Assembly: GCA_029941865.1 (NCBI GenBank)
Contig: JAPYTO010000025.1
Location: 1-37,164 of the forward strand
Direction: 5' to 3'
DNA from: Fuerstiella sp.
GTDB lineage: Bacteria > Planctomycetota > Planctomycetia > Planctomycetales > Planctomycetaceae
DNA: 37,164 bases
Shown: piece after piece, positions 1-37,164 of the stretch
Layout of the letters: the number at the start of each line of letters is the position of its first letter
How positions within the stretch are numbered: position 1 is the first letter of the stretch
Notes under the pieces: generated by a model
What the model was told of the DNA's origin: nothing
Seen by the model: only the letters and a program-made list of their open reading frames with translations
Databases searched by the model: none
Position numbers and translations under genes: made by a program

Positions 1-2
1 TG

Positions 3-467
3 AGCGGGGGTTCGACCACGGACGCAGAGCTGGAGCACCTGAAAGGCCTGACCAGTCTGACGGAGCTTAACCTCGACCTCTCGAAGATCACGGATGCTGG
101 GCTGGAGCACCTCAAAGGACTGACCAGCGTGAGATCACTTAACCTCAACCGCACGCAGATCACGGATGCCGGGCTGGAGCACCTGAAAGCCCTGACCAGT
201 CTCAAAACGCTCGACCTCGGCCACACGCAGATCACGGATGCTGGGCTGATACACCTGAAAGGTCTGACAAGACTGACATCGCTTTGCCCTCAGAGCTTTG
301 GCTCGTTCAGGTTTGGCTTTGGTAGTCCCCTGCTTCCGTCCAGAGTAGACACCTCGCTCTTTGGCGGCGGCGATGCCTGCGGCTTGGCGTTCCTTTTGGA
401 CCTCTTGCTCCATTGTCGATGTACCAACGGACTTTGGGGTCAAATCCGCCGTTGCCTTGGGGCCTGA
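3..467 (+). CDS. Leucine-rich-repeat protein, 5'-partial, with aberrant C-terminus
   Basis: The frame is open from the left edge, so the start lies outside the window. It encodes about four 24-residue leucine-rich repeats with the pattern LTxLxxLxLxxTxITDAGLxHLKG, a type common in planctomycete LRR proteins and thought to bind proteins. The repeats stop in mid-repeat at about base 285. The remaining 60 codons (CPQSFGSF onward) have no repeat character: they are the antisense of a serine-recombinase fragment on the opposite strand. The gene is therefore probably a 3'-truncated LRR gene that reads into foreign DNA until a TGA at 465. The cellular role and any binding partner are unknown. The LRR assignment is firm. 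That the product is functional is doubtful. Confidence 0.7.
   Translation, partial: SGGSTTDAELEHLKGLTSLTELNLDLSKITDAGLEHLKGLTSVRSLNLNRTQITDAGLEHLKALTSLKTLDLGHTQITDAGLIHLKGLTRLTSLCPQSFGSFRFGFGSPLLPSRVDTSLFGGGDACGLAFLLDLLLHCRCTNGLWGQIRRCLGA
282..413 (-). pseudogene. Serine recombinase (resolvase/invertase) remnant
   Basis: Read on the minus strand, this stretch encodes about 44 residues beginning MEQEVQKERQAAGIAAAKER, followed by GVYSGRKQGTTKAKPERA. This matches the end of the catalytic domain and the linker of resolvase/invertase-family serine recombinases (family pattern ERqreGIaaAkarGvykGRkpg). The N-terminal catalytic domain with the active-site Ser is missing, and so is the C-terminal helix-turn-helix. 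At base 282 the frame passes directly into antisense LRR sequence. It is a fossil of a mobile element or integrated plasmid and has no function of its own. The match is by eye. Confidence 0.7.
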
Positions 468-1018
468 AGCTCAAGAAGTGAGAGGACTGGTTCGAAGAAC
501 TCACTGTCGCTGCACCGGACGATCGGAGTTCCAGACTCGTAACTGACTGAGAGCTCTCCCTGATCGGGATTTGAATCTGTGAAAAAGACATTCACGATGA
601 TACAGATCACCGAAACGAACAGCATTAAGGATCCCATTAGCGGCTGAAATACGACCAGGATCATTCCAAGTATGCACGAGGTGTAGGCAAGTCGACTGAT
701 TCGCGACCCAACCGTAGGAATCAAAGCAGACACGAAGATGCTCGTACGTGTTGAGCTCCAACGGACGTCTTCGCGTTCGCCCCATTGAATCGCATCAACG
801 TTATCTCGAAACAGCTGAATGTCCGGATGCACCCATCGATTGGGTGTGCCGCACACGACGCATTGGTCAACATCGAAGCCAACAGGATCACCACACCGAG
901 AACATGGGGTAGTATCTGGTATGTCGTTTCCGAAGTTACTCGTCGCCTGAAGCTGGTACGTTTCAACTTCTTCGACTTCCTCCAATTCTATTACTTCTTC
1001 AGCACACTCAGACTCCAA
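440..1018 (-). CDS. Zinc-ribbon membrane protein, hypothetical; start uncertain
   Basis: Counted from a TTG codon at 1018, the product is 192 residues. It has an acidic N-terminal stretch (residues 6-20), a zinc ribbon with two CxxC pairs at C39/C42 and C53/C56, and two hydrophobic segments at about 112-127 and 130-147, followed by a soluble tail. No enzymatic domain is recognised. The open frame continues upstream to 1150 without an ATG or GTG. That extension contains another Cys cluster (CIECPKC) that looks coding, so the TTG is probably not the true start. The upstream frame at 991-1242 has a good ribosome binding site and overlaps it, which suggests either a frameshift joining the two or an unusual start. 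The C-terminus ends next to the recombinase remnant and may itself be altered. Confidence 0.55.
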   Translation of the reverse strand: MESECAEEVIELEEVEEVETYQLQATSNFGNDIPDTTPCSRCGDPVGFDVDQCVVCGTPNRWVHPDIQLFRDNVDAIQWGEREDVRWSSTRTSIFVSALIPTVGSRISRLAYTSCILGMILVVFQPLMGSLMLFVSVICIIVNVFFTDSNPDQGELSVSYESGTPIVRCSDSEFFEPVLSLLELQAPRQRRI

Positions 1019-1242
1019 GTCTTCAAGGACGATCCAACTGTTGCACTTTGGACACTCGATGCAACTGCCAATCCGTTGAGGAGATACCCGCCTCGAAAAA
1101 TCACCGTGCCCGCAGGGGCCTTCGACGATGCAGCCGCCGAGCGTTCGCCATCAACGACGCCTTGGCGCCGATCAGGCGACTGAAACCAGGCGGCAGCAAT
1201 CGCTAACACGGCGACCACGCACAGCAGCACGGGAAACTTCAT
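991..1242 (-). CDS. Short ORF with signal-like N-terminus; possible 5' part of the zinc-ribbon gene
   Basis: It encodes 83 residues starting MKFPVLLCVVAVLAIAAAWF, a good signal peptide or membrane anchor. A Shine-Dalgarno sequence precedes the ATG (AGGAA, eight bases upstream). After residue 35 the composition becomes Ser/Ala-rich and low in information, while the overlapping frame on the same strand turns Cys-rich and protein-like. The simplest reading is a real gene start whose frame has been shifted near 1135-1150 relative to the zinc-ribbon frame downstream. Alternatively it is a genuine small secreted protein. No family is recognised. Confidence 0.35.
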   Translation of the reverse strand: MKFPVLLCVVAVLAIAAAWFQSPDRRQGVVDGERSAAASSKAPAGTVIFRGGYLLNGLAVASSVQSATVGSSLKTWSLSVLKK

Positions 1243-1412
1243 GTAAAATTCCTGTCAAAAGTATGCCCGTCGCCTGCTGATTGCGATCAGCCGCTTTGCG
1301 GGCACCGAAACGATGTATGAAGGTGAAGGTGCCCGGCGATCTTAAGGTCCACAGCTCACTGGACCTGCCGTGATGCACAGTGACGAATGACGTTCCCGCC
1401 GTTGCCTGAAGA

Positions 1413-1820
1413 TCAGTTTGCCGCAGGATTGTCGTAGGCTGCCACCAGAGCGTCCGCGATGGTGGTGCATAGTTCGGTGCGTCGAACCGGCTTGCTGAGT
1501 ACCGAATGAGCGTCCGCCTCTTCCGCGTCTTTCCGCAATTCGTCGGTGGCTTCTGACGTGATCAGAATGCAGGGCCGAATGGCATTCAGATCCTTAAGCA
1601 GCCGGAGTGCCTCAAGACCTGTCATCACTCGCATGTGCATGTCCAGCAGCACGATGTCAATCTGATACTCCTGTGAGTACTCAACGGCGGCTTCGCCGGA
1701 ATCCACTTCATGAATACGCAACAACAATCGGGGTTCCAGAAGCTCACGAAGAGTTTCGCGGAAGGCGCGATTGTCATCAGCGATGAGAAGTTGGTAAGTC
1801 TCAGGAGTTTCAATAACCAT
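1413..1820 (-). CDS. Stand-alone response-regulator receiver protein
   Basis: The product is a 135-residue single receiver (REC, CheY-like) domain. The acidic pair D15-D16, the phospho-acceptor D60 in IVLLDMHM, the switch T88 and the conserved K110 followed by P111 are all present, so it should accept a phosphoryl group from a histidine kinase. There is no DNA-binding or enzymatic output domain. It should act by protein contact, like CheY or SpoF, or as a phosphorelay intermediate. The ATG at 1820 was chosen because a GAGGTG ribosome binding site lies seven bases upstream. An in-frame TTG at 1865 has no such support. No kinase is adjacent. The only kinase in the window, at 20637, lacks its own receiver domain, but any pairing would be speculation. 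Confidence 0.9.
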   Translation of the reverse strand: MVIETPETYQLLIADDNRAFRETLRELLEPRLLLRIHEVDSGEAAVEYSQEYQIDIVLLDMHMRVMTGLEALRLLKDLNAIRPCILITSEATDELRKDAEEADAHSVLSKPVRRTELCTTIADALVAAYDNPAAN

Positions 1821-1947
1821 TCTATGACACCTCGTTCGTGAGGCCTGTGGCTGACACACTGTCAACCGGCGTCCCTGCAGCGATCAATCTCGCTCATTGT
1901 TATGGAATTCCGAGACAGTTACCAGTGAATTTCCGTCCCCGTCTGAT

Positions 1948-3246
1948 TCACGCTCTCTTGTCGTCCTGATCATCATTCTCTGGTGAGTCCTCGGCAGCCG
2001 CGTCAGAATGCTCAGCATCGGGATGGTCAGCTCGCCATTTCTTCCAGAATTCCGGTACGGACGTCTTTCGCCAGAGAGCCAGAGCATTGCCCACGTGTGA
2101 GTAAAACGTATAGCTGCTGTTTATCTCGCTCTGCGGCGTCTGCAGCGTTTTCTGAACAATCCAATCTGCGGCCCTGACGATGCTGTCGTGAGGTGGATGC
2201 AGTTCCTTCGGTGCGATCGCCAGCCATTCCAGATGATGGCCGGTGGCGATGACTCGTCGATAAGCCTTCTCGTTCGGGTCTTTGTTGGCGGCCGCATCGG
2301 CCCCTTCGTGCCAGTTCGGCGGCCATGAACCATCCGGATCCTGAGAGGCAATAATCAGGTCTCGGGCGCCGTGGAGGAACTGCATGATCTGGCTGCGTGT
2401 GGCTGCTGTCAGCAGTTCGCTTCCGTTTTCTTCGTCAAGTCGCAGCAAAGCCATCAGCGAATAGACACGATGAGTCCCCAGGCATACTCCCTTCTTGCGA
2501 TGTTTCCTCATCAATCGTTCGGCCAGCATGTCAAAGGTAATTCGTCGCCCCTGACCATTGTGCCATGACGCTGTCCCTTGAGGGGCCAGATACAAACCAA
2601 ATGCCATGGCGGACCATTCGGTTTCGCGTTCGTCCAGACGAAAGTCTCGCAATGCTTCGGACAGAATCTGTTCCATGGTTGTCTGCCGAGCCGGCGTGAA
2701 CACAGGAGTGTCCAGCGTGACGCCCGCCTCAGCCATGGAGGCCAGCATATGATCGTGATGCACGGACGCGGTGAGGTCAGCCCCCCAGCGGATACGGATG
2801 CCGTCCGGCTCAGGTTCCAGGATCGGCTCGACGTCTCCTCCCCATGAGGCAAGATACTCGCCGGTGTTCACGAGATACTGCGCCATTTGCGGCCCGGAAA
2901 CCAGGTCCGGACTGTCGAATTCAATCTGTGCCCCCCAGATTCGCAGTGCGTGTTCCACATAGTTCGGACGCAGCTTCTCGCGACTGAATCGCGGCAGAAC
3001 TTTCGTCAGAACGGCGGCCAGGTCCTCGTCACTGACAACAGTTGCATCGTCGTAGAACGGCAACACAGCCGCCGGCATGCGATTTGTGAAATTCACATCG
3101 GCCAGCGGTTGTCTCGACCGAACCTCGGCCTCGATACGCTGTTGCTGATTTGGCGACAGGCAGAACCATGCGGTGGCAAAGGCTGCGATAAACAGGCACT
3201 GCACGATTAACGTTGTCTTCACTGAGATACGGTTGTTTCTGGGCAT
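1948..3246 (-). CDS. Membrane-anchored hypothetical protein, possible alpha-toroid fold
   Basis: The product is 432 residues. A hydrophobic anchor or signal segment spans about residues 11-30, then a large soluble domain, then a charged, Asp/Glu-rich C-terminal tail (about 410-432). Around residues 297-311 lies the motif ASQDPDGSWPPNW, which resembles the QxxDGSW repeat of squalene cyclase/prenyltransferase-type alpha-alpha toroids. Nearby helices (ATGHHLEWLAIAP and SHVGNALALW) fit that fold. No catalytic DxDD motif is visible, so cyclase activity should not be assumed. The gene starts 62 bases after the end of the upstream membrane-protein gene on the same strand and may be cotranscribed with it. 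The function is unknown. The coding call is secure; the fold is an inference from motif resemblance. Confidence 0.8.
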   Translation of the reverse strand: MPRNNRISVKTTLIVQCLFIAAFATAWFCLSPNQQQRIEAEVRSRQPLADVNFTNRMPAAVLPFYDDATVVSDEDLAAVLTKVLPRFSREKLRPNYVEHALRIWGAQIEFDSPDLVSGPQMAQYLVNTGEYLASWGGDVEPILEPEPDGIRIRWGADLTASVHHDHMLASMAEAGVTLDTPVFTPARQTTMEQILSEALRDFRLDERETEWSAMAFGLYLAPQGTASWHNGQGRRITFDMLAERLMRKHRKKGVCLGTHRVYSLMALLRLDEENGSELLTAATRSQIMQFLHGARDLIIASQDPDGSWPPNWHEGADAAANKDPNEKAYRRVIATGHHLEWLAIAPKELHPPHDSIVRAADWIVQKTLQTPQSEINSSYTFYSHVGNALALWRKTSVPEFWKKWRADHPDAEHSDAAAEDSPENDDQDDKRA

Positions 3247-3308
3247 CGAAATTACTCGCAGTGGAATGCGTTATCTTGTTATCAAACGGTGGCGAAACGT
3301 GCAGCGTT

Positions 3309-4910
3309 TCAGCGGATTGTCTTGACTCGCACAAACATCGCCGCCTGAACATCTTCGTATTGGGTCTCGTAGTCGTCGCTTTCGCGGAGAACCTGAATCA
3401 GGCGGGCGTTGCGGATTTTGTCCGCAATGACGAAGTTGATCCCATACCGGTCCAACAGTCCCTCCCAGTCCGCCGGGCCATCAATCAGCCGAACATAGTC
3501 GGACCAGACTTGTTCCGGGATCACATGCACGTGCAGGTTCACCATTGGCTGCAGATCAGCTGGACCGGACCGCGTCAGAAAACCGGCCCATTCGGCGGGC
3601 ATAAACGCGATTCCCGGAGGTACCTCTGCAAGACTATTCAGATACTCCAGCGGTTGAACGGGCGTTCCCCGGGACAGCGCGCGATGTAGTTCCGGTGTCT
3701 TGCCGTGGATCGTCTGCAACCCCAGCGACGTGAAACCGAAAAACACCCAGCAGAGTCCCAGACTAACAACGGTCCACAGGCCGGTCCGGCGATAGGGAAC
3801 CGTACGACGTTCGATTTTTTTCATTGCCCGCCATGCCGCAGCAGCATGGACGCAGATCACCATGGCACAGACGGGAGCGAACCAATTCAGCATCCGGCCG
3901 GACCACATCGCCATTCCTCCGGTGACCAGCAGTGGCAGCATCTCGACCGCGCGAAGTCGGCGTGGACTGAATCTCAGTGCGAACAGCAGCAGCACGGCAG
4001 CACCGGCAGCCAACTGCCCCTGTTGCATCCGCAAAGTCAGCGGATCCCATTCGAACATTGTGGCGATATTCGGATGACTGCCGACTCGCAGGACTTCGTG
4101 GTAAATAGCAAGGCCGCTCGGATTGAGAAGCGCGGCCGCTGCACACAGTTGAGTCAGAAGTATCAGGCGAATTGTCGGTCGGCTTCGGAACGCCTGAGAA
4201 AGGGACCGCGTTTGCAAAAAGACGTCGACAACTCGGCCAACGACGACCAGCCCCATCAAAAGAAGTCCCATGGCAAACGAACCGTGGCAATTCGCCCAGA
4301 CCGCAAACATGAGTGGCAGGGCAACCCACGAAACACGGCTTCGAATCCCACCGGTCGCCAGCACCGCCAGAACAATGCTGAAGAATGCGACACCGACTGA
4401 CTGAGGACGCACAATCAGAAATTGCTGCCAGTTGACGGCCAGAAATATGGCACAGCTTAGAATCCCGAACGCTGCAGAACCGCACCGTTTTGTAACCGTG
4501 TACCCCACGGCTGCCAGCGATATCACAATCAAAGCCGCATAAGCAAACTGCAGCGCCGGCAGTCCGAGTCCGTCAGTACGATACAGGAACGCCATACCGA
4601 TCTGTGACAGCCATGCCGTATTCACAGTCGGCATGCCTTTGGCCAGAGCCACCAGAGGCTCCGTTTTCGCAACGGATTGGTGCTGCAGGATGTGTTCGCC
4701 GTAATTGATGTGGTCCCAGAGGTCCGAGTGCCACAATGGTCGGTTGGCGAAGATGATCAGAACCAGCCCCAGCGTCAGCAGAAACGCCGCGACAGCTGCG
4801 GACATACGACACCACTCCGGGGTCCTGTCTTCCAACACCGACGCATCCGGCAGACTTTCATCCGGTTCCGGCGTATCAGTGTTCGTCGGTACTTCCAGCG
4901 TTGCAGACAT
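3309..4910 (-). CDS. Polytopic membrane protein, GT-C glycosyltransferase-like
   Basis: The product is 533 residues with about ten or more hydrophobic segments between residues 38 and 430 and a soluble C-terminal domain of about 120 residues. Just after the first membrane segment lies HSDLWDHINYGEHI (61-74), followed by TAWLSQIGMAFLY (98-110). This layout matches the first extracytoplasmic loop of GT-C type, lipid-linked-sugar-dependent glycosyltransferases, where an acidic residue near D-x-W-x-H is catalytic. A role in glycosylating surface material is plausible but not proven. The ATG at 4910 was chosen because AGGGGA lies six bases upstream. The frame is open further up to 5039, without such support. 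It precedes the toroid-like gene on the same strand. It could instead be an uncharacterised planctomycete membrane family. Confidence 0.75.
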   Translation of the reverse strand: MSATLEVPTNTDTPEPDESLPDASVLEDRTPEWCRMSAAVAAFLLTLGLVLIIFANRPLWHSDLWDHINYGEHILQHQSVAKTEPLVALAKGMPTVNTAWLSQIGMAFLYRTDGLGLPALQFAYAALIVISLAAVGYTVTKRCGSAAFGILSCAIFLAVNWQQFLIVRPQSVGVAFFSIVLAVLATGGIRSRVSWVALPLMFAVWANCHGSFAMGLLLMGLVVVGRVVDVFLQTRSLSQAFRSRPTIRLILLTQLCAAAALLNPSGLAIYHEVLRVGSHPNIATMFEWDPLTLRMQQGQLAAGAAVLLLFALRFSPRRLRAVEMLPLLVTGGMAMWSGRMLNWFAPVCAMVICVHAAAAWRAMKKIERRTVPYRRTGLWTVVSLGLCWVFFGFTSLGLQTIHGKTPELHRALSRGTPVQPLEYLNSLAEVPPGIAFMPAEWAGFLTRSGPADLQPMVNLHVHVIPEQVWSDYVRLIDGPADWEGLLDRYGINFVIADKIRNARLIQVLRESDDYETQYEDVQAAMFVRVKTIR

Positions 4911-5385
4911 CAAAATCCCCTGACTAAACAGACCTCTCACCTGCTTTACACTGCAATCAATGAGGACGGCGGTGGAGAGCCAGAAGTGTAGGTTACGCCA
5001 CGTGCGCGTTGAACTGGAATCGTAATTCCGACATGGCAACCGTGCAGTGCCCTTCGATCACTCGAATATTGGCGCTCGTTACTATACTTCCGAACACTGC
5101 GATTGTTCTGACAATGCACAATCTGCGTGTGCTGCGGACGCTCGCATGGCTGTATGCCGAACATTTCCAGCGGTTGCGTGTCAGATTGCCACGTTCCCCA
5201 ACCGTTTGTGGTTGGTCGCTTGCCAACCGGTTTGTTGCGAAATACAAGTTCTGGTCGTATCAGGCAGGAATCTGAGGCGAGCACACGTCTGTGCTGCTTG
5301 CCATCAGCAATTCACATAGCCGTTCCGTCCGTCCGCGGTGGCCACGGAACAAACGATCCGTTCGCAATACAGACACCAGTGTTTA
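4911..5385. other. Intergenic region between divergent genes
   Basis: This stretch of about 475 bases separates the minus-strand membrane-protein gene from plus-strand phoH, so it should hold promoters for both directions. Open frames exist on both strands, but none has family resemblance or a convincing ribosome binding site. A small inverted repeat, CCAACC-GTTTGT-GGTTGG, lies at 5198-5215, with a related GCCAACCGG just downstream. No confident sigma-70 or sigma-54 promoter could be assigned by eye. Confidence 0.5.
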
Positions 5386-6414
5386 ATGACGGAAGAAACG
5401 ACTGTACAGCTAAGAAATCAGGAGGAGGTTCGATCACTGTTCGGGCCTCAGGATGAGTACATGCGCCGGCTTCGACACAGCACTGGTACTCAGATTATTC
5501 TGCGGGGCAACGTGGTGCACGTACAGGGCACTGCTGAACAGGTGGAGCGATGCAGTAATCTGCTGAAATTGTGGCGTGAGATACTGCGTCGCAATGGTGA
5601 ATTTCTCGATGGCGATGTTGCTGAGACTCTGGACTCCAATCTGGAAGGTGAACAATTGCATAACGACGTGCTTGACAAGAACTACCGTTCTGCCGACGTG
5701 GCAACCGTCCCTACCGAACCTCGCAATCGCGATATCCGTGCCGGGCGTGTTGGCAAGGACAAAGTTTCGTTGATTCGCCCGAAAACTGACGGGCAACGCG
5801 TCTACGTAGAAGCGATGGCGGAAAAGCCACTCGTGTTTTGCGATGGGCCGGCAGGTTGCGGAAAAACCTTCCTCGCAGTCGCAACCGCCCTGCGAGCTCT
5901 ACACACTGAGGAAGTTCGCAAAGTTGTGCTGGTGAGACCCGCCGTTGAAGCTGGTGAGAAGCTTGGTTTTCTGCCTGGCGACATGTTTGCCAAGGTGAAT
6001 CCGTTCGTCCGTCCGCTATTGGATGCGATGAATGACATGCTCGACTTTGACCGGGTCCGCCGCTACATGGCCAACGATGTCATCGAAATCGCGCCGTTGG
6101 CGTTTATGCGGGGCCGGACGCTGAACGACACATTCATGATCCTGGATGAAGGTCAAAATACGACGACTACGCAGATGAAGATGTTTTTGACGAGAATGGG
6201 AATCAATTCCCGAATTGTCGTCACGGGCGATGGAACGCAGAACGACCTGCCAATAGGCACGAAAAGTGGTCTGACTGACGGAATCCAACGGCTTTCCGGG
6301 ATTGAAGGGGTTGCCATTGTGCGTCTGACCGGACAGGATATCGTCCGTCACCGGTTAGTGAGAGAGATCGTTTCGGCGTATGAAGCGGGCGAAACCGGCA
6401 ACGATAGCGATTGA
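5386..6414 (+). CDS. phoH: PhoH family ATPase
   Basis: The product is 342 residues. The N-terminal part (about 10-75) is the KH-like RNA-binding region of PhoH proteins (LFGPQDEYMRRL, then GTQIILRGNVVHVQG). The C-terminal part is the PhoH ATPase domain with Walker A GPAGCGKT (about 153-160), the VLVRPAVEAGEKLGFLPGD motif that follows it, and Walker B MILDEGQN (about 250-257). PhoH proteins are cytoplasmic ATPases linked to RNA metabolism and often neighbour ybeY, as here. The ATG at 5386 matches the family N-terminus. A GTG at 5338 would add 16 unlike residues, and neither start has a strong ribosome binding site. It opens a cluster with the 7TM-HD gene (150 bases downstream), ybeY and the CorC-type gene. 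Confidence 0.95.
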   Translation: MTEETTVQLRNQEEVRSLFGPQDEYMRRLRHSTGTQIILRGNVVHVQGTAEQVERCSNLLKLWREILRRNGEFLDGDVAETLDSNLEGEQLHNDVLDKNYRSADVATVPTEPRNRDIRAGRVGKDKVSLIRPKTDGQRVYVEAMAEKPLVFCDGPAGCGKTFLAVATALRALHTEEVRKVVLVRPAVEAGEKLGFLPGDMFAKVNPFVRPLLDAMNDMLDFDRVRRYMANDVIEIAPLAFMRGRTLNDTFMILDEGQNTTTTQMKMFLTRMGINSRIVVTGDGTQNDLPIGTKSGLTDGIQRLSGIEGVAIVRLTGQDIVRHRLVREIVSAYEAGETGNDSD

Positions 6415-6563
6415 TACAAAGCGGCTGGACTGTCCAGCTCAGGTGCAGCAGCGGATAGTCGAAGCTGCAACCATGTTCGCCATTGAACAACAGATCGTGA
6501 AGTAGTCAATCGAAGGTCTCCACGACCGAGCGCGACGGACGCAACTCCGTCGGCCCAAACATC

Positions 6564-8873
6564 ATGACATTCTTCGGGGTACGCCGAGCTCGTCAGACTC
6601 GAGTTTTTCGTCCTTCTCCCTCCGTGCGGGAGAAAATCACTACCGCCATTCAGGACTATCGCGTTCTGACTCTGTTGCTGGTTGCGCTGTTCGCAATTCT
6701 GCTGCTGATGATTGCGGTGCAGTCCTGGCGCACGGGGTTCGCGTTCCGTGAAGGCCAGGTGTGGGCTTCCGGCGTTCAATCGCGAGTCGAATTTAAAATC
6801 GAAGACACGCTCGCCACCAAACAGGCTCGCATGAAGGCCGAAGCCGGCACGCGGCTGGTGTTTGTTCAGAACAACGAACTGTGGAACGTCCTTGAATCCA
6901 CGTTCAAGAACGATCTGACGGCAGTCGCCAACGCCCGGACTCTGTCTGACGTCCCGGCGGATGTCATCATGAGCTATGGACTGGATATGGAGTTTCCCGG
7001 TGATGTCGAAAAGGGCACGACGCTCACGACGCGGTTTGACAATGTACAAACAGCGTTTCTGGCATCAGACATGGCGATCGGCGACCTACTGAATCAGATG
7101 GGGATCGAATTTTCACGACTGCTCAACGGTGTACGCGGCGTTGGCATACTGGACGATACTGCCAGAGCAGCAATCGGTCTTCCTGATGATGACCTGAATC
7201 CTCCGATTGAGATCGTGGACCCGTCGGGTGAAGCGGTGAGCTTCAACCTGTTGGTTGATGTGACATTGGAAGACCAGTTGCTTGAGACAGGCAGCATCGG
7301 AGGGGCGTTTGGATCGCTGTCCAACCTGCTGATGATTAAGGAGGCCGTCAAGCAATGGCTGAGGGTTCGGCTTGTTGGGCAGTTGAGCTACAACGAATCC
7401 CTGACCGCTGAACACCGTCGGAAAGCCGTCGAAAAAGTGGCGGTCAAGTACAACGCGTTTCCTGCGGGACGAATTCTGGTACCGACCGGTACACTGATTG
7501 GCCCGGATCACCTGGCGGTGCTAAATGAAGAGTATTTGGCGCATGAGATGCAGCTTACCTTCACGCAACGATTGGTCAGAATCGCCGGATCGGCCTTGAT
7601 GCTCACAGTGATGGTGATTCTGTTTGGCATCTATCTGTGGCGGTCCGAACGGCATCTTCTCGACGAAACCGGGCAACTGCTGGCCTTCGTGATGATCTGC
7701 GGTGCCGCCGTTTTTCTGGGCTGTCTGTTAAGTCGTGACCCATGGCGGGCGGAGGCGCTTCCGTTGCTGGGCGCCGTGATGATTGTGGCGATTGTTCACA
7801 ATCAGATGCTGGCGATTCTGACGGCCTTCTGTCTGTCACTGATGATTACGATGTCGACGGTTTCTGATCTGGGGCATTTTGCGGTACTGATGACGTTGTG
7901 CTTCACGCTCATCATACCTCTGCGCAGCGTTTCGTCGCGATTGACAATGATCAAACTGGGATTCATTCTGGCCGCCGTGGCATTCGTTGCTGTCTGGGGC
8001 ATCAGCCTGCTTAGCTCGCCTGATTTCGCCGACGGTTGGCGAAATCCGGCGATTCTGATCGTCGGACTCAAATTCGCATTCTGGTCATTAGTCTGTTGCT
8101 ACGTTGTTGGCGGCAGCCTTCCGTTTATTGAATCAGCCTTCGGCATTGTGACCGACATCAGCCTGCTGGAATTGACCGACGTTTCGCATCCGTTGCTGCA
8201 GGAACTCGCCCGCCGCGCACCGGGAACGTACAACCATTCCATCAGTGTCGCAACAATTGGAGAAGCGGCGGCCGATGCCATTGGGGCAAACGGACTGCTG
8301 GTTCGAGTCGGGGCGTACTTCCACGACATTGGGAAAATGCTGAAGCCGGAATACTTCATCGAAAATATGGCAGCCGGGGAGGAAAATCCTCACGACAACC
8401 TGGCACCCGCGATGAGTGCATTGATCATCATCGGACACGTCAAAGACGGTGCCGAAATGGCCGAACAACACAACCTGCCCCGCAGACTGATTGACTTCAT
8501 TGAGCAGCATCATGGCACGACTCTCGTGGAATACTTCTATCGTGAGGCCGCCAATCGTGCCGACGAAGATCATCGCACCGATGCTGACGAGTCAACCTTT
8601 CGTTACCCGGGGCCTCGACCGCAATCAAAAGAAGCCGGCGTCATGATGCTGGCAGATGCTGTCGAAAGCGCCAGCCGAACACTCAGCGAGCCTGCGCCCA
8701 AGCGAATTCAGTCGCTGGTCAATGAAATCACCTTAAAACGTGTTCTGGATGGTCAGTTTGATGAGTGCGGCCTGACCATGATTGAGATCCGGGTTGTCCA
8801 GGAGTCTCTTGTCAAAACCCTGCTGGCCGTTCATCATGGTCGTGTTAAATACCCAGGACAAAAGACCGGCTGA
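6564..8873 (+). CDS. pgpH: 7TM-HD family cyclic-dinucleotide phosphodiesterase (PgpH/YqfF type)
   Basis: The product is 769 residues with the PgpH layout: a membrane segment at about 33-54, a large extracytoplasmic 7TMR-HDED domain (about 55-335), a bundle of roughly seven membrane helices (about 335-525), and a cytoplasmic HD domain (about 540-760). The metal-binding motif HDIGK begins at H587-D588, with an upstream conserved His in YNHSISVA (H558) and a later QHHGT. Characterised members hydrolyse cyclic di-AMP and respond to signals sensed outside the membrane. The order phoH, 7TM-HD gene, ybeY is conserved in Firmicutes, which supports orthology. The substrate is inferred from the family. 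No diadenylate cyclase gene is in the window. Confidence 0.93.
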   Translation: MTFFGVRRARQTRVFRPSPSVREKITTAIQDYRVLTLLLVALFAILLLMIAVQSWRTGFAFREGQVWASGVQSRVEFKIEDTLATKQARMKAEAGTRLVFVQNNELWNVLESTFKNDLTAVANARTLSDVPADVIMSYGLDMEFPGDVEKGTTLTTRFDNVQTAFLASDMAIGDLLNQMGIEFSRLLNGVRGVGILDDTARAAIGLPDDDLNPPIEIVDPSGEAVSFNLLVDVTLEDQLLETGSIGGAFGSLSNLLMIKEAVKQWLRVRLVGQLSYNESLTAEHRRKAVEKVAVKYNAFPAGRILVPTGTLIGPDHLAVLNEEYLAHEMQLTFTQRLVRIAGSALMLTVMVILFGIYLWRSERHLLDETGQLLAFVMICGAAVFLGCLLSRDPWRAEALPLLGAVMIVAIVHNQMLAILTAFCLSLMITMSTVSDLGHFAVLMTLCFTLIIPLRSVSSRLTMIKLGFILAAVAFVAVWGISLLSSPDFADGWRNPAILIVGLKFAFWSLVCCYVVGGSLPFIESAFGIVTDISLLELTDVSHPLLQELARRAPGTYNHSISVATIGEAAADAIGANGLLVRVGAYFHDIGKMLKPEYFIENMAAGEENPHDNLAPAMSALIIIGHVKDGAEMAEQHNLPRRLIDFIEQHHGTTLVEYFYREAANRADEDHRTDADESTFRYPGPRPQSKEAGVMMLADAVESASRTLSEPAPKRIQSLVNEITLKRVLDGQFDECGLTMIEIRVVQESLVKTLLAVHHGRVKYPGQKTG

Positions 8874-9025
8874 CGACCATCGGCAGAAAAGCTGTCAGTA
8901 CACATGCCCTCTCGCCTCGAATGGAAGAGACGACCGTTCTGCTGCAATCCGCCGACCTCACTTCAGGCATGCCCGTTTAAGACGCTAAACACACTCACTT
9001 CGTCATCAAAATACGATCGTCCTCG

Positions 9026-9640
9026 ATGTCATTTGAAATCGACGTCTCCTGCTCTCACCCGACGTTCAGGATAAACGAGTCTCAACTGCGGCATGCGCTG
9101 CAGCATGGCCTGCAGGTTGAACGTGTCCGAAGTGCGGTGCTGAGCCTGACCGTGGTCGATAACGCCAACAGTCATCGGCTAAACAAAGAACACCTGCAGC
9201 ACGACTATCCAACGGATGTGATCAGTTTTCAACTGGATTGGACTTCCGGTGACCGGACTATCGAAGCCCCGTCCCAAACGCCGACCGAGCGTTCGGTGAA
9301 TGCGAACATCGAAGGCGAAGTCGTTGTCAACGCTGACGTTGCGGCCGAGATGGCACAGCAGTTTGGCTGGTCAACAGATGAGGAGTTGACACTGTACGCC
9401 ATTCATGGAATGCTTCATATCTGCGGGTATGACGATCAGACGACTGATGAGAAGGAAATCATGAGAGCACGGGAAAAAGCCATTCTGCTGGGGATAGGGC
9501 TTACGCCTCAGTATCCGGCGGCTGGCCGCGCGGACGATGACGAACCTCCAGGAGACTCCATAAAACTGACGTCTGCCGCCCACGCCCCTTCGTCCATCTC
9601 AGCTGAGGTCGCTGACGACACAAAGGAGGGCACGCAGTGA
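9026..9640 (+). CDS. ybeY: Endoribonuclease YbeY (rRNA maturation factor), variant zinc site
   Basis: The product is 204 residues. YbeY is a single-strand-specific, zinc-dependent endoribonuclease acting in 16S rRNA maturation and ribosome quality control. The conserved DVISFQL segment (TDVISF) and the metal motif HGMLHICGYDD (H127, H131, D137) are present. The family motif is HGxLHLxGYDH, so the third ligand His is Asp here. Asp can bind zinc, so activity is not excluded. After the core (about 160 residues) there is a polar C-terminal extension of about 45 residues that is absent in E. coli YbeY. The stop overlaps the GTG start of the next gene by four bases, indicating translational coupling. 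Confidence 0.93.
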   Translation: MSFEIDVSCSHPTFRINESQLRHALQHGLQVERVRSAVLSLTVVDNANSHRLNKEHLQHDYPTDVISFQLDWTSGDRTIEAPSQTPTERSVNANIEGEVVVNADVAAEMAQQFGWSTDEELTLYAIHGMLHICGYDDQTTDEKEIMRAREKAILLGIGLTPQYPAAGRADDDEPPGDSIKLTSAAHAPSSISAEVADDTKEGTQ

Positions 9641-10959
9641 GCGGGATGCTCGAATTAATCCTGGCTGCAGCGGCCGGACTTCTGACATTTCTGATGGCCC
9701 TGATTTGTTTCAGCCTGAGAGATTTTTCCCGAAGCCGCCTGGAAGAACTTTGTAAACAACGCGGAAAGCTGAGCCGTTTCGGAGAAATCCTCCGGAACCA
9801 CGAGGCAGCTCTGTTCGTTTCCGAACTGACACTGTTGGTGCTGCTGCTGGTCGGCACCTGGTTCGTGGCCGGGGTTTCGTTTCTGAGTGGATTTAACTTT
9901 CCCCACGACGGCAACCTGTCGACGATGGTTGGCTGGATCGTTGCAGTGGCAGCGGCACTCGCGACCGCGTTGTTGCTGTTCGTGGCAATGCCATGGACGA
10001 TCTCACGAGTCAATGGTGAGTCGTTGCTGTATCGAATATGGCCGCTGCTGAACCTGACACGTCGTGTGCTGACACCCATTTGGCATGCGGCTCGTCACCT
10101 GGATCGCATTGTCCACCGAATTGTCGGTGTTCCCGAACCCGATTCAGACGCCGCCGCAAATCTGTTGACGGAAGAATTACTGACAGTCGTTGATGAGAGC
10201 TGCCGCGAAGGTGTCATGCAGTCGAATGCCTCGACGATGATTCATCGTGTGGTTGACCTGCAGACGGAAGACGTCGCCGCCATCATGACTCCACGCACCG
10301 ACATGGTGACCATCGATGCGGACATACCGCTTGCGGAATCATTGAAACAGATGCTGGACAACAGTTTCTCGCGAGTACCCGTGATTCGCGACGGCATCGA
10401 CGATATCGTCGGAATTCTTTACGCTCGGGATCTGCTGGCTTACGCCGTCGAATCCAACGATGACTCCGACACAAGGACAGTTGCGGATATCGCGAGAGAA
10501 GCCCTTTATGCTCCGGAATCGCAGGGGATCGGCGACCTGTTGGAAGCCATGAGACAAAAAAAGGTACACATGGCCGTCATCGTCGACGAATACAGTGGTG
10601 TCTCGGGACTGGTTACACTTGAGGATATTCTGGAAGAGATTGTGGGCGAAATATCGGACGAATACGACTCCGAAGATTCGACGCTGTGGAAACAGCACAT
10701 TGACGGCACAACTGAAGTTGATGCTCGCTTTCATATGGACGACCTGAACGAAGAGTTCGGATATGGTTTTCCGGAAGACGAAGAATTCGACACAATCGGT
10801 GGTTTCGTGTTGTCATGTTTCGGGCGAATTCCGGGGATCGGTGAAGAACACTGTTGGAAAAACCTGAAACTCACCGTCCTGGACGCCGATGAACGCCACC
10901 TGATTCGAGTCCGCATCGAAGGCACAACCGTCGCCGGCTCCACTGCGAAAGCATCCTAA
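9637..10959 (+). CDS. CorC/HlyC (CNNM) family membrane protein with CBS domains
   Basis: The product is 440 residues: a DUF21 membrane domain with hydrophobic segments at about 4-26, 57-85 and 95-118, a CBS pair (about 200-330), and a C-terminal CorC_HlyC domain (about 345-430). Diagnostic motifs are MTPRTDMVTIDAD (about 217) and VDEYSGVSGLVTLEDILEE (about 316-334). CNNM/CorC proteins are implicated in magnesium and cobalt efflux or resistance, and the CBS pair binds adenine nucleotides. The GTG start overlaps the ybeY stop and is preceded by a strong AAAGGAGG at proper spacing. The ybeY-corC neighbourhood is common in bacteria. The substrate here is inferred. Confidence 0.92.
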   Translation: MSGMLELILAAAAGLLTFLMALICFSLRDFSRSRLEELCKQRGKLSRFGEILRNHEAALFVSELTLLVLLLVGTWFVAGVSFLSGFNFPHDGNLSTMVGWIVAVAAALATALLLFVAMPWTISRVNGESLLYRIWPLLNLTRRVLTPIWHAARHLDRIVHRIVGVPEPDSDAAANLLTEELLTVVDESCREGVMQSNASTMIHRVVDLQTEDVAAIMTPRTDMVTIDADIPLAESLKQMLDNSFSRVPVIRDGIDDIVGILYARDLLAYAVESNDDSDTRTVADIAREALYAPESQGIGDLLEAMRQKKVHMAVIVDEYSGVSGLVTLEDILEEIVGEISDEYDSEDSTLWKQHIDGTTEVDARFHMDDLNEEFGYGFPEDEEFDTIGGFVLSCFGRIPGIGEEHCWKNLKLTVLDADERHLIRVRIEGTTVAGSTAKAS

Positions 10960-11092
10960 GCGGCGTTCTCAATGCCGGACCAATGCACGCCCACCACTTG
11001 TTCCCATGGTCCATGCACCACCTGGTCTGCCGTCATACATTCTGCCCATTCCAATAATCTGAACCTCATCCGTGTTTCGGTTTTGACATCTC

Positions 11093-12469
11093 ATGCCCCA
11101 TCCGCGCCTGGCAAAAACATTCACTGACAACAAGCCGCGTGCCCAATGGCACGACAAGGCGCTGTGGTTTGTTCGCGAAAAACGCGACCGCATGGTGTCC
11201 GATGTGCCGGAATGGGAGGATCTGCGACAGTACGCATCTGCCATCAAGATGCACACCATGTCGCGTCTGCCACACTTTCTGGAACAGTTCGAGACAAACG
11301 CCAGGGCACTGGGCGTTCACGTTCACTGGGCCGTTGATGGCGACGAACACAATCGCATCGTGCACGACATTCTTAAGCAGCACAACGTGCAGAAGATCGT
11401 GAAAAGCAAGTCGATGCTGACGGAAGAATGCCACCTGAATCCGTTTCTCGAGCGACACGGCTACGATGTTGTTGATACCGACCTGGGCGAACGCATCGTT
11501 CAATTGCGGAACGAATCGCCGAGCCATATTGTTCTGCCGGCGATACATATCAAAAAGGAAGAAGTGGGCGAATGCTTTCACGAGCACCTTGGTACCGAAG
11601 AAGGAGCTTCTGACCCGGCGTACCTGACCGAGGCCGCTCGCAATCATTTGCGGGAACGATTCTGTTCGGCAGATGCAGGTATCACCGGAGTGAACTTTGC
11701 AATCGCAGAGACCGGCGGATTTGTCGTCTGTACAAACGAAGGCAATGCGGATCTGGGCGTCTCACTTCCGAAACTGCACATTGCGTGTATGGGCATCGAA
11801 AAACTGCTGCCGCGTGCGTCAGACCTGGCCGTGTTTCTGCGATTGCTGGCTCGTTCGGCCACGGGCCAGCCGATCACAACCTACTCGTCACATTTCCATG
11901 GTCCTCGCGAAGGCAGTGAGCTGCATATCATCCTGCTCGACAACGGCCGGAGTGGTATCCTGGCAAGTCCGGAATTCCGCCGCAGCCTGAACTGCATTCG
12001 CTGCGGTGCCTGCATGAACACATGTCCCGTGTACCGTCGCAGTGGCGGTCATAGTTATGAATCGACAGTGCCCGGTCCGATCGGCTCGATCCTGACGCCG
12101 CTCAGCACGCCGGAAGCACACAGTTCTCTGCCGTTCGCGTGCACTTTGTGCGGTTCGTGTACCGATGTCTGTCCGGTGAAAATTGACCTGCACCATCAAC
12201 TGCTGGCGATGCGAGGCTTTCTGGATCGCAGAAAGTTGCTCGGCATGTCGAAGAAGCTGTCGATGAAGTTTCTGTCGGGCCTGCTATCCAGCACATGGCT
12301 GTACACGAACGCCGGCAAGGCAGCTCGCACAGCGTTACGTTGGCTGCCGCGTTTTGCCGTCTACAACCCTCTGAACGGGTGGGGCCGACAACGTGATCTG
12401 CCGGATCCTCCCAGACAATCGTTCCGCGAGCAATACGCGACGCGACAGCGAGAATCGGGAGACAAATAA
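11093..12469 (+). CDS. lutB: LutB-like iron-sulfur protein with LUD domain
   Basis: The product is 458 residues. It has an N-terminal LUD domain (about 65-290; GITGVNFAIAETGGFVVCTN is a family signature) and two 4Fe-4S cluster motifs: CIRCGACMNTCPV with C301/C304/C307/C311, and CTLCGSCTDVCPV with C350/C353/C356/C360. A C-terminal LutB-type tail follows. In Bacillus, LutABC oxidises L-lactate to pyruvate, with LutB passing electrons. The product is close to full family length. The stop codon TAA shares a base with the lutC ATG. A LutA-type CCG-domain subunit is not adjacent. The ATG at 11093 fits the family N-terminus but has no clear ribosome binding site. Confidence 0.92.
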   Translation: MPHPRLAKTFTDNKPRAQWHDKALWFVREKRDRMVSDVPEWEDLRQYASAIKMHTMSRLPHFLEQFETNARALGVHVHWAVDGDEHNRIVHDILKQHNVQKIVKSKSMLTEECHLNPFLERHGYDVVDTDLGERIVQLRNESPSHIVLPAIHIKKEEVGECFHEHLGTEEGASDPAYLTEAARNHLRERFCSADAGITGVNFAIAETGGFVVCTNEGNADLGVSLPKLHIACMGIEKLLPRASDLAVFLRLLARSATGQPITTYSSHFHGPREGSELHIILLDNGRSGILASPEFRRSLNCIRCGACMNTCPVYRRSGGHSYESTVPGPIGSILTPLSTPEAHSSLPFACTLCGSCTDVCPVKIDLHHQLLAMRGFLDRRKLLGMSKKLSMKFLSGLLSSTWLYTNAGKAARTALRWLPRFAVYNPLNGWGRQRDLPDPPRQSFREQYATRQRESGDK

Positions 12470-13077
12470 TGAGCGACACGTCTCGTGAAACAATCTTCGC
12501 CAACCTGCAGGCGGCTTTGCCGGAATCGTCACCGCTGCCGGATCTGCCGGTCAGCGGACCGTGGCAGACCTTCGCTGATCCCTTCGCCCGCTTCTGCGAA
12601 ACCCTGGCGTCTGTCGGCGGTCTCTGCCAACGCGTCGCCACGCTGGACGAGGCGAATCGACAGTTGAACACCATTGCCGAATGGACCAACGCGGTGGTTC
12701 GAGTGACCGTCGTCAACGGCGTTGGCGACTCATCAATTGACATTGACGCCATTGACGATCCGCACGATCTGGAAAACGTCGACTACGCCGTACTGCGTGG
12801 GCATTTTGGCGTCGCGGAAAACGGAGCCATCTGGGTCACAGACGACTGCGTCAAACATCGGGTTCTCTATTTCATTCCGCAGCAACTTGCCATCGTGATT
12901 CCCTCGTCACAGATCGTGCAGAACATGCACGAAGCCTACGACCGAATTTCGATTGACCAATACGCCTATTCCGGCTTTATATCCGGCCCATCCAAGACGG
13001 CCGACATTGAACAGTCGCTGGTCATCGGCGCTCACGGCGCGCGGTCACTGACCGTATTCGCGGTGGATGAGTTGTAA
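12469..13077 (+). CDS. lutC: LutC-like LUD-domain protein
   Basis: The product is 202 residues, essentially one LUD domain. The signature GPSKTADIEQSLVIGAHGA near the C-terminus is the LutC hallmark (S-x-TADIEQ). The protein belongs to the LutABC lactate-utilisation system, where LutC is a required subunit without iron-sulfur motifs. The ATG overlaps the lutB stop by one base and is preceded by GGGAG, so the two are translated from one transcript. It converges with rlmN, whose stop is about 40 bases away. No clear terminator is visible in that short gap. Confidence 0.92.
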   Translation: MSDTSRETIFANLQAALPESSPLPDLPVSGPWQTFADPFARFCETLASVGGLCQRVATLDEANRQLNTIAEWTNAVVRVTVVNGVGDSSIDIDAIDDPHDLENVDYAVLRGHFGVAENGAIWVTDDCVKHRVLYFIPQQLAIVIPSSQIVQNMHEAYDRISIDQYAYSGFISGPSKTADIEQSLVIGAHGARSLTVFAVDEL

Positions 13078-13117
13078 GGGCCACGGAGAACCTGCTGCAG
13101 CCCGCAACAACTGGTAT

Positions 13118-14266
13118 TCAATCGCGTTTCTTCGCGGCGTCTGTGTCGCTGCGGTTCAGCCGCAGCTGTCCGCAGGCAGCGTCAATATCTGCTCCTTTGC
13201 GTTTGCGAACAGTGGTGGGAATCCCCCAACCTTTCAGGATCTCACAAAACTGGTGCGTCATGGGCTCGCCCGGTGCCGTCATGACCAGTTCTGACACGCC
13301 GTTCATCGGGATCAGATTGACGTGACAGTTCCGTCCCCGAATCAGTCGGGCCAGTTCTTCCGCGTGTTCCGGTTGATCGTTCACCCCGGCCAGCAGCACG
13401 TACTCGTACGACACGCGCCGGCCTGTGACTTCGAAGTATTCGTCTGCAGCCGCGAGGATTTCCTTCAGGCCCGTGCCTTTGTTCACCGGCACAATTTCCG
13501 TGCGTAGTTCGTCGTTGGGGGCGTGTAATGATACGGCCAGATTAAACTGTCTGCCGCAGCGGGCGAACTCCCGAATCTGTTTGGGCAGACCAACAGTCGA
13601 GACAGTGATCCGACGAGCTCCCAGCCCGAAGCCGTCCTCACTGCACAGAACGTCCAACGCCTGCATCAGGTTCTTATAGTTGGCCAGCGGTTCGCCGATG
13701 CCCATGACCACAACGTTTGTGATTTTCTCGTCGTCTTCCATCAACCGATGCAGTACCAGCACCTGTTCAAAAATCTCGGCGGCCGTCAGATCCCGCTTGA
13801 CGCCCAACAACCCGCTGGCGCAGAAAACGCATCCCATCGCACAGCCCACCTGAGTGCTGATACAGACGGTCCGCCGACCGGGGTCACGCATCAGGACACA
13901 TTCGACCAGCTCGCCGTCATGCAAACGCAGCAGCAGCTTCTCCGTTCGGTCCGAGGCAATCTGGTGTCCCACGGTTTCAAAGCTGCTGAAGCTGAAGTGT
14001 TCGGCCAGTTGCTGGCGCAGCGAGGTCGACAGATCCGTCATCTGGTCGAAGGACTGTATCCTCCGCTCGATCATCCAACGACGGATCTGTTTGGCCCGGA
14101 ACTTCTTTTCACCGACGGTCGCCAGCCATGCCAGCCATTCACTCACGGCAGCGTCCAGCAATGCAGGCGGACGTTTATCCCCGGCAGGTGCAGCAGCGGG
14201 AAGGATCGGCAATGACTCGGACGACACGGCAGCGGACCATCGGTGTGAGTGGCAGAAGGCGGACAT
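13118..14266 (-). CDS. rlmN: Dual-specificity RNA methyltransferase RlmN (radical SAM)
   Basis: The product is 382 residues. RlmN methylates C2 of A2503 in 23S rRNA and A37 in certain tRNAs. The radical SAM cluster motif is CAMGCVFC (C142, C146, C149). The two catalytic cysteines correspond to C135 (RRTVCISTQ) and C365 (ADIDAACGQL). GIGEPLANYKN is the SAM-binding GEP-type motif. The frame is open upstream to 14488, but that part runs through a perfect palindrome and other hairpins, so an internal start was chosen. The ATG at 14266 has no strong ribosome binding site, and family homology only becomes clear from about residue 35, so a later non-ATG start is possible. Confidence 0.93.
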   Translation of the reverse strand: MSAFCHSHRWSAAVSSESLPILPAAAPAGDKRPPALLDAAVSEWLAWLATVGEKKFRAKQIRRWMIERRIQSFDQMTDLSTSLRQQLAEHFSFSSFETVGHQIASDRTEKLLLRLHDGELVECVLMRDPGRRTVCISTQVGCAMGCVFCASGLLGVKRDLTAAEIFEQVLVLHRLMEDDEKITNVVVMGIGEPLANYKNLMQALDVLCSEDGFGLGARRITVSTVGLPKQIREFARCGRQFNLAVSLHAPNDELRTEIVPVNKGTGLKEILAAADEYFEVTGRRVSYEYVLLAGVNDQPEHAEELARLIRGRNCHVNLIPMNGVSELVMTAPGEPMTHQFCEILKGWGIPTTVRKRKGADIDAACGQLRLNRSDTDAAKKRD

Positions 14267-14367
14267 CGTACACGCCGACACGGAACGATCGATCCGTATT
14301 CGTCGGGTTCCGTCAGATTCGGCAGAATTGCGACCGGTCCGGACGTTGCCGCGACAGGGCAGGAGCA

Positions 14368-14400
14368 AGAGACCCGGTCTTTTGAAAAGACCGGGTCTCT
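14368..14400. repeat. Perfect 16-bp inverted repeat (strong hairpin)
   Basis: Arms at 14368-14383 and 14385-14400 are exact reverse complements around a single central G: AGAGACCCGGTCTTTT and its complement. As RNA it would fold into a GC-rich stem with an A/U-rich top in either direction. It lies about 100 bases upstream of the chosen rlmN start, inside the leader. It could be a bidirectional terminator, an rlmN leader structure or a protein-binding palindrome. No long T-run follows on either side. Confidence 0.8.
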
Positions 14401-14450
14401 TCAGCACTCGACTTGCTGGCAGCCTGCACAACGAGCATGCGTCGGAATCA

Positions 14451-14507
14451 GGGGACTGACGTCCCCCGCTCGCCCAATCACGTGGCAAGCCGCGGACGTC
14501 AGTCCCC
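14451..14507 (+). terminator. Long inverted repeat followed by T-run, terminator-like
   Basis: Arms GGGGACTGACGTCC (14451-14464) and GGACGTCAGTCCCC (14494-14507) are perfect 14-base reverse complements separated by 29 bases. On the plus strand the right arm is followed by GGTTTTT. This looks like a rho-independent terminator apart from the long loop, yet no plus-strand gene ends nearby. It may be part of a repeat element. Confidence 0.5.
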
Positions 14508-14539
14508 GGTTTTTGCGTTCCCCCACGTCACCCTCCCGA

Positions 14540-14668
14540 GGGCATAGGTATCTACACAACTTCACCCTCCGGTCTTTACGGGAGGGTCGCGAGGAACGAG
14601 CGGGGAGCGGGGGGCCGTGGCATATGCAAATCACCAAATTCATTCCGGCAGGCCCTCTCCTCGCTGAG
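14540..14668 (+). repeat. Interspersed repeat, copy A (inverted partner at 18210-18330)
   Basis: Bases 14540-14607 match the reverse complement of 18263-18330 over 68 positions with only a handful of mismatches. The shared core includes GGTATCTACACAACTTCACC and GGGAGGGTCGCGAGGAACGA. After a diverged centre, a second block (TTCCGGCAG then CCTCTCCTCGCT, ending about 14668) is also shared. The core contains an ACCCTCC...GGAGGGT stem. The element encodes no protein and resembles a small non-autonomous or REP-like repeat. Confidence 0.75.
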
Positions 14669-14897
14669 GCTCGACTCTCCCAAGGGAGAGTGAATGCGAC
14701 CGAAACGAAATGCGGAGACATTGTCATCCCAGCCGCAACATCACTTCACCTCCGGATAACGGCGGCATTCAACTCCCGCCCCCGCCCGCGGACCTCCTTC
14801 TCGACGTCGCCCGATTGTGTAACATATGTGCTGTCACCGCGACGCTCCCAGCCGAATGGACTTCGTCAGACAGCACACGGAAGGTCTGGTTTGATTT

Positions 14898-17800
14898 ATG
14901 CATGAACTGATTCGAGCGTCTGCCGGAAGCGGAAAGACGTTTCAGCTTTCCGGCCATTTTCTTCGTCAGCTGTTTCTGGGCAATCCGCCCGAGACGATTC
15001 TGGCGACGACGTTCACGCGAAAGGCAGCCGGCGAAATTCTGCAGCGTGTCCTGCTGCGTCTGGCCGGGGCTGCTCAGGACGAAGAGGAATGTGCGCTGCT
15101 GGCTGAGTTCATGAAGCCCGCCGAGGTGACACAACAGAAAGCGAAGGATCTGCTGGTTGAGATCACCGCTCAACTGCACCGCATGCGAGTCTGCACGCTC
15201 GACAGCTTTTTCCAGCAGGTCGCGCGCAGCCTGACTCTGGAACTCGGATTGCCTCCCGGCTGGAATATCATTGACGAACACGCCGATCGTGAACTTCGAC
15301 AGCAGGCCATTGACGCGGTCCTGGCACAGCAGGTGCCGAAGGATGCTCAACGACTTATGCAGATGCTGGCCAAAGGACGCAGCAAACGCAGCGTTCGGGA
15401 TCTGATCAGCGACACCGTCCAGCAATTCCACGAGTTGTACCTGCTGGCCGATTCCGACGCGTGGCAGCGAATCACCGTGCCGCAGCGACTGACTCGCAAA
15501 GAAGTGGAGCACGCTCAGCGAGAGGTTGCCGCCGAAACACCCTACAACGACACTCGTGCAGTAAAGGCCATCCGAGAAGACCTGGATCGCTTCGCGGCCG
15601 GCCAATGGGAAGCGTTTGTGCAGAAGGGAATCGCCGCAAAAATATTCAACGGCGATACCAGCTATTACCGCAAGGAGTTGCCGGGCGGGCTGGTCGAAGC
15701 GTACGAACAACTGCTGCGACACGCTAAGGCCGAGTTATTGGACGCTGTCGCGCGACAGAACAAAGCCACGTTTAACCTGATTGAACGCTTCGACCGTGAG
15801 TACACTCGACTGCGTGCCGAACACGGCTGGCTGGGATTCGGTGATGTCACTCGGGTGCTGGCCCAGGCGAATGATGCGGCCAGCGGTTCGCGCATGAATT
15901 TTCGACTGGACAGTGCTTTACAGCATCTGTTGCTGGATGAGTTTCAGGACACGTCGCCCGATCAATGGAATGTACTGCGACGGCTGGCCCTGGCGATCGC
16001 TCAGAAGGACGAGGAATCCAGTTTTTTCTGCGTGGGAGACCCCAAACAGGCGATCTATGGCTGGCGCGGGGGGGTCGCAGAAATCCTGGACGCGGTCGAA
16101 AACACCATCCCGGACATCAACAGTACTTCACTTGACCAGAGTCGGCGGTCGTCGAAGCCCGTGATTGACACGGTCAACTCGGTTTTTGAACACATTCACC
16201 AGCACGGCAATCTGAGAGACTACGGCAAGGCCTGTTCCGACTGGGAACAGCGTTTCCCGACCCATTCGACGGTGCACGACACCATGCCGGGGTTCGCGAC
16301 GCTGCAGACCTCGCCCGAGTTCGAAGGCCTGGCCGAGATCCGTCGCACTCCCTATTATCGCTGGGTCGCGACAAAGATTCAGGAGCTGCATCAGCAGAGC
16401 CCCGGAGCAGAAATTGGGGTCCTGACCCGCAAAAACGCCACCGTCGCTCGATTGGTCCACGAATTGAAGTTATTGGGCGTGCATGCCAGCGAAGAAGGCG
16501 GAACAGCTCCCACCGACAGCCCGGCGGTACTGGCCGTACTGTCGCTGCTGCATCTGGCCAGTCATCCCGGCTGCGAGATCTCAAGATTCCACGTCGCGAC
16601 ATCACCGCTGGCCGGTCTGGTGGAATTGACCACATGGACAGATAGCCGATCTGCTTCCCGCACCGCTTCCGAAATCCGGGTACGGCTGATGGACGACGGG
16701 TACGGACCGACCCTGCAATGGATCTCTGACGCCATCCTGTCCTCATGCAATCAACGAGACGTTCTGCGGCTGCAACAGATTGTGGGGGTGGGCTGGCAGT
16801 TTGATCAGTCTCCATCACTGAATCCCTCTGACTTTGTGCAACTGCTCGAGAACAGTCGGCTGAGCAAATCCGAAGCGGCTCCCGTGCGAGTCATGACGGT
16901 GCATCAGAGCAAAGGACTGGAATTTGACATCGTCGTGCTGCCCGAACTGGACGGCAATCTGTTTCGCACGCCGAATGCCGCGGCCGGCAGCCCCGCACCC
17001 GACATCGCGCCGGACCAGGTTTGTGTCTGGCGCAACAAAGCCGTACGCAGTCTGTTGCCCGAATCCCTGCAGCAGGCTTTCCGCCAGACAACTTCGCGAG
17101 ATGTGTCTGAAGCCCTGTGCCTGTTGTATGTGGCGTTAACTCGAGCCGCTCACGCGCTGCATATGTTCATTCCGCCTCTGTCGTCGAGCAAGACGCCGGC
17201 TTCATTTTCCGGCGTTCTGCTGGCGTCACTGACGGACGATCAATGTGCTCCACCAGAGAAAACATTGTACGAATGCGGTAACGCCACGTGGCATCAGGAC
17301 GTTCCCGCCATGAACAAGGTCCGTGCCGTTGCCAAATCGGCCCATGGGACAAGGCGCAGCGTGCCGCAGGTGCTTCTTGCTCCGCTGCAGGAACGGCGCC
17401 GCGGACTCAGGCGCGAGGCTCCATCGCGACACGATCGGACCAGAATCACCGCGCCGTTCACAGAACGTCCTTCGATCGCCGGTGCCGTCGATCCCCGAAC
17501 GCGGGGTACACTGTTTCACGCGTGGTTCGAAGCCGTGGAATGGCTGCATGACGGGCCTCCGCAGGAAACCCAGCTGCGGCAGATCGCTGACCAACACGCT
17601 GTGGAAAAGGCGACCGTTGATGATCTGTTGCCGATTTTCTATGACATGCTGAAACAACCCAACACGTGTGCCATCTTCACCCAGGTAACGCTGCTCGAAA
17701 CCCCTGTCTTTCGTGCGTTTGCAAAGAAAGTCGCAGTCGGGTCCGCTGAAATGTGTGTGGAGAATGAACGCCCGTTTGTGCTGAAACGCAACGGAGCGAT

Positions 17801-18053
17801 TGTACAGGGCAGTATCGACCGACTGGTCATCCTGCGCGAAGCCGGAAAACCGGTGGCGGCGGATATCGTCGACTACAAAACGGACAAAGTGACCGGCCAG
17901 AGGGCAACGTGGGTCGCCGAAAAGACACAGCACTATGCGGCACAGTTGCAGCAGTATCGCCGGGCCGTGCAAACATGTTTTGGCATCGATTCAGAAGCGA
18001 TCTCAACGCGTCTGGCGCTGCTGGAGGTGGACGTGGTCGTCAGCCCGACCTGA
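14898..18053 (+). CDS. UvrD/RecB-family helicase-nuclease (AddA-like)
   Basis: The product is 1051 residues. It has an SF1A helicase core with Walker A RASAGSGKTF (residues 6-15), Walker B LLLDEFQDTSPDQW (about 344-357), motif III CVGDPKQAIYGWRGG (about 376-390), motif V VMTVHQSKGLEFD (about 665-677) and motif VI LLYVALTRAAHAL (about 741-753). The C-terminal PD-(D/E)XK nuclease has GSIDRL (about 970), DIVDYKTDK (about 988-996) and QLQQYRRAV. This is the AddA/RecB architecture, which resects double-strand breaks for recombination. No AddB or RecC partner is adjacent. It might act alone or with a distant partner. Inverted repeats flank the gene on both sides. Confidence 0.88.
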   Translation: MHELIRASAGSGKTFQLSGHFLRQLFLGNPPETILATTFTRKAAGEILQRVLLRLAGAAQDEEECALLAEFMKPAEVTQQKAKDLLVEITAQLHRMRVCTLDSFFQQVARSLTLELGLPPGWNIIDEHADRELRQQAIDAVLAQQVPKDAQRLMQMLAKGRSKRSVRDLISDTVQQFHELYLLADSDAWQRITVPQRLTRKEVEHAQREVAAETPYNDTRAVKAIREDLDRFAAGQWEAFVQKGIAAKIFNGDTSYYRKELPGGLVEAYEQLLRHAKAELLDAVARQNKATFNLIERFDREYTRLRAEHGWLGFGDVTRVLAQANDAASGSRMNFRLDSALQHLLLDEFQDTSPDQWNVLRRLALAIAQKDEESSFFCVGDPKQAIYGWRGGVAEILDAVENTIPDINSTSLDQSRRSSKPVIDTVNSVFEHIHQHGNLRDYGKACSDWEQRFPTHSTVHDTMPGFATLQTSPEFEGLAEIRRTPYYRWVATKIQELHQQSPGAEIGVLTRKNATVARLVHELKLLGVHASEEGGTAPTDSPAVLAVLSLLHLASHPGCEISRFHVATSPLAGLVELTTWTDSRSASRTASEIRVRLMDDGYGPTLQWISDAILSSCNQRDVLRLQQIVGVGWQFDQSPSLNPSDFVQLLENSRLSKSEAAPVRVMTVHQSKGLEFDIVVLPELDGNLFRTPNAAAGSPAPDIAPDQVCVWRNKAVRSLLPESLQQAFRQTTSRDVSEALCLLYVALTRAAHALHMFIPPLSSSKTPASFSGVLLASLTDDQCAPPEKTLYECGNATWHQDVPAMNKVRAVAKSAHGTRRSVPQVLLAPLQERRRGLRREAPSRHDRTRITAPFTERPSIAGAVDPRTRGTLFHAWFEAVEWLHDGPPQETQLRQIADQHAVEKATVDDLLPIFYDMLKQPNTCAIFTQVTLLETPVFRAFAKKVAVGSAEMCVENERPFVLKRNGAIVQGSIDRLVILREAGKPVAADIVDYKTDKVTGQRATWVAEKTQHYAAQLQQYRRAVQTCFGIDSEAISTRLALLEVDVVVSPT

Positions 18054-18209
18054 TGATTCGATCGTCCGGAGGGCTCACCGTGCCACACAAGTTGCGTAGG
18101 CCAGGACCGGTTCATGGCCGACACGACTGTAGCGGAATTCGCCAAGAATTTCGGCAGTGACAGGTCGAAAGCCCTGGCGGCTTTTGCTACGACAAAAAGT
18201 AAACTGCTC

Positions 18210-18330
18210 TAAGCGAGGAGAGGCTGCCGGAAGGCAGCCGTTTATTGACGAGCAGAAGTCCCCTCCCCGCTCGTTCCTCGCGACCCTCCCGCAAAAACGG
18301 GAGGGTGAAGTTGTGTAGATACCAATGCCC
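18210..18330 (-). repeat. Interspersed repeat, copy B (inverted relative to copy A)
   Basis: This is the second copy of the repeat at 14540-14668, in opposite orientation. Its core at 18263-18330 contains a better-paired ACCCTCCCG-TTTTT-GCGGGAGGG hairpin than copy A. The two shared blocks and their order are the same as in copy A, and the spacer between the blocks is a few bases shorter. Confidence 0.75.
18222..18239 (+). terminator. Hairpin with GGAA tetraloop downstream of helicase
   Basis: GGCTGCC-GGAA-GGCAGCC forms a perfect 7-bp stem with a GNRA tetraloop, followed by GTTTATTG. It is the best terminator candidate for the helicase gene, about 170 bases after its stop. It lies inside repeat copy B, so it may simply belong to the repeat. 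Confidence 0.5.
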
Positions 18331-18424
18331 GGAGCGAGAGCGACGTTTCTTAATTCGTGCTTCCGTCGTTTCCTTCGCCTCAACCGCTCTCCGCTCTCCG
18401 CGTTACACGATCGCTCGACACGCT

Positions 18425-20239
18425 CTAATCAGACAGCGCAACGGTCACACCGGTCCACAGCGGCTGTTTGGCTTTGTGAATCTGTGCTTCCAGCTGATCA
18501 ATCAAGGGGTCAAACTGAGCGATCTCACTGGCATTGTTACCCTGTTCGTGTTTCCGAAAGCCAAACAGGTAGGTAATGTTCTGCGGACGCCAGCGATGAA
18601 AATAGAGCTCGTTTCGGCGAACCACCAGCTGCCGCAGTTTTTCATACGCTTTGTTTTGCCGATCCGCAAATCCAGCAACGTCAACGTCGTTGTCCGAATG
18701 ACGAGTCAGCGACACAGACTGATTGTCAGCACCAACAAGCTGAACCGCTGGCGTGGATAAGGAATTCGGCAACGGGGCGATCGAAATCCATGTGGGAATC
18801 GCCGACACAGACGTCCGTCGGAATTCGAACGTGACCAGTCGTTTCGTATCAGGATTCCACCTGATATTTCGAAGTTCTGCTCCAACAGCCGACACCTTCG
18901 TGGCACCCACATTCACGTGCACCATCGATTGCGCTGCCGCATGGTCGAAGAACCGTGCCGCCACAAGCTGTGCAACGCCAGCATAACCGGCGTCGTTCCA
19001 GTGCATCCCGTTATCCGTCCATCGACCGTTCATGGCAATCCTGATTTCCGGATGCTCAGACAGGTCAATGGGCAGAGCCGTGGAAGTCGACAACAGAGTG
19101 TCCGCCCTTCTGAGTTCGTCGGCAAAGTTCTCAAACAGATCCACGTAAGGAGCGCCGAGCGAATCGGCGACCGTTTGAATGGCTCGACAGAATTCCGCCA
19201 CCCGATTATTCCATCGCGACGGGTCGGGCAGTGGTGCGGCCATCGCGAGGAATGGATGTGGAGAAACGAAAACGATGTCAGCGCCCGTGGTCTTCAGATC
19301 CCGGTGCAACTGACGCAGCTGTTTAGAAAACCGTTTGATGCCGTCAGGTCCATCATCGAAAGTCATCGCTTCGTTCTGACCGTAGAACAACATGATGACT
19401 GACGGCTCTTCCGCGCGAACATGCTCAATCAACCGTTGGTAGCCCCTGACGGGTATGTCAAAGATGCCACGAGATTCGGCAAAGACCGTGTCAGCGCTCC
19501 AGCCGAGATTGCGAAATGTCACATGGTGCTGCGGCACTGCAGCTGTCAGAGCCGACTCCAGGTGACCAAACGACTGAGCCCTCTCAACGAATGTTCCTCC
19601 GACCAGCAACACATGGTCACCGTCACGGAGCCGAAACGGCCCGGTAACTCCGCGAGGCGGAGCCGACGCTGGCTGCCAGTCCAGGCGCTGCTGACGGTCG
19701 GGTTTCAGCGTGGCAACGTCCAGTTTTCCTGTCGCTGCCACGGTTCGCCAGTCCTGATCGTTGAAGTCTGTCTGCTGCCAGCCGACTGGTGGCGGCACTG
19801 CCGCAATCTTCCATTCCGATTGCTCAATGAGATCCTGCTGGCGACGGGAAAAGCCAGCCCCCAGGTTCGTCGCTACTGCCCGTTGCGGAGTGACCGAGAC
19901 CGCAATGCAGTTAGCTCCCTCCCGCGCCAGGGATGTGACGTTCCAGGTCACCAGGCCTCCGTCCATCGCCGTGTTTTTCACCAGACGCTGGCCATTGAAC
20001 CAGGCAGAAACGGAACCCGATGCAGTAAGACTGAGTTCCAGCGGGGACTTGATTGAGGCACTGATTCGTACCGATTGCCGCAGCCATGTCGGCGTATCCG
20101 CGATCGGTACCAGTAAAATATTGGGATCGGCGCGGACGATGCTCGTCCAGAGACTGACAACAACCACCAGGACGGCGACAATCGGCCTGCTGAAACAATG
20201 ACATTGCATACGAATTTCGTTCAATCGGGACCGTGGCAT
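18425..20239 (-). CDS. Secreted SGNH/GDSL-like protein with altered nucleophile motif
   Basis: The product is 604 residues. A signal peptide spans about residues 11-37 (VAVLVVVVSLWTSIVRA). A beta-rich N-terminal domain (about 40-190) resembles galactose-binding or jelly-roll modules. The SGNH-like domain (about 205-430) has GGTFVERAQ at 214-222 where GDS(L) is expected, NLGWSAD (block II, N244), FYGQNEA (block III, N289) and DNGMHWNDAGY (block V, D409 and H413). The nucleophile Ser is Thr216, so either the active site has changed or the protein binds without hydrolysing. Planctomycetes have many such proteins near carbohydrate and ester metabolism. The C-terminal 170 residues are unassigned. 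A start at 20209 is equally possible, and neither has a strong ribosome binding site. Confidence 0.85.
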   Translation of the reverse strand: MPRSRLNEIRMQCHCFSRPIVAVLVVVVSLWTSIVRADPNILLVPIADTPTWLRQSVRISASIKSPLELSLTASGSVSAWFNGQRLVKNTAMDGGLVTWNVTSLAREGANCIAVSVTPQRAVATNLGAGFSRRQQDLIEQSEWKIAAVPPPVGWQQTDFNDQDWRTVAATGKLDVATLKPDRQQRLDWQPASAPPRGVTGPFRLRDGDHVLLVGGTFVERAQSFGHLESALTAAVPQHHVTFRNLGWSADTVFAESRGIFDIPVRGYQRLIEHVRAEEPSVIMLFYGQNEAMTFDDGPDGIKRFSKQLRQLHRDLKTTGADIVFVSPHPFLAMAAPLPDPSRWNNRVAEFCRAIQTVADSLGAPYVDLFENFADELRRADTLLSTSTALPIDLSEHPEIRIAMNGRWTDNGMHWNDAGYAGVAQLVAARFFDHAAAQSMVHVNVGATKVSAVGAELRNIRWNPDTKRLVTFEFRRTSVSAIPTWISIAPLPNSLSTPAVQLVGADNQSVSLTRHSDNDVDVAGFADRQNKAYEKLRQLVVRRNELYFHRWRPQNITYLFGFRKHEQGNNASEIAQFDPLIDQLEAQIHKAKQPLWTGVTVALSD

Positions 20240-20636
20240 TCAGAGAACTCGACAACGGATGTTAACAGACTGTCACGGGGTTCTCTGCCATGGCGGAGTG
20301 AGAAGAGCAGACTGGTTTCCGGGATAACGTTAAAACTCAGTTCGTTTCTTTGTTATCATGTGACGGGGTGGGGCGTCTGCTGGCTGACTTGTGTGCTCAT
20401 GCGGCACGGCCAGGACGAATTCGGCCGAGGCCCCCAAACCTGTAGATCCGCTTCCATTGAACACTGGCAAAACACGTACAAGACGCATTGAAGACCAAAA
20501 AACAGACTCTAAAGCAGTTTTCAAAAAGATGCGGTCGTGGGGCTCGTGGGAAAGCGATCCTCGTAAGGGGAAAGACGTTCGCCGCGGCCACAAGTCAGTG
20601 TAATACGCTGTAACGGAAGTTTTCAGGAGCTCATTT
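20240..20636. other. Intergenic region upstream of the histidine kinase
   Basis: About 400 bases lie between divergent genes and should contain both promoters. A 70-codon frame at 20391-20603 (plus) has no recognisable family and no good ribosome binding site, and was not called. No clear operator or terminator is visible. Confidence 0.5.
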
Positions 20637-22400
20637 GTGCCAGAACCGGGCGGTATTGCGGCAGACGAAAGCGATTCGTCAGTAATATCACCACCGGAAC
20701 GCGCCGTGAAACATCACATCGGCCGGGAACTTCGTCGGTGTGCCTTCCGCGCAACCAGCCAGCTCAGGTCGGCCTCGCCAGCTCAGTTGCACAGCATGGT
20801 CTGTCGCCTGTTGCGAAAACAGGCGCGTGCCATCGACGCCACCGACATTCAGCTGTTCCGAGTCCGACTGGATGACGCCGGGACTGGAATTGTGGGATTG
20901 AGATACCATTCCGGACGGTCGGCGAGCGACGAGGACCTTGCCGCGTTAGAACACTTTCAATTTCAACTGCTGTCAGCGGAAGTTCAGGATTGTCTGCGGG
21001 CAGATCAGTTTGCGAGGGTCCAATCGGGGTCCACCAGTGGCGGTCGACTGATTACGGGCCTGATGAAAAAGCTGAACTGTTCGTCGTACATTCTATGTCC
21101 GCTGCATGTGGCTGGCCGTTTTCGAGGAATCATGGGAGTTGCCTGTCGAAATGACCACAACTATCCTGAGGACGACGAATTTTTTGAGCTGCTGAAACTG
21201 AACGGGGCCATTTTGCTGAACAACGTTCTGCGAGTCCGTCAGGAGCGGAAACGCAGCCGAAAGCTCCGCCAGTGGAAACGCATTGCCGATCAGGCGTGCG
21301 ACTTCGCCTTCTGCGTCGACCATCGTTTTGTCATCTGCAACACCACGACGTTTGGGGCGGGCGAGGCCACCCCAAAACTGCTCGGCCTGCGTCTCAAGGA
21401 TGTCGTCGTTCGTAGTTTTCACCGTGAGCTGAAACAACAGATTCAGACTGCCGTGAAATCCGGAGAAGTCCGAACATGTAATTTTCAACTGTCGCTGGAC
21501 CAATGTGAACCGCGTTGGTTTCTGGCCAGAATCGAACCCGTAAGCAACGCATCCGATGCCTGTGCCACGCTGTATCTGACCGACAATCATTCGGACAAGG
21601 TGCTGCAGGAAGAAGTGCGGGATTTGACGGAACAGCTTGTCAAGGCCTCTCGTTTAAGTCTGTTGGGGCAGATGAGTACCGAGTTCTCGCACCAGCTGAA
21701 CCAGCCACTGCAGGCGATCCTGAACTATTGCAACATCGTGCAGCGACGGTTTCAAAAAGGAACGGCCACTGCGGACAACTGCCACAACACACTGGCCAGC
21801 ATCGAACAATCGGTCATCCACTCCGCCGACATCATTCAGGGAATTCGGGACTTCGTAAAGTTCAAGTCGCTGCATACAGAACCCGTGCTGGTGGACGAAC
21901 TTCTTCAGCAGGCCATCATGATGGTTCTGCCCACGACACGAGGCCGCGACGCAGACTTGATTCCTGCGCCGGATTCTCCGGATCTGACCGTCGTCGTCGA
22001 CAAAGCCCAGACAACGCACGTTCTGGTCAACCTCATCATCAATGCGTTGGAAGCATGTTGTGAACACGGCACAGATCGCCCCCACATAGAACTATTGGTC
22101 CATGCGGCTCCCGAACACGGACAAGTCACCATGGCCGTTCGGGACAATGGCCCTGGACTCCCTCAGGACGATTCCGACAACGTGTTCCGAAAGTTTTACT
22201 CAGGCAAAGAAGACGGGCTGGGAATGGGGCTGGCGATCAGCCGTGAGGTGTGTGAATCACAGGGGGGGAGCCTCAGCGCCAGGAACAATACACCCGAAAA
22301 AGGATGTACCTTTGACCTTGTCGCTCCGATCCACACTGCGGCCGGAGGCGACACCGCTGAACTGCAAGTCATCAATGACATCCCGCTAACGGAAGATTAA
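20637..22400 (+). CDS. GAF-PAS sensor histidine kinase (soluble)
   Basis: The product is 587 residues with no membrane segment. A GAF-like domain covers about 45-205, a PAS-like domain about 215-325, and a short coiled region about 320-340. The HisKA domain has phospho-acceptor H352 in FSHQLNQPLQ. The HATPase domain has an N box (VLVNLIINALEA, 462-473), G1 DNGPGLP (503-509) and G2 GLGMGLA (527-533). It should autophosphorylate in response to a cytoplasmic signal. The start is GTG with CAGGAG upstream. It has no receiver domain and no adjacent response regulator. It is followed on the same strand, after 266 bases, by the secretion/pilus ATPase gene, so it may control that locus. Confidence 0.93.
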   Translation: MPEPGGIAADESDSSVISPPERAVKHHIGRELRRCAFRATSQLRSASPAQLHSMVCRLLRKQARAIDATDIQLFRVRLDDAGTGIVGLRYHSGRSASDEDLAALEHFQFQLLSAEVQDCLRADQFARVQSGSTSGGRLITGLMKKLNCSSYILCPLHVAGRFRGIMGVACRNDHNYPEDDEFFELLKLNGAILLNNVLRVRQERKRSRKLRQWKRIADQACDFAFCVDHRFVICNTTTFGAGEATPKLLGLRLKDVVVRSFHRELKQQIQTAVKSGEVRTCNFQLSLDQCEPRWFLARIEPVSNASDACATLYLTDNHSDKVLQEEVRDLTEQLVKASRLSLLGQMSTEFSHQLNQPLQAILNYCNIVQRRFQKGTATADNCHNTLASIEQSVIHSADIIQGIRDFVKFKSLHTEPVLVDELLQQAIMMVLPTTRGRDADLIPAPDSPDLTVVVDKAQTTHVLVNLIINALEACCEHGTDRPHIELLVHAAPEHGQVTMAVRDNGPGLPQDDSDNVFRKFYSGKEDGLGMGLAISREVCESQGGSLSARNNTPEKGCTFDLVAPIHTAAGGDTAELQVINDIPLTED

Positions 22401-22520
22401 CCCCCTCCAAAGTGGCCATCCCACGTGTATTCTTCGCGGAACGATCCGTTCTCTTGCTTTAAATGCCTGTCTCGGTCAGCATTGGCACGTCTTCGCTCCA
22501 CCTGTAGCCGAATTCGCTGG

Positions 22521-22537
22521 CCACCACTGATTGGTGG
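22521..22537. repeat. Short inverted repeat upstream of GspE/PilB gene 1
   Basis: CCACCA-CTGAT-TGGTGG is a perfect 6-bp stem, extended imperfectly by flanking GG/CC. It lies in the 266-base gap between the kinase and the first ATPase gene. It may be an operator or a weak terminator. No T-run follows. Confidence 0.35.
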
Positions 22538-22666
22538 GCCCGCGGCGGCCGACGCCTCCGGTTATGCGTTCGATTAACGAATTATTCGACCAGGCATGGT
22601 GTGGCTGCCGACAACATCGCTGTTTTATCAGCGAATTTCCTTCTGAATCAATCGGAGTTTCTTGTA

Positions 22667-24358
22667 ATGGCAGATTGGCTGCAACGATTCGTTGATGACG
22701 GCACGATCGGGGAATCTCAGCTGGAAGAAGCCCGCACGATGGCGGCAAACCTGGGACTCACCGCGGAAGACGCGCTGACCCGGCTGGGGTATATCTCCGC
22801 CGCAGATCTGGGCCGAGCCCAGGCAGAAGAATTCAACTATGAGTACGTGGAACTGGAAGGCCTGCAGATTCCAAACAGCGTCATCGAACTGATCACCGAG
22901 TCGATGGCACGGGAAAACATTGTGATCGCGACCAGCGTGGAAGGCGAATCCGTCGTGATCGCCATGCATAATCCGAATAATATCGAGGTGCTGGACAAGC
23001 TGAGATTCGTGTTGAATCGCGACATCAAAGTCGTGATGGCGCCCATGGAATCCATTCAGGGAGCCATTAACAGGCATTATGGCCAGACGGAAACGGAATC
23101 GGTCGACACCATGATTTCGGAATTCACCGAAACCCAGATCGACTTTTCCGCTACCGAGGCTCAGGCGGCCGTCGCGGGAGACGAGGACGATAGCGCGCCC
23201 ATCATTCGATTGGTGAATCTGATGATCAGTGAGGCGGTGCAAATGCGGGCCAGCGACATTCACGTCGAACCGTTCGAAGACCGCATTCGCATTCGTTATC
23301 GCATCGACGGATCATTGATTGAACGCGAAAGCCCACCAAAACGACTGTTGGCAGCCATTCTGTCCCGTATCAAGATCATGGCCAGTATGGACATCGCCGA
23401 AAAACGGCGGCCACAGGACGGACGTATCAAGACGCGGATGGGGGCCAAAGAGTTCGACCTGCGGGTCAGTATCCTGCCCACAAACCACGGTCAGGCCGTG
23501 GTTATGCGTATTCTGGACCGCGACAACATCAAAATCGGCATCCGTAATCTGGGGTTCAGCGACGAAAATTACCGCAGTTTCCAGAATATCATTAGGCGGC
23601 CAAACGGTATCTTTTTGGTGACAGGTCCCACCGGATCCGGCAAGACCACCACGCTTTACAGTGCACTCGGGGAACTCAACCGACCGGACCGCAAAATTAT
23701 CACCGCCGAAGACCCCGTTGAGTATTACCTGCCCGGAATCAATCAGGTCGAGGTAAAGCATGCCATTGGCTTCGACTTTGCGATGATTATTAAGTCCATG
23801 CTGCGTCAGGCGCCGAATGTAATTCTTGTGGGTGAAATCCGCGACACTGAGACGGGAGAGATGGCCGTACAAGCCAGTTTGACCGGACACTTGGTTTTCA
23901 GTACACTTCACACGAACGATGCGCCCGGATCTATTACACGTCTAATTGACATGGGAGTGCAGCCTTTCCTGGTGGCATCGTCGCTGATGGCGGTCATGGC
24001 GCAGCGACTGGTGCGAGTCGTCTGCACCAAGTGCAAGGAGCCCTATCAGCCAACCCCGGAGGAAGTGGACTACTTCGAATTGACTTCCGAAGAAATTGAA
24101 GGCAGCGATTGGGTGCGTGGTAAAGGTTGCAATGGCTGTCAGCACACTGGGTATATGGGGCGTCGAGCTGTATTCGAGCTGATGACAATGAATTCAACGC
24201 TTCGCGAGATGGCCTTTAACAGTGAGCCATCGCAGAACATCCGGCGACAGGCGCGTCTGTTCGGGATGCGAACGTTGGTGGATGACGCCAAAGACAAAGC
24301 GATGGCCGGGCTGACTTCGCTGGCGGAGGTTTACAAACTGTCCGGTGGTGGGCACTGA
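22667..24358 (+). CDS. GspE/PilB-type assembly ATPase 1
   Basis: The product is 563 residues. The N-terminal MshEN/T2SSE_N domain spans about 5-140. An N2 domain has ASDIHVEPFED (195-205). The ATPase domain has Walker A GPTGSGKTT (320-328), Asp box TAEDPVEYY (346-354), Walker B VILVGEIRD (385-393) and His box TGHLVFSTLHTN (407-418). The zinc-binding Cys are C453, C456, C488 and C491, the tetracysteine typical of GspE/PilB and absent in PilT. It should power pseudopilus or pilus assembly at the inner membrane together with the platform protein. The ATG at 22667 was chosen because family homology begins there. A second, distinct paralog lies at 25956. Confidence 0.94.
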   Translation: MADWLQRFVDDGTIGESQLEEARTMAANLGLTAEDALTRLGYISAADLGRAQAEEFNYEYVELEGLQIPNSVIELITESMARENIVIATSVEGESVVIAMHNPNNIEVLDKLRFVLNRDIKVVMAPMESIQGAINRHYGQTETESVDTMISEFTETQIDFSATEAQAAVAGDEDDSAPIIRLVNLMISEAVQMRASDIHVEPFEDRIRIRYRIDGSLIERESPPKRLLAAILSRIKIMASMDIAEKRRPQDGRIKTRMGAKEFDLRVSILPTNHGQAVVMRILDRDNIKIGIRNLGFSDENYRSFQNIIRRPNGIFLVTGPTGSGKTTTLYSALGELNRPDRKIITAEDPVEYYLPGINQVEVKHAIGFDFAMIIKSMLRQAPNVILVGEIRDTETGEMAVQASLTGHLVFSTLHTNDAPGSITRLIDMGVQPFLVASSLMAVMAQRLVRVVCTKCKEPYQPTPEEVDYFELTSEEIEGSDWVRGKGCNGCQHTGYMGRRAVFELMTMNSTLREMAFNSEPSQNIRRQARLFGMRTLVDDAKDKAMAGLTSLAEVYKLSGGGH

Positions 24359-24733
24359 TTGATCGAAAACCGTTCGTTTCTGGATTTCGGTCGTGCCAAC
24401 CGACATAATGCGTCACCTGCCACAAAGCCTTTCATTGTTCATGTCTTTCTCAAAGCCTTACTGCGGACTTGGAACACGGATGTCCCACAGAAATCGACGG
24501 CCCGCAGTGCCCCTTCAATCGGCGAGAGTATTTTTCCACAACGACCCATTTTGCAGGCGGCCATTGCATCAACAACGAGAACAGGCTGGCCCGTTTCCGC
24601 CGATGGCTCGATTCCGGTTGCGGTTACGCCGCATCGGCTATGTGTCTTCCAACCCTCACATCAACACAACTCACTTGGCGTTTCCGTATGCCAATCAGGC
24701 CGCGACGGGCTTGCTGTGAACAGGAGATAGTGA
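24359..24733. other. Intergenic gap within the secretion/pilus locus
   Basis: These 375 bases lie between ATPase 1 and pilT. All three plus-strand frames are open over about 24469-24719, but none has family resemblance or a supported start, so nothing was called. The last bases carry the pilT ribosome binding site (AGGAG). Confidence 0.45.
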
Positions 24734-25858
24734 ATGGCTCCGCGCCAACTTCAGATTGATAAATTGCTGGAAACGGTCGTCCGTGAAAGCATCAGTGACC
24801 TGCACATCACCGTCGGTCAGCCACCGGTCGTGCGGCAGAGTGGGCATATGGTGCGCCTGGAAACCAAGAGCCTGGAGAAGGAAGACACCACGGCTCTGAT
24901 GAAGAGCATCACGCCGGAGCGCAATCAGCAGGAGTTGCAGGAACGCGGCGGCACGGACTTTGGGTTTGCTTTTGGCGACAAAGCTCGTTTCCGAGTTTCC
25001 GTATTCAAGCAACGCGGCATGATCGGAATGGTGCTGCGGCGAATTCCGAATGAGTTTCTGACGTTCGAACAACTGGGACTGCCTCCGGTCGTCAGAGAGT
25101 TGATCCAGCGGCCTCGAGGTCTGTTTCTGGTAACCGGGCCGACGGGTTCAGGAAAAACAACCAGTCTGGCCAGCATGATCAACTGGATGAACAACAATCT
25201 CGATCACCACATCATCACGATGGAAGATCCGATCGAGTACTACCACGAGCACAAAAAGTCGACGATCAATCAGCGTGAAGTCGGTGTGGATTGTATCAGC
25301 TTTCCCGATGCTCTCCGCGGTGCCCTGCGTCAGGACCCGGATGTGATTCTGGTGGGGGAAATGCGAGACCTGGAAACCATCGAAGCCGCCATCACAGCGG
25401 CAGAAACGGGCCACGTGGTCTTTGGCACGCTGCATACGACTGGTGCTCAGGGTACGGTTGACCGAGTCATCGACGTATTCCCGACCAGTCAGCAGGAACA
25501 GATTCGCACCCAGTTGGCGAACGGCATCATCGGGATTCTCAGTCAGGCCCTGCTGCCACGAAAACCCAAGGGACTTGTCGCAGCTTACGAAATGCTGGTA
25601 GTGACCAGTGCGATCTCGAATCTGATTCGCGAAGGCAAAACCTTCCGCATCAACTCTTCAATTCAAACCGGCCGTAAGTTCGGGATGATTCTGCTGGATG
25701 ATTCGCTGTTCAATCTGTGGAAGAGCGGCCTTGTTGAAGAGCAGACCATAATCATGAAATCAAACAACCCCGGCGAACTTCGGGCTCGGATTGAGCGAGC
25801 GAAGAAGGGCGTGTTTGAAGACGACGATGACGATGATGATGATGATGACGACGATTAA
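24734..25858 (+). CDS. pilT: PilT-type retraction ATPase with poly-Asp tail
   Basis: The product is 374 residues. PilT disassembles type IV pili. Motifs: Walker A GPTGSGKTT (135-143), Asp box MEDPIEYYHEH (163-173), Walker B VILVGEMRD (204-212), His box TGHVVFGTLHT (225-235), and AISNLIREGK (293-302), a near match to the PilT-specific AIRNLIRE motif. The zinc tetracysteine of PilB/GspE is absent. The C-terminus ends with 12 consecutive Asp (363-374), encoded by a mixed GAC/GAT run at 25820-25855. The ATG is preceded by CAGGAG at good spacing. A retraction ATPase is unexpected beside a G-H-I-J-K pseudopilin series, because type II secretion systems normally lack one. Confidence 0.94.
   Translation: MAPRQLQIDKLLETVVRESISDLHITVGQPPVVRQSGHMVRLETKSLEKEDTTALMKSITPERNQQELQERGGTDFGFAFGDKARFRVSVFKQRGMIGMVLRRIPNEFLTFEQLGLPPVVRELIQRPRGLFLVTGPTGSGKTTSLASMINWMNNNLDHHIITMEDPIEYYHEHKKSTINQREVGVDCISFPDALRGALRQDPDVILVGEMRDLETIEAAITAAETGHVVFGTLHTTGAQGTVDRVIDVFPTSQQEQIRTQLANGIIGILSQALLPRKPKGLVAAYEMLVVTSAISNLIREGKTFRINSSIQTGRKFGMILLDDSLFNLWKSGLVEEQTIIMKSNNPGELRARIERAKKGVFEDDDDDDDDDDDD
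25820..25855 (+). repeat. GAY trinucleotide tract (poly-Asp codons)
   Basis: Twelve successive GAC/GAT codons close the pilT reading frame. Such a tract can gain or lose triplets by slippage without shifting the frame, so the tail length may vary between strains. Confidence 0.85.
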
Positions 25859-25955
25859 GTCCTGGCTGGAACGCCGCTGACACTGACCCTTTCCCTTTCG
25901 CGGGGAGAGCTGACAATTGCAATGAAGTAGACAATAACCCGGTCCGGTTCAACTT

Positions 25956-27659
25956 ATGGCTCAACGCAAACTCGGACAAATCCTTGTTGATCTCGGTTAT
26001 CTGACGGATGACCAGCTTTGGGATGTTCTGGAAGAGCAGAAACAAAGCTCGGGGCTGATCGGACAGGTGGCTGTGCGCATGGGCATGGTGACCGAGACTC
26101 AGGTCACTGAGGCCCTGGCGGAACAGTGGGGCATGCCGGTGATTAACCTGGCAGAAACCAGTATACCTCCACAGGTGCTGGAACTCGTTCCACAGACGAT
26201 GGCCGAGATCTACAAGATCATGCCGGTGTCATTGAAGAACGATGTGCTGACCGTGGCCATGGCTGATCCCCAGAATGTCGCGGCGCTGGATGATCTGCGC
26301 AACTTTCTGGGCAACGAGATTCGTGGCGCGGTCTCCACTTTGGTGGAAGTCGAAGAGGCGATTGCTCAGTACTACGCAGACCGCGAAGAGAGCATCGAAG
26401 ACGTCATCGAGGAACTGGCGAGTGACGACGAAGAAGAAGGCCGAATCCGAGGCTACGACCTGTCTTCAGAAGAAGAGTTATCGGACGCGGCTCCGATCAA
26501 GAAGCTGCTGAACATGGTGATTTTGCTGGCCATTCGCGACCAGGCCAGTGACATCCACTTTGAACCCTTCGAAGACGAGTTCAAAATTCGGGTGAAAGCA
26601 GACGGCGTCCTTTACGAAATGGTGCCGCCGCCCCGCCATCTGGCCAACGCGATCATCTCTCGAATCAAGGTCATGTCCGACCTGGACATCGCCGAACGAC
26701 GCCTGCCACAGGACGGGCGTATCGAATTAAACGTCGGTGGCAACCAGGTGGACCTGCGAGTCAGTGTGTTGCCGGTGCTGTTCGGCGAAGCGGTCGTCAT
26801 GCGGATCCTTGACCGAACCGTGGTGGCTCTGGACCTGAACAAAATCGGCATGGACGCAACCACGCTCAGTCGTTTCCGCAGAGTGGTGGAATTGCCGAAC
26901 GGGATCGTGCTGGTGACCGGTCCTACCGGCAGCGGCAAGACCACGACTCTGTACTCCGCCCTGAACGAACTGAACGATATTTCCACCAAGATCATCACCA
27001 GCGAAGACCCGATCGAATATGACATCGAAGGCATCATGCAATGCCCGATCAATCCGGACATTGGCATTACCTTCAGTTCGATCCTGCGGGGCGTCCTGCG
27101 TCACGACCCGGACAAGATTCTGGTGGGTGAAATTCGAGACTATGAAACCGGGGAAATCGCAGTCCAAAGTGCGCTGACAGGCCACCTTGTGTTCAGCACG
27201 TTACATACCAATGACGCGCCCACCGCGATCACGCGACTGCGCGATATGGGAGTCGCGGCGTTCCTGATTACAGCGACGGTCGAAGCCATTCTGGCTCAAC
27301 GCCTGGTACGCCGAATCTGCAGTGAGTGCCGCACAGAATTCGAGCCGTCGGACGAGCTGCTGCAGGAACTGCAGCTGCCCCTGGACACCGCTCGTAAGTA
27401 CAAATTCTACTACGGCAAAGGCTGTTCCCGCTGCAACAACACGGGGTACAAAGGCCGAGTTGGCATCTACGAATTGATGGAGGTCACGGACGAAATCCGT
27501 GACTGCGTGGCATCAGAACAGTCGGCCGATGAAATTCGTGATGTGGCCAGAAACCAGGGCATGACCACGCTGCGGGAATCAGGCCTGAAGTTAATTTTTG
27601 ACGGCCATACCACGATCGATGAAGTGGTTCGCGAAACAGTTATGGAAGACGTTGAATAA
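25956..27659 (+). CDS. GspE/PilB-type assembly ATPase 2
   Basis: The product is 567 residues. The N-terminal MshEN domain spans about 1-140 (starting MAQRKLGQILVDLGYLTDDQ). It is joined to the core by an acidic linker of about 35 residues (about 145-178) rich in Asp/Glu. The N2 motif ASDIHFEPFED is at 197-207, Walker A GPTGSGKTTT at 322-331, Asp box TSEDPIEYD at 348-356, Walker B ILVGEIRDYE at 388-397, and zinc Cys are C455, C458, C490 and C493. It is clearly paralogous to ATPase 1 but distinct throughout. Having two assembly ATPases and one PilT suggests either two machines sharing a platform or specialised stages. No strong ribosome binding site precedes the ATG at 25956. Confidence 0.94.
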   Translation: MAQRKLGQILVDLGYLTDDQLWDVLEEQKQSSGLIGQVAVRMGMVTETQVTEALAEQWGMPVINLAETSIPPQVLELVPQTMAEIYKIMPVSLKNDVLTVAMADPQNVAALDDLRNFLGNEIRGAVSTLVEVEEAIAQYYADREESIEDVIEELASDDEEEGRIRGYDLSSEEELSDAAPIKKLLNMVILLAIRDQASDIHFEPFEDEFKIRVKADGVLYEMVPPPRHLANAIISRIKVMSDLDIAERRLPQDGRIELNVGGNQVDLRVSVLPVLFGEAVVMRILDRTVVALDLNKIGMDATTLSRFRRVVELPNGIVLVTGPTGSGKTTTLYSALNELNDISTKIITSEDPIEYDIEGIMQCPINPDIGITFSSILRGVLRHDPDKILVGEIRDYETGEIAVQSALTGHLVFSTLHTNDAPTAITRLRDMGVAAFLITATVEAILAQRLVRRICSECRTEFEPSDELLQELQLPLDTARKYKFYYGKGCSRCNNTGYKGRVGIYELMEVTDEIRDCVASEQSADEIRDVARNQGMTTLRESGLKLIFDGHTTIDEVVRETVMEDVE

Positions 27660-28007
27660 CCTGGCGGAACGAACAGTCCTGTTCTGCTGCAGCAGAATCA
27701 AACACGACCGGCGGACGGCGCCAACACGCAGTTCCGCATCCGCCCTAAACCAATTGGTCATGTAGCTTTACAGACATTTTTATATCACGGAACACGGTTT
27801 GCCCGTTAAGCATTCGCAACTGTTGAAATTCTTTCAACGGTTGCGAAATGTTTCTGCGGGTGAATCAGATTTGTAGCGAGTTGCTACGGTTGGAAGTCGT
27901 TGATGTCGACACGTCGCCTGACTCTTTCTGAGTTGAATGGACGTGGTTTGAGATCAATGTGTGTCTGACACCGGCGAGTCCGTGGAAACGATCGTAGAGG
28001 TGATGTT
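27660..28007. other. Intergenic gap upstream of pilC/gspF
   Basis: These 348 bases hold a strong hairpin at 27815-27845 and end with the GAGGTGATGTT ribosome binding site of the platform-protein gene. No coding sequence was recognised. A promoter for the downstream genes may lie after the hairpin. Confidence 0.5.
27815..27845 (+). terminator. Inverted repeat between ATPase 2 and pilC/gspF
   Basis: CGCAACTGTTGAAA (27815-27828) and TTTCAACGGTTGCG (27832-27845) pair over 14 bases with one mismatch (a G-U pair in plus-strand RNA) and a 3-base TTC loop. It may end or attenuate the ATPase transcript so that downstream genes are expressed at a different level. The sequence after it (AAATGTTTCTG) is only moderately T-rich. 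Confidence 0.5.
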
Positions 28008-29249
28008 ATGCCCGTCTTCCAATATGAAGCAATGGACAGCACTGGTCTCGAGGTGAAGGACACCATCGAGGCTCCGTCTGAGGGTGAAGCTCAGACGATG
28101 ATCCGCGAGAAGGGCTTCTACGTCACGAAGATCCGCGAGAAGGAACGGAAGAAAAAGGCCAAGGCAGCAGCGGCCAAGGGCAAGAACGCCAAGGCCAAGA
28201 CGTTCACGATGGGCGGTGTGAAGGCCAAAGTTCTTTGCACGTTTACGCGTCAGTTGTCGACACTGCAGGACGCTGGCCTGCCTCTGCTGCGAAGTCTCAG
28301 AATCCTGGAAGGGCAGTGCAAGCCCGGTGCCCTGAAGAACTCTCTGATGGACGTAATTGAAGACGTCGAATCGGGCAACACGCTGTCGGAAGCGATGGGA
28401 AAACAGCCCAAGTGCTTCGACAACCTATACGTAAACATGGTGCGGGCCGGTGAAGCCGGTGGTGCTTTGGAAGTGATCCTGCAGCGACTGGCGGAGTTCA
28501 AAGAACGAGCTCAGTCACTCAAACGCAAGATCACGGGGGCGATGATTTACCCGGCGGCGGTCATCACCGTGGCCGTTGGTATCGTGTCGTTCATCATGAT
28601 GTTCATCATTCCGAAATTCAAAAAGATCTTTTCGGACTTCGATACTGACCTGCCAGCCATGACCGAAATGCTGATCGGTTTCAGCGACTGGATGCTGAAG
28701 TACTGGTACATGCTGTTCATTGGGCCGATCGCGTTCTACCTGTTCATCAAGATCGTCAAGAAGAACCACACCGGAGCCTTCGTGGTCGACTGGCTCTCGT
28801 TACGCATACCGCTCATTGGAAAGATTCTGCACCTGGGCATCATTGCGAGAATCACTCGAACGCTGGGAACGCTGATCGCGTCCGGCGTGCCGATTCTGGA
28901 GGCCCTGTTGATCTCGAGAGACACGGCGGGCAATCATGTTTTTGTACGGGCCTTCGACAATATTTATACGGCGATCCGCGAAGGGGAAACCATTGCCGTG
29001 CCGCTGCGGGAAGCCAGAATCGTGGATGACATGGTGGTGAACATGGTGGACGTGGGTGAAGAAACAGGTGCCCTGGACGACATGCTCTACAAAGTGGCGG
29101 ACGTGTACGACGAAGAAGTGGAAGTGAAGGTTGAGAGTCTGATCAGTTTGCTGGAACCGATCATGGTGGTGGTCCTGGGGTTAATCGTGGGCTTCATCGT
29201 CATCGCCCTGTTCCTACCACTGATTAAATTACTGAACGACCTGTCCTAG
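28008..29249 (+). CDS. PilC/GspF-type inner-membrane platform protein
   Basis: The product is 413 residues. The N-terminal PVFQYEAMDSTGLEVKDTIEA stretch is typical of the GspF/PilC start. A Lys/Ala-rich insertion (about 43-64) precedes the first T2SSF domain (about 73-200), and a second T2SSF domain covers about 275-405. Membrane segments are at about 178-200, 233-250 and 382-405. The repeated VNMVRAGEAGGAL (142-154) and VNMVDVGEETGAL (344-356) are the duplicated GE-x-G motif of the family. It anchors the assembly ATPase and guides pseudopilin insertion. It is the only platform protein in the window, although two assembly ATPases are present. Confidence 0.94.
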   Translation: MPVFQYEAMDSTGLEVKDTIEAPSEGEAQTMIREKGFYVTKIREKERKKKAKAAAAKGKNAKAKTFTMGGVKAKVLCTFTRQLSTLQDAGLPLLRSLRILEGQCKPGALKNSLMDVIEDVESGNTLSEAMGKQPKCFDNLYVNMVRAGEAGGALEVILQRLAEFKERAQSLKRKITGAMIYPAAVITVAVGIVSFIMMFIIPKFKKIFSDFDTDLPAMTEMLIGFSDWMLKYWYMLFIGPIAFYLFIKIVKKNHTGAFVVDWLSLRIPLIGKILHLGIIARITRTLGTLIASGVPILEALLISRDTAGNHVFVRAFDNIYTAIREGETIAVPLREARIVDDMVVNMVDVGEETGALDDMLYKVADVYDEEVEVKVESLISLLEPIMVVVLGLIVGFIVIALFLPLIKLLNDLS

Positions 29250-29267
29250 GCAGGAGTCATCAGTTGG

Positions 29268-29297
29268 CAGTCGCCAGTTTGCAGTCACTGGCGACTG
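29268..29297. repeat. Inverted repeat between pilC/gspF and first pseudopilin
   Basis: CAGTCGCCAG (29268-29277) and CTGGCGACTG (29288-29297) are perfect 10-base reverse complements with a 10-base loop. It may act as an attenuator, RNA-stability element or dispersed repeat. No T-run follows. Confidence 0.55.
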
Positions 29298-29346
29298 ATT
29301 AATGCAGGAGTGCTGACAACTGAATACTGAGTTGAAGAACAATCCC

Positions 29347-30210
29347 ATGAAACATATGCCCCAACAATCCACAACAGTAACCACCCGCAGCGGTTTCACT
29401 CTGCTGGAACTGCTGGCCGTCATCACCATCATCAGTATTTTGCTGGCGTTGATTATGCCAATTTTCAGCGGCATTCTTGGAAGGGGCGACAATGTCGCCG
29501 TTTCTGCGGAAATGACGCAACTCGACCAGGCTCTGGCTGCGTACAAAGCGAAGTTCGGCAATTTTCCACCGAGTCGTCTGTCCATCCCCACAAGTGCCGG
29601 CGGATGGGACGCAAAAAGCCGGGCCGAGATCAAGTCCATCTGGCCGCAGTTTAACTTCGGGAATTGCGGAGGTTTGCCCGGAGGATTTCCGGCAAACAAA
29701 CTTGACCTTAGTGGCGCTGAATGCTTGGTATTTTTTCTTGGTGGTGTCGAGTCCGGGACGACAGCAGCACCGGTGCTGGGCGGCTTCTCGAAGAATCCTC
29801 TTAGACCCTGGTCACAGTCAGAGAACGTAGACGGTCCTTTTATGGAATTCGACCTGTCAAGGATGACAGACGTCGACGGTGACGATCTGTACGAGTACCT
29901 CGACGCCATTCCTGACCAGGACGTTCCCATCCTGTACGTGAGTGCCTCGGGGGGGCGTTACAACAAAGACAACGACGCTGGGGTTGTGGACGACTACGAC
30001 GTCTTTGGCAGCGCTCGTGACATGTCCGAGCTATACACACAAGCTGACGGGAAAACCCCCCATCGCAAGGATTCCTATCAGCTGATTTCAGCCGGTGCGG
30101 ACAGTGAATATGGCATTGGGGGAAAGTTCACACCCGGCGAGAGTCTTCCGTCGAGTCGTAAGAACGAAGTCGACAACATCACTAACTTTTCAGGCGGAAC
30201 ACTGAACTAG
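29347..30210 (+). CDS. GspG-like pseudopilin (large), first copy
   Basis: The product is 287 residues. A type IV prepilin signal has cleavage expected at G16 before FTLLELLAVI, with Glu at +5 and a hydrophobic helix to about residue 40. The C-terminal motif SYQLISAGADSEYG resembles the GspG ending. A loop DVDGDDLYEYLD (about 176-187) fits the GspG/EF-hand-like calcium site apart from Gly6. Typical GspG is about 140 residues, so this has a large insert. It would be processed by a prepilin peptidase not present here. A TTG at 29332 is an alternative start; ATG 29347 was chosen as the more standard. It begins the pseudopilin series. Confidence 0.88.
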   Translation: MKHMPQQSTTVTTRSGFTLLELLAVITIISILLALIMPIFSGILGRGDNVAVSAEMTQLDQALAAYKAKFGNFPPSRLSIPTSAGGWDAKSRAEIKSIWPQFNFGNCGGLPGGFPANKLDLSGAECLVFFLGGVESGTTAAPVLGGFSKNPLRPWSQSENVDGPFMEFDLSRMTDVDGDDLYEYLDAIPDQDVPILYVSASGGRYNKDNDAGVVDDYDVFGSARDMSELYTQADGKTPHRKDSYQLISAGADSEYGIGGKFTPGESLPSSRKNEVDNITNFSGGTLN

Positions 30211-30252
30211 GTCAACATGGACAGACGCTGTTCAATCCGTGAGGAATGTTAC

Positions 30253-31590
30253 ATGAATTCACCAACAACAATACGGCAGATCCGCGGCGGCTTCACGCTC
30301 ATTGAACTGCTGATGGTGATCACGCTCATAGCGTTCCTGACCTCGCTGTCCGTCATGGTTTTGTACGGCATTACCGACCAGGCCAATGAAGAGGCCACTG
30401 CAACGACGCTTCGGAAGCTGGACGGTCTGCTGGAAAAACGAATTGAAGCCTTCAATCGAGCTTTTGACCGGACGGGCAGTTTCCGTGATCGCTATCTTGA
30501 TGCTGCTCGAAATCTGCTGCAACAGGACAAAATCTACGGGCCACTCGTGAACAACCGACGGTCCGGAGAGGACGACAGCGCCGTCATTACGGCCCTTGCG
30601 AAGAAGGTCGCCATGAGGCACAACTTTCCTCAGCGGCATGAGGACCTTTTGCTGCTTGGATTTGATCGGTCGGGGACAGTGTCCGCCACAGATATTGATT
30701 CGTCATATAACGTCATGCCTTTCGCCGATCGGTCGCTCGACAGAGGATACCCCGATGGATCTGGTGGCATCGTCTTCAACGATCATGGAAACTACATTGA
30801 TGATGCCGTGGATCGCACCGTGCTCTCCGGAGCGTCAAACGTTCACGACACGGACGGTTGGGTGAACGACAAGACGGTCAGTGCGGAACTGCTGTATTAT
30901 TTCCTGGTGCACTCTGCCAGTCTGGGATCATCCGATGCCTTGGCGGATCAGTTCACAGCCCAGGAAGTGGCCGATACGGATGATGACGGACTGTTGGAAT
31001 TCATAGATGCGTGGGGCGAACCTCTTCGTTTCTATCGCTGGCCCACACGGATGATCGATGTCGACCCACCGAGTCCGTTTCAGCCCGTCCTGCGAAATGT
31101 AACCGACCCTACCGATGTGGCGCCAACTGGGCCACGCGTAATTACTACCGACGAACGTTTGGTCGCGAACATCATGCTCAAAGGCCTTCCGCCTGCTTCA
31201 ACCGGCCTCCCCAACGGTGCCTTACCGCGAGACTTACTTTTAGTCGACCCGGATGACCCGGTCGGCGTCCTCTACCGAGCGTTGGAACAGTACACAGGTG
31301 GCGCAGTCGACCTGAACGGAGACGGCGACACGAACGACCCCGGTGAAAACGATACAGGAGTTCCACTACGCACGGAGTACAACGAGATCAATTACCACAC
31401 GCCGGATACCTATCATACGCCGCTGATTGTTTCTGCTGGCCTGGACAACAACCTCGGCTTGTACGAACCCAGTGACACGGCAAATCTCGGCAACCTTGCT
31501 GCATACGATCAGTCAATTTCGTTTCAGACGATGGTAGATCAGGTCAGCGACAATCTGACGAATCGCAACCGCAGAGCGGGAGGCCGCTAA
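30253..31590 (+). CDS. GspG-like pseudopilin (very large), second copy
   Basis: The product is 445 residues. The prepilin signal is G13 followed by FTLIELLMVI, with Glu at +5. The C-terminal half contains FIDAWGEPLRFY, resembling the GspG motif DPWGxPYxY, and IVSAGLDNNLG, resembling the GspG ending. Two Ca-type loops are present: DTDDDGLLEFID (about 241-252), a complete EF-hand pattern, and DLNGDGDTNDPGE (about 353-365). The body is about three times the usual size. The ATG at 30253 was chosen because GAGGA lies just upstream. It follows the first pseudopilin closely, and its stop overlaps the next ATG by one base. Confidence 0.88.
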   Translation: MNSPTTIRQIRGGFTLIELLMVITLIAFLTSLSVMVLYGITDQANEEATATTLRKLDGLLEKRIEAFNRAFDRTGSFRDRYLDAARNLLQQDKIYGPLVNNRRSGEDDSAVITALAKKVAMRHNFPQRHEDLLLLGFDRSGTVSATDIDSSYNVMPFADRSLDRGYPDGSGGIVFNDHGNYIDDAVDRTVLSGASNVHDTDGWVNDKTVSAELLYYFLVHSASLGSSDALADQFTAQEVADTDDDGLLEFIDAWGEPLRFYRWPTRMIDVDPPSPFQPVLRNVTDPTDVAPTGPRVITTDERLVANIMLKGLPPASTGLPNGALPRDLLLVDPDDPVGVLYRALEQYTGGAVDLNGDGDTNDPGENDTGVPLRTEYNEINYHTPDTYHTPLIVSAGLDNNLGLYEPSDTANLGNLAAYDQSISFQTMVDQVSDNLTNRNRRAGGR

Positions 31591-32876
31591 TGCAATGTGC
31601 AACCTCCCACAAGCGGCTTGAACGACGTTCCGGGTTCACCCTTGTTGAATTGTTGATGGTGATCACCATCATGCTGCTGCTGATGTCAATCACGGTCTAC
31701 AGTGTCAATTTCGCTCGGGATTCAGATCGAGTCTCCAGCAATGCGTCCAAGGTTCAGTCATTTCTTGCCGGAGCACGCGACAGAGCCATCTATTCACGGA
31801 GTCCGAAGGGCGTTCGATTCTTCCTGGATTCCGAAGATGATCCCAATGCCGGCACCGGTGAACGCCGAACCGTCAGCGCTATGTACTATATCGATCCCGG
31901 TCAATTCTGGAGCGACGGGGCCATCGAACTGTACCGCTGGGATCCCAATTTCAACGGACGAACGAATCTTCCGGCATCAGGTGGCAGCAATCCCGACATC
32001 AATGGCGACGGGACCCCCGACAATCCTGCATTGATCTGGATGGTTGCCGGGCTGAAAGAGAACAAGTGGTGGGAATTGAAACGCCGAGGCCTTCTGGTAG
32101 ACGGTGTCCGCATGAGGATTCCGGCGGGCCCGACGGGAACATGGTATCCGGTTGACACCCGTTTTATTGATATCACAAGTGCCCCCACCAACACTCAATG
32201 GCTTGTCCTGCAGATTCCTTATGCCGATCCAGGTGACACCGATATTCGACGAGCAAAGGCGTTTGAACTCGGAGGCCCCGAAACTTATGAACTTCAGTTG
32301 CCGCCTTCGATTATGCCAAACCAGCCGGCACTGATGGTTGACGGTGTGGTGATTGACCTCGATGGTTCAAGACTTCCCGCCGGCTGGCGGCCCTCAGCGC
32401 AAAACGGCGCCAACTTCAATCAATTCATGGACGTGGTATTCTCGCCTCGAGGAACGGTGATCGGTGAGACTGCGTCGGCGGGAATCATTCACTTTTACGT
32501 TTGTGACAGGATCGACGCGACAGTTTTGAAGGGCGAATTGATCAACAGCCTGCCTGGTGCCTCCGCGGCCGCGAAACTTGGTAACTTCGAGTCCGCCGTC
32601 CGCGGCGGAACACCATTCATCCCGGCTGATGAAATTGATCCGGCAGACGCCTCTACCTGGATCTCCGCATTGGCCGAAGCTGGCGAACCATATCTCCCCA
32701 AAGACCGCCGCATCGTGACGCTGTTCACTCAGACTGGTGCAATATCCGTGAATCAGATCAACCCCACTGACGTACGGGATCCATCTGATTTTGATGGTGA
32801 TGGCAACTTCAGTGAACCGGATGGGATTGCCGACGATCCGTATCTGTTCGCGGAAACCGGACAGGAGGGCAATTGA
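31590..32876 (+). CDS. GspH-like pseudopilin (large)
   Basis: The product is 428 residues. The prepilin signal is G15 followed by FTLVELLMVI, with Glu at +5. The following SFLAGARDRAIYSRSPKGVRF matches the GspH/FimT pattern (AR-x-x-AI), and FSPRGTVIGE near residue 290 fits the GspH beta-strand motif F-x-P-x-G. Ca-type loops are DINGDGTPDN (about 136-145) and DFDGDGNFSEPD (about 400-411). Typical GspH is about 170 residues. GGGAGG six bases upstream supports the ATG, which overlaps the previous stop. The stop TGA overlaps the next ATG, so the genes are tightly coupled. Confidence 0.88.
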   Translation: MQCATSHKRLERRSGFTLVELLMVITIMLLLMSITVYSVNFARDSDRVSSNASKVQSFLAGARDRAIYSRSPKGVRFFLDSEDDPNAGTGERRTVSAMYYIDPGQFWSDGAIELYRWDPNFNGRTNLPASGGSNPDINGDGTPDNPALIWMVAGLKENKWWELKRRGLLVDGVRMRIPAGPTGTWYPVDTRFIDITSAPTNTQWLVLQIPYADPGDTDIRRAKAFELGGPETYELQLPPSIMPNQPALMVDGVVIDLDGSRLPAGWRPSAQNGANFNQFMDVVFSPRGTVIGETASAGIIHFYVCDRIDATVLKGELINSLPGASAAAKLGNFESAVRGGTPFIPADEIDPADASTWISALAEAGEPYLPKDRRIVTLFTQTGAISVNQINPTDVRDPSDFDGDGNFSEPDGIADDPYLFAETGQEGN

Positions 32877-34333
32877 TGCGTCGCAAGACCACTTCAGCCG
32901 CGAGGCAACGGAATCGATCGGGCGTTACGCTTACCGAAGTGCTGATGTCCATGATGATCATGGCGATCGGCGTGTCTTCCGTCATGGTGCTGTTCCCGAT
33001 CGCTGCATTGCGATCCGCTCAGGCCACAAAGATGACCAACGGAGCGATCGTCAAATACAACGTGGAAGCCATGATCAGGGCTCGCCCGGAAATAATTTTT
33101 GATCCCGACGGTGATTTCGTATATTCGACTGCCGATTCGCCGAAATATTGGCAACGACTGACGGAACACTTCCGCTCCAACTCAGAAAAACGATACGTCA
33201 TTGATCCGTACGGCTATTTCAGTGCAGCCGCCACATACGGTTCCTACGGAACGGTAAACCGTTCGGTTAATGGAAGCACAGTTGACGTCAACGCCGTTCC
33301 CCCGTCGAGTCGCCGCTACTCGGATTACCTGGGCAACACGGCAGCAGGGGCAACGACGGGCACGCCTTACACGTCCCTGCCTCGATACGATGGAGGACTA
33401 CGATCAGGAGGATTGCCTGGTCTGAATCTGGATACAACGCCGTCGCTGACTACAGACTTCGAGATTCTTGGTTCAAATATGTCGAACCTTGGAGACGGCT
33501 GGGACACTGTGGCCGACGAAATTGCGGAAGGCGTCGTCCTCAGTGATGGATCATTTTCTTCGTCCACGTCGGCCGCACCAAACGGCTCTGTGGTCGGCAT
33601 TCGTCTGGACAGCGAGCTGGACCTGAGCGTCGTTGTCACGTCGGCAGCATATTCGGCCATACTGTCGATATCAGACCCGGAGTTGACACGAATCACGATT
33701 TTCAGTGTCGACGGTCGTATGAGCCAGACCTACCCCTTGACTGCGATCAGTGCCAGCGATTGTGTCTGGACTGAGACCGCAGTTGGTTCGTTGGCGGCAA
33801 CGGATTACAACCAGGATCAGATTGTCTCTATGAGAAGGTTACCCAGTGAGTTCGGGAATCAGGTCGGACGTGTCGTCATTCAGAAGAAGCGTACACAGGA
33901 CTTCAATTGGCTGATCACGGTTCGTCGTGGTAGCGACGGACGCGCCGTCGGGGTTGACATCGTGGTGCTGTTCAATGATGGCCGAAAGCCTGAGAGCGAA
34001 CGTGTTTATCCGGCGACATTCATCGCCGGTTCTTTCGGTATGATTGTGAAAAAGACCAGCGGTGTCGACATGGACGGTGATCCAGCCGAGCCCCATCTGA
34101 AAAGAGGAGGGTATGTGTTGGATGTGGAAAACGCACGGTGGTATCGCATTGCCAAGTTTGAAGACAACACTGCCGACGCCACCAACAGTACGTATCTTGT
34201 GACCCTGGAAATAACGGCTCTTGAAAATTCGCCAAATGGTGGTGGTGGAGCAATTTTCCTGCCTGGCATCGTTGATGTCTATCCACTTGGCAGCGTGCCT
34301 CTGCCAGCATCGATGACGCCACAAACGTTCTGA
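32876..34333 (+). CDS. GspI/PilV-like pseudopilin (large)
   Basis: The product is 485 residues. The prepilin signal is G16 followed by VTLTEVLMSMMIMAIG, with Glu at +5. The V-T-L-x-E-V-L start and the Ile/Met-rich helix are typical of GspI/PilV, where the canonical form is MTLLEVLVALAI. The long C-terminal region is unassigned. One acidic loop, DMDGDPAEPH, lies at about 397. Typical GspI is about 120-130 residues, so the head domain is greatly enlarged. The start overlaps the preceding stop, and GGAGGG lies six bases upstream. It sits in the I position of the G-H-I-J-K order. Confidence 0.85.
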   Translation: MRRKTTSAARQRNRSGVTLTEVLMSMMIMAIGVSSVMVLFPIAALRSAQATKMTNGAIVKYNVEAMIRARPEIIFDPDGDFVYSTADSPKYWQRLTEHFRSNSEKRYVIDPYGYFSAAATYGSYGTVNRSVNGSTVDVNAVPPSSRRYSDYLGNTAAGATTGTPYTSLPRYDGGLRSGGLPGLNLDTTPSLTTDFEILGSNMSNLGDGWDTVADEIAEGVVLSDGSFSSSTSAAPNGSVVGIRLDSELDLSVVVTSAAYSAILSISDPELTRITIFSVDGRMSQTYPLTAISASDCVWTETAVGSLAATDYNQDQIVSMRRLPSEFGNQVGRVVIQKKRTQDFNWLITVRRGSDGRAVGVDIVVLFNDGRKPESERVYPATFIAGSFGMIVKKTSGVDMDGDPAEPHLKRGGYVLDVENARWYRIAKFEDNTADATNSTYLVTLEITALENSPNGGGGAIFLPGIVDVYPLGSVPLPASMTPQTF

Positions 34334-34400
34334 ACTGAAACCGCGACTTTGTTTTTAGCGACCTGTTGAGAAGACACTCGGTCAACAGACCAGGCATCCC

Positions 34401-36371
34401 ATGAAACATCACACAGCCAACCAGTCCTGCCGACTGCCATCAGGGTTTACTCTGGTGGAAATGCTGGTGTCTGTGACATTGGTTATGCTGATGATGACAA
34501 TGTTTGCCACCATTTTCGGAATTGCAACGGACAGTGTTTCCACTCAGCGCGCCATCGCGGAAAACGATCAGAAAATCCGGGCCCTGACCACTGTCATTCG
34601 GGCCGACTTTGCGAAACGAACCTTCCGCAATCTGCAGCCGTTCTCCCCTGGTGAAACGTCTGCGACGTCGCCAACGTCGTTCGGAAATCGACTTGGATAT
34701 TTTTATATCAGCACCAATGCCCCCGACAGTTCACTGGATGACCTGATTCAGTTCACGATCAGCGTGGATCAGATTTCAGAGAACACAGATCAGACACTGT
34801 ATTACGGCCGGGCCAACCAATTAATGGATCGTGAGTTGGACCCCACATCGCGAATTGCCAGGTCGCTGAGTGCCAGTCCGAATCAGCCCGAGCTCGACGA
34901 CGGTGAGTTGCGGGCAAATGCCGCTGGCAGTTCTTCTGCGGCTGAGGTGTGCTACTTCATCAGAAACGGAAACTTATACCGTCGCCAGCTGCTGATTCGG
35001 GAACCTCTGGCAGTCACTGGCGAGGGAGCACAACCTATTAGTTTTGCCGGGCGGAATTTCTTTTCGGGATACTCTGACGACACGGACGTTTCATCCCGTG
35101 TAAGTTCATTCGATGGAGATTTCCGAACGACGAGCAAGTTCACCAATGATTTTTACGCCAATTTCGACTACTCCGTCTTTCCAAATATTCGATTTCTCGA
35201 CCCATCGGGGCCCGCAAATCGCGTACAGACAGCCGGGTTTACAGGTCTGGAAGCGCTTAGCAATGAGAATTCCAGTGCTGCTGGCGCTTCTTCGGGGCCA
35301 ATTGTCTCACTAGGCAAACCCGTTTATCGATTTGGATTCGACTTCACCGACGGATTGTCCCGCGAACACCTGACGTTGGATTCTGCTGGTTTGGCTCAGA
35401 CATTCATGGGGCGATTTCTGCACGCCGAAACGTCCGCACCAAACTTCAACTATCCTCAGCAGTTTTGCAACGTGGAGGGTGACACATCAACAGTCCTGAA
35501 GAATGGCAATCCGTTTAATATTGATAACGCCAGATTTACGTATAACTCGTACGGGATTATCAGAGATTTTGACAACGCAACGTCGGGCAACGGACGCGGT
35601 GGAAGTCGGGCCCAGGAAGATCTTCTGTTGGCGAACGTTCATGAGATGAAGATCGAACTCTGGGATGCTCGTCGCGGACAATTTGTGACACCAGGATACG
35701 GTTCCTACAACTCGTCGACAGGAGCCGTGACAGGATTGAATGGCGACTTTCACGTGGCTCGCAATTTGAATTCTGCTTTTGGAGCGGATAATCGATTGAC
35801 CGGGACAGTGTTTGACACCTGGCATCCGGACAATTTCCATATCGGCCGTGGGCCATTGGGGCTGCCCGCCACACCACAGACGAATCTGTTTCCACCGTAT
35901 CAGCCGTATACGGTGTACCCACCAGAATTTCCGGCCGGACCGGCTCCGCAGGGCACTGGCAGTTCGATTCCGTATTGGACGCCGGCGACGGTTTACACCG
36001 AAGGAGATGTCGTCTTTCCCGCGAGAAATCAAGTGCTCACAGATGCTGATGTTGATGGTAATCTTGATCTCGGCGTCGACACTGTCGTAGGCCAGGGTTA
36101 TCAGTTCCTGTACGAATGCATTGCCGTCGATGAGCTGGACTCCGATACAACCACAAATACGCCAGGAACATCAGATACCACGGCACCATCGTGGCCAACA
36201 ACACACGGAAGACGCTTCAGCGAGGGCGAAGAAGGAACCCCAGAGGTGACGTGGCAGGCGATCGACAACCGACGTTCCCTGAAAGCAATTCGCATGACTC
36301 TTCGATTTCTGAATGCAAAAACAGACAGCATGCGGCAATTGACATTGGTTTTACCGTTGGCACACAAATAG
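34401..36371 (+). CDS. GspJ/PilW-like pseudopilin (very large)
   Basis: The product is 656 residues. The prepilin signal is G15 followed by FTLVEMLVSVTLVMLM, with Glu at +5; FTLVEMLV is the common GspJ/PilW start. The last 30 residues (RSLKAIRMTLRFLNAKTD, then RQLTLVLPL) match the GspJ C-terminus, where the strand P-x-x-V-x-x-x-L is followed by a short hydrophobic end. A Ca-type loop DADVDGNLD lies at about 548-556. At about three times the normal length, it has a large central insert rich in Ser, Asn and Pro. It is preceded by a gap of 67 bases. Only a weak AGG ribosome binding site is present. Confidence 0.87.
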   Translation: MKHHTANQSCRLPSGFTLVEMLVSVTLVMLMMTMFATIFGIATDSVSTQRAIAENDQKIRALTTVIRADFAKRTFRNLQPFSPGETSATSPTSFGNRLGYFYISTNAPDSSLDDLIQFTISVDQISENTDQTLYYGRANQLMDRELDPTSRIARSLSASPNQPELDDGELRANAAGSSSAAEVCYFIRNGNLYRRQLLIREPLAVTGEGAQPISFAGRNFFSGYSDDTDVSSRVSSFDGDFRTTSKFTNDFYANFDYSVFPNIRFLDPSGPANRVQTAGFTGLEALSNENSSAAGASSGPIVSLGKPVYRFGFDFTDGLSREHLTLDSAGLAQTFMGRFLHAETSAPNFNYPQQFCNVEGDTSTVLKNGNPFNIDNARFTYNSYGIIRDFDNATSGNGRGGSRAQEDLLLANVHEMKIELWDARRGQFVTPGYGSYNSSTGAVTGLNGDFHVARNLNSAFGADNRLTGTVFDTWHPDNFHIGRGPLGLPATPQTNLFPPYQPYTVYPPEFPAGPAPQGTGSSIPYWTPATVYTEGDVVFPARNQVLTDADVDGNLDLGVDTVVGQGYQFLYECIAVDELDSDTTTNTPGTSDTTAPSWPTTHGRRFSEGEEGTPEVTWQAIDNRRSLKAIRMTLRFLNAKTDSMRQLTLVLPLAHK

Positions 36372-36641
36372 ACGATCACATCCAACTGACATTTCACCTT
36401 CATCCGTCACGCACGGCTAATCAGGCAACCGTTGCGTCAGTGCGGGTAACGGAAGTATGAGTCGCGTCAAGTGGCAATAGCGTAAGGTGAATTTTGCCAG
36501 GCTCGGCTGACCAGAAACGTAATCGAGTCGCGGTTGAGTGTGTTTTCAGTGACAGACCTATCTTGAATTGCTGCATTCTGCAGCAGACACGTTTTTCAGA
36601 CTGATCGTGCGGTCAGGGCAGCCGAACAATCAGCAGAAAGC

Positions 36642-37164
36642 ATGACCATGAAACGTTCGAAATTGACCATGACTAATGTCACCAGTCGTCGGGGATCGAC
36701 TTTGGTGATCGTCATCGCCCTACTTGGCTTGTTGACCTTCCTGGGGATGGTGTTCTTCACCTTTGCGGCTCAGGAACGCGCGGCTGCGGAATATTTTTCG
36801 GAAGCCGCCAAAGCCCAGTACGACGAGCCAAACGATGTCTGGCCACACATGCTGGAGCAGATCATTGTTGGTGCTCCCGAGAAATACCGGGGCAGTATTC
36901 TTTACAGTCCAACGCGACGGCATTCGCTGGTGACAAATCTGGTTGGCAGCGACATCTATCCCAACAACGGCGATCGAATTGAAGTTGATTACAACGGAGC
37001 TGGCTTTCCCACAATAACCAGCACTCCCACGAGTGATACGGGGGGTGTTTCATATCTAAATTTCGTGGACTCTCCGGCGGCACGAGGAGGACTTGTTCCA
37101 CGAAGTGTTCCAGAGCCTGACGTGGACTACACATACCCTGACATCAACAATCTGTTTCTGGCTT
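36642..37164 (+). CDS. GspK/PilX-like minor pseudopilin, 3'-partial
   Basis: The frame is open from ATG 36642 (or 36648) to the right edge, giving about 174 residues. After a basic start, RRGSTLVIVIALLGLLTFLG forms the class III signal and hydrophobic helix, followed by FFTFAAQERAAAEYFSEAAK. There is no Glu at +5, which is characteristic of GspK, the tip pseudopilin that needs no Glu5. Its location directly after the GspJ-like gene completes the G-H-I-J-K order. The remaining head domain and stop lie outside the window. A 270-base gap precedes it, with no other gene seen. Confidence 0.8.
   Translation, partial: MTMKRSKLTMTNVTSRRGSTLVIVIALLGLLTFLGMVFFTFAAQERAAAEYFSEAAKAQYDEPNDVWPHMLEQIIVGAPEKYRGSILYSPTRRHSLVTNLVGSDIYPNNGDRIEVDYNGAGFPTITSTPTSDTGGVSYLNFVDSPAARGGLVPRSVPEPDVDYTYPDINNLFLA

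Follow-up and report, generated by a model that had tools for sequence, protein, structure and literature searches.

Probable one-ended remnants of a MITE family with IS50-like ends on both sides of a helicase-nuclease gene in Fuerstiella sp.

Two similar repeats lie in opposite orientations on either side of a single gene in Fuerstiella sp., and a sequence-only reading of the locus suggested that the pair could invert this gene or mobilize it as a unit. What are these repeats, and do they act on the gene that they enclose? The window, i.e., the whole stretch of 37,164 nucleotides analyzed here (contig JAPYTO010000025.1), does hold one complete gene between them, as that reading stated; it runs from 14898 to 18053 on the forward strand, lies outside the element, and encodes a protein of 1051 amino acids with a UvrD-type helicase and a PD-(D/E)XK nuclease domain. 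Size, terminal sequence, and length of the duplication all agree with the IS50 subgroup of insertion sequences, and we therefore read the repeat as a MITE family of an IS50-like element; the two copies in the window are very probably one-ended remnants of this family, mobilized in trans by an IS4-family transposase of Tn5/IS50-like type, and their inverted arrangement is incidental.

Anatomy of the inverted pair

A repeat search of the window aligned arms at 14540 to 14610 and 18260 to 18330 (71 nucleotides, 93% complementary, and spaced 3649 nucleotides apart), and the same arm match reached an E value of 1.6e-23 in a whole-genome nucleotide search and is therefore not due to chance, so that the inverted pair reported from the sequence is real. 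The copies had been placed at 14540 to 14668 and 18210 to 18330; they are present there, but their boundaries are better set by the terminal repeats, CATAGGTATCTACACA at 14543 to 14558 on the forward strand and CATTGGTATCTACACA at 18312 to 18327 on the reverse strand, both with 0 mismatches to the family end CATNGGTATCTACACA, and the left copy extends to about 14692. Within the left copy, a first stem-loop unit at 14564 to 14607 on the forward strand, recognized by its sequence, its fold, and its copies elsewhere, consists of ACCCTCC-loop-GGAGGGT followed by CGCGAGGAACGAGCGGGGAG, and a second, inverted unit, located by unit pattern match at 14653 to 14691 on the reverse strand, has no terminal repeat after it. 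The right copy carries its first unit at 18261 to 18306 on the reverse strand (unit pattern match and fold) and a truncated second unit at 18209 to 18232 on the same strand, which matches the left copy at 88%. This truncated unit accounts for the end block that the two copies had been said to share: the block is present (18209 to 18232 against about 14643 to 14668), but it is weak when taken alone (E = 0.32) and forms part of the second stem-loop unit.

When up to 3 mismatches were allowed, just these two terminal repeats were found in the window, and no second end was found for either copy. Each window copy is thus one-ended, with one end lost, and neither therefore displays a target duplication; subsequent deletions, or recombination involving stem-loop units that copies have in common, may have removed the missing ends. 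The left flank ACCCTCCCGAGGG, at 14530 to 14542 on the forward strand, resembles a stem-loop unit cut down to its left half and is possibly the original target of the left copy. Both copies are intergenic and fold into strong hairpins, and no Rfam family was matched in the window at gathering thresholds.

The repeat family and its partner elements

Further copies, the lack of which had been named as evidence against an interspersed repeat, were found by whole-genome search, with at least 43 matches at about 40 places. The 16-bp end repeat matches 52 times in this genome, against 3 matches for a reversed-pattern control, and occurs at background level, without enrichment, in the seven other genomes of the genus; the family would have arrived or expanded in this lineage after its split from the sequenced relatives. 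Full copies, mostly 184 to 235 bp, are bounded by CATNGGTATCTACACA ends, the usual distance between two convergent ends being about 225 bp, and their interior consists of two inverted stem-loop units with no coding capacity. When the flanks of 59 end pairs were compared without curation, their identity was highest at a length of 9 bp (z 7.5): in 16 pairs 8 or more of the 9 bases agreed, whereas the other lengths between 4 and 13 each gave 0 to 2 pairs. The 9-bp target-site duplications are seen in several genomic copies. The family thus combines the terminal inverted repeats, the fixed-length target duplication, the many copies, and the lack of an internal transposase gene that define a MITE, and other genomes contain autonomous elements, L337 and L338, whose ends are the same. 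The genomic copies, paired ends, and folds together bear out the description of an interspersed, noncoding, hairpin-rich repeat of MITE type with REP-like units. Within the terms searched, no description of the element was found in the open-license literature.

L337 (1363 bp) and L338 (1370 bp) are insertion sequences from two other planctomycetes that share only about the last 20 bp with the small elements. The ends of L337 are perfect over 19 bp; the outer end of Tn5 is likewise 19 bp, ending in TACACAAGT. Each element carries one transposase gene, of 429 amino acids in L337 and 428 amino acids in L338, and a YREK motif (Y310-R313-E317-K324 in L337) is conserved in L338. A two-sequence profile of these proteins finds Tn5 transposase structures (E = 1e-6); a single-sequence search of solved structures returned nothing, and a structure predicted from both sequences was of low quality (mean pLDDT, 39) and was set aside. 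The IS4-family model NF033590 (NCBIfam) scores 103.5 and 108.5 bits against a curated cutoff of 160, and the Pfam scores likewise lie under their cutoffs, at 19.8 for PF01609 (cutoff, 23) and 22.1 for PF14706 (cutoff, 24); since these curated models are not reached, we state membership as IS50-like. The Tn5 DNA-binding family PF14706 had no match in eight genomes, and one partner transposase found later falls just under its cutoff. The associated transposase sought for the repeat is thus represented by elements with matching ends in other genomes, but no homologue was found in this genome at an E value of 1e-10 or below, which is weak evidence of absence because the assembly is 90.5% complete and fragmented (612 contigs) and repeats collapse in it. 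Duplications at the CA13 elements measure 8 or 9 bp; the idea that the 448-bp CA13 elements hold a broken four-helix-bundle gene was dropped, as Pfam gave nothing in the two frames.

The repeat also bears on the choice of target. Of the 55 end repeats in this genome, 14 have such a half-hairpin upstream, compared with 51 of 1100 control windows, and 39 distinct units, which start AC[CT]CTCC as the search pattern required, are preceded by TTT, TTC, or similar. The same 29-nucleotide unit is present in high copy in Candidatus Laterigemmans baculatus, mostly without end repeats, and had no exact match in virus contigs. Because distant planctomycetes have both a unit identical over 29 nucleotides and the same ends, element and target repeat may have spread together, and the IS50-like element appears to prefer palindromes across the class, including the stem-loop unit present in many copies. 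We put forward tentatively, as a reading that we consider somewhat less likely than not, that this is a self-seeding MITE, in which an IS50-like transposase with a preference for the loop of a REP-like stem-loop acts on small elements bearing that stem-loop; each insertion would then destroy one landing site and add two, producing nested, mosaic repeats.

Chance neighbors or a mobile segment

If the outward-facing ends at 14543 and 18327 bounded a composite transposon or invertible segment, they would move or flip 3785 bp that include the helicase gene, and both terminal repeats are indeed intact and correctly oriented for this, with the 9 bases outside each end agreeing at 6 positions; however, such agreement is below that of a convincing duplication, and no transposase was found in this genome. 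Five relatives were compared, of which the two closest (G001 and G007) allowed both flanking genes to be aligned and three (G002, G003, and G005) the helicase alone. Gene order and orientation around the helicase are conserved in the two closest relatives, where the gaps beside it are shorter and hold no repeat on either side, so that the gene neither arrived as a unit nor flipped relative to them; exact insertion points cannot be read from the relatives, whose intergenic sequences have diverged too far. Chance alone would be expected to give about 1 to 2.5 equally close pairs in such a genome. We consider a mobile or invertible segment very unlikely, and the suggestion that the pair inverts or mobilizes the helicase gene is not supported, given the conserved order in the relatives, the one-ended copies, and the chance expectation.

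A classical REP or REPIN origin, with spread by a RAYT (Y1) transposase and CATNGGTATCTACACA ends that are incidental, would account for the inverted pair of units in the interior and for the abundance of mostly bare units in Candidatus Laterigemmans baculatus, and 5 Y1 transposase genes occur in this genome. Against it, the unit was near none of 35 inspected Y1 loci in five genomes (4 further Y1 matches without a locus were left out), the Y1 genes of this genome are adjoined by other repeats (judged by eye among the output listed), the units have no GTAG or CGTC foot, and the ends occur as matched pairs bordered by 9-bp duplications. We regard this origin as improbable for the family, although the bare units may have spread by the RAYT route. 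A local duplication, or a transcription terminator common to both gene ends, would suit the intergenic position and strong hairpins of the copies, but the left copy precedes the gene and the same unit occurs in other planctomycetes; such an origin is refuted by the spread of copies over about 40 genomic places, and we give it practically no weight. The remnants of an IS50-like MITE family thus remain our preferred explanation: small elements would have moved by cut and paste under an IS50-like transposase, with independent insertion into both intergenic gaps flanking the helicase gene, beside which the two repeats probably landed by chance.

An unexplained repeat pair has become a defined family of mobile elements for which there is a candidate enzyme, and there is now little reason to suspect switching or movement of the helicase gene. 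In planctomycetes, the family connects REP-like palindromes with a Tn5-type transposase, and it provides an example of an element that appears to bring its own preferred target.

Relation to known mobile elements

The IS50 subgroup of the IS4 family comprises elements of 1350 to 1550 bp with ends CW------Y---CA-A--W-, a YREK motif spaced Y-(2)-R-(3)-E-(6)-K, and direct repeats of 8 to 9 bp (PMC2266710). L337 and L338 fall within this size range, the partner end CATTGGTATCTACACAAGT fits the consensus at all 7 stated positions, and the YREK motif, the 9-bp duplication peak, and the profile match to Tn5 transposase agree with the subgroup (PMC2266710). In contrast, the ends here are 5'-CA, not the 5'-NT ends that the text of that survey gives for IS10 and IS50 members (De Palmenaer et al. 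2008, PMC2266710), the elements prefer palindromic repeats, and their scores lie under curated cutoffs. Like those of the IS4-family element ISRm22, for which REP sequences of Sinorhizobium meliloti serve as insertion sites (Tobes and Pareja 2006, PMC1525189), the copies described here are located in REP-type palindromes, but ISRm22 belongs to subgroup IS4Sa, not IS50 (PMC2266710), and the part of the report that deals with it makes no mention of small elements bearing the target repeat (PMC1525189). REPINs and BIMEs spread by RAYT transposases are likewise intergenic, high-copy, inverted stem-loop pairs with a spacer (PMC3116915, PMC2817692, PMC3733652), whereas the present family has neither their GTAG or CGTC foot nor an adjoining Y1 transposase and is bounded by inverted ends flanked by 9-bp duplications. 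Prokaryotic MITEs are similarly short and noncoding, with terminal inverted repeats, target duplications, and mobilization in trans (PMC10969869), and that review has no entry for IS4 (0 occurrences of the term); the family described here differs from them in having a pair of REP-like units as its interior, which in several genomes also serves as a preferred target.

A MITE family in the genome and class

The repeat found twice in the window, near 14540-14692 and 18209-18330, belongs to a family of MITEs associated with an IS50-like element, and the analysis established its ends, its target duplications and partner transposases with matching ends. It is interspersed, with further copies in the genome, as the sequence-only reading had proposed: with the left copy as the query, at least 43 matches were obtained in the 8.04-Mb, 612-contig genome, a lower bound in that 40 of the 65 first-look candidates were scored, and after the joining of neighboring pieces these matches fell at about 40 places. 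Most covered query bases 1 to 78 alone, because the copies have one half in common and differ in the other. At the core is a stem-loop unit of modular design, ACYCTCC-loop-GGAGRGT; behind it come CG and any of several short motifs, then GGGAGGG or GGAGAGGG. The exact pattern of the unit occurs 71 times in this genome, and comparison of copies with their flanks showed that the interior of the element comprises two inverted units and a spacer. A 225-bp copy folds as a single strand far better than its shuffled counterparts (z = -6.9); the corresponding values are z = -2.9 for the left window copy (2 of 200 shuffles equally good) and z = -5.8 for the right (0 of 200).

Beyond the units lies a conserved stretch, CATNGGTATCTACACA, for which this genome has 52 matches when up to two mismatches are tolerated, compared with 3 for the pattern read backwards. 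Convergent pairs of these ends are typically about 225 bp apart, which indicates that the intact element spans about 225 bp and has inverted ends of at least 16 bp. End counts in seven other genomes of the genus (3 to 9) were like those of the controls (2 to 9).

The 19-bp end was detected in 32 of 397 genomes of the class. Ends of this kind were matched 10 times in Planctomycetes bacterium CA13 and 25 times in "Candidatus Laterigemmans baculatus" (controls, 0). CA13 carries three near-identical 448-bp elements (L279, L285, and L291, each at positions 1501-1948 of its locus) with ends like those of the MITE family, flanked by the direct repeats CTCCAAGC, CCCTCCGGG, and GCTCTAGG; this points to recent movement. 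Two frames of one of these copies gave no Pfam matches. Among the loci listed, the exact 29-nt unit was found in Laterigemmans (77 of 80), CA13, and two further MAGs (one locus each). The exact unit pattern was counted 320 times in Laterigemmans, 56 times in G243 (another genome of the class), and 3 times in CA13; two other MAGs had 13 and 4 occurrences, and the remaining 34 of 40 genomes examined had none or one. Many genomes carry ends without the unit, and in two others a few units are present but no end, so the association of unit and end is not general. No description of the family was found in the accessible parts of the open-licence literature searched, and we regard it as a finding of modest interest.

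The pair around the helicase-nuclease gene

A repeat search identified 14540-14610 and 18260-18330 (71 nt, 93% complementary) as the window's longest inverted repeat, in agreement with the initial description of an inverted pair bracketing one complete gene; that gene, at 14898-18053, encodes UvrD helicase and PD-(D/E)XK nuclease domains and has an RlmN-like radical SAM gene upstream on the minus strand and a GDSL lipase-like gene downstream. The further proposal that the pair could allow inversion of the helicase gene or mobilize it was not upheld. The comparison of gene order draws on G007 and G001, the nearest genomes as judged by the helicase gene (84 and 82% identity), the helicase alone being aligned in G002, G003, and G005. 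In both, all three genes have the order and orientation seen here. Left gaps between aligned blocks measure 163 and 181 bp there, compared with 527-529 bp here, and right gaps 110 and 76 bp, compared with 377-407 bp here; the gaps of the two relatives contain neither units nor end matches. It follows that the gene was not carried in together with the repeats and has not flipped relative to these relatives. With between 43 and 71 copies in the genome's 8.04 Mb, chance alone would place 0.9 to 2.5 neighboring pairs within 4 kb, half of them inverted. Another pair in this genome (C220) is directly oriented, with its members about 4.4 kb from each other. That the repeats bracket the helicase gene is most likely incidental.

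The window contains just two ends, one per copy. The left copy reads end, unit, spacer, and inverted unit, the far end being absent; the right reads end and one unit and breaks off within a second. A half stem-loop immediately precedes the left copy's end repeat, and from this mosaic we would guess that deletions or exchanges between common units took one end from each copy.

Several other repeats were observed. An unrelated inverted repeat of the GGGGACTGACGTCC type (29-nt arms, 83%) at 14446-14512 adjoins the left copy, and a similar stretch adjoins another copy in the flank of locus L018. By eye, a terminator-like palindrome, AGACCCGGTCTTTTGAAAAGACCGGGTCT, lies upstream of the left copy at about 14370-14400. 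Palindrome fragments of the GTAGGCCAGGACC type at about 18090-18115 recur near several copies (L015, L028, and L103), which suggests another repeat family. A 72-bp tandem repeat (3.7 copies; 17-284) lies within a frame open at the window start. Elsewhere in the genome (C132), a Y1 transposase gene has GTAGGCCGCGTGCAACGCGGC-type palindromes on both sides, by eye a classical RAYT arrangement.

Target duplications and palindromic targets

Target-site duplications emerged from 59 end pairs that this genome, Laterigemmans, CA13, and further members of the class supplied, after exclusion of pairs with more than 4 mismatches in total or flanks shorter than 40 bases; the set is uncurated and includes alternative pairings of one element and far-apart chance pairs. 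Flank identity was maximal at 9 bp (mean, 0.508, versus 0.354 in shuffled pairings; z = 7.5), and at least 8 of 9 flank bases were identical in 16 of 59 pairs, the corresponding count at other lengths from 4 to 13 being 0 to 2. This genome yielded a single exact repeat, of 10 bp (GCTTATCCGG; L024/L076).

Palindromic sites are preferred as targets across the class. Empty sites were rebuilt by joining the flanks of the 20 of 59 pairs with an 8- to 10-bp duplication and at most one mismatch, and 10 of these 20 were symmetric at 9 or more of 11 base pairs about the insertion point, compared with 1 of 400 random places in the same loci; the latter are mostly coding, and intergenic composition may explain part of the contrast. 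The three empty sites from this genome scored only 8, 7, and 6; a score of 6 was also obtained for two of CA13's three 448-bp copies. With one mismatch tolerated, a half stem-loop (ACYCTCC) was present no more than 22 bases upstream of the end at frequencies of 14/55 in this genome, 18/20 in Laterigemmans, 5/10 in CA13, 3/3 in G243, and 22/53 elsewhere in the class (controls, 2 to 5.5%), and the full-length G243 element is located in ACTCTCCC-ACT-GGGAGAGT; one unit thus serves both as cargo of the small elements and as a target. Two contigs terminate with an element end directly behind a unit pair. Targeting of REP sequences by an IS4-family element, ISRm22, is already reported in the available text of PMC1525189.

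Partner transposases and relation to the IS50 subgroup

The search for an associated transposase succeeded in other planctomycetes and failed at home. In G243, an end pair 1363 bp apart encloses a single gene for a 429-amino-acid transposase, and G364 carries a 1370-bp element, its left side cut by the contig start, with a 428-amino-acid transposase; the two proteins are 47% identical and have a common YREK spacing. At an E value of ≤1e-10, no homologue was found in the genome under study, its genus, CA13, or Laterigemmans. Homologues were present in 5 of 27 genomes searched, all except the genus members having been picked for their ends, so most genomes with ends have no recognizable copy of the partner transposase. 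The NCBIfam IS4 model scored 103.5 and 108.5 bits, below its cutoff of 160, and Pfam matches to both proteins were weak. A two-sequence profile matched Tn5 transposase structures (E = 1e-6; residues 25-368); a single sequence matched no solved structure. NCBIfam NF011312 ("flagellar regulator FlhF") aligns, through its C-terminal half, with the greater part of both transposases, as if that model had been built with fused or contaminated sequence. We suggest that a Tn5-type transposase excised the MITEs and inserted them into palindromes, its source probably being an element that this genome has since lost or that the draft does not include.

Transposase relatives on enterobacterial plasmids (about 40% identity) have ends of a similar kind. 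The relative on Serratia plasmid p11663, which adjoins sul1, has GGCATCTACACAAGTTG at both sides; that on a Citrobacter plasmid is immediately flanked on both sides by the 9-bp direct repeat CCCAAGATG; and in an Acinetobacter relative such an end was seen at one side only. Although the text of PMC2266710, as available, describes IS10 and IS50 members with 5'-NT ends, from which the 5'-CA ends of the planctomycete elements differ, the partner elements agree in size, ends, and duplication length with the entry for the IS50 subgroup in Table 1 of that paper (1350-1550 bp; CW------Y---CA-A--W-; 8-9 bp).
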